Positions 1 to 64,000 of a DNA stretch of 64,000 nt are shown here, one piece after another; positions within the stretch are counted from its first letter, which is position 1, and each line of letters opens with the position of its first letter. The DNA is from Capniomyces stellatus (taxonomy: Eukaryota > Kickxellomycota > Harpellomycetes > Harpellales > Legeriomycetaceae), in assembly GCA_001661515.1 (NCBI GenBank), contig LUVW01000026.1, forward strand, positions 137,096 to 201,095, given 5' to 3'. The position numbers and the translations under genes were made by a program. Under the pieces are notes generated by a model. The model saw only the letters and a list, made by a program, of their open reading frames with translations. It was not told the origin of the DNA and made no database searches.

Positions 1-1
1 G

Positions 2-1969
2 ACGATTGGGGCGAATTCGGCGTTGACCAGGATTTGCGAGTCGTTGGATGCTATTCAGAGCACAGCAGCCAGCCATCACCGGGCGTTTGTGGTGGAAGTT
101 ATGGGGAGACACTGCGGGTGGCTGGCGTTGTCAGCAGCAATATGCACGGGGGCAGATTACCTGTTTATCCCAGAGGATCCGCCAAGAGGGGAGGATTGGG
201 AAACGAGGATGTGCACGGCGCTGAAGAACAGCAGAGATGCGGGAAAGAAGACGTCGCTGATTATAGTTGCAGAGGGGGCGGTAGATAGCAACTTGAAGGC
301 GATAAAGGCAGAGTACATTAAGGATATTTTGGCGGACAGGCTAAAGTACGATACCCGAGTGACGATCCTTGGACACGTGCAGCGTGGAGGAAGTCCAACG
401 TACATTGACAGATACTTGGCGACAATCCAGGGAGCAGAGGCAGTGGAAGCGATTCTGCGGGCAACAACGGAAACACCGTCGCAAGTAATTGGGATTCTTG
501 AGAACAAGATAACAACGCAGCCACTACAGGAGGCAATTGAGCTGACCCAGAAGGTGGCAAAGGAAATAAGCTCCAAAAACTTCAAAGGCGCGCTGGATCT
601 GCGGTCGAGCACGTTTTTGAGCCAGCTGAAGGCGTACAAAGAAATAGCAACATTCCACGTGGACGGCCGCGATCTGGTATCGAAGGAAAAGAGACTGAAT
701 ATAGCCATTATTCACACCGGGGCGCCCGCAGGAGGAATCAATCTGGCTACACGGAGCGCAGTTCGACTGTGCATCAACAGGGGCCACAGACCGCTGCTTG
801 TATACAACGGATTCCCGGGGCTGATGCGAGGCGAGATAAGAGTGGCCGACTGGATGATGGTTGACTCCTGGACTGTTGATGGAGGCTCGCACCTGGGGAT
901 GAACAGAGACCAGCCTGACTCGCAGCTTGGTGCAGTTGCTTTCCAGCTGCAGAAACATGACATTCAGGGCCTGATTATTATTGGTGGGTTTGAAGCCTAC
1001 ACATCGTTGCTGACCATATCAAGGAAGCGCAAGGAATATCCTGCCTTCTGCATTCCCATGGTCCTGATTCCCGCCACTGTGTCCAACAACGTCCCTGGAA
1101 CCGATCTCTCCATTGGGTCCGACACCGCCATCAACGTCATCACTAACGCCTGCGACTCCATCAAGTTGTCTGCAAGCTCAAACAGGAAAAGAGTCTTTGT
1201 TATCGAGGTCCAAGGCGGCAATTCTGGATATCTTGCTGTTATGGGCGGACTTGCGGGTGGCGCCACCTGCATCTACACCCCTGAGGAGGGTGTTGACCTG
1301 CAAAGAATCGTCAATGACACAAGGTACCTCAAGCACTGCTACAAGCAAGAACTCGGCCAGTCTCAAGGAAGAATTGTCCTCTACAACGAGAACGCCTCCA
1401 ACATCTACTCCCTAGATATCATCTCCAAGATCTACCAGGGCGAGTCTGGTGGCTTCTTCAAGGCCAGCACGTCTGTTTTGGGCCATTTGCAGCAGGGCTC
1501 CACCCCATCCCCATCCGACAGGATCCACTCAAACTCGATGGCTATTGAGTCGATTGAGTGGATTGAAAAAATTGCCTGGGAGTCTATTTCCAAGTACCAG
1601 AACGACCCCCTAAGTATCAGCGAAGAGTCTGGCTTGAAGGTCAAGTACCACAACCCCGTTTTCACTACTGATACCAAGTCTGCCACTGTTGTTGGTGTTT
1701 TGGGATCCGAAATCCGCTTCACTCCTGTTGAGGACCTGGTCAAAAGCACCGATTTTGCAAAAAGAAACCATAAAAACGAGTGGTGGTACTCTGTCAGAAA
1801 CCTAATCGATACTCTGTCCAGAAACTATAGATCCAACAACTCCGACCTCGACTTTCTTGAAGACATTAACAACCCAATAGCTGGATACGAAAGCTGTGCG
1901 GTCGAGCTGACTGCCGAGGACTTGAAAGATCTGTACCTCTCTTGCCATAAACTGGCCAAGCTCGCTTAA
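2..1969 (+). CDS. ATP-dependent 6-phosphofructokinase, 5'-truncated
   Basis: This enzyme phosphorylates fructose 6-phosphate to fructose 1,6-bisphosphate in cytosolic glycolysis. The frame is open from base 2 and encodes 655 residues; the start and the ATP-binding N-terminal part lie upstream of the window. The first residues read TIGANSALTRI, then VEVMGRHCGWLAL and a VQRGGSPTYIDR block, which are typical of the catalytic half of eukaryotic PFK. A second, homologous half follows from about residue 230 (IAIIHTGAPAGGINLATR, MNRDQPDSQLGA, IIIGGFEA, GHLQQGSTPSPSDR), matching the fused-duplication architecture of fungal and animal PFK in which the C-half is regulatory. No intron is visible. The coding strand changes from G-rich to C-rich near position 1000. 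The family assignment is secure; the isoform cannot be told. Confidence 0.95.
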   Translation, partial: TIGANSALTRICESLDAIQSTAASHHRAFVVEVMGRHCGWLALSAAICTGADYLFIPEDPPRGEDWETRMCTALKNSRDAGKKTSLIIVAEGAVDSNLKAIKAEYIKDILADRLKYDTRVTILGHVQRGGSPTYIDRYLATIQGAEAVEAILRATTETPSQVIGILENKITTQPLQEAIELTQKVAKEISSKNFKGALDLRSSTFLSQLKAYKEIATFHVDGRDLVSKEKRLNIAIIHTGAPAGGINLATRSAVRLCINRGHRPLLVYNGFPGLMRGEIRVADWMMVDSWTVDGGSHLGMNRDQPDSQLGAVAFQLQKHDIQGLIIIGGFEAYTSLLTISRKRKEYPAFCIPMVLIPATVSNNVPGTDLSIGSDTAINVITNACDSIKLSASSNRKRVFVIEVQGGNSGYLAVMGGLAGGATCIYTPEEGVDLQRIVNDTRYLKHCYKQELGQSQGRIVLYNENASNIYSLDIISKIYQGESGGFFKASTSVLGHLQQGSTPSPSDRIHSNSMAIESIEWIEKIAWESISKYQNDPLSISEESGLKVKYHNPVFTTDTKSATVVGVLGSEIRFTPVEDLVKSTDFAKRNHKNEWWYSVRNLIDTLSRNYRSNNSDLDFLEDINNPIAGYESCAVELTAEDLKDLYLSCHKLAKLA

Positions 1970-4514
1970 CAACTGCAACCATCTTTTCCTTGATTTTATT
2001 AATTTCTTTATACTTTTTTATCTTTTTACTATTAAGTTTTTTTATTTTAAAATACAACCTACTCTTTGCAAATTTAAACTAAATAAATATTTACAACTTT
2101 TGTGGTTGTTTTTACCACCAACTAAAAAAATATAATCATTGCTTGTGAACGAGTCTTTTTTTTTTTTTTTGAATTGAATTGAAGCTACTAATATTGTCTT
2201 CAATCTCCTTAATGAATGTACTCAATGCTGCTTATTGAGGCTTAGACCTCCTCCCCCTTTTTTGTCGTTGTTCTTGCTTTTATTTAACCAGAGTGTTCTA
2301 GTACAATGCAAACAAGCGGAATTGGTCAAGCACTTTTTTGGCGAGTAAAACTCGAAAAAAAATATAAAAAAATTAGAATTCGGATATTTGAAACCGTAAT
2401 TGAAATTGTCAACATATAAATAAATGATTGCCCCAAAATCGCAAAGAAAGTGAAAGCGATTTGATGATTATTGCATAATTTAGAATGTTTATTAATAAGC
2501 CTTTTTCCCTTAGTCTTGCTTTTGCCTTAGTCATGCTTTTGCCTAGTAATGATGGCCTGGATTTTCCCTGTTTATTTTCGATATGGATTTGGTAGTGAAA
2601 TATTGGTTTAATATAGCGGTTTAAGGAAAGTGCAAGTAGCCGTTGAAGGATGGTTGAATTAAATACACCCACAGGGTAAGAGTCGGGGCTATGACTGCTG
2701 CTGCTGGATTATAAGTCCAAACTTTTCCATTCAAACTTATCATGCGTATATGTTATTTATGTTTTTTTTCCCAATCTTTTTCCCTCTCTCTTTTCTATTT
2801 TTTGATGCTTGGGGTTGGACCAGTACTAGTCATTTGATTCATACTTGTTTTTGGTTATTCGTTTGATTTGGTTTGGCGGTGGTAATGACAAACGTCACCA
2901 GAAAATTACAATGTATTCAACTGAAAAGTGCTGGGGATGGTTAAAGTTTATAAGGTTTGATGGTATTGTCGTAGCTGTGGTGAAAAGGTTGCTGATATTA
3001 TTTTATTTTATTTTATTTTACTTTACTTTGAATGACCAACACAACAGGTCCAACTTGGCTTGCAGTAGATTAGTAAACAATATGTCCAACTTGAATACTG
3101 TTGTTCAAAACCTCCAAGTTAAAATAAAAACCAAGAGTGTTAAAAAAGCAAGTTGGGCAACTTACCAATTGGATTTGATATTCTTCAAACTAAAGCTTGC
3201 ATTCGGCCTATCTGAATTAAACAAAGCACTAGAAACGTTCACTTCAGGCCCAATTAGTGGGATTATAGATTTAATTGGTGGAGTGTGTTTTACTAAGTAG
3301 TAAAGTAATTACAGTGATACACAATTAGTTAATAAACGAAGGGTTTATATATCACTTTTTCACTAGTTTCCAGAAAAAAGAATAGTAATAAACCCCATTA
3401 AAAACCACTTTAACATTTGGTGTAAAGTGGCAATTTAACGATACTATAGAACTAAAACGAGCAAAAAAAAAAGGTGCAATAATAAAAGCATCGAAAGGAA
3501 AGAATACAAGTTCAAGTAAAATAAACACAACTTTATTATATTTAAAACAATAAAAAGCAAAGCAGCCGTTTTGAAGACTCGAGTTGAGGATTAGCAGAGA
3601 GCATATAGCAAAGAAAGTACAAGAAGAGTAAAAAAAAAAGAGTCTTGTGCAGATTTGAGCCAACATTTACAACTTTACCTTGTCAATAGGTTAGTCTGAA
3701 TTTTGAGTTGAAAAAGCTGGGCGCTGAAATTACATTGAAAACACTTTCAGAATCGCAGCAATCAAGAAAGGAAAGAATAAGGAAAGAAGGAAAGGAAGCA
3801 GTACGTCTGGCCCATGTTATAAGAGAAGCGACCACGTCTATTGAAACCAAAGTAGAGGGAATCTGATACCCAAATTAGCAAAAAGTAAAACGAGTGTTGG
3901 GAAAGTAAACCGTACAGACAAGAATAGCACACACCTGAATACGGATGTTGTTTGCTTATGGGTACGACTAGGACGAAGGCAAGTAGGGCAACCCAGGGGA
4001 GAGAAAAAGAATGAATAGTGTTGGTTAAATGATTATTTCTGAAATGTTAATGTAACAAAGTTGAAAGTTTTTTAAAGCTAAATGGATTATTATTATTATT
4101 TTGTTAAATAGTATACAGCATAGGAGTATTGGTAAGAAAAAAAAAGAATAGAGCAGAGCTAATTGCGATACAAAAGTAAAGCGAAAAGAACACGCAAACA
4201 TAAAAACAATTGGAAATACACGTTAGCAGTGGAAAGCTTGTACTATAGTAACCAAGCACAAAAAACAATCAGCTTTAAATAGACGAGGGTTGTGTGAATG
4301 AGCACTTGTATTTGTATACGTCGAAAGTAGCAAAAAGTATAGCAGCAGAACAAAGCAAGAGGCTGAAGAGTAAAGCGGGAAAGAAAAAAAACCGAGAAAG
4401 GTATATAAAGAGTGACAAGTAGCAAACAAGACGCGGTAATTGAAAAGAGGGTAATAGAGGGGGTAGCAGACTTGCAAGACTGTTGGTTTTTTTTTTTGTT
4501 TTGTTTTTGCATAA
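1970..4514. other. Intergenic spacer, AT-rich
   Basis: This 2.5 kb gap holds poly-A and poly-T tracts and short open frames. Only the small ORF at 3081-3300 looks even possibly coding. From about 3470 to 4500 the plus strand is purine-rich and ends in a T tract directly before the ATG of the ankyrin-DIL gene, so this part probably contains its promoter and leader. I see no RNA gene or transposon fragment here. Confidence 0.5.
3081..3300 (+). CDS. Hypothetical small ORF (72 residues)
   Basis: The frame opens with ATG (MSNLNTVVQNLQVKIK) and ends with TAG. It is preceded by a pyrimidine tract and an AG at about 3048, so it could be the last exon of a spliced gene. The peptide has a basic N-terminal part and a mildly hydrophobic C-terminal part (GPISGIIDLIGGV). 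I do not recognise a family. Chance occurrence in AT-rich DNA is a real alternative, and there is no supporting neighbour. Confidence 0.22.
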
Positions 4515-6764
4515 ATGATGGCCCAAAAGCACGAAGCTGTCAAAGTTGAAGCTATAAAAATGGCCAAGTTGCAAGATGTGGAGAGTAAGGAGGAGTATGC
4601 TAGCTCGGTGGACACCAAAGAGGAAACCCTAAGCGATACGGAAAAGCTAGAATCACAGAGCGTAGAAATAGAAGCAAGGGTGGGAGAGATGGAGAAGGAA
4701 AACAAAGAGGAAGCGGGGGCTAAAGGAGAAACAGGAGGGTCAAGGAGGCAAATAATGGAGGCAGAAAGGGATTCAACGCCGGATACAGACTTGGACGAAG
4801 TGGAAGTAAGTAAGATGGAGAGCAAGTATTCAAGGAAAAATGACATGGAAGAGATAGATGTTCTAAGAAGTAGAAGGCTGACGTTGGAGGGGAAAAAGGC
4901 AGAGATGAACAAGATATTCAGAAACGCAGCGCTGAATGGGAAGCTAGAGAAGCTGGAGCAAATGTGGCGGGATTGGCACACGGCCGGGTGGATCGATGTG
5001 GATGGGCGGGATGTGGATGGACAGACAGCGTTGATATTTGCAAGTTGTTTTGGGCAACTTGACTGTCTACGATTTCTGCTGGAAATTGGGGCGGATGTCA
5101 ACATACAGGACGACAAGGGATGGTCGGCGCTGATGTGGGCAACAAACAACAACTATCACGAGGTGCTAAAAGAGCTGCTGAAACATGGAGCATCACCGCT
5201 TACCAAGAGCAGCAGGGGTCATACAGCGATTAGTATAGCAAACACAAATGTGGCAAACACAAACAGGACAAATGCCCGGAAGAACAGCGGGAGAAAGAGC
5301 AGTTCTGAGGAGTCAGGGGGATTAGGAGGCGAGAACTCAAACTCAAGAACGAGTTTAAGCGATAAGCTGAGGGACTTGACAATCAAAAAAAGAATGGACG
5401 ACGGAATCACATTCTTTGAGAGTTTGGAGCTTCAGGAGGAGCTGAAAGTGAAAGAAAACGAGATGAATGCGTCACAAGTGTTGGAGCTGCTAAAGAACGA
5501 GTCTAGAGTAGAGGAGGATGACATTAAAGGCAGAAGGGGGAGAAGAAAGAGCAAGGGCAGCACAAGTAACAGCTTAGGAAATGTTGGCGAGGAGAATAAC
5601 ATTGGTAGAGATGTGCGGAGAGTGCACAGAAGAAGTTATGGTAAAGGGACGAGCAAAGAGAGCAAGAAATGCAATACCAATAATAGCAGCAGTAGTAGTA
5701 GTGGTAGTAGTAGTGGCGATGAGGGGGAAACATTTGATGAAGAGAATGCGAGGCATTTGGACTTTAATTGGGACGAGGTTCAGCCACACCAAATGTACGC
5801 AGTTCCGCAGTATGAACTAGGCAAGTTTATTAGAAAGGTAGTTTTGGCAGTTGAGCCAAGAGCCAGGCTGGTGCAGCCAAACTCGTTGTTTATCCCCGCA
5901 TCGATGCTGTTTTTGTCAATGAGATTTACAGTGAGTTTGGGGATTCCCGAGTCGTTTGAGCACTTTTTAAACGAGAGTATAGCAGCAATAGTACACACAA
6001 TCCAGACGTCAAAGCAAAAGATAGCGGACTTGGCGTTTTGGATGGCTAATGTGCAGCTGCTAGAGTATTTTCTAGACAAGGACCCGAACTTGGCAGCAAA
6101 ATCGGTGTTAGGGCGAAAAAGGTTGGTCAATTGTGCCAATGATGCGTACATTCTGCTGGTGAACAAGGTGCACGAGATCATAGACGAGTGTCTTGACGAG
6201 TCGTTGCTGGATTATACCCGCGAGCCAGAGATGTTTTCGAATATTGAGTATGAGAAGGAGAAGCCGAGTGGTGGGCTTAGTGGGGCAAGGAGACTTTTGT
6301 TTTTTAGCCTGCGTGAGCCTGAACCAGCACCGTTGCCCAAGGATAAAAACGGGGTTCCCTTACTGAGAGAAAAGTCTAAAATCAAGAGCAGCACGCTTGA
6401 GATCAGCAAAAAGAGCATTGACTTGCGGCGAAGCGATGATGATGAGAAAAAGGCCAGTGCTGCTGCACCCCAGCAAACAGCCAACGAAAACCCCGACAGC
6501 CAGACCAATGCGCTCAACAAGGCACGCAACAGACTGTCGTTTTTCTGGAGAACCGATTCAAAGCCGCTGCCTGCCATCAGCATCACAGCAGACTCAGACC
6601 CCAGAGCCTCTCGGGAAAGTACCGGGGCTGATTCGGCTGCAAGTGCGGCATATCTGGGGCCAGAGGTGAAGCGCAGAAGCAAAGAGGAGGCAGATGGTGG
6701 GAAGTTGGCTGGACAGGCAGATGCAAAGGCAAACAGCGAGTCAAAGTCCCAGTCGCAGCCACCT

Positions 6765-6796
<32 letters not shown>

Positions 6797-8615
6797 AAAG
6801 CTTTCATTGTCTAGAGACTCACATGTAAGCGATAGAGACAGCGAGTTAAAGCGCGAGGAAGGACCGAATCCTAGGACCATTCTTAGCATTTTTGACGACC
6901 TGCTGAAGGTGCTGGATAAGTGTTACCTGCATCCAGGGGTAATCAAGACAATAATGTTGCAGCTGTTGTACTACTTGGGGGCTGAGATGTTCAACCACAT
7001 GATAACCACACGGGAGTTTTGTTGCCGATCAAAGGCGCTTTCAGTTCGTCTAAACCTGACTATAATCACAGACTGGGTTAGGAAAAACCAAGCCAAAATG
7101 TTTGTCAAGAGCGAGGAAGTTGGACAGTTTTTTGAGCCGTTGGTTGAGCTGGTTCAGATCCTGCAAGTCATTACAAGTCTCAAGGATCTAAACTCGTTTG
7201 TTGAGATAGTTAGTGGGTTTAAACACCTCAACGTTCTGCAGCTGGACATCATGATCAAGAATTACAGGTATGAGGTAGGAGAACCCCACGTGTCGCCCCA
7301 GATTATTTGTTACACCCAGCCGCCAGCCGCAAGAGTCCGCGAGCTGCAAAAGCTGCAGAAACCAGCCCCATCCGCAAAAAATAAAGTCAGTTACAGAAGC
7401 AGGATCAACGATGAACACGACTCCTTCAATCCCAGAACATCATTCAGCCATTACTACCCCCAGGACTCTAAACCCAACTCAAACTTCAACAAGCCACTCC
7501 CGCTAACCGACAACAAAGCCAAAAACCGCCGCTCCTACGTTGTTGGTTCCAGGCCCCTGGCTCTGCAGTCATCAACCCTGGTTTCCTTGCCTCTGAGGCC
7601 TGATGGTTCTGCCCAGTCTCTGGCTGTCGAGCAGTCCCGAGACGCTTTGGGCCTGTATCGGAACTCCCTGACTCGCCCCACAGGCGCTGTGAACTTGGAC
7701 CTGGCCAACGACCTGACAATTCCGAATGAAAATCAGTTTCCAACTCTAAGCACCAACCTCAACAGCCCAGCTACGTTCAATCCAGGCCCTGCTCCTGCTG
7801 GCGACATCAGGCTCTCTGCCGAGTTTGTCAGAAACACCAGGCCACAGTCAATGCTTATCAGCCAGTCTATGCATTTTGACATAGCCTCAAACATCCATCC
7901 AGCCATCAACTCTCCCAACCTAATCAACATGGCTGACCCAATGAACGTTCCGGCTACTAGAAACTCAATTTCTGTTACTGATTCCAACATGATTCGCTCA
8001 ACCTCGTCACACAACCCTTCAACCAACTCTGCTCAGCTAGTCCCCACTCAACCTTCAAGAAACCTCAGCACCTCGTTGCACCTCATACCCCAACAACAAC
8101 AACAACCACCACTAAACGACTCGCTTTCAACGCCTTCCTTGTACAACAACAACGTCCAAAACATCTCTGAACTAATGGATACCAAACTTATAGCTGACCT
8201 CGACGTCCCTTCAATATCCTCGTACTTAAATTGGTGGAGATCTATTTCCAAAGAAAAGTCCAAGAATTTCCTTAAAACCAAGTCCCGCCTCCTGGCAAAC
8301 TCAAACAATTCGACTTGCAAAATCGATGTTTCTTTTCCTCATTTCCCACTCACCGTCCAGCTTGTCAGAGACCCCAAAAATATCCGCATTTTCGTTGACC
8401 ACCATGGAAATAAAGACTCCAATGGCTGCCTCTTGGATAGCGAGCCTGTAGATCCAACTGATACCAACATTAATCCCAACAATAATCCCGAATCTAACTC
8501 GGAACCTAAAAGCAACGACTCTGATGCGTCAGGGTTGTCATTCTCCAACTTTTCTGTTGAGCTAACTCCTCTAGTTCCTAATTCCTTTTTTGCCGAATTA
8601 GACTCATTGTCCTGA
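4515..8615 (+). CDS. Ankyrin-repeat and DIL (dilute) domain protein
   Basis: An intronless 1366-residue protein. Residues 1-130 are acidic and charged. Two to three ankyrin repeats lie at about 131-242 (DGQTALIFASCFGQLDCLRF, KGWSALMWATNN). A DIL domain, the fold of the myosin V globular tail, appears in two blocks: about 416-580 (LAFWMANVQLLEYFL, LVNKVHEIIDECL) and about 786-932 (TILSIFDDLLKVLDKCY, GAEMFNHMITTREFCCRS). The two blocks are separated by about 200 low-complexity residues with a glutamine run near 751-761. The tail (940-1366) is Ser/Asn/Pro-rich and probably disordered. Ankyrin plus DIL proteins without a motor are known in fungi; a role as an adaptor in vesicle or actin transport is inferred. 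The start is the first of two adjacent ATGs after a T tract. The 5' half of the coding strand is purine-rich and the 3' half is C-rich. Confidence 0.85.
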
Positions 8616-10330
8616 TTTATTTAATCGCCGCACTTTTCACCCCCTTCTCCTCCTTTCACATTCTTTCTTTTTTTTCTTTCTTTTTTTTTTTTTGTATGTT
8701 CCTAAACCTAAAATTAACTTCCTAAATAAATTCCCTCTTGTCGACTTATTAGCTGTTTTGTTGTGTTACAATTTTCAATTGTGCACATGTACAATTTTAT
8801 CACCTATTTATTTTTAAGCAAAAGCGCTGAATTCACCTGTCTCCTGTCTCCTGTTTTTTTCTTTTCCTTTTGGGACTTCGGCGTTTTGCAGCCTATAAAA
8901 GAATCTAAACATAAAACAGTTCATTTTACCAAGTCCTGGTTTAAGCCAATGGTATGCTCTTTACATCACTAATATATTTTTTCAATATATCTCTCTCGTG
9001 TAATCGATGGAAAAACATAGCACAAACAACATGGTCCTTTTAGGCTTATCGATATATAATTTCCCTCCATCCATTCATGCCCTTCTTTTACTTTGCTGCT
9101 GCTTTTTTTAATTAGTTACAAATTTACAGCAGTTTTAAACTTCAGTCTGCTCATTACAAATCCCTTTTCTTTATTACCAATTTCATAGCTTTTCCAAACC
9201 CTTAATTCTCTTGTTTTTTATTTTCATTTTCTTACTTAGCAAACATTTCTCTGACAACACGTAATATTTATTTATTTATTTTTGCAAAAGCTAGGGTTAT
9301 GGATAGCAAGATCTACAACTCCGCCCTTTTTTTTTCTTTTAAACGCTTGTAAATCTTTTCTAGAAATTAAACACTAAAGTTGTCACATCATACAATCAAT
9401 CTCTCATTACTTTGAATGGGTGCCACACCAACTTCATTCTGCTTTTTTTTTGTTCTTTCAGTGACTTTATTTCTGCATTTGTAACGCATACTCGACAGTG
9501 TCAGCCGTGTATGTATTGTTCAGTTCTTACAACTTTCAGTCTATTTTGCCTGATGTTGACATTAACCAAAAAACCAGGCCAAATAACACAAACGTTTCCT
9601 TATGTTTCTCTCTTCAGCCAACACATTACACATGAACTTTCCTATTCTCAGCTTGACATGTTTTTTATACTTTACTTTTGCCAATACCAAACACACTCAC
9701 GCAACTATTGGTGGTGAAACATCACCAAATATCATTTCCTAATTGCAATCAGGTTAGTTTTGCGTCAGAGTAACTGCGCTAGTTAAACTTGGCATCTTCA
9801 GGTTACTCTTTGATACAACACATCTGGTATTTTCATCCCTGCTCTCATCGAGTGTCTAACAAACACACTCGCTTCCACTCATCTTGCCTTGCTTTATTTC
9901 AATTTACACGTCTGGTCCATTGTTTATTCTTTCCCCACTATTTTTGACAAGTGCAACATGGCTATGATTCCTGTTTTTGATTCATGGATCACATTCCTTT
10001 CCAACTCCTTGTCATGCTCTTTTTTTTTCTTTTTTTTCTCTGCTTTCCTTCCTTTACCTTCTAATTTCCTTTTGACTCGAATCTTGATTCCAAGATCTGA
10101 AAAAATAATTATTAAAAGTAAGCCACCTTGCTTTAGATTAATTTGACCTTCCATTCTGCTGTTCTAGTGGTTTTAATTAGTGTTGGCAGAAACTGCAATA
10201 TAAATGAGTGCAATTTATTCGTCAACGAGTTTTATTTTTTTAACTTTCTGCTTTTTCAAATTTAAAAAAAACAAGGTTAAATGCAACTTTTCAATGATTT
10301 TGGTTGTTTTGTTTTCACTTTTTACAATCG

Positions 10331-10384
10331 CTACTATTACTATTACCATTACTATTACCATTACTATTACCATTACTATCGCTA
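10331..10384. repeat. Microsatellite of ACT/ATT triplets (12-bp unit)
   Basis: A tandem array built on a 12-base unit of the form TACTATTACCAT, repeated about four times. It creates tyrosine-rich and threonine/isoleucine-rich shadow frames that are not genes. Confidence 0.85.
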
Positions 10385-10718
10385 TTTTTTTTTTGACGAC
10401 TTCAAAAATAAAGTCAACAAATTCTTTCCAAATGAATCGATTTGGTTCAGTTTAATTCTGGAAGTTAAATCAATTTTTAACAGCATTTCTATTCGTGCTT
10501 TTAATTGATTAAAGAAATAACAATGCTAGTTTTGAGGTTACACGAATGGGGTTTAAAAAAAAAAAGCTGTCATTTCTATTATTGTTTATTTTTGCATTCG
10601 AAAAGCATTCATGTATAATCTGATTCTCCAAATGGTCAATGAATCGATAAAAGCAACAGAGCAAATAATCATGGAATCCCTCTATTTTGGTTGGCCTCAC
10701 TCGTTTCTTTTTTTGGAT

Positions 10719-10796
10719 ACACTTTGTTTTTCGTTTAGTACACATTGTTTTTCGTTTAGTATACATTGTTTTTCGTTTAATACATTTTGCTTTTAC
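10719..10796. repeat. Tandem repeat, about 20-21 bp unit, 3-4 copies
   Basis: Copies of a unit reading roughly TTGTTTTTCGTTTAGTACAC follow one another with a few substitutions. It lies about 450 bp upstream of the enolase ATG. No function can be read from it. Confidence 0.75.
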
Positions 10797-11058
10797 TTCT
10801 TTTGACACTTTCTGTATTATTCGCTGTAGTTGCTTAATGCAGTCACTTTATAGGCATACGACAGATTCAAGCAGTGTCAAATTAAAATATAGGCAAAAGT
10901 ATACAATAATTGTAAGCATTCTTGTACATAGTGAGCAAGTCCAAAAGCCTAATCAAATACTATCATAAAGATAACAGTTTTTTTATTATTTATAAAAGAA
11001 ATAGTAAATAGAAAAAAAAAAACAGCAAAGACAATTTTGAAAAAGATAACAAAAAAAG

Positions 11059-11066
11059 TATAAATA
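11059..11066 (+). promoter_or_regulatory. Candidate TATA box of enolase
   Basis: TATAAATA lies about 155 bp upstream of the enolase ATG, in an A-rich stretch that is followed by a pyrimidine-containing leader. A strong TATA element would suit a highly expressed glycolytic gene, but in DNA this AT-rich the match could be chance. Confidence 0.3.
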
Positions 11067-11188
11067 CACTCAAAAAAAACCTTTGGTTTAAAACTTTTAT
11101 TTATTTACAATCAACTTTTAATCATTTTTACTCACCTGTAAAAATAATAATCAAGTAACTAATATTACACCATCGCGTGCAGTTTTAA

Positions 11189-12676
<1,488 letters not shown>

Positions 12677-13060
12677 ATACCTCATGTATTTTTGTATTCC
12701 CCCTTTTTTTTATTTCGATTGATTTCTTTATAGCTTTTATGCCACTATTTATAAATAAGAGAAACGATTTGATCTAAACAATTACACTCGATTGTTGACA
12801 CAAAACATCATGTTTTCAATAAATAATACGTTTATCTTTAACCTTTTTTTTTAAATGAATAATAATTATAAAGTGCGTTAAATTTGTTGCTAGCCTTCCC
12901 GCAAGCGTAGCGCTCATAGCCTCAGTTCTGATTATTAAATCTCAAAACCCCATTGCACATTTATGCCGTTTTATTCTTAAAGTTGTTGCAATTTTAAAAG
13001 TAAAAAAAATGCCAACTTGACTATCAGCATTCATAGCAGTGATTCTATAAGTTCATCAAA
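12677..13060. other. Convergent 3' spacer between enolase and the first GDSL gene
   Basis: This 384 bp holds the 3' untranslated ends of two convergent genes. AATAAA-like signals occur near 12818-12826. A short CG-containing block at about 12890-12925 is not explained. Confidence 0.45.
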
Positions 13061-14230
13061 TCAAAACAAAGAGAAGCTGATGGCAAGAATAGAGAATACG
13101 GCGACTAGCGGAGCCTTATTGAATGCCATTGCACCTGAATTCTTATCTTCAGTGCCGGCAGCTAAAGTACTAAGATTTCCCTTGGCAGCCTCTGCGTTGT
13201 ATGACTCGACATTGGTAACACCGGTGGTGTAGCTGTCGTTGCTGTACAGTATGTTTGACTTGGCCTTGACATCGGTGATGTTGTATTTTTTGACAAGGTC
13301 AATAATAGACTCTTTAGTAATATTCAGTTTTGACCCCAATACCTCAGATGCGACCGCGCCAGCAATTGCATGAACTCTTGTTGTTGGGTGGATCCAATCA
13401 GCAAAAAGATAGTCATCAGAGTCTGGGCAGGATGATACAAGCACCTTATCCTTAACTGGGTAGCAACTTTCGTTCACATTTTTGATGTTCATTGCCAATG
13501 ATACCTCTGGGGTGCCAATGAGATGAAGCAACTCGTAAAAATCAAAGATCTTGACATATTCGACCTTATCTTTTTGTGCTGTTCCAAACTCGGTCACCTT
13601 GCTCAAAAGCTTGGCATTAGTGGCAGTTATGTATGCCGTGAATACCCTCAGAGCTGGTGCTGGCAATGTGTTGATTGCTGGTGTCAATACAACATCAGGG
13701 ATGTTTGACACAATCACTCTCTTGTAACCAAAGCCGACCAATCGGCTTACGGATGTCATGATGTTTGATACTACCGAATCAGAAAACTCGGTCATGTTTA
13801 TGGCGCCGGTGGCCAGCAGCTGGGAGCCATCAAGGAAATCGTTTGAGCCAATTTCGATTGCTACAATGTCTTTGGCAATTGCTTTTGTTCCGTTCAAAGA
13901 GCCAAAAGTTTTCATGAAAGAGTCGATTTGGTCGGGGACACTTGGGATTGTGATGTTTTGCTTTGTGAACATGTTCACGCTGGTGTTGTTTGATGTAGCA
14001 CCACCCACGGCGTAGTTTACCAAGGTGAGGTTGTTGTAATGAGCCAAGTACTCGTTCCATACTGGTCCTGTTGAGAATCTCTTGTTCCACCAAGGAACTG
14101 GGAATGTTGCGTTATAGACATTTCCAATATCTGACAAGCTGTTTCCAAAAACGACAAGCTTATCTTTGGCCTCGGCAATGCTCACCAAGCCTACTGCAAA
14201 AAGAGACAATATATTAACTGCTGATACCAT
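13061..14230 (-). CDS. Secreted GDSL/SGNH esterase, copy 1 of 4
   Basis: A 389-residue SGNH-fold hydrolase predicted to cleave ester or lipid substrates at the cell surface. It has a signal peptide (residues 1-21, ending SIAEA). Block I is FGNSLSD with nucleophile Ser31; the usual GDS is GNS here. The oxyanion contributors are Gly77 (NYAVGGATS) and Asn130 (EIGSND), and the catalytic pair is Asp278/His281 in ADWIHPTTR. Several N-glycosylation sequons follow. The C-terminus is small and polar, then hydrophobic (APLVAVFSILAISFSLF), consistent with a GPI-anchor signal. Paralogues at 16320, 18754 and 21337 share orientation, length and a PWWNKRFSTGPVWNEYL-type block. There is no intron. The natural substrate is unknown. 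Confidence 0.88.
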   Translation of the reverse strand: MVSAVNILSLFAVGLVSIAEAKDKLVVFGNSLSDIGNVYNATFPVPWWNKRFSTGPVWNEYLAHYNNLTLVNYAVGGATSNNTSVNMFTKQNITIPSVPDQIDSFMKTFGSLNGTKAIAKDIVAIEIGSNDFLDGSQLLATGAINMTEFSDSVVSNIMTSVSRLVGFGYKRVIVSNIPDVVLTPAINTLPAPALRVFTAYITATNAKLLSKVTEFGTAQKDKVEYVKIFDFYELLHLIGTPEVSLAMNIKNVNESCYPVKDKVLVSSCPDSDDYLFADWIHPTTRVHAIAGAVASEVLGSKLNITKESIIDLVKKYNITDVKAKSNILYSNDSYTTGVTNVESYNAEAAKGNLSTLAAGTEDKNSGAMAFNKAPLVAVFSILAISFSLF

Positions 14231-15029
14231 GTTGCTTTGAATGGATTTAAGTTTATTTGTTGGGATAGTAGCTGTATTAAAGGTATTGTTTTTGTTCTTA
14301 AAAGTAAAAGGAATAATTTGTTTATCTTAATAAATCGTAGAGAATAAGATAGGATAAAGCCAATCTTCCTATAGGAATCGTACTTTACCCTCTTTTAAAT
14401 ACCAGAATAGGCTTTTGCTCAAGCTTACTTTCTTTAAAGGTATCCTAGAACTCATCTAAATTGCGTACTCTTCAAGTTTAGATTTAGCTATTACGCCAAT
14501 TTTACTAATTGCCCACACTTTTTTTTTGTTTCTAATTTTTTTTTTACGCTTATTGATTTATTGATTTATTGATCCATTACAATTCGTTTTTTTTTATTAC
14601 CCCTTAGTCAAGTTTTATAACTGGTGTATGACTATTTTTTTTTACTTTTTTATAATACCAAAATTATTAACCCTAATTTTACAATCTGCTGTGCGACTGT
14701 TTTATATACATATATATACTTTAATCGTTAACTCTGGGCCCATAATCATCAAACCTTCATTGAAGCTACATGTATATTAGCATCTATCTTGGATGTCTAT
14801 CTCATTTACTTGTGATATCATCACCTATGTTTGGTATGAAGGCAAAGTTTTTTTTTGAAACATCCAAGTGGCGGTGGCCATAAAAACAAATCTTCAAAAA
14901 TTCAAAAATACTGAAAGACATGGTAGCACTTTTAATTGAATTGTTACGATACTCTTTCTATACACTTGATTTGTGTTATGTCTGATTTTGCTGCCGTTCT
15001 TCCTATTGGTCGGTGTGATGTCTCTTCAA

Positions 15030-15135
15030 GGTTGAATATCACTCCTTAATTTGTCGTTAAGACGATAATACAACAGATATGGTGAATACAAAAAAAATAT
15101 TATTGGCGATAAGACTCGCATTCGGAACACTGGTT
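15030..15135 (-). pseudogene. Possible reverse-transcriptase motif relic
   Basis: The minus strand reads VLSPIIFFLYSPYLLYYRL, close to the QG-x-x-LSPLLFNLYI motif of LINE reverse transcriptases, with the Gln-Gly replaced. The frame is open for about 35 codons and then closes. In a complete element this motif lies upstream of the zinc knuckle, but here it is downstream on the same strand, so it would be a separate or rearranged fragment. Confidence 0.35.
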
Positions 15136-15370
15136 CTTTTTATCTCGATGACAGTATATTATTTAGTGATTAATTAGGTCTCAAAGATTGGAGGAACCGC
15201 AAAAGGGCCAATAGGAGTGTGCTAAAAATCTTTGAGTTAACTTCAATATTGAAAAAAACTAAGCACGAAATGATTTTTTTTTTGCAAAGCTGGATTTGAT
15301 GTTTCAACATATTCATTTATTTGTGTGGTATATTGGCAACGAAAACAGCAAATCAGAATATAAAATGCGA

Positions 15371-15830
15371 CCTCAATAAAAGAAAAATAAGTAAAATGTT
15401 ATGCTACACAATGATCCTATTCCTAAATGCTTAATGTCACCGTTATTCAATACCTCCTCTGTTCCATTTGATTGTCCGTACCCTATGAGCGTTTGTAAGA
15501 CTGCCAGGATTCTCAAAAATCTTGGCGGTTGATTGTTCCAACCCCTTTTCCAAAAGCTTGCCCACTAACTTCTGTGAGATTAGAGTGGGCCGAATCTGGG
15601 GTTCCTCCTGGCCCTTTTAGCCTATCCTTGTAATGGCTAATTTAGGACTCCAATTTATCTGAGCGTATTGTTGTCAATCTGTTGCAGTCCAACAGGATAT
15701 GTTCAACTCTTTCCGGTGTCTCCTGTCCACAGTGTGAACACTTTTCTGTATAACCTAAATGCCAACAAGTATTACAGGTTTGGAAATGCCAAATTTGGTT
15801 ACTCAATATAATCTACCACAAGCTTACTAA
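15371..15830 (-). pseudogene. Degraded non-LTR retrotransposon (LINE) C-terminal fragment
   Basis: Reading the minus strand from about 15800 gives HFQTCNTCWHLGYTEKCSHC, then GQETPERVEHILLDC and NRLTTIRSDKLES, ending at a stop. This is the zf-RVT type CCHC finger (C-x2-C-x9-H-x4-C) that ends LINE reverse transcriptases. After the stop the same frame stays open to about 15530, and a shifted frame (PPRFLRILAVLQTLIGYG) continues to about 15371. Stops and a frameshift show that it is dead. No target-site duplications or tail were identified. Confidence 0.65.
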
Positions 15831-16319
15831 GCGATTAAACATATGGGGCATTTCCAATGGAGCTGATTTTTTCATCTTGCCGCACGGATTCTTGGGAAGA
15901 GATTGTAGGTTCAGCAAAGAAAATATATAATTGCAAAGTATCACTGGAGGGATACAATGTAAACTACATTTCCAATAAACTGAGCCGCGACTATTGTGTA
16001 TCAATTGTAAAGTCCTCAAAGTTTTTTTTTTCATGTCTGTTTAGGATGATGATATTGAAGTCATGATGTTGGTAATTTGATAAAGCGATTTATGAAAACC
16101 GTAGTAAAGAAATAGTTAATGTTTACAATAGTTTGCAAGTCTAGTGTTTCCAACCAGACTTTCAAGATATATAATTGTGGTATATTTTTATTAAAAAATA
16201 TGACTTGTGTTCTAGATAGTTGGTTTTGCGCATCAAAAACCTAAAAGTAATATTGGTGTTGAAAGCTATCAAAGGCTCCGGTAGCCGATACCCAGCGCGA
16301 GTTTAAAAAATGGCTCAAA

Positions 16320-17486
16320 CTAGACCAATACAAGGAATATGGCAAGGATGGCGAATACAGCTGCGATTGATGTCTGGCTTTTGATTGCAGCAGAGTTGGA
16401 ATCTGTAGATACAGCAGACAGCTTTTCAACATTCAATTCAGCAGCCTTTGCGTTGTATGACTCGACTTTGGTAACACCGGTGGTGTAGCTGTCGTTGTTG
16501 TACAGTATGTTTGACTTGGCTTTGATTTCAGTGAGATTGTATTTTTTGACAAGGTCAATAATAGACTCTTGGGTGATGTTGAACTTTGATCCCAATACCT
16601 CGTTTGTAACAGCACCAATAACAGCATGTACTCTTGTTGTAGGATGAGCATCATCGGCAAAGATATAGTCGTCAGAGTCTGGGCATGTAAAGGTCAGGAT
16701 GTTATTTCCAACCTGGTAGCAAACATCTTTTACCACCTTGAAGTTCAGCGAAGCTGATACCATAGGAGTGGTTAGAACGCCCATAAGTTTAGAAAGATCC
16801 TGTAGCTTGACATAGTCTATTTTCCCCTTTTGCTCAACCTCAAACGTACTCAGCATAATATCTAGCCGCTTGTTTGCAAGGTCCAGATACATTTTAAGCA
16901 ATGTTTGCACTGGTACTGGAAGCGTGGTGACCATTGGACTGGCCGACATGTCTGGTATGTTTGAAACAATCAGCCTTTTGTAGCCAAATTTGACAAGTCT
17001 GTTTAGCGAGACCTGGATGTTGTTTATTACAGTATCAGCGTACATATCCATACTGACTACTCCAGCGACTATGACTTCAATTCCATAGAACAGATCGTTT
17101 GAGCCAATTTCAACTGCTACAATGTCTTTGGCAATTCCCTTTGTTCCATTCAACGCACCGAATGCCTTTAAGTACGAGTCTATTTGATCAACGACGCTTG
17201 GGATTGTGATATTCTGTTTTGCCAGCATATTCACACTAGTGTTGTTTGATGTAGCTCCACCCACGGCATAGTTTACCAAGGTGAGGTTGTTGTGGTACGC
17301 CAGGTATTCGTTCCATACTGGTCCTGTTGAGTACCTCTTGTTCCACCAGGGAACCGGGAATGTTCTATCATGTACGTTTCCAATATCCGACAAGCTGTTT
17401 CCAAAAACAATGAGCTTATCTTTGGCCTCGGCAATGCTCACCAAGCCTGCTGCAAAAAGAGACAATAAACCAATAGCTGATACCAT
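16320..17486 (-). CDS. Secreted GDSL/SGNH esterase, copy 2 of 4
   Basis: 388 residues, the closest paralogue of copy 1: the first 100 residues differ at few positions. It has a signal peptide ending SIAEA, nucleophile Ser31 in FGNSLSD, GGATS and EIGSND oxyanion blocks, and the Asp/His pair in ADDAHPTTR. The C-terminal tail (SIAAVFAILAIFLVLV) after an Asn-Ser-Ala-Ala stretch fits a GPI signal. Catalytic residues are intact, so an active surface esterase is inferred. The middle region (about 135-250) has diverged most from copy 1, which is where substrate-binding differences would be expected. Confidence 0.88.
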   Translation of the reverse strand: MVSAIGLLSLFAAGLVSIAEAKDKLIVFGNSLSDIGNVHDRTFPVPWWNKRYSTGPVWNEYLAYHNNLTLVNYAVGGATSNNTSVNMLAKQNITIPSVVDQIDSYLKAFGALNGTKGIAKDIVAVEIGSNDLFYGIEVIVAGVVSMDMYADTVINNIQVSLNRLVKFGYKRLIVSNIPDMSASPMVTTLPVPVQTLLKMYLDLANKRLDIMLSTFEVEQKGKIDYVKLQDLSKLMGVLTTPMVSASLNFKVVKDVCYQVGNNILTFTCPDSDDYIFADDAHPTTRVHAVIGAVTNEVLGSKFNITQESIIDLVKKYNLTEIKAKSNILYNNDSYTTGVTKVESYNAKAAELNVEKLSAVSTDSNSAAIKSQTSIAAVFAILAIFLVLV

Positions 17487-18753
17487 ATTTTTTTTTGTTT
17501 ATTAATTTATACTGATTATCGACTGAATGTGTGCGTATGCAGAGTTACAGATATCCGTTTCAACAATACTTTGGCTAAATCTTTGTTATATAGCACTGTT
17601 AAAAGTAATACTAATAAAAAAACTTGAGGTTGGAGGACAGTGGTCTTGTTAATGGCTTTATATAATTTCTTTGTTTAGCAGTTTGTTGTTCCTTTTTTTA
17701 TTTATTGAAATAGCAGCTTGTTGTTTCGTTCTGAATTGGGGACTTAATAAATCCGTATCTACCAACTCTGTTATTGGATTGCTACTGTTGCTCTTGCTTT
17801 TGATTCTACCTCGGCTACACCTATTTCAGTTTCAGCTTTACTTTCAGTTTCAATTTCGGCTTCACTTTCACTTTCACTTTCAGCTTCAGCTTCACTTTCA
17901 GTTTCAGTTTCAGCTTCAGTTTCTAGTTTCTAGTTTTGATTTTGATTCTATCCATTTGGTTGATTTAACTATTTCATGTTTTACTCGACTATGTTTGTTT
18001 GTTTTATTTTATTTTTTATATATTGTTTTTAGATTTTTTCCAGTATTTTTTTTATTTACATGTTGTTTTTTGTACTTTTTTATTTTTATTTTTTGTGTGG
18101 GAAATTATCCTGTATTTTCAAATACAGCGATAATCATCCTGACCATAGTTTCAAACTACACCAATAAACCAATCGAATTAGTTAAATATTGGTGCTAAAT
18201 CGACCGGGTGTAATTAAATGCTATAAGTTGGTTATTTCAAGTTATATTTGTTTCACACTGATTGTAATTAATGCCAAAAGCAGTGTTACAAGCTTAGCCC
18301 TCCCCTTTTGCCACCCACCCACAAATAACTTTTTGTCATGCTTATACTTCAAAGCCTTGAACGCACTTATCTAAATGGTCGTGTTTGTTTTTGTTTACTT
18401 TTGTTTTATCTGCCTGTTTACTAGCTTGATTGAAAAATGTAAACGTAATTTCGTCCAATGGTCACTTTCTAGTCGATTCTCAACGATTTATTTCATATTC
18501 TTTCAGGTTTAATTACTATTTCAATTACACCATAAACGAGAAACTTTGGCACACTAAAAACAATGGAAAAAAAATGCGGCACACCACATAATTGATCGCC
18601 CATTCTTGCTTTCAATAGACCATCCGGCGTTTCCATCAGCTATTCTCTCCACCAAGATATTGATTTACTATAAAATGCTTGGGAAAGAAAACGTGTATTG
18701 CCACCTCTACTGACCACGCAGCCATAGGTGGGTTACTGGGACCAGGTAAACAT
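17487..18753. other. Spacer between GDSL copies 2 and 3
   Basis: A 1.27 kb spacer dominated by a TTTCAG-type hexanucleotide array (17820-17927) and T-rich DNA. A 175-codon plus-strand open frame across the repeat is repeat-driven and has Phe/Leu/Gln-only composition. Nothing else is recognised. Confidence 0.55.
17820..17927. repeat. Hexanucleotide array (TTTCAG/GCTTCA variants)
   Basis: About 18 tandem hexamers alternate among TTTCAG, CTTTCA and GCTTCA, imperfect but in register. It sits about 340 bp upstream of the copy 2 start codon. Confidence 0.85.
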
Positions 18754-19932
18754 CTAAGAGATCAACACAAAACCCAGGGAAATGATCGCTGCTATACAAG
18801 AGCCAGTTACTTTAGAGCTGGAGCTTTGCAGACCAATGGGTGTTGTCGTTACTTTTGGCCGCGGTTTTCCCTTCAGCTTCACCAAGTCGCTTTCGGTTAA
18901 GCTCCAGTTATACGAATCGATTTTGACAATTCCCGTGGAGCTGCTATCAGGGTAGTACATAAAGTTGTCTTTTGTGCCAGCAAGAGTTACGTTGTACCTC
19001 TCAATAATAGAAAGCACTATATCTTCGCTTACGCCATTAAACCCGTTGACGACTTCTGCTGCAATCGCCCCAATCAGAGCGTGCACCCGAGTAGTAGGAT
19101 GTATGGTGTCGGCAAATAGATACTTGTCTGAATTCTCACACGAAGAAATAAGCTTATTGTCTAAAACTCCATAGCATGGCGAGGCGATGTTTTCGATGTG
19201 CAGCGCCTGTGTTACATTTGGATCGTTGAAAACGTCTGTTATCTTGTGCAGGTCAACTATACGTGTCCACCCAGGATACCCTCTTCTGGCAAAAGTAAAC
19301 GTCATGATTCTTCCATATAATTTGGAGTTCGCAATTCTGATGTACCTGTCAATGTTGGCAATCTCTGTTTTAGTTAAAGCCTCGACAGCTGGCGTGATCG
19401 ACAAATTCGGGATATTAAAGACCAGTATATTTCTGTAGCCAAAGTCTGCAATCATAGTTACTGAGCGCATTATACTCGAGACCAACGAGTCGGTAAAAAC
19501 ATCTATATCAATAGAGTTTGACGAAAGCGGCCCGATAGAGTACAGTATATCATTTGACCCTATCTCGATTGCAACAATGTCATCACTAATGCTCTTTTTA
19601 TCAAAGTGTTTTCCAATTTCATTTGAAAAGGACTCTATTTGATTGATTGCACTAGGTATTATGGATGTCGTGTTGGAAAAAATATTTAAACTTGTATTAT
19701 TTGAAGCAGCTCCTCCTATCGCAAAACTCATCAAAGTGTAGTTTTTGTAAAAAGAAAGGTATTCGTTCCAAACAGGGCCAGTGGAAAATCGCTTATTCCA
19801 CCATGGTATTGGATATGTGCTAAAGTTGATATTGCCGGTGTCAGATAGACTATTCCCAAAAACCAGCAGTTTTTTGTTTGCCTCAACCTTGCTCAGCAGT
19901 ATAAGCACAAAGGTAGATATCAATATTCTCAT
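18754..19932 (-). CDS. Secreted GDSL/SGNH esterase, copy 3 of 4
   Basis: 392 residues. The signal peptide is residues 1-18 (MRILISTFVLILLSKVEA). Block I reads VFGNSLSDTGN with the Ser present, the GGAAS and EIGSND blocks are intact, and the catalytic Asp/His lie in ADTIHPTTR. The C-terminal VTGSCIAAIISLGFVLIS fits a GPI signal. It is more diverged than copies 1 and 2 but keeps the PWWNKRFSTGPVWNEYL block. All catalytic residues are present, so an active surface esterase is inferred. Confidence 0.87.
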   Translation of the reverse strand: MRILISTFVLILLSKVEANKKLLVFGNSLSDTGNINFSTYPIPWWNKRFSTGPVWNEYLSFYKNYTLMSFAIGGAASNNTSLNIFSNTTSIIPSAINQIESFSNEIGKHFDKKSISDDIVAIEIGSNDILYSIGPLSSNSIDIDVFTDSLVSSIMRSVTMIADFGYRNILVFNIPNLSITPAVEALTKTEIANIDRYIRIANSKLYGRIMTFTFARRGYPGWTRIVDLHKITDVFNDPNVTQALHIENIASPCYGVLDNKLISSCENSDKYLFADTIHPTTRVHALIGAIAAEVVNGFNGVSEDIVLSIIERYNVTLAGTKDNFMYYPDSSSTGIVKIDSYNWSLTESDLVKLKGKPRPKVTTTPIGLQSSSSKVTGSCIAAIISLGFVLIS

Positions 19933-20365
19933 TACCGTCGTTTTTTTTTTTGGTATTATTTCGAATTTCTGAGAGTAGGCCGTGTTTTTATTCGTTTGTT
20001 TTTAATTCGCCTTTTTTAATTTATTTTTAAAAAAAGAAAGAGAAACCACTGGTTTGTGTTTGATATACCAGGATGGCTATTTTGTCGCTTTGAGTTTCAA
20101 GGTCGTTTTAGGCGCTGCGCAAAACTCAAATTAACAGCGGATGTAGGTCTGTTTTCTAAAAGCAAATAAAATAATGCTGTAAACAAATGTATAAGTGTTA
20201 TATATCTGGAGTAGAATAGAGTGAAAAGGAAGAACATACACCAGTTAATTCAAGCTTTAACTTTTATAATTAAGACTTTAAACTTCAACCAGGAAGAAAC
20301 ACAATCTGATGGAATTAATCAGCAAGACATTTTTAATGATCAACACATTACTGAAAAGCACAAAA

Positions 20366-20410
20366 CAGCATAGCATAGTATAGCATAGTGTAGTATAGTA
20401 TAGTATAGCT
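20366..20410. repeat. Pentanucleotide repeat (ATAGT/ATAGC)n
   Basis: About nine pentamers of the type GCATA/GTATA in tandem, imperfect. Confidence 0.8.
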
Positions 20411-21112
20411 GAGCATTATATAGATACAGCCTGCACTTTTTGTAAATGCAAAATGTATGTGTATTGTATCCCCTTCCTCGCCTCGTATAATTCCATTATA
20501 GCAACTCTTGCTATCCATATTTGCACCAAATCCTTAGTTGAATTTCAGTTTAAAGTGTTATTGTTATTCTTTATTTTTTTTGAATTTGAATAAAGTTGAC
20601 CTACATCAAGGAAATTGGCTGTACAATGGAATAAGAATCAAACAATGTTTTGATTTATTGTATGCCTAATTCCGATTGTGTTTGGTTGCTATGTATGTAA
20701 TTGTACACATCTAAAACGTTCATATAACAGCGCATATCAAACTTTGCTATATGCTCTGCCTAGCTTTTAGGTCACGTACATAACTTGGCTAACGTTTGTT
20801 TGTTGAGAACTAACGTCCTGGCCGATTTAAACTTTACACCCCTGTTCTTGAGCTTGAATCATAATATAAACCGTTTTAGAATATACCACAACAGCTGAAA
20901 AGTACACTACGCTCAGTTGATATAAAGGGAGATGTATTTTGAAGAACTATAAATTCTCAGTTTTAAAATGTTAAAGGTTATAATAAAGAAAAACAAAAGA
21001 TAGAACAAAAGTAAGATGTGCATGGTATGTATGCTTTTGATGCAAAGTAAGGACCTGACTAACTAAATGTCAATCATTCCAATATATTCAGTATTAGCTA
21101 TTGCACCGTACG

Positions 21113-21155
21113 AGTATAAGTATAAGTATAAGTATAAGTATAAGTATAAGTATAT
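21113..21155. repeat. Hexanucleotide repeat (GTATAA)n
   Basis: Seven nearly perfect GTATAA units lie about 180 bp beyond the 3' end of GDSL copy 4. Confidence 0.9.
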
Positions 21156-21336
21156 GTATATTTTATATTTATTTATTTTATTAATGTGATTTATTGGCAA
21201 CAGAATCAACACAATCGTATATGTATGCACCAAGACTTTCACTGATATTTTTCCATCGTTCAATTAATAAACCAGATCAATTTAAAAGATGTAGAAAAAA
21301 AATCCTAACTGTTTTAGTAAATTGAGATTGGCTATT

Positions 21337-22515
21337 CTATAAAAGTGTGGAAAAGAGCAAACAAGTAGCTGATAGCAAAAGCAAAACACCAGTGCCCGAC
21401 TTGGTGTTGCTTCCGGATGAGTACCTGAATGCTTCTCTTCCTGTTGCGATTTTTGTAGAGTTGCCTTCTGCCTGTTTCCTATTATAAGAACTGATTTTGA
21501 CCAATCCAGTGGTGTTGCTATTTTGCTTATAAATAAAGTTGCTCTTGGAGCCAGCAGATGGTATGCTGTACATCTTGATGTGAGATAGTACGGATTGTTG
21601 ACTAAGACCATCAAGCCCTCTTGACGCTTTGGTTGCCATAGCCCCAATCAGAGCATGAATACGGGTTGTAGGGTAATACGAGTCTGCGTATATATAGGAG
21701 TCTGATTCATCGCATGAGGAAACCAGGCGGTTATTCAACTCAATGTAGCATGGTGCACTGGTGGATTTGATGCCCAGGGCCTCAGTGACATTAGGTGTGT
21801 TAAAAAGCTGGAATAAGGTATACAAGTCGAGTATCTGCACAGAGTTGGTGGTTTTATTTGATTCTTTTATTAAATCCGTAACACTGGTGTACAGCTTGGC
21901 GTTGATTTCCTTGATGCAGTTCTCGACCGGCTTCAAGTACGACTCTGGCAATTTAGAAATAGCAGGAAGTAAGGTTAAGTCTGGGATGTTTGATACGATA
22001 AACTTTTTGAATCCAAAGCCATCAAGTTTACGAACCGAGTTCATGATATTTGAGACCAAGTTGTCCGAAAAAGAGTCAATGTCGGTGGAGTTTGAATAAA
22101 TGTGCCCAATAGAGTTTATAACGTCGTTGGATCCTATTTCGATAGACACCAAGTCGGTCTCCATATCAGTCTTTTTCATCTGGTTTCCTATCTTTTCAAT
22201 AAACGAATCGACTTGTTTGGGAAGACTGGGCGCCTTGGTCTGCGCATCAGAGTCAGCAGCTTCATCGGTGTCGTTCGACAATGCACCACCAAAAGCGTAG
22301 TTGACTAGAGTGTAGTTGTCAAAGTAGGCCAAGTACTCGTTCCAGACGGGACCTGTGGAAAACCTGTTATTCCACCATGGCACTACTTGTTCTGTGTTGT
22401 TTGAATTGCCTATATCCGATAGGCCGTTTCCAAAAACGATCAATTTGTTTTTAGCCTCAGTAATCGTCACCACCGAGCCTAAAAGCGCGAGTAGAGTTTT
22501 TGTTTTTATTGCCAT
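21337..22515 (-). CDS. GDSL/SGNH paralogue 4, predicted catalytically dead
   Basis: An intact 392-residue frame with a signal peptide (ending TITEA), the PWWNNRFSTGPVWNEYL block, GGALS and EIGSND oxyanion blocks and a C-terminal GPI-type tail (GVLLLLSATCLLFSTLL). Two catalytic positions differ from the three sister copies. The nucleophile is Gly31 (FGNGLSD, codon GGC at 22423-22425, AGC-like in the sisters). The catalytic His is Tyr281 (ADSYYPTTR, codon TAC at 21673-21675). Asp278 remains. Both changes are one-base transitions. Retention of the frame and sorting signals suggests a maintained pseudoenzyme, for example a binding protein, or very recent loss. Hydrolysis by the usual SGNH mechanism is not expected. 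Confidence 0.88.
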   Translation of the reverse strand: MAIKTKTLLALLGSVVTITEAKNKLIVFGNGLSDIGNSNNTEQVVPWWNNRFSTGPVWNEYLAYFDNYTLVNYAFGGALSNDTDEAADSDAQTKAPSLPKQVDSFIEKIGNQMKKTDMETDLVSIEIGSNDVINSIGHIYSNSTDIDSFSDNLVSNIMNSVRKLDGFGFKKFIVSNIPDLTLLPAISKLPESYLKPVENCIKEINAKLYTSVTDLIKESNKTTNSVQILDLYTLFQLFNTPNVTEALGIKSTSAPCYIELNNRLVSSCDESDSYIYADSYYPTTRIHALIGAMATKASRGLDGLSQQSVLSHIKMYSIPSAGSKSNFIYKQNSNTTGLVKISSYNRKQAEGNSTKIATGREAFRYSSGSNTKSGTGVLLLLSATCLLFSTLL

Positions 22516-24631
22516 TTTAGGTAGCGTGTATTATAAACGTATTGTTAAGCAGTGGGTATTAGGAGTAATATATCAAATATTAATAGGGTAAGTAAGGATT
22601 AGGGTCAAGATGTAAAGTTTGAAGTGGATATAATTTGGGATCATGTAAGACTCGGTCTTATTTATATATTATTAGACGCACAATACAACTAGATTTTTTT
22701 TTCTTTTCATTAGTTTCAACAAAGAAGCAGAAACAACTTGAAAGAAATAACCATACACACTTGCAAGTCATAATTCAGAAGCTCGAGTAGAATATATATA
22801 TATATATATACAACGGTGTTTTGACTTGTTTGAGACAATCTGTTGGGTTGCCATTTACCAGAAAGATCAACGTAGAGGCAGATTTACTTGTGGGTACGTT
22901 ATCGCATCAAGAACGGTTGGGGGTATTCTCTATGCTGATTTTGAGGATTTTAGATTGATTTGATTGTTAAAAGTTTGGATGGTCTTGGCTCCAAGAAGAT
23001 GAACTGAGTTTGACTTTTTCAAAAAAAATGAAAAATTTAGAGAAAAGAGTATTGATGTTAATTTCTGATAACTCTTCAATACAATATGCCAATTTTGTAA
23101 CTTTGTGCCTGGTAAAGTTATATTCCAGGATTCAGGCTGGCAAAGTGAAGCTGAACTGATGTTGAAAATCGACCTTAATGGTTGGAGTACGCTATTAAGA
23201 TGGCCCCAGGATTTCTTGATTGGATTTGAATGATTGAAGCCGAGAAATTAGATGATGAACAACACCCTAATGCCAGTTTAAGTGGGATTTTCAAAACATA
23301 ATACAAATACATAAAATACCAACAGTAATAATAATGACAGACACGTTTATTATTACCTGTAATTGCTGCTCGTAGTATTCAGTATTTTCAAAAGAATTGC
23401 GCTAGGACTTGGAATCAGCATTAATGAATTCAGGGAGATATTTTATATAAACAATCAAAATGCACGTAAAATCTTGAAGATTATGTTTACAGGATTTATG
23501 GGTGTGTGCAGCTTAAAACTTTATTGCGTGAAGCGATATACCTTCAAGGCCATGGTTTTCACCAACGAAAGCCTTTACGACAACCCAAACATAAATTATA
23601 GCTGATAGATGATAGTTGATAGCAAAGTTTAAGGTTTATGAATAGATGGATATTTGACACAAGTAATATATACTGGTTTATTGGACTTGTAGTGTAATTC
23701 GCATTTAAGAAAAATAGCGCTCGATGACTCGATTTAGGATTCATTAGATAAAGAGTATACATATCTAATAATAAAGGGACAATGCATCGAGCTTGCTGAC
23801 CAAAGCCAAGCTATATTAAATGTCAGTTTTTCTAATAGAAATTGAAGCAAGTGGCCATAATTTGGTGAATGCTATTAAGCAAACAGAGAGTGGCTGTAAA
23901 GCAGTGAGTTTGGCACAGTTGGTAGACGAAACCCGAATTGTATAAATGGTTCAACATTTCCGATACAAAAAGTGACAAATCCATTCTGAAGCGTAGCAAG
24001 AGAAGTAAAAGAGTAAAAAAAAAATAAAAAAAATAACACAAAGGTGGAATTTAGGACTTGGTTGTAAAAAGAAACAGGAAAAAAAAATGAAAAAGGATTG
24101 GATTAAAATTAGAGTCAACTATTAGCCAGTTTTGTACTATTGAGTAGAAATAAAATAAAATAAAAAATAGTTGTATCCAATTAAAAGCAAGAAAATATTT
24201 TATAAAGGGGACGAGCTTTAGAAGGAAAAAAAAAGGTGAAAATTAAGGGTTGGATAAAAATTTGTTGAAATTAAAAAAAAGAGGTAATGTTCAGAGGCGA
24301 ATTTGTTGATTGAAGAGAGAAAAAAAAAAAAATAAGCGAAAACAATAATAGAAGCAAATTTTACTATTATCAAAAACATCAAGTTAAAAAAAAAAAAGGT
24401 TATATCTGAACAGTGGATTAAAGATTGTTGAAATCGTGATTCAAGCTCAGTAGGTTATATTTTATTTTTATCATTAAATATACTAGTCGACAATAGGAGG
24501 TTACTATATTAAAGTGAAAGAGTAAATCGATAAAGTTTAGATTAGACAAAAAGGATTGAAGATATAAACAAAAGCCGTAGTGAGGAATAAAAAAGGCAAC
24601 TAGAAATCGAGAAATAAACTAGTAAAAAAAA
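22516..24631. other. Spacer upstream of eIF3L
   Basis: 2.1 kb. It includes an (AT)n tract at 22792-22810. An open but start-less minus-strand stretch of roughly 100 codons lies at about 22930-23240. Purine-rich DNA with A tracts (24000-24630) leads into the eIF3L start. No family is recognised in the open stretch. Confidence 0.45.
22792..22810. repeat. (AT)n dinucleotide tract
   Basis: Nine to ten TA/AT units, about 280 bp upstream of the GDSL copy 4 start codon. Confidence 0.85.
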
Positions 24632-27057
24632 ATGTATCAAGATAATTTTGATGATGAGTTTTCAGGAGACATTAATGTCGAGGTAGTTGCTGATTCATAT
24701 GCAGCAAGAGATGATTTTGAAGATGGAGAAGTTACCAAAGGTAAGATGCTAAAAAAAAAAGGAAATTGATATATTATTTAGTAATGCAAATGTTGAGTTT
24801 AGGGCTGAGATGTTTTGATCAGTCAAGATTAAAGGGGGGGGGGGGAAGCAATGAAAAAAAAAAAGAATGTGTGAAGAGGGAATAAAAATAAAGAAGATGA
24901 AATGGTATGATTAATAGAGCTTGAGGAGATCCAAATTGAGCAGAAACTTTTACATGACAAGCATCAGGAGCAGCTGCAGGCAGGGATTGAGTCGATTCCA
25001 GATCAAGTTAGAGATTTCTTGCTGTACTTCCACAGAACAGTAATTCAGCTGAATACAGGCAAAATCACACACATTTACGAGTATCAATTTAACAAGTTGA
25101 GCGAGAGATACTTTGCAAAAGCAGCGTGGCCAGAGCCAAAGTATGTATCGGCACTTGTGAAGGATAGCGGAGTGTTTCTAACGCTGTACAAAGAGCTGTA
25201 CTACCGTCACATTTATAGTCGTTTGCAGTTGAGTCTGGAGGTCAGAATTCTTTCGTTTGAGAATTACTGTGATCTGTTCAACTACATTTTGAGTAAGTAA
25301 ACGAAAAAGAAAATAGAATAGATAAACAGAGTTGTAATGGTGATGTTGATATTGAGTATGTTTGATTATTTTATTTTATTTTGAAGAGAAGAGGAAGGGG
25401 ATTAGAGAAGGTGTTGGGCTAACAATAGAAGCTAATGTAAACATTAAATGTAGACTCTGATAAGCCAGTCAGCCTTGAGCTTCCAAACCAGTGGCTATGG
25501 GATATTATTGATGAGTTCATCTATCAATTCCAGACATTCTGTGCCTATAGAAACAACTTGAACAAAAAGACACAGGAAGAGATCGAACTGTTGAAGTCAT
25601 CGCCAACAGTAAGTCAAAAATAGGAGTTTAGGGTTGTGGGGAGGGGGGGGGGGGGGGGGGGGGGGGGTGGTATAGAGGGTGTTTGATAGCTTAGTAATAG
25701 GGGATATGAGAGGAAAGTTGATATGGAATAAAGAGAAATAACGATTGTGATGGTTTTATAGGTCTGGAACACGCACAGTGTACTGAACGTGTTGTACAGT
25801 TTGGTGTCTAAATCGAACATTACACAGCAGCTACATGCAGGAATTCACGGAGGAGATTTGGGGTAAGTAGAGAGTTAGGGTTGTTTAGGGTTGTTTAGGG
25901 TTGTATAGGGTTGGATATTGTCGAGTGTGACATGCATAGTGTGTAAAGTAGATAAATGATTAAAAGTGGATGTGGTGTTGTAATGTAGAGAAATAGCAGG
26001 AGAGTACGGATCATGTACACTGTACAAGATGCTTGGATACTTCAGTTTGATTGGGCTGTTGCGTGTGCACTGTTTGTTGGGAGATTATACATTGGCGCTG
26101 CAGAGTTTGGAGAACATTGAATTGGGCAACCACCGGGCGTTGTTTACGCGAGTACCAGCATGTCACGTGACGCTGTACTACTATGTGGGATTTTCGTACT
26201 TGATGATGAGAAGATACGCAGACGCAACAAGGACGTTTGCAGGAATCTTGACGTTTATTTCACGTACAAGACAGTACCAAACACGGTCATTCCAATTTGA
26301 CATAGTGAACAAGAAGGCAGACCAGATGTACGCGCTTCTTGCAATCTGCATGGCGTTGTCACCAACAAGAGTTGATGAGCAGATCCACAGTCAGCTGAGA
26401 GAAAAGTACGGAGACCAGCAAATGCGGATGCAGCGAGGAGGCGAGGAGTCACTGACGACATTCCAGGAACTGTTTATGTATGCTTGTCCAAAGTTCATCA
26501 GCCCAAATGCACCAAACTACGATCTGTTTATCAGCAAAAACAAAAACGAGGAGGGCGACTCTGGTGCCGAGTCAGACGACGACGAGGCTGCGGCCGAATC
26601 CGAGTCCGAGCTTGAACCCGAGTCCGAGTCCACTGAAGGCCGACCAAAGAGAGCCAAGTACAACAAGTTTGAGCTCCAGGCATACCAAATGAAGATCTTT
26701 ATGCACGAAGTAAGCCTACAACTCGTCATCCCCACTCTCAGATCCTTCCTCAGACTCTACACCAGCATGAAGCTCGACAAACTCGCGTCTTTCCTGGACA
26801 TTTCCCCAAGCGAGCTCCACACCCAGCTTCTTGTCTTTAAGCAAAGAGCAAAACAGCTCAAGTGGGTTGGTGGTGCCAGTTTGCTTGAAGGCGAGATGTC
26901 TGTCACCAGCGATTTGGGTTTTGCTATTGACAACGACGTTGTTTATATTGCCGAAAACAAGGTTGGCCGCAGATATGCTGATTGGTTCATCAGAAACTCT
27001 GTTCGACTCCAGGATCTCGTCAACAACTTGGAATCCAAAAGCATCCACTCTGCCTAA
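24632..27057 (+). CDS. Translation initiation factor eIF3 subunit L, five exons
   Basis: A PCI-domain subunit of eIF3, the scaffold that brings the 40S subunit and mRNA together. The exons are 24632-24740, 24918-25292, 25454-25608, 25762-25862 and 25989-27057. They join in frame to 602 residues (family about 560-600). Diagnostic blocks are LYKELYYRHIYSRLQ, LELPNQWLWDIIDEFIYQFQ, VLNVLYSLVSKSNI, YKMLGYFSLIGLLRVH and YYVGFSYLMMRRYADA, with the C-terminal PCI/winged-helix region ending near SVRLQDLVNNLESK. An acidic insert (about residues 450-480, Glu/Ser-rich) precedes the PCI part. Introns 1 and 3 hold runs of 12 and 25 G, and intron 4 holds TTAGGGTTGT repeats. The coding strand switches from G-rich to C-rich near 26705. 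Confidence in the product is high, and each exon border is frame-checked. Confidence 0.95.
24834..24845 (+). repeat. Poly-G run in eIF3L intron 1
   Basis: Twelve consecutive G on the sense strand inside intron 1. It could form a G-quadruplex in the pre-mRNA. Confidence 0.85.
25643..25667 (+). repeat. 25-nt poly-G run in eIF3L intron 3
   Basis: Twenty-five uninterrupted G on the sense strand, about 34 nt after the donor site, flanked by GGG triplets. The exact length should be treated with caution because homopolymers this long are error-prone in sequencing. Confidence 0.8.
25874..25913 (+). repeat. Telomere-like TTAGGGTTGT repeats in eIF3L intron 4
   Basis: Four copies of TTAGGG or TATAGGG, each followed by TTG, lie immediately after the donor. 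The copies are regularly spaced GGG triplets on the sense strand. Confidence 0.8.
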
Positions 27058-27377
27058 TTCTAAATTTTCCTCTATACCCCTTCTTTTCTTTTACTTTCTT
27101 TTACTTTACTTTTCTTTACCATTACTTGATATTTCTTCTCTCTTTTTTTTTCTATTATTAATCCTTTGTTTATTCGCTTGTTTAATAAACTAGGTAATAA
27201 TTACTATGGTTCATTTGGTTCAAACTACCTTGTTTATTTATTTTTAATATTTTTTTTACCATTTTTATCGATTTTTCTTATTTAAATAAATAAATCAAAT
27301 CTACAGACTACCAATTCTTGATCCCGCTTTAATAGACATTGGTTTTTTTTTTGACATTGTAAAACAAGACTAGAGAA
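27058..27377. other. Spacer between eIF3L and the CHERP-like gene
   Basis: 320 bp, tandem genes. The T-rich part after 27057 looks like a 3' untranslated region with AATAAA-like hexamers near 27185 and 27285. The rest should contain the promoter of the next gene. Confidence 0.4.
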
Positions 27378-30130
27378 ATGCAGCAACTAAAAGATGAACT
27401 GCCGAATGAAGAGGAAATGGGGGTAATCAACAAAATGGTGGAAATGAGACTGACAAATCCAACTTTAATACAAATGGTAACTAATTCCTCTTATGATATG
27501 GTCTCAACAAGCCACCACAAACTTGGCTTTTCTTGTACACAAAATTCTCATTGAAAAACTATATAGAAAAAAAAACGATGGTATAGACTTTAAGAACGAT
27601 TTAATGGACCTTTAGGTTTTATCGAGACAGCAAGGGAATCCCAAATTCGAGTTTTTGACGCCTGGCGGTAGATTCCACAATATATATTTAGAAAAGGTGC
27701 AAAGCCGACAAAACCAGACTCAAAACCAAACAGCTACAACAAATACAGCAAAAAGTATAGAGACATTGAGCTTTATTGATGGGTTTGGTTTTGGAAAAGA
27801 GTACAAAAGCAATGCTGTGCGGGTGCTTCGAGCATATAGAAACCAAGGCGGTGAACAGGCGGGCCAGGCCAATGAGGCAAATATCCTGGAGTCTATCGAA
27901 GCAGCAGTTTTAGCCTCGAATCAGTTGGCAATAAAAGTAAGTCGGGGAGGGTTTGGTAGTGTGTTTTTGACTACCAACAAGTAAAAAAATAACACTGTTG
28001 GAACGATGACACTGCCACGTATAGTTTTGCATAGTATAATATCGTTTCAAATCAGATATGTGACAATACGGTGGAGGTGAAATAACGAATGTTTATGATA
28101 TGATTAGAGTGCTGGACAGCTGGTTTATCGAAACCTGAGAAATGAAAACGAGTACTTTGCAGTAGTGTATTTCCTTAGTGCACTGTGCAAGTCATCGAAT
28201 TACAATGACGCAAAGTTGCACTGTCTGGAGCTGATAACCGAGATACTGCAGCAAGCGTAAGTTGTATAAACAAATGGCGCGATTTCTAGAACACTAATTA
28301 ACAAATCTATAATTAGTGTTTTTATTATTATTATTTTATTATTATTTATTATTTAGCCATACTGATAAAAACTCGCTGGTCACAGAATCAATCCTGAAAA
28401 GCGTGCTTGCACTACTTGCAAGTTCTTTTACACAAACATCGCAAAATAACTCTGCCACCAACACCAACACGACTACCCGCTTCATCGATAATACCTTGAA
28501 CTCATGGAGCACTAATGGGTACTTTGACGCGTTAAAACTGGCTAAACTCAAAGTCGATCTAATGTGCCAAAACTCGTCTTTAGGCCATTTGCCTGCCGTT
28601 TCCTTCCCAATCAATCACATCCCCAGCTTTTCTGCAACCAACAATAATAACATTAAGGATGTGTTTGTCTCCCACCCACCAACATCTGACCAGTCTAACA
28701 TCCAGGGCCTCGTTCATCCACATCCATTTCCCACAGCTCCTCCCCCTCTACCTCTACCCCTACCACTACCACAGCATCATGTTTTATTACCAGGAATTCC
28801 TCCGCCTCATGTTTTACCACCTCATAATATTCCGCTACATCACATTCCACCACCTCATAGTATTCCACAACCACATAGTATTCCACAACCACATAGTATT
28901 CCACCACCTCATAATATCCCACTCTCGAACATCCAACAACCACCACCACCACCACCACCACCACACTTGTTTCCACCAAACTTACCTCCACAAAACCACC
29001 TTCAGCACCAGCAAATATACCCTGGTTTTCCAAAAACATTACCTGGCCACCCCCAGCAATTCCCAGAAGGTTTTTTGATGCACCATCAACAACCACATCA
29101 ACAACAACAGCTACAACAACAGCAACACTTCCAGGACGTTGTTGTTCCTAAAAAGTACTTTGAACTGCCTGCTGGCCTTATGGTTCCTGTTTTAACAAAC
29201 AACAAAGGCCGGAAACCTTACGTTCCGATCCAGACTGCCAAAGTCGAAGACCCCGAGCTAATTCGTTCAGTCGAATCAACAGCTGTTTCTAGCCACCTTG
29301 AAGCCGCTTTTGAAAAGTTTTACTCGGGCGTTCGAATGATTTACCACGAAGGCGAATTTGACCAATCGATTGACTATAATCCTCCAAGCCAGCCAGAAAA
29401 TCTTCCTCAGCTTGACATTGAAGGCTGGGATCCTGCGGTTATTGACAGTGTTGTTGAAAATATCTCCAAGTCGATTGATTTTGGTTTGCACAAAAGCAGA
29501 CGCAATAGATCAAGGTCGAGATCAAGGTCAAGGTCGAGATCAAGACGTAGATATCATTCATCAAGTTCACGGTCATCGTCGTCGTCATCATCTTCATCCA
29601 GATCCTATTCTTCAAGATCCAGGTCTTACTCTTCAAGATCCAGATCCAGATCAAGGTCAAGGTCACGATCCAGGTCGCCAGTTAAAGTCAATAAAAATAT
29701 GTCCAAGAAGTCTGCGGTTCCGTTTGATTACGGACTTTTAAAAGACAACTCGCTCAACAACCCGCTAAAGAGCAACAGCGATTTATACCCAAATGCAAAG
29801 AAATCAGAGGCCGCATCCTTAAACAAACCAATAAACTCGACCAATGTGGGGTACAAAATGATGGAGAAGTTGGGTTGGTCTGCTGGTCAAAAGCTTGGCA
29901 GTACCTTTGAGGGGATTGATGAACCTATTATGCCAGGTGGGAAAATGACCAGTCGTTCAAGCCGTTACGATCAACCCAAACAGAGCAGGCGGGGCGAAGA
30001 GGGTAGGGACTTGCATGGGTCCGATGACGCTGGTGATGAGGACCAAAGCGAATCTTTGTATTCCGACTACAGATCCCAGCTGGTTCGCGGGTATGGGAAA
30101 TCGAATAAACCAAGCAGATCCAAACGTTAA
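27378..30130 (+). CDS. CHERP-like SURP/CID/G-patch RS protein, four exons
   Basis: Probable U2 snRNP-associated splicing protein of the CHERP type. The exons are 27378-27476, 27616-27936, 28108-28256 and 28357-30130, giving 780 residues in one frame. The order fits the family. A SURP module comes first (VINKMVEMRLTNPTLIQM joined to VLSRQQGNPKFEFL), then a helical CID-like region (about 90-265). A Pro/His-rich stretch (about 310-450) follows, with tandem HSIPQP/HNIPLP peptides and a Gln-rich end. Next is an Arg/Ser stretch (about 571-634), then a G-patch (about 686-735, GYKMMEKLGWSAGQKLG). The SURP module is split by intron 1 in phase 0. Nuclear location is inferred from the RS region. The start ATG is the first in frame; a longer 5' exon is not excluded. 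Confidence 0.85.
28795..28920 (+). repeat. Coding minisatellite in the CHERP-like gene
   Basis: An 18-bp-scale repeat (variants of CATAGTATTCCACAACCA) encodes the HSIPQP/HNIPPP peptides. Neighbouring copies are nearly identical, so copy number probably varies between strains. Confidence 0.75.
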
Positions 30131-30337
30131 ACAGAGTGTACTCACCCTGTTTTAATTTATCCCTCATATTTTATTTAATTTTATTTTTTTATACATATAT
30201 ACACATTACACTTTTTTTTTTTTTTGGCTTTATTGTAATAGTAAAATCAGTACTTTTGATAAACACGGTAAATAAACATAAATAAATAACAACATTCAAT
30301 TAACAAATCAACCATACTCCCTTACTCCCACTTCTCT

Positions 30338-32662
30338 TTACTCCCACACCTCTTCTTCCCCGCCCCTATCTTTGGTGCACCTGACTTGCTTTCTTAGAGC
30401 TTCGTTTTGGTTCAGCAGTCCTTTGATTGTGGACTTCAACTGTTCAATATGGTTGCTTAGATGTTGGAGTTTTGGAAGCATATTTGTCACTGCCAAACTG
30501 TCTCCACTATTTTGTAGGTCACAGGTGTTATTTGCGCTTTTGGCCTGGGTATGTGACTTGTCCGCGCTGTTGTTGACACATTCAATTGCGTTGTTTGTGT
30601 GTTGTGTGCTGTTGCTTCTGTCGTTTGCTTGCGTGGCTGCTTGTGGTTGACCGTTCTTTACTTCTATACTTGAAGTCTTGAAACCTCCATGACTCTCGCC
30701 TATTGATTCGGGTATTGTTGATAAGCTATGTCTACGCTCAATCATAAATTCTCTTTTACCACCACTACCATTGTTGCCATAACTTCCTCTATTATACCCA
30801 TAGTAGAAACTAATGTTTTTAATCAAGCTCTCCTGGCACGTTTTTTCTCTGAATAGTACTGCACTTGCGTGACTTGGTTGCTGTTTATTTATCTCAACAC
30901 TGTCACCAAAAATCGATTCATGGCTGCAGACCTCACTTTTTACTTTGTCTCGGCTCACCCTATCGTTTTCGCCTGCATTCCTGTTTGCTAACTCCAACCC
31001 CCCAGCACTGGCCAATCTCCCATACACAGCTCCTTGCTGTAAGACTTTGTTCTCGCCATTGTTCATCCATCCATCACCACTCCTTGTCTTTATATCTCTA
31101 ACCTCTTTCCTTTTTGTACAGCCATTCATTACCGGAATCGTTGGCCGATTTATATTGTAGCCATCCATCAACTTTTTATCCCCAAAATACCCACCCACAC
31201 ACTTTAAACTATTTTCCATACACCTTGCATTCATACTGCCGCTCTGATCTGTCAGCCCGCCCATACCTCCTATACCTCCAGTGCGCAGGTGGCTATCTGG
31301 AACAGTGTTTCTTCTCTTTCTTTTACTGATCGCAACGCCTTCCATTCCAATACCTTTTGTAAATTCACTTTCCACACCTTGAGCTCCGATTTCCTCTCCG
31401 CGGCCCCCAAATCTAGCATTAAATCCCAAATATCCTGCCAAACCAGGTCCGCCGCCTACATCACCTCCGAAATTATAGCCCCGATCTACAATCCTGCCCA
31501 CAAAAACATCCCTACACCCTCCAGCTCCTTGTTCAGCACCATCCATCATAACTAGCTGTCCCGCCCCTCTAACCATTCTCATCATACCAGCACCACCAGC
31601 AATACCCCCAGCATTGCCTTTCAACCCCTCAGCAACTCTACCCTTTTTCGCGCCCCCGCTCTCAAAATGAACACTAGGACTTCTTAAATGCCTGTTTAAT
31701 GCGTCTAATCTTGCAAAGCCTCTCCCACATTTGTAGCATCTATGTGGTCTTTCCCCAGTATGCAGTCTTGAATGCCTCTTTAAGTCCTGCTGTCTTCGAA
31801 ACAGCATATTACACTGCAAGCACACAAACGGCCTTTTAAAGTTATGCGTCAGCTCGTGTGACTTTAGGTTGCTTTTCCTTGTAAACTCTGCATTGCATAC
31901 CCTACACACATGAGGTACCAACTCTTTTCTCTCATTCTTTTTTGTTTCTATTACATCCACTTTACTCACAACTGTTTTTTCAACATTTTTTGCTTCTGCT
32001 TTCTTCTCATTTTCCTTTTCTTCTGAAATCCCCTCATTATCTTTCTTTTCTTCCAACCTTCTCTTACCTGCCTTTTCTTCATCTGGATCGACAACAGTTT
32101 CTTTACTCTTATATTTTATCTTGCTTCCATGGACGGCCTCTGTGTATGCTTCCAAACCACCGCTTTCATTTAAAATGTGCCCGTTTTTCCTTTTGTCAGC
32201 CCTCCCAGAACTTGTACTATTTCCATCAGGACTCATAATTACAGTCAACCCAACATGGCCATCAATGCCACGTTCAGTAAAAACATCGTCATTGTATTCA
32301 ATATAATGCCCATTTGTTACAAAGTTATCAACCCTTGTTCTGCTACAGGAGTTTACTCGTAACTCGTAATCAGTCAAAGCCAACTCGCTTCTTTCACAAT
32401 TCCAAAACTCTCCAATCCTACTTTTACTCTCCTGATCCTTTCCCAACCTGCAAATTTTATAGTTTGCATACTTGCTTTTGTTTGCTACGCCATGCACAGC
32501 AGATTTGGGATATATGCCCTCATTTTTGCCACTATCCTCAGAACTGTAAAGAAGATGTGATATTGGCGGTAGTTTTAACCCAGATCTATTGCTAAGACTG
32601 TTGCCAGTTAGCCCCCTTTTATCCTCAATCCTAGGCTCAAAACGATTATCTTCAATATCCAT
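30338..32662 (-). CDS. C2H2 zinc-finger transcription factor, Crz1/Prz1-like
   Basis: 774 residues, no intron. Three consecutive C2H2 fingers occupy about residues 250-331. Finger 1 is CRVCNAEFTRKSNLKSHELTH, finger 2 is CLQCNMLFRRQQDLKRHSRLH with a TGERPH linker, and finger 3 is CYKCGRGFARLDALNRH with a stretched His spacing (SPSVH). The NLKSH, RQxDLKRH and FARxDALNRH pattern is that of fungal Crz1/Prz1/Rsv-type factors. A basic stretch KRKRR (about 450) could be a nuclear signal. Residues about 735-768 form a short leucine-zipper-like coiled coil (LPKLQHLSNHIEQLKSTIKG). The remainder is disordered and Gly/Asn-rich. Calcium or calcineurin control is only inferred from finger similarity and from the divergent Mid1-type channel gene next door; I saw no convincing calcineurin docking motif. 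Confidence 0.8.
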   Translation of the reverse strand: MDIEDNRFEPRIEDKRGLTGNSLSNRSGLKLPPISHLLYSSEDSGKNEGIYPKSAVHGVANKSKYANYKICRLGKDQESKSRIGEFWNCERSELALTDYELRVNSCSRTRVDNFVTNGHYIEYNDDVFTERGIDGHVGLTVIMSPDGNSTSSGRADKRKNGHILNESGGLEAYTEAVHGSKIKYKSKETVVDPDEEKAGKRRLEEKKDNEGISEEKENEKKAEAKNVEKTVVSKVDVIETKKNERKELVPHVCRVCNAEFTRKSNLKSHELTHNFKRPFVCLQCNMLFRRQQDLKRHSRLHTGERPHRCYKCGRGFARLDALNRHLRSPSVHFESGGAKKGRVAEGLKGNAGGIAGGAGMMRMVRGAGQLVMMDGAEQGAGGCRDVFVGRIVDRGYNFGGDVGGGPGLAGYLGFNARFGGRGEEIGAQGVESEFTKGIGMEGVAISKRKRRNTVPDSHLRTGGIGGMGGLTDQSGSMNARCMENSLKCVGGYFGDKKLMDGYNINRPTIPVMNGCTKRKEVRDIKTRSGDGWMNNGENKVLQQGAVYGRLASAGGLELANRNAGENDRVSRDKVKSEVCSHESIFGDSVEINKQQPSHASAVLFREKTCQESLIKNISFYYGYNRGSYGNNGSGGKREFMIERRHSLSTIPESIGESHGGFKTSSIEVKNGQPQAATQANDRSNSTQHTNNAIECVNNSADKSHTQAKSANNTCDLQNSGDSLAVTNMLPKLQHLSNHIEQLKSTIKGLLNQNEALRKQVRCTKDRGGEEEVWE

Positions 32663-32721
32663 GGTACCTTGGTTTGTTATCTGTATGTATCAGTACCTAA
32701 TTTGTGATGCGCAACTACTTG

Positions 32722-32809
32722 ACTGAATAGGCTTTATTTAACTGAATTGACTTTATTTAACTGAATAGGCTTTATTTAACTGAATTGACTTTATTTAACT
32801 GAATAGGCT
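32722..32809. repeat. Tandem 19-bp repeat upstream of the zinc-finger gene
   Basis: About 4.5 copies of a 19-bp unit reading ACTGAATAGGCTTTATTTA, alternating with a variant ACTGAATTGACTTTATTTA, so the higher-order unit is 38 bp. It starts about 60 bp upstream of the start codon and is likely within the promoter or leader. Confidence 0.85.
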
Positions 32810-33487
32810 ATTTTATTGTGGGCTGGATAGGTCTTTATATTGAGAAATGTATCTTTTTTTTTACTGTTTTTGCTACTGTACTTCTCTATTATTCTTTGAC
32901 CTGCGCCGCATTTAGTTTGTATTTAAGTAAAATATAGAATGCCTTACCCTAATAAGCGCACTATCATAGTATACGGATGCACAAAAGTCATACTCATATT
33001 TTGTCTTTATTTTAATTTCATCACAAGCAAAGGTCTTTTTTAAACAAAGTATAAAAGGAACTTCAAAACTGTCACAGAGTTAGGTTAACAAGTTTTGGAC
33101 AGCAGTCGCATTGTTGAAGCACATTGTCACTTTATATTAAACCATTGCTTAATAAACCAAGACCTCTCGAATTAATATTTAAGGTGACCAGCAAGAAGAA
33201 ACCCTATAATGTGCAAGTCCACATTAATAGGACGTGGTGTGTTGTGGGTTTACAGATATACATTGATTGATGATATTATTCATATTGCTAAATATTGATC
33301 CGGTTTTATGCTGTAATCATTAATCTGGATTTATCTTTAAATTTGGACTCGTTTTTTTATTATTAAAGTAGGGCCGCTTTTTTGTTATTGGTAAATAAGA
33401 CTACTTTTTAGTAGAGTTTATTATCCATTGACGTGAAAATCAATACAACTACACAGCTGTATGCAACCAGTTTGATTTTCAAACCTT

Positions 33488-33715
33488 GGATGCCGCAGAA
33501 ATAAAGGTAGAATATTGTGTGGTAGCAACTCCAACATTAGCCAAACCGTAACAAAGCATAACTAAAAAATGATGGAATTATTTTCTGCTACAGCTTGGCT
33601 GATATGCATTTACCCAAACTCGGTCGATTAGAGGGTGGGAGGGCCAGTGATTGTACTATTTTCAAATTAAGAAACGAAGGATTCAAAGATCATACCAGAA
33701 AAACCTGATAAAAAT
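33488..33715 (+). pseudogene. Possible PIF/Harbinger transposase relic
   Basis: One plus-strand frame (33563-33709) is open for about 48 codons and contains GRLEGGRASDCTIFKLRNEGF. It resembles the GWEGSASDSRVL block around the second catalytic Asp of Harbinger transposases. Just upstream, in another frame, NKGRIL and SNISQTVT resemble the RNRKG...SQNV block that precedes it. The frame break and downstream stops make it non-functional. The match is by eye and could be chance. Confidence 0.35.
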
Positions 33716-35481
33716 ATCCTAATTTTAATATATTTGCTCAACTGTTTTATTTTATTTTATTAATCGCGATTGTGATTTTGATAACCATGAATCACTAAAC
33801 TTGATTTCTAACAAAACTAATAGATACTTCCTGTGTTAAAGCTACAGAAAATCTTATTAAATTTGACTTTTCAAGCGCTCAAGACAATGGGCAAGTGAAT
33901 TTCGTTCTGTTTTTTTTACCTTTGTCTTTGCGATTAAGGCGGTTCACTGCCATGACTCGTTGCAAGATCATATGCAACAAAATCCTGAATAATCAACCAT
34001 TATATTTCAAATAATTAGTAAACACAAAGCAGAATTAGTGACAGTTTAACAAACCTTGCTAAAAAAAATGATAGCATTGATGATAATCGATACATAATTT
34101 GCCTGTTAAAACCGGAGTGATAGAGCGAGCCCTGGATATTTCGAAAACAAATTCTATGGCGGAATGGTAATTAAATTTCAAAGGCAGCCAAATAGCAGGA
34201 AATAATGAACATCGTCTTTTCCCAAGAGCACACAGATGGTGTTTGGTATTGGTCATCATGAAATGTGGTATCTATATCGTTTTAACACATAGATATTTTC
34301 TCAAACCTTTGATAGAAAACTAGAAGTGATGGAATGTGTCGGCCCATTTCTGACAAGCAGTAACATAGCTGTGACTAAACCTGATACAGCTCTATATAAA
34401 ATAACATACGCAGCGGCGATAAAGATTATGTGTATCATACACGCCCTTGTTCCCAGTTCCATGATGACATTAACACCGCATCGCCTTCAGAATAACTGAA
34501 TAACTGAATAACAATGACATTATCTCAACGCCTGTTGTATATGTTGGTAGTATTTCTATATTAGCGAAATACGACCAAATGCTTGGATCATTTTGAAGGT
34601 GGACTAGTTGAATGGTTTGTACAATGTAATACTATTTTCTCGTTGTTATCTTTATATGTACTGAACTCTTTGGTAATAAATATCTTTTTTGGTACATTTT
34701 ATTTTTTAAGTTAAAAAAACGTCTAATTTTACATTTAGCCAACCATGATAAATGGTCATAGGCCAATTTAAAACAAAGTTATCCACCCCGCAGATGTAAT
34801 TGAAAGGGTAGATTAAAATGTACCAAATCCCAATCGAGTGAAAATCTCCTTTACACTTTGGCATATTATTCTTAAACATCAAATACAGCCCCTAAATTAA
34901 TATAGTTGTTTTTCTACAACTGGAACCAAATATTTAATAGCTTTTTGTTAGCAATAAACCTATTTGAAATAACAAAACTGTTAAACCAATTCAATGAAAA
35001 AGTCAGTTTAATTAGATGGGAAATGAAAAAAAAATGTGTGTTACGTTTTAATTTTGCTAGCAGTCATTAACCATATTAAGTACTTGATTAAGGTCTCTGG
35101 ACATGAGTATGCGCACTTGGGCTTTATTAAGGAGAACTCACAGGCAAACATTGGCTGGTGATTGGTTTGCGGTAATCTGGTGGTAAATATTCCATAAACA
35201 GCGTTGGTTGTGGTATAAATAACATCACCGATTAGTCCAGCTAGGACTAGAAGCCGATAAACTGTCTATCAACAGCACAAAGTCCATCATAGCTTATTCC
35301 TTTCTTTTACCTTTTTTTTTTTTTAAAAAAAAAAACTGTGGCTGTTGCAACGGTAAAACAGTTTGCAATTTTAGTCTGACATATGTTCTAATTTAAAATA
35401 GTACACACCAAAACTATAATCGCCAGGCTTATTAAAAGCCAACCAAACAGCAAAATTCTATATATACAACAGAAAAAAAGT

Positions 35482-35511
35482 ATGGTAACAAGGCATAAGT
35501 CAAGCGCTTGA
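35482..35511 (+). promoter_or_regulatory. Upstream ORF in the Mid1-like leader
   Basis: A 9-codon ATG frame ends with TGA five bases before the main ATG at 35517. If included in the mRNA it would reduce or condition initiation on the main frame. Whether the transcript starts upstream of 35482 is unknown; a TATATATA element lies at about 35459-35466, which would put the start close by. Confidence 0.35.
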
Positions 35512-35516
35512 CCGAT

Positions 35517-38500
35517 ATGGGTAGCAAAATATGGTTCTTTATACTTATATTATCAGCTACATGTCTTAATGTGGACGCAAATGAGCTGAACACAGTAAGG
35601 GTGAAGGTAGGAGAGCATTACACGGGGATTATAAAGCCTGGGGAAGTGCAGAAGATAAGGATAACAGTGCCTGGACTCAACAGCGACAACGGCAAAGAGA
35701 ATGAAAATGAGGTTGACCATGCAATAGTAGCGAAAAAATGGTCGTTGAAGCCACAGCCGTTTAGAAAAAGAAGAAATCCAGGATTCAAAGAAATATTTAT
35801 GAGAAATAAAGTTGTAAAATACCTAAACGAATACAATATAATCAACATGGAGTCAATACCAGAGTTTCTTGATAGACAAAAACAAAAGTACTTTGACCCA
35901 AACAAACACAAACAGAAAGACAATGATGAAAAACACAAAAAAAAAGAACACTGGAAAGCCGGAATACTTGGACACAAAAATACAGTCCCACGTAAAAATA
36001 ATATCGACTCAAAAAACGGAATGAAGGGGGGCAGTTCCCAGAGTTTAAAAAAAAGAAAGCCAAACAAGTTGGCTTCGTTTCTACAAGGTAAGTGACGAGC
36101 TGTAGCATTTTTACCTTATAAACACCCTTGTAGTCGTTTAACAGCAGTGTGATGTTTTTTTTGGATAGGCGCAAGTTGTGAAAAGAGCGCACTGTTCGTT
36201 GACAAGATTATCAATATGTCGTTTCCCAATGTTGATGCAGAATTCTTGCCAAATACAATCTACTCTAAATTGGAGATATGCAAGATGCCCTTACAGCACA
36301 ATGAGTCCGAACCATCTTTAGCAAAGTCGCTAGAACTTAGTCTGGACTTTTCACACATGACCCAAGGTGATATGGTGGTTAGAGACATTAAGCATTTTGA
36401 AATGACCGAGGCTGATGTGTACCCATATCCCAACGGGTTGCTAGAAATCACTCTTAGCGTAGGGGAGCACAACAACCTTTTTGCAATAATAACTGCACCA
36501 GAGGATCCGAGCAGAAGCAACGATACGTACACTTACACGTTCTTGTCGATGAGCCATGGTAAAGGAAACATAAATTTATCATTTGGAAATTTGGCACTGA
36601 ATTGATCTAATCCTAATCCTAATCCTAATCCTAATTCTAATCCTAATCCTAATCCTAAATCTAAATCTAAATCTAAATTTAAAGCATACATAAATACACT
36701 GATCTGAAAATAATTGTAGAAGAGTACATTGAGCTAAGTCGATACAATTTTGGTTTAAAAACAAATATGGCTGTAAGCACAGATATTAACTCGGCGGTAT
36801 TTTCGTTGACAATTCCAGAAGATATAACCCGCAGCCATAGTTCGTTTTATATTCGACCATTTATGTCTACGTATCTGTCAAGATCAACCTGTGCAATAGA
36901 GCGACTAGCAACCAAGGTGTTGCCAAATCACAATTCGCAGATATTTTTAAAAAAGAAATTCTCAGACAAGCTAGAAAATTTGGGGTTCCACATGGATACC
37001 TTTGGAAGTGACTACACTAGCACAATTTTTGACAGTGCTGTAGATGCTATGAAGCGGTGCGTTGACGAAAATGTCCACTTGGAAAAGTTTAACTATATGC
37101 ATATCCACGCTGTTGGGCTAAAGAACGGGAAAAAATACCAAGCATACTACATTGACCCAGGAAATGATGGCAGGTCACTAAAACACGTACACTCGGAGAT
37201 CCCATTTAGATTAACTTATAGTAAGAATATGAATTGCCCTGTATTTTATAAATAGGCCAGAGCCACATGTCTGTGGTGGACTCTCTGTATGAAACTATAC
37301 CCACTCACATTTAAAAAAATGCACACAAGAAGACACTACTACAAATACACCAACTTTAAAAGTAGTGAGATAGCATGATTCTAACCAAATACAAACTTGG
37401 TTGTTTGTTTAGGCGAAATTTGTAGAGTGCTATATCTAGTGCCAAACTGCCCTGATATAAACTACTCGGCGCCAGCCCCTCTCGATCTTCGGCCAAATTA
37501 CCCAGACTTTGAAAGACCACTGAATCCCACCGAGATTCTTAATTTCAACAAGACGTTGGCTTTGTCGCTTTTGTACTCTAGAAAAATAAACGATTACTTA
37601 AAAAGGTTCGAAAATGGGCTGCAGAGATCAAATTGCGAGGGAAAGGCTTTTTCCTCCATATCAACGTGTAGCGATTGTAAAAAAGAGTATTCGAGGTGGC
37701 TATGTGCTGTCACTATCCCATCGTGTATGGGAGTAAACTTGGTCAAATTTAATACCACTGAGTTGGAAAAAATAAAGAAATTGATACCCGGGCTTTATAA
37801 ATCAATACAGCTTCTTCAAGGAATAACCGATATCAAGCCGCTTGGCGATCCAGAAAATTGCAGAAATTCAACAGAGTCAAAAAGAAAACTAATAAACAAT
37901 AATGATGGCCCAGGTGATTACAGAATTGCAAACACCAGCTCGAATGGTCAAGCTTATGGAAAATATGCTGAAAGCTTATTCGACAAAACCACAGCTCGAA
38001 CTATCAGGGAGTGCGTTGGTGCGACGTGTGATTTTTTGTATACGGGAGAAAGCTTTCTTTTTATAAAGCCATGTATTGGGGTTTGCACTAGAGTTCCAAG
38101 ATTTTGTCCATCGTACCTTAACTTCAAATGCCCTAATTCCAAGAATGACAATCTGCTAAACTCAAGTTATGGTGTGGATTTAAAGTTGAATTTGATAAGT
38201 GATGAATATCTGCTAAAAGTGTACTCCTCATGTGAAAAAGTGCAATCGTTCTTTGGTGGAGACTACATACACGATAATGTCACTTTTTTGGATATGTACA
38301 GGGAGGAAGTCAAAAGGAGCTTTGCGCAAGATCACACGGACGATAAAATAGCCAACTTTTCGGAACTAACGCAAAGCGATATTTTGAGTGTGATAGCAGG
38401 ATATTTTGAACTCCAGCTCTTGATGAGCGGCAGAGGTACATGCAACTTTCCGGGCTACATTAAGAAGCTAAACGGTGCAAATGAAAAAGTTACTTTGAAC

Positions 38501-38596
38501 GCCAAGAAATTTGGAACATTTGGAGAGTTTCTCTTGAATTGCGTTGTGACATTCGTCTTTATTTCGGGGTTAAAAGTTGTTATCGACATGCAATGA
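35517..38596 (+). CDS. Mid1-type stretch-activated calcium channel subunit, four exons
   Basis: Regulatory subunit of the fungal Cch1-Mid1 plasma-membrane calcium channel. The exons are 35517-36087, 36169-36558, 36720-37220 and 37413-38596, giving 881 residues, longer than yeast Mid1 (548). A signal peptide (MGSKIWFFILILSATCLNVDA) starts the protein. A very basic Lys-rich insert (about 75-190) follows and is unusual for the family. The cysteine-rich C-terminal part is diagnostic: CSDCKKEYSRWLCAVTIPSC and later RECVGATCDFLYTG and KPCIGVCTRVPRFCPSYL, as in Mid1/Ehs1. Many N-glycosylation sequons are present, and a final hydrophobic segment (FLLNCVVTFVFISGLKVVI) ends the protein. Exon borders carry the frame exactly. 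Intron 2 contains a (TCCTAA)n array. Confidence 0.85.
36605..36680. repeat. (TCCTAA)n array grading into (ATCTAA)n in Mid1-like intron 2
   Basis: About eight TCCTAA units, then five ATCTAA-type units. The minus strand reads TTAGGA, one base from the common telomere hexamer TTAGGG. It lies wholly between donor 36559 and acceptor 36719. Confidence 0.9.
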
Positions 38597-41500
38597 TTAG
38601 TGTGTGGACTACAATAGACCATTGAGGGGTTATACTACATAGGATACTTGGAAGCGTGAATTTTCTATAACCGCCAACAGTGCCATAAAGCATAAACGAC
38701 TGGATTCGGCGCTACATTAGGATTTGGTTACTTTTCCTTTATACAAGCTATAAATTCAAAATTAATCGAGCTGCATACAAGTAAATATCAACTCGCACTC
38801 TGACTTATTTCTCATTTATAGAATATAACTTTTTGAGGCTCTGTAGCTCTTCTTCACCTTAATATTCTTGTTCTTACTGCGCCCATCCAACTCGGTAATA
38901 AACCCAAAGATTAAGTGGTATCTTTTATTGAAAATAAATCTGAAACTATGATACCAACCGCAGCAATACCATTTTACCACAACGTGTTGATTACCAATGA
39001 TCTTTATCCCACTAATAAAGTTATTATTTATTCCTCAGTAACAATCATTCATAAATCTAAATGCGTTGCAGTATATAAAAGCCTGATATAACTAGCTTCG
39101 ATTGCGAAGGTTATTACAGTTCATTACAGCTCATTACTAATGGTTGGATTCGTGTTTATTTTACGCAAGTCTGGTGTTGCTCAAGTATATCTATGTAACC
39201 ATTGTAAAGGTCCTACCGTAATACGAACAACTCACTCGTGTACCTGTATCATTTACCTTTGAAGCCAACTATCAAGATCGTAGTAAAAAGAAATACCTGT
39301 TACAAGTCAAATTAACCCAGTAGTGATTGTGCATGTAGCTAAAATGAGTTGCTTTGTGAGGTTTGATTTGTGTAGTTCTCAGGACCAATGTAAAACGAAC
39401 AGATCGATGTTTCGCCTTCTCACATATCATCACATAATCACGTTCAAATGTACAGTTATAAGGTCCAAGCACTAATATTGGAATAACTACAATATGGCTT
39501 ATATAATCTCACGGTGTATGTGTGTTTTTTTTTGTTTTAATTGAAACTCACTAACTTGCCTCTACAAGTTGCTATTATTATTATTTTATTAAAACTACTT
39601 GGTTCGAACCAACTTTTCTAATTTTATTTTAGAAAATGCTGTGTCACAACACACCATATATAACACACCGGATTTTGATAATACGATACATCGCTTCCGT
39701 TTTGGAGTGGCAAAGTTGGTTATATCAATTAATGTTAAAAAAAGATATGAAAGTTCTTCAACAAAACAAAGTAAATAAAAAGGCGAGCTGGTCAATGTAT
39801 GCGTAAAGTTTATAGCCATAAGACATTGATTTTGTGCATGTAATTTTCTCATTTGTTAGTGTCACTCAATAGCAGAAAATAATCAACGTAGATCGTTTGA
39901 TATAATGGATATCATTAGCCAGTTTTGAAATTTGTCCTGTATTTTAACACAATTAATGCACGTATAAGTTTAGAGTAAATGTACAATGGTGTTGTAGACA
40001 TATATGAGGTTAAAACACATAAGCTATTGTAATTCTGTAGGGATAACTTGCTGCAGATTATTTAAAGGCAGGGGAATTTGTTGCCCTCTTTTTATCGACA
40101 TCATTGCTTTATTTCATTATCATTTCTTTTATTCCATTATCATTTCTTTTATTCCATTATCATTTCTTTTATTCCATTATCGTTACTTTCTGTTCCATTA
40201 TCATTATTATCATTTTTTCATTCGTTCTTAAACGCATACTTTATTTTTGCTGATAAAAACACATTATTCTCTTATTCCCGAAATAAAATTGATGTACATA
40301 AGTGATTTTTTTTGTTAACCAGAAATAGCTAAGCAAACAATTAGTGTAACTGTGCAGATCGGATAAATCTTGAATAGCAAAACAATTTGATTGTTCTGGA
40401 GCGCAGATTACAATGTGACGGAATATGCATATATAAAAAAACAACCCCATATATAGTTTGATAATCATAAATTTCAATTACATTTAACCTACTTTTGTCA
40501 AAGCAAGTATTACATATTTCCGTATATGTGGGCTACATGAGGTGAGGTATCGTGTATTTACTGGCCTTGCAGAGGGGAGGTATCATAGGGTTGCGTTTTG
40601 CAGTTACAAAAACGGCTTATCAAGCACATTTTTTTGTTGAATTTTACAATTGCCAAAGTTTTAGTTTTTCCAAAGCAAAAAAAAAAAACTACACACGCTT
40701 TAGAACTTGGATCGCTGCAAACGAACCAAGCCAAGTGAGTAGGCTTAACTTGACATGTTATAGCAGAGTTATTCCCAAATACCAGTCGTAGTAATGAAAA
40801 AATAACTTCAAGTAATGCAAGAATATTGTTTGAAGGTTTTATCTAATTTATTTATGTGCAATGACGATAGTTTGGATAGCCGAGCTTTTGTTCTTACAAG
40901 CATGATGGTTAAATCAAACCTACCTTTTTATTAGCTGAAGGTATGTGTAACATGGCCTTATTAGAATTAATTTGTTGGTTTTGAAACTTATTCCACAACA
41001 AATAACATAAAGTTTGCAGGTCTAATCCCAAGAGCGAGTAAAACAAAAGCTGGAAAAGTAGAGCCAAAATAGTACTAAAAAAGTGAATTTAGTAATAATA
41101 AATGGAAATGAAGAAAATGAAGAGCAAAAGTGAGAAAAGAAAAAACCAATGAATATAAACTTGCATCGTATTGTAGTTGTAGTGTAGAAAAAAAAATATC
41201 AAAGGCAAAAAAAGAAAAAAAAAATCAGTTGGAATTAAGTAATGCTGTTTATAATGAAAATTATGATCGCAAATAGCAATCAGCAATTTTCATTGAATTG
41301 GTAATATTAAACAATTAAATGCTGAACACAGCCCAAATACAACTAATTAATTTTAGAGGAAATACAACTTCGAAAGAGAACTAAGAGGGAAAAAAAATAA
41401 TAACAAAAAATAAGCTCTTAAGTAAAGGTCTTTTAGTAACATCTGAAAAGTATGTAATATCTTTGCTCTGTCCAATTTTGCTCTACCCCATTTCTTTTTT

Positions 41501-41757
41501 TTATGTTAAAATTGTTCCATTTTATTTCATTTCGCTTTATTTTCAAGATAAAAGGTAAAACTTGAGAGGTTCAGGTTTCCTTAAGAACTTCCCCAACTAC
41601 ATTTACAAATCTTATTTGGACGAACTTTCTTTCTTTAAACATTTAAATATATATTTTTGTCAATTGTGTAGCATTAAAGGTATAAAAGTTCAAAAGGACT
41701 AATTTGCAGCACAATTAAGTTCAAGTAAAGCTCAGAGAATTTATCAATAAAGTGGAA
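38597..41757. other. Intergenic spacer, 3.2 kb
   Basis: AT-rich with only short frames, none recognisable. It contains the 19-20 bp array at 40098-40190 and a palindromic TTGGTTCGAACCAA near 39600 that is not part of a tRNA. A-rich DNA from 41040 leads into the next gene. Confidence 0.5.
40098..40190. repeat. Tandem 19-20 bp repeat
   Basis: Three clear copies of TTTTATTCCATTATCATTTC, with degenerate copies on both sides. Confidence 0.85.
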
Positions 41758-43249
41758 ATGAATTTCAATCATAACACAGAAAGCGTTGGCAAAAACTGCG
41801 ACTGGTGGTCTGAAGGTAGGTTTACTTTGGTTTGTATGAATAAGGCCGCCCTTTTATGAAAATTCGAACGATCTATAAAGAAACATTTTCAGGTTGAGGC
41901 TTGTTCTTGTACCTTAAGCCCCACCGATAAATAAATTGCATTCAAGGATTGGGTAGATATATAAGAAATAAAAAGGAGGAAGTAGGAACTTGCACTTTCT
42001 ACGTAAAAAAAAGCAGCTTTGCATGCATATATACACACTCTAAAAGCAAAAGGGTATAAAAGCATAAGGATATAGAGTGCACACTGTAACAAATGCTAAT
42101 TATAAACAAATAGATTCGCTAGTTCGATTTGAGAGACAAGTAGATCAAAATAGAGGAGGGCAATGGCAGGACGTTGAAAAAAACATATCAAAAATGGATG
42201 CCATGTACGATGCATCTTTTTACAACTGGCTAAAGAACGAAGACAATGTAGTTACAATAGCAACATATCTTCAAAGGATAGCCAACGAATATCCTGTGGA
42301 TAGGGTAATAAACGCGCTGAAATGGCTAGTTACTTCGTGGAAGGTAGAAAACACATCGCTTGTTATTAGACATATCACAGCGGACTGGACGTTCTCACCA
42401 ATAGAGTCGCCAAGCATGAAAGACAACGGCAGCCAGTCAGTTCTGGATGCGCAAGAGAGTGTTATAGAAGGCGAAACACGGCGGGGGGTGTTGGTGAGGG
42501 AGATAACAAAGGACTGGCCATGTTTCCAAGTTGCACAGCTTGTTAGCAACCTATCGCTAGTTTTTTGGCCTCATAGAGCCCACCAAGAAGTATTTCTAAA
42601 GACATTGGCTTTGGACTGGGACTTTTGTCGTCTTTCAGAGTTCTTTTCGTACGTCAGCGCACAGCTAGGCCTGGATTACAGAGTTAAAGTGGCCATGTTG
42701 CAGGAGGCCGCCAAAAGAAACATTAAACGAAAACCAAAAAACGAGGTAGCCAAAAGCGACACACTTAAACGCAACTCGCAAGATAGCCTAGATACAGATG
42801 GAACAAAGAGGCTCAGGTTCAGCCAAGCCCCAGAGATGATACAGCCAACCAACGCAGATTCCACTCACGATATAAGCGATGTTGTCGTTGACCAAAGCAG
42901 GGTTCCTGCTGTTGAGCGCTCTGGAATAGACATCCTGCAAAGCGTTGCCACAACATCGATGCTCCATGCGGTGTCTACAGAAGCCATACACATCATGGTT
43001 CCTATTGTTGATGTTACCGATGCTCCTACTTGCCCAAACGTCAACCCAAACAACGGCTTTGACCATTTTGACCTTTCTGACCAACAGCAAAACTCCAACA
43101 CCGAACTGCTACGAAGATCAACTTCTCAGACCCCAGGCTCGTCGTTTGGCCACTCTACTACCGCTCGGCAATCTATTGCGCCGACATATAATGTTCTAGG
43201 TATTACGCTATCCGCTGACCCAGAATTTACACCAGAAACCCGTACATAG
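41758..43249 (+). CDS. Unknown protein with repeated Asp-Trp helical motifs, two exons
   Basis: I do not recognise the family. The first exon is 41758-41815 (MNFNHNTESVGKNCDWWSE). A 298-nt intron (GTAGGT...TAG) joins it in frame to 42114-43249, giving 397 residues. Three related units end in an Asp-Trp pair: LVIRHITADWTF, VLVREITKDWPC and VFLKTLALDWDF. Before each or between them lie helical hydrophobic stretches with a further Trp (ALKWLVTSW, LSLVFW). A basic segment (RNIKRKPKNEVAK, about 210-225) could be a nuclear signal, and the C-terminal 150 residues are polar and probably disordered. The first exon is predicted only from its ATG and splice phase. The coding strand becomes C-rich after about 42950. 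Confidence 0.7.
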
Positions 43250-44572
43250 TCATCTCCAATCCATATTTTTCTTTTTACATTTTGTGTTCATTTATACTGC
43301 TTTTCTTTAGCTCTACAAACAACCGCACTTGCATATAGTTTTTTTTTACTGTTAAATACCTTTTGATACATACATTTTCATTTTAGACCTAGCGTATAGC
43401 ATTATTTTTACATCTTGAATCTGATGCTCTTCTAGCTGCTATATTATAATAGAAGATCACAAACAACCCAGTTTAACCAACCAAAGCAAACTTTTGCTTT
43501 GCGGATCAAGTCTTTATATATCCCATCAATATCTCAATTTACCAAGAACCAAGAATCATAAATTGGACTTCCTTCTCGCTATATTTTTATATGTTTATAC
43601 CTGTGTATAATATAGAATAGTCAAACCAGAACTTTTCATAGTAACCTCCCCAAGTAAGCCAGCAACTATTAATTGTAAAACATAAGAGATATGTTTCCAG
43701 ATGATGATTAATCAAGGGCTTAATAGCAAATCACAAGTTGCAAGTGTATTTCGTTAATCCTGTTTATGAAAATGGATATGAGTGAGTGAGTGGGTGAGTG
43801 AGTGAGTGAGTGGGTGAGTGTGGGGAGGGATGGAAAAACAAATGTTATATGGATACTGCATATAATATTACAGAAATGTCCATAAAAGACTCTCAAAGTA
43901 AATCTGTGGCGATTTAGTTAAGTGGATTGTTGAAGAGGCGGGGAATATAAACTTAATTTATATTTGTAGTCTTTTAATAGAAACAATAGCTTTATTCGGC
44001 TTCAACAAAGCAAATCTGGCTTCTGAATGGATGAATCTAAAAACTAGTAGCACGGAAATATGTCTAATTGAATTATTTAAAAAAAATAGGTAACAGGGAA
44101 TAGAGAATAAACAAAAAAAAGAAATGGATAATAAAAATCAGGTTTTTGATTAATATAAAAAATTGCAAAAATAAACAAATTGGAGGGTGTCGTGTTAGTC
44201 ATGTTTATATTAAAATGACAAAGTCACCACAAATAAGTTGCAAACGTTTTCTGAAGGCAGGCTTCTAACTTGCACTGTGACGCCATTTAAATGCAATATG
44301 AATTAATTTGAGTTTTAGTTGATACTTTGAACTAAAAAAAGTAGTTGGAGCTACTGAAAACAAAAATAAAAAAAACTGCCGAATATGTTCAAATATAACA
44401 ATTCTTGCAATTGAGGTTTCATTAGGATCTTCTTTAACTGTAAACACAAAGAAATATTTATTTTCAAAGCGAAAATATCAAATTAGCCTAAATTGTTTAA
44501 ATTATAATTTCTAACGATTATTATTTATTTTTTGTTATAAACCAACCTTGTGCATTATAAGCTTCACACGCA
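43250..44572. other. Intergenic spacer with a (TGAG)n array
   Basis: 1.3 kb, AT-rich, no supported gene. It holds one tetranucleotide repeat, plus T-rich DNA just after 43249 that probably is 3' untranslated sequence. Confidence 0.5.
43779..43821. repeat. Tetranucleotide repeat (TGAG)n
   Basis: About ten GAGT units with occasional GGGT variants. Confidence 0.9.
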
Positions 44573-45991
44573 ATGTCGACAATTCTGACACAAAAGCAGC
44601 GATGTTCTAATGGGAATACTTGCAACAAGTCAAAGAGCCTAAATGCAAATAAAGTATCAGAAAGAAACAAGAACACTTGGGTTTCTGCAAAACTGGCAAA
44701 GGCACACGAGATAATCGACAAAAAGTATGAAATCGAAACAAAGCTAGCAAAGGACCAAAAGAGCTCGAATGTTAAAGAGGGCAAGAAAGAGCCCAGGACA
44801 AGGGGCAGATTTTTCAAAAAGGCAATTGAGAATAAAAACCCACAAAAACAGAGCATGAAGCACAAGAGGAACAATGCAAGTGTCTCAGAGTCGACTGAAG
44901 GCGAAACCACGATCTCGGAAGAGGATATTTTAGAGCAGCAGGAGTGCGATCCATTGACGAGTAGCGTTGGTTTTAATAAGGGAAGAAAGCTGAAAAAGAA
45001 GTTTAAAAAGCGAAATGTGTTAAAGGAGGGTATTATCTATGACGTAACAAACGATTCCAAAGTTAGGATTTTGAAGCGCAATAGCAGTTGTGATAACCTG
45101 AATCTTCAAAAAAACTTTGGCAAGCCACATGGTAAAGATGCCAACGTAGAATACGCTAGCCACAAACACTTTTTGAACACCAGTGCCCACCCAAGAAAGA
45201 GTAGCAACCATATACCAAAAAACTACTCCAGGAGCAACAATGAAAGTATCCGAAGCACGCCCAAGACGCACAACACGGGAAAGGGGGGGCAGCCAAGCAC
45301 ATATTCAAACCCCACAAAAAACAACCAGCTAAAAAATGGGCTGACTAGCAACCTCAGAAGCAAGCACAGCAGCAGTAGAAATGTATTGTTGGGTGCAGCT
45401 ATGGACTGTGATAGTAGCGCTCATTTAGAAAAGTCAAACGCCAGATTCGCAACATTAAGTATCCAAGAGAGTGGGGACACCTATCCAAACACCTCGTCTT
45501 CAGCCCCAGCTTTAAACGCTAATCACACCGAGAGCAACTCGGAGCTGACTGGGCCATGTATTTTTAACGATCTCCACTACGCCGGAGCATCATTTAACAA
45601 CTCGTCACCAGAAGCTAGCTCGCTTCCAGCGCCTGTATTTTTACCAAAAAGCTCGTCAGAGCTCCCATATGAACTTCTAACAGATCCATTGCCTAAATCA
45701 GAAAGCGTAGAAGCCGCTGCTTACGGCAATGGAATGGTCTGTACACCATCTGAAAACAACACTACTTCACATGTCAGTATTCCTTGCAATGAACTGATTA
45801 GCCTGCTTAAAGACATTAGCAACGGGTACACTGAGCTAAAGCAAGTAAAAGTTAACCACTATGAAAAGACGCTGAGGCCTATCAACTACCACAGATCAAA
45901 GCGTGAATTGTTGGCAGCAGAATCGTACTTTTCAAGCCGAGACAACAAAGCTACCAGCTCTATTCGTGAACCACAAAGCATGTACGCCTAA
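44573..45991 (+). CDS. Disordered basic protein with Edc1/PNRC decapping-activator motif
   Basis: 472 residues, one exon, ATG at 44573. Most of the protein is polar, Lys/Ser/Asn-rich and probably unstructured. Residues 336-358 read YAGASFNNSSPEASSLPAPV plus FLP. This matches the composite motif of fungal Edc1/Edc2 and animal PNRC proteins, where YAGxxF contacts the Dcp1-Dcp2 interface and activates decapping and the following LPxP proline-rich part binds the Dcp1 EVH1 domain. Near residue 164 a VRILKRNSS stretch resembles the core of SUZ RNA-binding motifs. A cytoplasmic mRNA-decay role is therefore inferred. Edc1-type proteins are usually shorter, and the N-terminal 300 residues and the C-terminal LRPINYHRSKRELLAAESYF block are not recognised. 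Confidence 0.65.
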   Translation: MSTILTQKQRCSNGNTCNKSKSLNANKVSERNKNTWVSAKLAKAHEIIDKKYEIETKLAKDQKSSNVKEGKKEPRTRGRFFKKAIENKNPQKQSMKHKRNNASVSESTEGETTISEEDILEQQECDPLTSSVGFNKGRKLKKKFKKRNVLKEGIIYDVTNDSKVRILKRNSSCDNLNLQKNFGKPHGKDANVEYASHKHFLNTSAHPRKSSNHIPKNYSRSNNESIRSTPKTHNTGKGGQPSTYSNPTKNNQLKNGLTSNLRSKHSSSRNVLLGAAMDCDSSAHLEKSNARFATLSIQESGDTYPNTSSSAPALNANHTESNSELTGPCIFNDLHYAGASFNNSSPEASSLPAPVFLPKSSSELPYELLTDPLPKSESVEAAAYGNGMVCTPSENNTTSHVSIPCNELISLLKDISNGYTELKQVKVNHYEKTLRPINYHRSKRELLAAESYFSSRDNKATSSIREPQSMYA

Positions 45992-47478
45992 TCCCGCGTA
46001 AATTTTTTTCTTTTTTGAAAGAAGGTGCTCTGCCATTACAACCAAAAGTCCTCAATTATAACTTCCGTGTACTTGTCCTAACCGTTAATTCCGTGTATCT
46101 ACAGCTCGAACCCACTGCAGCCATTCTTATATATTATTTCTAGCCAAGTAGCACCTATGTACCCTTGCTGGCTATGGCCTGCATGCTATTTTTTTTTTTA
46201 GCTCACACCTACTTTCTAGACACATTAGAAATACTATCACTACGCCGCTTTTATGTCACGATTTCGTCTTTTTTTTTTTTTTAACGGCGTATTGCTTTTT
46301 CAGTGAAAAATCTCTTGCCTATTTGTGTACAATAGAATATGTTTCTATACCATATTTTTTGATGCCCAAGATCCATTGGATCTATTTACTTGCAATTCGC
46401 ACAAATTTCTACACACATTGTATCTCTATTATTCCCTTTTTATGTAAGCATTTTCGTCTAACTCCCCACTTTGTCCCTCTGCGCACCTTTATTTCCCAAC
46501 ATTGATGTATATATGTTATTTTATCAATTATATAAACATCATTAGGTGTGCTTTTTACTTTCTGATGTATTTCCTTTTTGGTTTTGGCCTTTTGATAGCT
46601 TGTCTAACGTTATATTTGTAGTTAGCTTTCTTGAACTTCCCTGCTTCCAAGAATCTTTGGTGAAAAGAATATTTGACCAAATGAAAACAGGATAAATTGA
46701 TAAATGGGTGTTAAGGTTTATATTAGTTTCAAACACAGCAACAGAGCACACGGTGTGCACTTTTATGACCAACAGCGCCAATGCCTGGGCGTGTACCTAT
46801 CAGTCATAATTAGCGCGTCCTTCAGCACGGTCCGGCTTCTGCGGAAACCTAGCTTCGACGTCAATGTGTATATTTGCGTTGAAAACAATTCTCGTACATT
46901 AAAGTTAAAACATTGCCTAACTTAGCCAATTGGTCAAATCTCACCCTTAAAATTGGCATTTTAATGGGCTTTTTATCTGCGCTTTCCGAAAAGCCACAAT
47001 TTAAACATCAGTCAGCCTTCACCGCTGGACTACTAAAAGTATTTGTTTGTTATTATTTTTATTATCCACAGCCTTGTTATTTGGCCGTTTTTGCGATATC
47101 AACTCTGTCACAAACTACCCACAAAGCCTCCCCCCCCACCCGACTTTGTTTTATTTGATAATTATCAAACTCAATTTCTCAAATCCGAAATTAAATTGTT
47201 ATATGTATTAGGTAATAGTGAAGCAAAACCATTTTGCCAATAAATCACATAAATAATAATAGCTACACTTGTTGAATGACATTTTTTTCATAATTAAAAA
47301 GCGGAATATATTTAAACAAGCGTTGAAACTCTTGTTCTTTCACAAACAGTACTATACTTGTAAAATAGCAATAACAATAGCCTGATTTATTCTAATACTA
47401 CTATATTCTAAACTCGGAATAATAATTAAAAGAAAAATACTTGTCCACAAAAACAAAAAAAAGCAATAAACATCAACA
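45992..47478. other. Intergenic spacer with a three-frame open segment
   Basis: 1.5 kb. T-rich DNA follows 45991. Between about 46699 and 47040 three overlapping open segments in three plus-strand frames look coding-like (see findings), perhaps a decayed gene. The last 250 bp before 47479 is AT-rich promoter-like DNA. Confidence 0.4.
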
Positions 47479-47927
47479 ATGCAAAGATATATTGTCGTAT
47501 TCCACAAAGACTGCAAAGAGGAATTGAGAACTAATGCTTTAAGCTCAGTTGAGGCCCAAGGTTTGATTCAAATACATTATACAACCCAGATTACTAAATT
47601 TTATTTTAAAAGCATCATTCTTTATTGACATTCTGCAACAACTATAATAATATGCATACCACTGTTATAGGCGGCCAGGTTCTTGACACTTTGGACATAA
47701 TTAACGGTGTCGTAGTTGCTCTTCCTAAAGACACAATCAGTAACTACACAAATTTTATCTATAACTATTTTGCCTTGCCTTTCGACCTGTCAATGTGTAT
47801 ACCACATACAACCAACTAATGGCTACATTGCTTACTTTTATTGTTCCTTATTCTGTATTTAGATGTTCTTGAAGCACACGAATGTATTGATTATATCGAG
47901 AAAGATTCCGAAGTCCGTATTTGCTAG
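47479..47927 (+). CDS. I9-family (Pbi2-like) proteinase inhibitor, three small exons
   Basis: Predicted small cytosolic inhibitor of subtilisin-type proteases, of the propeptide I9/Pbi2 type. The exons are 47479-47560, 47671-47739 and 47863-47927. They join in frame to 71 residues, close to the 75 of yeast Pbi2. The fold's sequence pattern is clear: a first strand MQRYIVVFHKD, a helix (EELRTNALSSVEAQ), the GGQVLDTLDIINGVVVALP strand pair, and the final helix and strand VLEAHECIDYIEKDSEVRIC. The donor of intron 1 is GTTTGA, which is weak; the other splice sites are standard. Such proteins hold vacuolar proteinase B in check and act in vacuole fusion in yeast; the role here is inferred. Confidence 0.8.
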
Positions 47928-48724
47928 GCAATAATGACTTGATGTGTGTGTGTGCGTGCATGTGCATGTGCTAGGGATGCTTAACAAGTTATTTGTGATT
48001 TTTTTTTCGTTCTAAATAAACACTTTCCTTGCAGTGACGCCACCCCGGATCTGACTCAAGCCATAAAGCTGTTTTGTTTACTTATTTAATCTTGGCGTTA
48101 AAAAGTGAAAACTGTAGTGTTCTTTTTTTTTTTTTTAACCCCAAGAAAAATGATACAACACCAGACCTCTAATACCATCAAATAAATGTTTGTGTAGCGA
48201 AAGAATATATCTGCTATATGCTAGAATTATCAAGTTAGCAAATTTCCTGGCTATGTCGTTTTATAAGTCTAGATAGTCTTTACCATGTCGGTATAGTTTC
48301 TCAAAAACACAATAGCCTGTGGCTGCCCAACTACTATACGCTAGGGCTAACGCTTATAGACCAATTCGCCAAAATAAAGCTTGGAGCCCGAACACAAAAC
48401 AAATCAGTTGACATTACCCAGGGTCAAAGTACAAATTAACCATAGCCTGCAATACTTCTGATGCGTTTTAGACGATGCGCGCTGGAGTATTACCCTAATC
48501 TTTTTTGGAATCTCCCCAAAAAATCAAAGTAAAAATTGGAAAAAGAAAAAGTGGAAAAATAATCTCGTATTTTTGTCTTTATTGCTCCAATAGTTTTTGT
48601 GAATACTAATAAAATGGCTAGAAATAGCATCAAAATAACAGCAACTAGACAACTTGATGGCGGCTGGACGCGTGCAGAGTGCGTGTGTATGGTCGGGCAG
48701 CATGCTAGGTATATTTGGTGTGGT
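47928..48724. other. Convergent spacer between the I9 inhibitor and the LOG gene
   Basis: About 800 bp between two gene 3' ends. It holds AT-rich DNA and a TG/TGCA-rich stretch at 47942-47970. Nothing else is recognised. Confidence 0.45.
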
Positions 48725-49763
48725 TTAACCTAAAGACTCCTTTAACTCCCAATCTAGGTCAAACCTTGTGTTCGGTGGTACATAAGTTTCAAGTTTTTCA
48801 AAAGCTTCATCGACAGTATCGCAGAATATCACTATTTCGCTGTTTTCCTTTTGAACAAATCCATCTAAGCGAAGAATGAACAAGAAAATTATCATTCGTA
48901 TAGGCATAAGCAGGCTTAACTGCACATTTTTATTTGCTCCTGGTACTGGTTTGGTGGTAACGTAGATCTTTAACCATTATTTATTATATATTAGTTACAT
49001 TTAACTGCATTCTCAAACTGCTTCATTAGCGGCGTATAGTATCCAAGAATATTCAAAACAATGATTGGCTTCGAGTGTATAGTCAACAATGACCTATGTA
49101 ATCAAGTTGCCGTATTCGCGATAGTTATTCACAGAGCTGTAGCCATTCGTATATATACCAAAGGCGATGCTACACACTATAACCGGTGTCTGCTTTTGTA
49201 CTTTCATTTTAACAAGTAATCTACAAATTCAGATTCAACTTAAGTAAAAAAAAATAGAAAAAATTACCAAGTTGTCATCTCCAATAGCTCCTCAAAGGTT
49301 CCGAAACCGCCTGGCAAAGTTATAAAAGCACTGCACTACAGTGAAATTTGGTTTATTTCCATGAATTTTGTCATATATGTTATTTTAATTTCTCTACATC
49401 TTTGCTTTAACGCTCGACTAAAAAATAATAATCTTTTTATGTTTGTTTTTTAAAAAAAGACCTTACTTTTTTGTTCATCATTCGCTTCCGTGTATGCATA
49501 TCTGGAACGATAATGGTCTCAACACTGCTATCGTTTCCTTCGCTTCTTATTAAAGCACCGGGTATTATTCCCAAAACCTTAGCGCCACTCTCATTTGCCG
49601 ACTTTGAAACCAACCCCATTAACCCATGATCTCCTCCGCCATACACTAGATTATAGCCATTCTCGGATATTTTTCTACCCACCTCGTTGGCCGAGTCGGT
49701 GAACTCTTTGACATTTGGGTCTTTTGAGGCGCAGAAAACACAGATATAATCTCCTTTTTTCAT
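48725..49763 (-). CDS. LOG-family 5'-monophosphate phosphoribohydrolase, four exons
   Basis: Family members release adenine-type bases from nucleoside 5'-monophosphates; plant LOG activates cytokinins. The exons on the minus strand are 49467-49763, 49268-49335, 48999-49093 and 48725-48864. They join in frame to 199 residues, the normal family length. Diagnostic blocks: YICVFCASKDPN, NLVYGGGDHGLMGLV, MHTRKRMM and the nucleotide-binding PGGxGTxxE motif, here LPGGFGTFEELLEM. Then follow HSKPIIVLNILGYY and, after the last intron, GFVQKENSEIVIF. All catalytic-site motifs are intact. The substrate in this fungus is not known. The short exons break the gene into pieces that would be missed without splicing. 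Confidence 0.9.
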
Positions 49764-50648
49764 ATTTTTATTTTATCCTTGCTATTTAGCTCGGTCTTTT
49801 TAATTCCAATTTGGGTTCTATTGGCGAGTGTTAATTTGGCTTCGATGAAAATACTCCTTTATTTTCATATTTGTATTTTAACAACCTGGTTAGTAAAAAA
49901 ATATATAAATAAAATAAAAAAATACCTACATCAAGTTCTGAACACTATATTTAAACTTTTTATAGATTTTATGTTAAGCTAGTTACATCCAAAGGAACAA
50001 CCTCATGGTGTACACTAAAACCAGAGAAAGTAGGCAAGTAGAAAAATCAAGAATATGGGTTGGAATTCCGATAATAAACTTAAAGAACAATTTCACTCTA
50101 AAACAATAATGATAATTAGAATAGGAAACTGGTCAATTAACCAATAGTTTAACAAGTTACTGTTTAGCTTTTTCTTCAAAAAAAGTATGCGCAAAAACAA
50201 AATAGGTTAAATGTGTGCATTTAAATACGTCAAAGTTTGTATTAAACATGGCATCAATCATGTATAAACACATGGCTCTTGAGAGTCGGACGAGTTGATA
50301 AGGTGTACATATATTCCCGTGATACTACTGTGTTAGTGCGTTTCCATTAAGCAATAACATTCCCTTTTTATAACCAGAAATCAGATACCAATGCAAATAG
50401 CTAGGCTCTGGAGGTACGTGGAGAGAGATCTTACTGGCTTTGGTTTATTAAAATAAAATTCTTGAGTTAATGGAAATTATGAAAAGTGTTTAAAAAATCA
50501 AAGGTAAAAATGCTACGATATTAAATATTAGACGGTATACAGCTTCAACCCCCTCCCCCTCTTCCCCCAACTGCTATTAAATTTGTGTATATACGAAACT
50601 CCTTATCAGTACTATTATATCAGGTGGCAACAAATAGATAAAATTGAA
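49764..50648. other. Spacer between the LOG gene and the APSES gene
   Basis: About 885 bp, AT-rich. It should hold the LOG promoter and the 3' end of the APSES gene; both are minus-strand genes. A C-rich patch at 50550-50570 is unexplained. Confidence 0.45.
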
Positions 50649-52337
50649 TTAGTCATCACCTTTTGTATTGTAATACTGGTGGTTCTGATCCAATAAAATA
50701 GAGTCGATTTCTCTGTCAAACTCGGGTGCATTTATGGACGGAAGAGTGATAGAGCTGGGGAAAAAGTGACTGTTTGGATTTTCAATGTATTCATTTGTAC
50801 AGTTTCCATTTAGTATTGACCCATTGGCATTGTCGGTGCTATAAAGCATTCCAGGATAGTTCACGATGCTGAAAGCCGACTCTACATTTTCGTCCCGAAT
50901 ATTACTTTCCCCCGAGTAGCCGTCTACATTTCCTCGTATGCTGCCAACATCGTTCTCGTAGTCACAGTTTAGGTAGCTATTGTAGTTATGGTTTTGGTTT
51001 TGGTTTTGGTTCTGGTTTTGGTTCTGGTTCTGGTTTTGGTCAAACTGCTGGCTTTGGTTTTGGTTCTGGTCAAACTGATGGTTCATTTCACTGTTGTAGT
51101 AGTTCTCGCCCTGCAAATTCATACTATAGTCTAGTGGAATTGCAGAGTTAATATTGGGTCGATAAATATTAGAGTATCCGTTGAGGTATATCGGAGGATT
51201 GTTTTCGTTCCTACTGTATTCCACCTGATTTAGCACTCCAGACAGGCTTGAGCAGCTGTATGATTCCTGTGGGTGCTCGTTTGTGTTTTCAGCGCAGTTG
51301 CTGGTAGGCGAGTCTATCTGCTTAGACTGGTAGTAGTCATCAGAATTTTCAGGCTTGGTTACTTCGGTTGGTACGTGGTTAGTTCTCAGATTGTGTACGT
51401 TGGGTTCGTAGTGGATCATCTGTATAACCTTCCGATCCTTGTATTCCTGGTAGGCGTGTCCATTATGCTGATCATTGACCTTGTACTGACCAGATGTTGA
51501 GGGGTTGCCTTCGTTTGTGGACTTGTTATAGCTGGTGTGGTCGTAGGCTTTATATGGGTCGCTTGTAAGGATTGTGGGTTTGTATTTTGAGTAGGATCCC
51601 AACGAAGTGTACCCTATTTTGAACTGCTCTGTCTGCTGGGAGGACTCTGTCTCAAACAGTGGGCGTAGCGGGTTGTAGATGTTATGCTTTTCAGCTAGAA
51701 ACTTTGCTCTCTCAAACGTTATCCAGACCCCCTTAAGATACATTGCGCCTGTTTTTACCACTTTTCTGTCCTTTTCGTTTTTTAGAATACCATCTCTCTT
51801 CCCCCTGGTCATCTTTGTTACGTTTAACAGCTTTGTTCCGTTGACCATGTTGTTATCCTGTCTCCGAGCAACAGTTATTCCGTCATACTCATAGTTTAGC
51901 GTTTTTGTTCTTTCATCCTCCCAATTCGATGTAGTTAGCGGGTTTCTGGACCTGTTGTATCTACCCTTGTAATAGCTGTCGTAGCTTTTATATATATTGT
52001 TGCTGTTTGAAAGGTATGTATTTAGTTGGTATGTATTGGTGTTATATCCGAAATTGTTTTTGGCTTGCGAATATTTATTAAAGTCCTGTATGCCCATTTC
52101 CGAATAGGGCTCCCAGGAGCCACTGACTAATCCTTTGTAATGGTTTTCTGCGCCAATGCTTAGTTCCACGTTGCTGTGATTGTCAAGCAGTCTGGCTGGC
52201 TCATTGGGATCGGCAGTTTTGGGGGTAAAGTTATGGTAGCTGGACTCTAGTTTGGGTTTAGGCGTCCCATACTCTGTTTTTAGAGTACTTCCTTCTGACG
52301 AGGACTGTGCTATTATTTCTGGCTTCGAGTTCTTCAT
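50649..52337 (-). CDS. APSES-domain transcription factor, StuA/Efg1-like
   Basis: 562 residues, no intron. The APSES (KilA-N-like) DNA-binding domain occupies about residues 137-230. It contains [39 protein letters not shown] and [20 protein letters not shown], the pattern of StuA, Asm1, Efg1 and Phd1, which control fungal development and morphogenesis. No ankyrin repeats follow, which separates it from Swi6/Mbp1-type APSES proteins. The flanks are Tyr/Asn/Ser-rich and disordered, and a Gln-Asn array (about 425-450) is encoded by hexanucleotide repeats. Nuclear location is expected. Target genes cannot be inferred. Confidence 0.93.
50990..51070 (-). repeat. Coding hexanucleotide array for Gln-Asn repeats
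   Basis: Tandem CAGAAC/CAAAAC units on the coding strand encode alternating Gln and Asn in the APSES factor. Two larger FDQNQ-type copies flank it. A prion-like, length-variable segment is likely. Confidence 0.85.
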
Positions 52338-54080
52338 AGTTGGTTGCTTGAAAGTAAAAACAATAAAATAGGCATTTATCTATTGATTTCTACAGTATTT
52401 GGACAAAAGCGTTTTAGTCGGTATTATTAGGCCTTAGTAGCTAACAAGTTGGAGTGGTAACTCTGGAAACAATGAAAGAAAAATCAAGTACGTAGGGACC
52501 ACATAAACTTACAGCTTTCAAGTATTTAAACCGAGTATTTAGCTATATCCTCTTTTCAGTTGCTTTCAATGTTTGCTTTAATCAAGTAAAGGCGCTCCAA
52601 ATGTTATATTAATTGAATGTATTGCTATGTGTTTGTAATTTGGAGGCAAGCGATTATCAAAAATAAACTTCTTCAAGTTAAACAAAATGCAAGCGCTAGC
52701 AGCAGCCATTATATACAAGTCTAGACGCATTATAGTTTAACATTAAATGATATTTGTAAATGATCCGAGGCATTTGTTTTTACAGAAAGTTCTATTTAAA
52801 AAGGATGAGCTAATGGGATGCCAGCCTTTCGATGCCTTTATCTTGCTTGAAAACAACTAAAAGTGAGTAAAAAAGAAAAAAGTTGCAAAAGCTATGGGGC
52901 AGTACATGTATACACGGCAAATATAGCATGATGGAGTATACAGAGCATCATTAGTATATCCAAGTAATAAAAATAATAAAAAAACTGATCAATCATCCAA
53001 CTTGTGGTTTCCAACAAATCAAAAGTCAAAATAGAATCAAAGAAAAAAAAATAGTTGATATCAACTTTATGTACAATTGAGTAATGGTGCTTTTTGAAAT
53101 TGAGTTTGTTGTAGTGCGCTATATATTTTTGTTGGATTTTACTACCAACAGGTTTGGTGTTTGGGTATTCTTGTTTTGCAAGTTAATTCTATTTGTGATT
53201 TGGGTCAATTCCAACGAAGCTGGCACTCTTTTTTCACTGCGTGGATTCCTGGAGACAAAACTGTTTGTTCTTCAAAGCAAACCTCACCATCTTAAAAAAT
53301 GCCACTTGAATATTAAGACAAATCACAAGTCCAATAAATCAAGCTAAAAGTAATGTACCAACTATGAATCTCTTCAAAAAAATAATTAACACGTATATAT
53401 ATATGTGTGTTTGTTTTCCAAAACATCAGTTTGTGTTTGGATTTGGCTCTTTAATCACTCAACAACATCGCCTCAAAAAGAAGAAGGAAAGGTGATGTTC
53501 CAAACCCCAAGATACATGGAATAAGTCCTATTGGGTATATTTATGAAATCTTGGAATAAAAACGCTTTCTCTTTATTGATATATAATTTTTTTGTCAACT
53601 ATAACTCAGTAAAGTGCAATAACAAACATTAACTCGGTTATGCATTTGGTAGTGTTTATTTCCAAATTAAACACTGCAGCCTGCCCAAACAACTGTAATA
53701 GATGTGTAGGTATTTATGTCAACTTGGGGTAGGAAATGTGAATCATTGTTGATCTAAATAGCCAACAGTTTAAATGGAACATGCGTGATATTGTAAGTGT
53801 ACATGTAAATATTGTGTGTAGAGTAGTTTTAAATTTTGAACTAGGCTACTAGTCGATCAAAATAATAAAAGTAGAATTCTAGAAGATAAATGGATAACTA
53901 TACAAAGCCAACACCATAAATTCGTACCATCAAACTACCAGGTAATAGTAGATGGCAAGTGCTGTATTCTCAGCGCAACTTCGTTTACTTGGTCTGGTAT
54001 TTAATTGGAATATTGGTTCCAGACTTTTACGACACTAATGAGGCCAGAGATCTTTTTGCGGCAAAAAGAGCCAAAACTAA

Positions 54081-54170
54081 GAACTGAGAACTAAAACTAA
54101 AATTAAGAACTAAAATTAAGAGCTAAAATTAAGAGCTAAAATTGAGAGCTAAAATTAAGAGCTAAAGTTG
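54081..54170. repeat. Tandem 15-bp repeat (AGAGCTAAAATTAAG)
   Basis: About six copies with single-base variants (GAACT/GAGCT). It is purine-rich on the plus strand. Confidence 0.88.
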
Positions 54171-55825
54171 AAAACCAACCAACTTGGAGTGGCTATAAAT
54201 GAAAAAATTGATCGAAGGTCAGTTAAGCTCAAGGTTTACCCAACTTGAAAAACTTGAAATTACAATATTCTGAGGGATGTTGGGGAAAGAATTGTAAATC
54301 ATGTGGAACATAAAACTACTGTAGTGTGTCTTGGTGTGTTTTAGCAATAAAAGATGATGTGAGAAACCTACCAGCTGAAAGCAACTACTCGAGCTTGGTC
54401 TCTGACTGCTGACAGAATTTGTAGTTATATTGTGTACAATATTTTTTTTCTTTGCCAAAGAGAAGCCTCGAGTAGTCAATGCAATGAACCCAATCTTAAA
54501 ACCGGAAAGCATAGTATACGCTGCAGCTCGTCTGATTGGGACCTTAATCGATGGTGTCAAAAAGAAAAAGAAGACTAAACATGATTCCATGGAAAAGAAA
54601 AAGATTAAACACTGCCAGGCTTCTATTAAGACTAATCGTATTTACACCTAATGGACAAAGGCAGTTTATACTATAGCTAGATACTTTGTCAGGTCGGGAG
54701 CTTGGCTAAAGAAACTCATCGCTTCAACAAGTAGCACTGATAGGCTAGGTTATACGCTGTTTTCCAAGCACCACGAGTGTGTATCGACTTTTGGATAATT
54801 GTCAGTGGTTCATCGTTGGATTTTGTTTTTATTATTGAAATCGTTGAATATTGTTTTTATTATTTTGAAAGTTCAAGTTTTTGTTGTTTGTTCACTATTG
54901 AATTTGATACACGTATATTACAAAATAAATAAATGGGGAAAGGCCAGAATTCCTGCATTTGTTCCATTTCACAGCAGCGAATAGCAGATATATACTCTTT
55001 TTGGCCTCAAAGAGCAGTAGAAGCTTGTGTTGCGGGTATTTTCCTTGGTTTCTATCATTAATGTTTTTAAATGCCTACGCCTTTGCAAATCGGAAAATTG
55101 AGGAACGTAAAGCTGCAATTATAATTTAGGAATATAATTGTCAAATAGAACTATAGAACATCCACATATAAACCTCGAGTACTTTTAGAACCACTCGTTG
55201 CTATTAAATTTATTTCACTGCGTAAATATAAAGCTGAGGAGAAAGTGCTAGTTGGCGAAAAACATATACCGTGGCAAATTTAAATCACCACTCTAGTATT
55301 CTATTCCAAGATTATGCCAATTGGAAAAGAGTAAACAATAAAGTGTAAGAGAAAGTGTACACAAGATTCAGTTGTATTGGTCTTAATATAGCAATACCAG
55401 TACTTGCTGAATACGTTGCTGTGGTGTTATTGTTGGTCTGAGGGCCAATTGAAGATAAAGTGGTGGGAATTCTCGGTTTTAAACTGGGCAATAATAAGAA
55501 TGGTGATAATATTAATAATAAAAGACTAGAGTAAAAATAGTAAACAAAGCAATAAAGATACTTTAAAATACCATCACTTGAGATTTTAAAGCAGTACATT
55601 GATGCTAAATTAAAAGTTGGTTAGACTCGGGTAAACAAAAGCTACAAAGCCAAGTTAATGAATAGAGAACTATGGAACTTGCGCCAAAAAGGATGTGATG
55701 TTTGGAGAACGAGAAGATGTGTTGTTTGTGCGTATAAAGGCTAACTGCAGGCATATCCAAGAAATTTATGAGTTGAAACAACTAAGCAGGAAATACATGT
55801 ACAATACACAAGTATAACATTGATG

Positions 55826-56188
55826 CGCGTGATATATATGCTATGTATGTTGGCGAGTAGCTCTCTAGATATAAGAAGGCCTATTGGAAACCCCGGCATT
55901 AAAGAAAAGTACGACACGAAAATTAACGTTATTTTTTTTAAAAAAGAAACTCCATTAATGCCAAATGTTTGGTTAAACGTAAAAAGATGTCTAAATGTTA
56001 TGTGTAGAAAAATCAGGAAGAAAGAAACTGTAGAAAGGAATAGTATAAACTGTGTAAACCCGATCAAAGCAGCAGTGGTATCGCAGTTTTTTGAAACTCC
56101 TGCAAGTCTAATGGACCAAAAGAACACATTCCAAATAATCAGGGTGCAGACAAACACGATATTATTGGCAAAATATGGCAAATACTAA
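55826..56188 (+). CDS. Hypothetical small basic protein (120 residues)
   Basis: A plus-strand frame with two ATGs near its start (55826 and 55838). The N-terminus is mildly hydrophobic (MRVIYMLCMLASSSL), which could be a weak signal peptide, followed by a Lys/Arg-rich body with four further Cys (for example RKIRKKETVERNSINCVNPI). No family is recognised. An equally long mirror frame exists on the other strand, so chance is possible. Confidence 0.3.
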   Translation, partial: RVIYMLCMLASSSLDIRRPIGNPGIKEKYDTKINVIFFKKETPLMPNVWLNVKRCLNVMCRKIRKKETVERNSINCVNPIKAAVVSQFFETPASLMDQKNTFQIIRVQTNTILLAKYGKY

Positions 56189-56477
56189 CTAAAGCAAAAG
56201 TAAGACATACAGTTGCCTATAACTTGTAAACAACAACATTATTGTGTTAGTGTCAATATCCACACTGTAACTAGTAAAAAGAAAACAAAGTTATTTGTAA
56301 AAAAAAAAGTTTTAGGGTATTTTAAATTAAAACATCTCAGCAAGACAAATGGGTATAAAATGACAACAGATGTACCATATTTTCCCAATATTGTTTTGAA
56401 GACGTAATAAATAAACCTATTTTATTCTGTTCGAGCCAGCTTTATCTTCCGTAGATATACACAAGAAAGACAAAATC

Positions 56478-56795
56478 ACATTCAAAGCAAACATGGACGA
56501 CAACAATACAAAGCAAAATCCAGGACTTGGATCAGAGGCTGAAAACGCAAATGTAGAAATTATTACAATGCCAGTTCCACAAGATACTAGTCAATTAGGC
56601 AATAAAAACAACACATTCGAATCAAACAAGGAAGACAACAACAACAACACATCCAAAGCAAACATGGACGACAACAATGCAGCACAAACCTCAGGACTTG
56701 GATCAGAAGCTGAAAACGCAAATGCAGCAATTATTACAATGCCAGTTCCACAAGATACTAGCCAATTAGGCAACAATGTTAGTAGAGTACTCCCT
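56478..56795 (+). repeat. Tandem duplication (171-bp offset) within the membrane-protein gene
   Basis: Positions from about 56478 and from about 56649 align over roughly 130 bp with few differences. The aligned part includes bases that lie upstream of the first ATG. The second copy therefore translates what is leader sequence in the first. Confidence 0.85.
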
Positions 56796-57359
56796 GCAGT
56801 CCACACAACCAACCAAAGATATAATGACACCCCAGGCCCTGGGTCTAATGCGCAAAATGATGGTGGATACTACAGTAGGAATAAGTGGGGTGATCACGAT
56901 CCTACTGAAGTGGGGAAAGACCACTACGCGTTCCAAGTGATTTTATATTTGTTAAATTTAGTTTTGGTTGGAAATGCTGTGGCGATTCTCGTGGTGGCCG
57001 TTCAAACAATTAACGAAGCTAAGGAAGATGGAACCAAATTCTTGATAGAAAAGTATCAGTACATGGCTTTTTCAGGGATATTGGTTACAATGGCAATACT
57101 TATAATAACGCTGGTGCTGGAGTTTATCTACGATTATACTATTAGTAAAATAAAAAGGAAGAACCAAGGAAAGAGAGAGGTAAAGGCGAGCAATGCCATT
57201 GCTGGCCATGCTTTGTACAGAACGATCAGCAAAGTAGCATATTTGTTGACAATAATACTGCATCTGGTTGTTTTTATATTTACATTCAACGCTTTGAAGG
57301 AAAGATTGGAAAAAAGCCAAAAAATGCAAGGAAGCCAAAGACAACAAAGAAGATACTAA
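56493..57359 (+). CDS. Three-TM membrane protein with duplicated N-terminus
   Basis: 288 residues, family not recognised. The first 57 residues are almost repeated by the next: GLGSEAENAN and ITMPVPQDTSQLGN occur twice at a spacing of exactly 171 bp. Three hydrophobic segments follow: ILYLLNLVLVGNAVAILVVA (about 149), MAFSGILVTMAILIITLVLE (about 190) and VAYLLTIILHLVVFIFTF (about 248). Basic loops and a basic tail (KIKRKNQGKREVK, SQRQQRRY) suggest a cytosolic C-terminus. The N-terminal part is acidic/Asn-rich and disordered. The ATG at 56493 is preceded by TTCAAAGCAAAC, and the second copy keeps TCCAAAGCAAAC before its own in-frame ATG at 56664. Confidence 0.7.
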   Translation: MDDNNTKQNPGLGSEAENANVEIITMPVPQDTSQLGNKNNTFESNKEDNNNNTSKANMDDNNAAQTSGLGSEAENANAAIITMPVPQDTSQLGNNVSRVLPAVHTTNQRYNDTPGPGSNAQNDGGYYSRNKWGDHDPTEVGKDHYAFQVILYLLNLVLVGNAVAILVVAVQTINEAKEDGTKFLIEKYQYMAFSGILVTMAILIITLVLEFIYDYTISKIKRKNQGKREVKASNAIAGHALYRTISKVAYLLTIILHLVVFIFTFNALKERLEKSQKMQGSQRQQRRY

Positions 57360-57791
57360 ATATATATATATCAAGATATTTTATTTAATTTCCAAGACCA
57401 ACTCACTAGTCTTTTCGTGGTCAAAGTTTCAATTTTTTTTTTTTTTTGTTCTCTTAACCATCGATAAAATAAATACCAATTAAAAAAAGTAAATGCCAAC
57501 CTAACACAAAACAAAACAAAACGCACGAATGTTAAATTGGCACAGAACTAGTAAAGTTTAAGTAGGATTGTGTTTCTTGGACAAGGACGGTCAGGCAAGG
57601 GGAGAGGTGAAGAAGATACTCAAAGATTTAAACGAGAACTTATATTGATAGAATTGAAATTAAAAACAGAATAAATTTTTAAGCCTGTAAAAAGGAGCTG
57701 TATATATAATATGTTAAGGATAGAGGATTGGACTAGGGTAGAAGTAATAATGTAAAGAGAAAAGAAAAGAAGGAAAAGAAAAGAGCACAGT
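57360..57791. other. Convergent spacer between the membrane-protein gene and the Bfr2/AATF gene
   Basis: 430 bp, AT-rich, with a TATATATATA tract just after 57359, an AAAAC repeat at 57503-57525 and a 15-nt T run near 57440. It contains the 3' ends of both genes. Confidence 0.45.
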
Positions 57792-59937
57792 CTAGCTAAA
57801 AAGTCTAATGCCTTCCAAATCAATGCTACCATCGCTATCATTAGCTGCATCACTATTATGGTCATCAACATTTCGATCGATGGTGGAGGAAAAGGCGGAA
57901 CTATATTGGTCAGAGTTTTTGAAGTTGGACTCGTCGACCTGGATTTCAGTCTGGCCCAACAAAGACATAAATAAGTCGTTGATTTGCATGTCGGTCCAAA
58001 CCATAAAGTTATCATTGTCCTTTCCAATGAGCTTTGGAGGCATGGGGGCCATGAAGTTTTCAAGCTTTTCGTGCAAGTGGTAGCGGATCTTCCTGCCTTT
58101 AGAGGCCTTGGTATCAACAACGGACTTTTTGGAGCGGCTTTCTCGGGTCAAAGTAGCCCATCTCAGGCCAGAAATGGCGAGAGAGTTTGCGCTATTTCCG
58201 GTTCCGTCTCCGTTACTTGAGTTGCTATCAACCATCCGGCTTTCAATGAGTTCTCTAAGCAAAAGCTGGTAAAAATCAGTGTCGTCAAAAATGGCAGGGT
58301 TGAGTTTCTGCCTATCAGATTCTTTGCTCTTCATCAAACCCTCGTTTTGGTCTTTGGTCGGATTACTGTCTTTTTCGTCGCTCGTTTTTTCAGCATCGAT
58401 AAATTTGTATTCGATTCTTGGTATCTGAGTGCGCTGAACAAGTCTTGGCTTATTTGCCATGTTCTGCTCTATTTGCACAAGTACGTTCTGGTTAAACGCC
58501 TTTAGCTTTTTGTTTGCCATTGCCCCCGATGACGCCTGCACTCGGCTGTCCCATTTTAACAGAGTTTCGTCCCTGAATGGCTTAAATCTAAAACAAGGTT
58601 ATGTTTCATAGTCAAATAAGTTAGTAGAAACAAACAAATACTCATTTTTGCATCTCAAATACACGCTGTGCCTACAAGCATAAAGTTTTGATTAGACTTC
58701 TGCCACTTACGATTTTCTGTTTTTCTCAATCTTTTCCCACATCAAGTCCAGCTTGCTATTTCCTGTTTTCTGTGGTCCATCCTGCTCAGAGCCTGTGTTC
58801 TCCAGAGCTCTTTTCTTTGACTCTGTAAAAGCTGACTTTATTGTCGAGTCTCTGGAAACCAACTCGTTTTGCAGTCCAATCAGCCCGTCTATCCACTCTG
58901 CAACCTCGTCAGCCGCCTCACTCTCGTTTCCTGAAACTGAAATGCTACTGCCTTTACTTGGCAGCTCGTTACCCAAACGGACCAACTTTTGCGTCCTGAT
59001 CCGCAGATCCAAACTCGCCTCCCACAGCTTACACTGGCTTAATACATGTTTCCCCTTAAGAACGTCTTGTTGCGCCGATTCATTGAACGATTTCATCAGT
59101 TGCTGCTCCCCCTTTCTCAGCTTTTCTAGCTCCTTCTTTATCTTTTCTGCATTTTCTTTTTCCTCCCGACTATTTTTTTCCTCAAGTTCAGAGTCATACT
59201 CTGAATCTTCTTCCGATCCCTCTTCTGAATCTTCTTCTGAATCCTCTTCTAACCCCTCTCCTGACTCTTCTCCTGACTCTTCTTCTGAAGCACTTGTTGC
59301 TGCCTTTTTTGCGCTTTTCTTGCTCTTTAAGCTATTTGATTTGCTTCCCGTTTCTTCTGATTCACTATCTGAATCCTCCTCCAAATCTCCAATCGATTCT
59401 GATTCTGATCCTGATTCCGACTCCATATCCCCTTCACTTTCCGCAACCTTCTCACTTTTATCTCTTCCAAAAATCTGCTTACGGCTGCCCTTGACTCCCG
59501 TGTACTTTGCTTCGTTCATTTCCAAATCAATAGCACTTCGGATTTTGCTTTTTGCTACTGGAACATAATGTGCTCTCTTCTCGGCCTCTTTTATGCGCTT
59601 GTTGTTTTCCTTTGCTTCCTCTGCCTCCGAACCGCTCTCGCTCTCATAATTGTCATTGAACTCTTCCTTTTCAATATCGTAGTCTAATTGCATTTAAAAT
59701 AACATATCATCAAGCTTATTTTTGTCCTCTTTGAAATAAATCATTCTTTACAATAAAATCCAAGGCTCAAGTTAGTTACCTATTGGTGTCGGATCCTCCA
59801 TCTCTAGCAGCTGCTGTGCCAATGTCTTCTTCTTGACTATTCCTATGTTTTTTTTTAAGCAAGCCCCAAATTCTTGTTAGCATTTAATTCAAAATCGCAA
59901 CTATCCATTTATTCTTTAAAAAGTCAAACTTACCCAT
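57792..59937 (-). CDS. Bfr2/AATF (Che-1) ribosome-biogenesis factor, four exons
   Basis: Nucleolar factor of the small-subunit processome. The exons on the minus strand are 59934-59937 (only ATGG), 59780-59842, 58711-59683 and 57792-58587, giving 611 residues in frame. The start reads MGIVKKKTLAQQLLEMEDPT then PIDYDIEKEEF, the conserved AATF N-terminus, which is seen only after splicing. A long Glu/Ser-rich acidic stretch (about 35-190) follows. Next come the AATF-Che1 region (EKIEKNRK, FKPFRDETLLKWDSRVQ) and the C-terminal TRAUB domain (DFYQLLLRELIE, KASKGRKIRYHLHEKLENFM, APMPPKL). Instead of one 123-nt intron before exon 4, a 9-nt microexon at 58663-58671 would also keep the frame. The coding strand is G-rich 5' and C-rich 3'. 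It diverges from the GPN1 gene. Confidence 0.92.
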
Positions 59938-61080
59938 TTTGCTACTTTTTATCCTTATTCTATTATGTATTTCAAACCCAATATCAAAAATATATCGTAT
60001 GCTACACTGTGTAGCGCTTTTAGTATAAAATAATGAATCTAAATGTAATTGTTTTACAAATCCTAATATACCATTCAGAATACCCGTTTAAAGCCAACTT
60101 TCTATCGATTATTTAGACACTCTATTCATTGACTTGTAAAAAAAAAAAACTATAAAATTTTTTTTTCCAAGTTCCAACTTTTTTTTCTTTTCTTTTTTAT
60201 AATTTTAGCTCAACTATGAAATTATTTTTTGGATCGAAATTTCAAGTTAGTTCATTATGGTGAACCAATAATAAGCCGTAATTTCGATTGCTCTCTTTTG
60301 CTAATTAAAAGTTTTTTTCTTTTCCCCTTTTTTTTGTTTAGCTCCGGTTTTAGCTAGTCGGTTCAATAAAAATAAAAACTCACAAACGAGGTTTAAAGCA
60401 TCGTCAATATCAACTTTTAATAAAATAATGAATGGACATAATATCCTTAAGAGCATTAGCGTAGCAGCACTGTTTTATGTTTGCCCAACACCAAGACGGA
60501 CTTGATACTCTCATAGACACCAAGTCTGTACAATTGGATCATCCAATTGACTTTGCTGTATAGGGCGAGGTTGTATTGATGCAATTCTTAGTTTTTTACA
60601 CAGGTTATAGCAATTACTAGTCTAACTACACTGACTAACAACATTTACATGGATATATAAATCAAGCCTGAGTGGTGCTGGCTTGGGTTTTGAAAGTTTA
60701 GTTGAAATGTAAGGAAAACGATTAACTGAGTAAAAGATATCATTAAACCTATTACCCAATAATGTCGCATAATTATCTGCTGCAACTAACCAATGACTAA
60801 ACATCCCCCGTTTGGAAAGATTCAACTAATGAACCCCGTATAAAAAAAAAAGCAAAAAAGCTGTAAAAAGCAACAATAAAATAAAATCAGCCTATTTGAT
60901 GTTGAAAGTATTTTTTCAATTAAAATCGAAATTCCAAAATGAAAACAAAGTTCTACTCTTGTTAATGAACAGGAAAATAAAATAAAATAAAGGAAAGTAG
61001 GTCTGATCGAACTAGCGAAAGAAAATCTTGGCTTTAAATCTCACTCTTACATACACACACATATATATATACTACTAATA
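59938..61080. other. Divergent promoter region between Bfr2/AATF and Npa3/GPN1 genes
   Basis: 1.14 kb between two start codons of growth-related genes. It is AT-rich with long T and A tracts (60140-60200) that could exclude nucleosomes. No gene or recognised binding site is seen. Confidence 0.45.
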
Positions 61081-62563
61081 ATGGCAGACACCATCAACAC
61101 CGATATGGAAAAAAAGCCCACGACTATTATAGTTATTGGAATGGCGGGCTCAGGAAAGACGACTTTTGTTCAGGTAAAATACATGAACCTTTGCATAATC
61201 AGTTTGCTGAGATGACAATATTACGAATATAGTAAAATTATGGGCAACAACTGAGCAACAGTGGTTGTTATGAAGGAATTGACTTGAAAATTAACAAATT
61301 GGATATTCTAACTATATCCTGTAGAGAATAAATTCGCACCTGAATTCGATCGATTCCCCGCCATATGTGATAAATCTCGATCCCGCGGTTGTTAATCTGC
61401 CTTTCCAAGCAAATATTGATATCAAAAACACTGTTGATTACAAAAGTGTTATGAAAGAGTAAATCCAGATTTATTAACTAATACTTGAAATAAAGGACTT
61501 AGTAACCTAAACAAGATACATATAAAAATGTGTACAAACCGACTCAACACCTGCATTTCAATTATACAGTTTGTGATTTGGCTAATACCAGGATAAATGA
61601 CTAACTAAATAAATTTTAGTTTCAATCTTGGGCCAAATGGGGCTATTCTAACGTCGCTGAATCTGTTTACAACCAAATTTGATCAGGTTATGGATATTTT
61701 GGATAAACGTTCGCCAACAATAAAGTAAGTGCGTATTTACCTTTTGGCTGGGCTTACAGAACTTTTTTATGCAGTATGCTAGGGCAATACACCGTTTATT
61801 TACCCAACACTGAACCCTTTTGCGAATTATTTATTGTTATTTTTTTTTTTGAAAACAGGAACGTTATTGTAGATACACCTGGGCAAATTGAGATTTTTAC
61901 TTGGTCAGCCTCTGGATCCATTATAACAGAGTCGTTAGCCTCAACATACCCAACCGTTATAGCATATGTGGTTGACACGATGCGCACAGAGAGTCCAATG
62001 ACATTTATGTCTAACATGCTGTATGCTTGCAGGTACTGATGAATTCCGATTGATTTAGCGCAATTTTGTACTAGTTTGATAATTAAAAGCAAAATGGATG
62101 TGGTTGTATATAACTAACGAGATAACTAAACTAAATCAATAGTATTTTATACAAAACCCAGCTACCATTTGTTTTGGTGTTCAACAAGACAGATATCATA
62201 TCACACGAAAATGCAATAGAATGGTTGAGGGATTTTGAAAAATTCCAAGAGGCTTTACAAATGCAGGAGGACTCATACATGAACTCGTTGATGAACTCGA
62301 TGAGCCTGGTTTTGGAGGAGTTTTACAACAACCTGAATGTGGTTGGGGTTTCTGCGGTTACTGGGGTAGGAATACCCGAATTCTTTGAGCGCGTTGAGGA
62401 CGCTAGAAAAGAGTACTTTGATGACTACTTGCCCACTTTGAAAAAGAAGATTGAAAACAAACAGAAACTCGAAAAGGAAAAGAAAGACCAACAACTGCAG
62501 AATCTTATTAAAGACATGTCGATTTCTGGTGATTTGGAGATAGATTTGACTCAGCAAGAGTAA
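61081..62563 (+). CDS. GPN-loop GTPase 1 (Npa3/GPN1), five exons
   Basis: A GTPase needed for assembly and nuclear import of RNA polymerase II. The exons are 61081-61173, 61325-61458, 61620-61724, 61859-62032 and 62143-62563, giving 308 residues in frame. Motifs: P-loop GMAGSGKTT (residues 20-28), RINSHL and [11 protein letters not shown], the family-defining Gly-Pro-Asn loop at 80-82 ([15 protein letters not shown]), Walker-B-type [15 protein letters not shown] (from 116), and the base-recognition NKTD (183-186). The C-terminal tail is a charged helix ([18 protein letters not shown]), shorter than in yeast Npa3 (385 residues). All five catalytic motifs are complete. Confidence 0.96.
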
Positions 62564-62971
62564 GATACTTGGACCCGATAAATAGCTTTTTTAAAATTAA
62601 AACAAATACTTGTCCCATTGCAAATAACAACTAAAAGGCAAATCTTTACGTCTGCTGTCTATACTCTTCAATATAATACAATTTAACAACAAAATAAAAA
62701 AAAACCAACATTACAGTAAAGTGAGACGTATTAAAGTGTTTTGAATTGAGTGAAAACATGCTAAAATTCGCACTGAAACTGACAAAGCGTGATCACTAAT
62801 AAAATTAAAAATTAAATAAAGTGCAATTCCTATCTGCTACAAAAAAAACGAAACTATATCTATTAACCAGCACCAACACCAACACCAAAGTTATTGTAAA
62901 GCAAGTGAAAACGAGTTTCACCATGTCTGCTTTGTTAGTCCCAACATAATAACAATATAAAAAAACAAAGT
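62564..62971. other. Convergent spacer between the GPN1 and thioesterase genes
   Basis: 408 bp with AT-rich 3' untranslated sequence from both genes. A CACCAACACCAACACC stretch at about 62871-62886 is the only simple repeat. Confidence 0.45.
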
Positions 62972-63840
62972 CTATTGCTGCTTATAAAAACTCATGAGTT
63001 CGTTTGTAAGCTGTTTGTTTTCGGATGTTTCAATGTAGGCGTTGGCGCCTCTGTTGGTTCCTTCTTGGGCAATTGAAGCAACCAAAACCCCCTCTTGGTT
63101 AAACAGCTTTCCGTTTAACAGACAGCGGCCGCCAGCAGCACGGGTGCTTTCGGTTTGGAACATCAGCCACTCGTTTGCCTTGATGGGGGCATGGAACCAA
63201 ACTGAATGATCCAGCGTGGCCACCATGCCAAAGTAGTCTCTTACATTCTTTGTGGTGGTTTTCTGCGATAATAGACTTGGTAGCAAAAGCAGGTAATCGG
63301 ATATGTATCCCAACGCAGACTGCTTTACAATCTCTGGCTGGTTAGTCATATCGCCATTCATTCTGTACCACCAATTCAAATTCGGCGAATAAACACTTCC
63401 ATTAAAGAGGTCCTTAAACTCCATCCCCGCCTTGTCCTGCCCTATCAGTTTGGTTTCTACCTCTACCACTCCTGGCCTGCTCTCTATCACCAGCTCACCG
63501 CCCTCTTTAACGTTATATAGATACCTGGTGCCTATAATTGAGGGCACTAGCTTGTAATGCTCTGGCGGGTTGACATCTGGCATAACCGACTGATGAACCG
63601 TTTTTCCCACCTCGGGAACTTGGAAGCTAATGTTCATTGTGTATATCAGTCTGCCGCTCTGTTTGGCATCGACTCTTCTAGACGCATACGACCTCCCGTC
63701 TCTAAGCTTCTCAACAGTGTAATATATCGGCATCTTTCCATTTCCCGCAATCAAAAAGTATGAGTGCATCGAATTAATCAGAAAGCTTGGTCCCACTGTT
63801 TTTGACGCCGCCAACATTGCCTGGCCTATAATCTGTCCAC
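62972..63840 (-). CDS. Acyl-CoA thioesterase II (TesB/ACOT8-like), 5'-truncated
   Basis: Double-hotdog thioesterase that hydrolyses fatty acyl-CoA. The last exon runs from 63840 (after a gcag acceptor) to the TAG/TAA end at 62972 and encodes about 289 residues beginning GGQIIGQAMLAASKTV. The upstream exon with the RLFGG part is beyond the window or hidden in the intron. Catalytic positions known from E. coli TesB are visible: Asp in TLDHSVWFH, the Ser/Thr of ESTRAAGGR, and Gln in ASIAQEGTNR. The N-hotdog shows MHSYFLIAGNGKMPIYYTVE and RDGRSYASRRV. The C-terminus is YKQQ, not a peroxisomal SKL-type signal, so a cytosolic or mitochondrial site is possible. The coding strand is G-rich at the 5' side and C-rich at the 3' side. 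Confidence 0.93.
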
Positions 63841-64000
63841 CTGCAAAAAAAAAAAAAAAAAAACGCAGCCATGTTGGTAAACATATTCATGTTGTTTTGT
63901 TAATACCAAACATAAAACCAGTACTTTGCTACTATAATTTCTGCACTACAAAATCTGGGCAACTAGTCCATTATTATCTCCCCCCCCCCCCCCCCCCCCC
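63841..64000 (-). other. Thioesterase intron portion with homopolymer tracts
   Basis: On the minus strand the acceptor gcag is preceded by 19 consecutive T (63845-63863), an extreme polypyrimidine tract. The window ends with at least 21 C on the plus strand (63980-64000). No upstream coding exon is recognised in these 160 bases. Confidence 0.5.

What the first reader, a model, noticed from the sequence alone, without database searches (positions are those of the whole stretch)
21337..22515. An intact GDSL paralogue that has lost both catalytic Ser and His
Copies 1-3 of the array keep the SGNH nucleophile (FGNSLSD) and His (D-x-x-H-P-T-T-R). Copy 4 has Gly31 and Tyr281 instead, read directly from codons GGC (22423-22425) and TAC (21673-21675). 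The 392-codon frame, signal peptide, oxyanion motifs and GPI-type tail are all intact. Two independent active-site losses without any stop or frameshift suggest a maintained pseudoenzyme, perhaps a surface lipid- or ester-binding protein or a decoy.
Basis: partly seen in the sequence, partly recalled or inferred. Interest (0 to 1): 0.75.

Follow-up and report, generated by a model that had tools for sequence, protein, structure and literature searches.

The report
Surface esterase copy without catalytic residues
One gene in a fungus related to insect-gut fungi encodes a well-preserved, probably surface-anchored esterase-like protein that has lost the two residues needed for catalysis, and other members of the same gene family have lost them too, which suggests that the fungus keeps inactive copies for a job other than catalysis.

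Summary

The genome (24.5 Mb, unnamed, nearest to Harpellales gut fungi) holds at least 23 uninterrupted family members; seven lack Ser and/or His, five lack both. One of these, L021, also lacks the Asp and has a sister in Zancudomyces culisetae with the same three losses. An AU test rejects one origin for all dead rows (p 0.0002).

Best reading: a maintained, probably GPI-anchored SGNH pseudoenzyme that binds rather than hydrolyses esters or lipids; a very recent loss is the main rival. SGNH pseudoenzymes are known (Arabidopsis ERMO3). Ligand, expression and inactivity are untested.

The parts
21337..22515 (-). Copy 4: SGNH/GDSL-like gene without catalytic Ser and His (392 aa plus stop)
22423..22425 (-). 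Codon 31, GGC = Gly in place of the nucleophile Ser (FGNGLSD)
   Evidence: aligned to Ser in copies 1-3 and, by the offset of the aligned ranges, to ChoE Ser38
21673..21675 (-). Codon 281, TAC = Tyr in place of the catalytic His (DSYYPTTR)
   Evidence: aligned to His in copies 1-3 and, by the offset of the aligned ranges, to ChoE His288
21682..21684 (-). Codon 278, triad Asp, kept
22285..22287 (-). Codon 77, block II oxyanion Gly, kept
22126..22128 (-). Codon 130, block III oxyanion Asn (GSND), kept
22453..22515 (-). Hydrophobic N-terminus, likely signal peptide (about residues 1-21)
   Evidence: hydropathy only; low pLDDT 1-18
21481..21609 (-). C-terminal extension (about residues 303-345) after the SGNH core, conserved in most live and dead members (Y316, N326, G337, Y344)
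   Evidence: outside the stretch spanned by most solved-structure rows (model residues 20-302)
21340..21390 (-). Hydrophobic C-terminal tail (about residues 376-392), GPI-signal-like
   Evidence: hydropathy only
18754..19932 (-). Copy 3, catalytically complete, sister of copy 4 in the tree (99/90; 88/88 with catalytic columns masked)
16320..17486 (-). Copy 2, catalytically complete
13061..14230 (-). Copy 1, catalytically complete

Best explanation
Copy 4 encodes a secreted, probably GPI-anchored SGNH-fold protein that no longer hydrolyses esters, because the nucleophile Ser is Gly and the catalytic His is Tyr. It is kept for a non-catalytic job. The most likely mechanism is that the substrate pocket and oxyanion elements (Gly77, Asn130, Asp278), retained on an intact fold, bind an ester-, choline- or acyl-bearing ligand at the hyphal surface without cleaving it, as an adhesin, receptor or sequestering protein. 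Shown here: intact frame, loss of both residues, retention of the other strictly invariant positions, a branch-wide signal of purifying selection, predicted SGNH fold, and recurrent and in one lineage apparently old losses elsewhere in the family. Inferred: inactivity (from mutagenesis of another SGNH enzyme), surface anchoring (hydropathy), selection after the loss in this copy, and ligand binding.
Against: No ortholog of copy 4 itself was found (the last two scored only the candidates sharing most words), so selection after the loss cannot be separated from selection before it; a recent loss fits the conserved-site data about as well as maintenance does. Synonymous sites are near saturation (third-position identity 0.30-0.56 among the five genes). 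Against its four nearest live relatives copy 4 changed 12 of 88 invariant positions, so it does drift. No expression data. AlphaFold is insensitive to point changes, and the alignment behind both models is mostly of live relatives. An active fungal GDS(L)-like hydrolase with a non-standard SGNH motif, putative nucleophile Ser kept, has been reported (PMC11372007, passages), so motif loss is not always loss of activity. No direct evidence for any ligand.
Confidence: 0.6

Rival explanations
1. Recent pseudogene in waiting: copy 4 lost its catalytic residues recently and now evolves neutrally, with no time yet for stops or frameshifts. The purifying-selection signal comes from the longer time before the loss.
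For: No ortholog to date the loss. Both changes are single transitions. Branch omega averages over pre-loss time. Copy 4 has 12 changes at 88 positions invariant in its four nearest live relatives. Other family loci in the genome are broken by stops.
Against: Under neutrality both catalytic positions but at most 1 of 39 other conserved positions would have to be hit (3.5e-4 under a flat rate prior). Losses recur in the family in intact frames, and one dead lineage seems to predate a genus split.
Confidence: 0.22
2. Regulatory or scaffold subunit: the inactive copy pairs with active paralogues (copies 1-3) or other surface proteins and modulates their activity or placement, as ERMO3 acts in a protein complex in Arabidopsis.
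For: The array holds complete and inactive copies side by side; two of the other six dead genes also lie within a few kb of a Ser- and His-keeping member (L010, L011). ERMO3, a GDSL protein with Gly at the Ser position, binds GDSL-like proteins, jacalin-related lectins and MATH proteins, and its role did not depend on enzymatic activity (PMC3498303, passages; Gly from PMC4757993).
Against: No evidence of oligomers here. Four of the other six dead genes (L014, L021, L022, L023) are the only family member in the 3 kb stretches fetched. No interface was tested.
Confidence: 0.12
3. Altered rather than lost catalysis: another residue takes over, or the active site carries a different chemistry.
For: A basidiomycete GDS(L)-like hydrolase without the usual SGNH motif is active (PMC11372007, abstract start and passages). 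Tyr281 and Asp278 leave polar groups in the pocket.
Against: No nucleophile remains at position 31. Ser33 and His287 are conserved in copies 1-3 as well, so they are not compensating gains. Single Ser or His loss abolished activity in the tested SGNH lipase. The active exception kept its putative nucleophile Ser.
Confidence: 0.04
4. Assembly or sequencing error at both codons.
For: Both are single-base transitions. No reads could be inspected.
Against: Two separate errors would have to hit the two catalytic codons. Similar losses occur at other loci and in database proteins of other species.
Confidence: 0.02

Closest known systems
ERMO3/MVP1/GOLD36 (At1g54030), Arabidopsis GDSL pseudoenzyme
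   Same: GDSL-family protein with Gly at the nucleophile Ser position, described as a pseudoenzyme lacking lipase activity (PMC4757993 and PMC3498303, passages)
   Different: Plant protein of the ER and vacuole, in a proteome where 3 of 116 GDSL sequences were called dead. Here a fungal, likely surface-anchored family with 7 of 23 lacking Ser and/or His. Homology of copy 4 to ERMO3 was not tested directly.
ChoE, Pseudomonas aeruginosa acetylcholinesterase (6UQV and mutants)
   Different: ChoE has the complete triad, is bacterial, and ends where the C-terminal extension of copy 4 begins (aligned chain range 29-306)
Vibrio thermolabile hemolysin / VvPlpA (6JL1, 8H09)
   Same: Best sequence match among solved structures, E 1.6e-13 over residues 20-294; the name that several Harpellales relatives carry
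   Different: The chain has over 130 residues before the part that aligns; phospholipase activity is recalled; the name on the fungal relatives is an annotation, not a tested function
PSA_Lip, Pleurotus sapidus GDS(L)-like hydrolase
   Same: Fungal GDSL-like protein that departs from the SGNH motif (PMC11372007, passages)
   Different: Keeps the putative nucleophile Ser and is active; shows that motif loss must be tested by assay
L021 (own genome) and P0017 AX774_g2089 (Zancudomyces culisetae)
   Same: Members of the same fungal family, both without Ser, Asp and His in open frames
   Different: More diverged (9 and 8 of 41 conserved positions changed) and in another part of the tree than copy 4

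Membership tests
SGNH/GDSL hydrolase superfamily (PF00657), by descent and fold | Pfam profile above the curated cut-off | tested here: met
   53.2 bits against 23.6
SGNH/GDSL hydrolase superfamily (PF00657), by descent and fold | SGNH-type alpha/beta/alpha fold | tested here: met
Catalytically competent SGNH hydrolase | Block I nucleophile Ser | tested here: not met
   Gly31, GGC
Catalytically competent SGNH hydrolase | Block V catalytic His | tested here: not met
   Tyr281, TAC
Catalytically competent SGNH hydrolase | Block II Gly, block III Asn and block V Asp | tested here: met
   Gly77, Asn130, Asp278 kept
Pseudoenzyme | Intact frame with lost catalytic residues | tested here: met
Pseudoenzyme | Purifying selection on the branch as a whole | tested here: met
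   omega 0.185, LRT 12.80 against omega = 1, 0 of 200 null simulations; near-saturated synonymous sites
Pseudoenzyme | Selection after the loss, in this copy | tested here: inconclusive
   No ortholog of copy 4 found; only the L021/P0017 lineage shows a shared loss
Pseudoenzyme | No hydrolase activity and a non-catalytic function | not testable with these tools
   needs purified protein and a mutant
Pseudogene | Stops, frameshifts or neutral evolution | tested here: not met
   no stop or frameshift; neutrality rejected for the whole branch, which does not exclude neutrality in its last part
GPI-anchored surface protein | N-terminal signal and C-terminal hydrophobic tail | tested here: inconclusive
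   hydropathy consistent; no dedicated predictor, no experiment

The most novel reading that the evidence does not exclude
Insect-gut fungi of the Harpellales have turned a family of surface esterases into a repeatedly generated class of anchored non-hydrolytic SGNH ligand binders. Catalytic residues were lost several times independently, while the fold and a family-specific C-terminal extension were kept, so the pseudo-esterases serve as surface receptors, adhesins or decoys in the insect gut.
Probability: 0.35. Interest if true: 0.7.

Novelty: new variant of a known kind. Interest (0 to 1): 0.45.

Why it matters
In Arabidopsis 3 of 116 GDSL sequences were called dead, although across 12 plant proteomes 171 of 820 Pfam-annotated GDSL sequences lacked at least one essential motif (PMC4757993, passages). 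Here nearly a third of a surface family in one gut-fungus-like genome (7 of 23) lacks catalytic residues in open frames, through several separate losses, one of them apparently shared with another genus. If the dead members bind ligands at the cell surface, the family would be a natural series for asking how a hydrolase becomes a binding protein, and a handle on how these poorly known fungi hold on to, or sense, an insect gut.

Tried and rejected
Single pseudogene: not the best reading because the frame is intact and conserved sites are kept, but a very recent loss is not excluded. One loss shared by all ten dead rows: rejected by the AU test (p 0.0002; the group was set by residues, but I had already seen the tree). 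With catalytic columns masked and another alignment mode, copy 3/copy 4 support falls from 99/90 to 88/88, the minimum number of changes rises from 5 to 6, and L010(-) falls inside the older dead group; holding that group of six together is not rejected (p-AU 0.52). So the exact number of losses is uncertain. Codon model in the older dead clade: omega 0.049 against 0.039 background, but branch lengths reach their bound and one fit (L022) did not converge, so it is only a weak sign (the first attempt failed to converge and is discarded). Of the five tips tested in the array set only copy 2 departed from background (omega 0.411, p 0.011). Shared promoter motifs in the 300 bases upstream of copies 1-4: only short matches, none shared by all. 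GC3 of copy 4 (0.50) lies within the range 0.41-0.54 of the 25 family rows, uninformative. It is not corrected for kinship, and some gene ends may hide introns; weak. Paper searches for a described SGNH pseudoenzyme in fungi or Harpellales showed me titles and abstract starts, among which I recognised none; one search listed 20 of 155 papers. Rows dropped before counts: L024 (contig edge, no N-terminus), L019 (one in-frame stop) and fragment loci L026-L030 are outside the 23. L010(-) has no Met start in its frame, and L025 aligns poorly; both are counted in the 23. L024 and L025 are in no tree. The 19 'live' rows leave out L010(-), L011(-), L015, L016, L018, L020, L017, L025 and P0007, which keep Ser and His but depart at Gly77, Asn130 or Asp278. 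P0093 and P0094 came late and are in no tree. The own-genome list rests on the 32 matches, which the tool calls a lower bound.

Full report
What is there. The frame at 21337-22515 on the minus strand has 392 codons from ATG without interruption. The codons at 22423-22425 and 21673-21675 read GGC and TAC. In the alignment of the four array copies the first falls on the Ser of FGNSLSD and the second on the His of D-x-x-H-P-T-T-R, which copies 1-3 keep. Asp278 and the oxyanion residues Gly77 and Asn130 remain. Pfam Lipase_GDSL scores 53.2 bits against a cut-off of 23.6.

Where it is. The best protein matches are from Furculomyces, Smittium and Zancudomyces, insect-gut fungi of the Harpellales, at 34-39% identity, then Mycoemilia at 28%. 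The genome is therefore probably in or near that order; I did not name it. A search of the genome with copy 4 gave 32 matches, a lower bound. I fetched the loci and took the frames: 23 family members have an uninterrupted frame over the domain, copies 1-4 included. Of these, L010(-) has no Met start in its frame and L025 aligns poorly.

The family-wide picture. Of these 23, seven lack Ser and/or His: copy 4 (Gly, Tyr), L014 (Gly, Lys), L021 (Gln, Ile), L022 (Gly, Asn), L023 (Gly, Ser), the L010 plus-strand gene (Ser kept, Asn for His, and Asn130 to Asp) and L011 at 1148 (Thr for Ser, His kept, Asn130 to Cys). Five lack both. Two more keep Ser and His but lack Asn130 (L017 and L025). Among 16 fungal proteins from the database searches, three lack Ser (P0017 Glu, P0019 Gly, P0093 Thr), and one of these, P0017, also lacks His (P0093 and P0094 read by eye). 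These 16 were found by similarity and are not a census. As a rough yardstick, 3 of 116 Arabidopsis GDSL sequences were called dead (Fisher against 7/23: 1.2e-4). The same paper reports that 171 of 820 Pfam-annotated plant GDSL sequences lack at least one essential motif (PMC4757993, passages), so the excess here depends on the criterion.

How many losses. On a 43-row tree the dead state changes at least 5 times, and 6 times on a tree with the active-site columns masked and a different alignment mode. An AU test rejects one clade of all ten dead rows (p 0.0002), while the older group of six can be held together (p 0.52). Copy 4 sits with copy 3 at 99/90, or 88/88 after masking. L021 and P0017 of Zancudomyces are sisters at 100/99 and 100/98; they share the loss of Ser, Asp and His together with the changes G76P, A78S, D278G and P282L. 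That loss most simply predates the split of the two fungi, so dead frames have probably been kept for a long time in at least one lineage. Orthology by synteny could not be tested, and no DNA was on hand for P0017.

Is copy 4 decaying? Of 41 positions conserved in at least 90% of 19 catalytically complete relatives, copy 4 changed three: S31G, H281Y and Y169F. Live rows changed 0-4 by leave-one-out. The ten other rows that the script listed as dead or altered, two of which (L017, P0007) keep Ser and His, changed 7-12. With strictly invariant positions it is 2 of 21, exactly the catalytic pair; at an 80% threshold it is 6 of 57. The chance that three random hits include both catalytic positions is 0.0037. 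Against the four nearest live paralogues, copy 4 changed 12 of 88 invariant positions, both catalytic ones included (p 0.017), so it is not frozen. A codon model that I wrote gives omega 0.185 for the copy 4 branch and rejects omega = 1 (LRT 12.80), with no difference from background (p 0.59). None of 200 simulations under omega = 1 reached that LRT. Two limits matter. Synonymous sites are near saturation (third-position identity 0.30-0.56). The branch also includes the time before the loss. Recent loss and maintained loss are therefore not fully separated for this copy. Some family loci in this genome are broken by stops: L019 has one, L028 seven and L029 two in the aligned pieces; undetected introns could account for part of this in L029.

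Mechanism. Loss of either Ser or His alone abolished a tested SGNH lipase (PMC10779480, abstract and passages), so inactivity of copy 4 is likely but inferred. Structures titled as the ChoE S38A and H288N mutants in complex with acetylthiocholine exist (titles), so an SGNH pocket without Ser or His can probably hold a substrate. The hydrophobic N-terminus and C-terminal tail suggest a secreted, GPI-anchored protein. The best-supported working model is a surface protein that binds an ester, choline or acyl ligand without cleaving it. A role as partner of active copies is the main functional rival, by analogy with ERMO3/MVP1/GOLD36, whose role in Arabidopsis did not depend on enzymatic activity (PMC3498303, passages).

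Novelty. SGNH pseudoenzymes are known in plants. In five paper searches (listings only) I recognised no report of recurrent SGNH pseudoenzymes in Harpellales or other fungi. The main texts of two Harpellales genome papers contain neither GDSL nor hemolysin (PMC5954228; PMC12611240; term searches, supplements not seen). The library holds open-licence papers only. I file copy 4 as a new variant of a known kind.

Noticed in passing
L021:1012-2217 (-) and protein P0017: Pseudoenzyme pair across genera: both lack Ser, Asp and His in open frames and are sisters in the tree.
   Followed up: yes
L015, L016, L018, L020: A group of four paralogues keeps Ser and His but has Phe, Tyr, Ser and Phe at the block II oxyanion Gly (position 77); these lack the hydrophobic C-terminal tail.
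   Followed up: partly
L019 and L028: Two broken paralogues both have a stop at the position of the conserved Trp58 (GPV*), seen in the tblastn read-out.
   Followed up: no
L013:4274-5938 (+): A catalytically complete paralogue with a frame of 555 residues, about 150 longer than most, and a Thr/Val/Ala-rich C-terminus.
   Followed up: no
family as a whole: After Harpellales and Mycoemilia, the next best protein matches are bacterial autotransporter esterases, several labelled Brevundimonas; a horizontal origin is possible but untested, and the search scored only the candidates sharing most words.
   Followed up: no
window 11672-12676 (+), 25984-27057 (+), 4515-8615 (+), 37385-38596 (+), 50649-52379 (-): Neighbours by Pfam: enolase C-terminal domain, Paf67, DIL plus ankyrin repeats, Mid1 channel component, KilA-N domain; no further esterase among the 9 of 15 long non-array frames that were scanned.
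   Followed up: partly
P0093 (Smittium angustum) and P0094 (Furculomyces boomerangus): Similar proteins of which one has Thr and the other Ser at the nucleophile position (read by eye).
   Followed up: no
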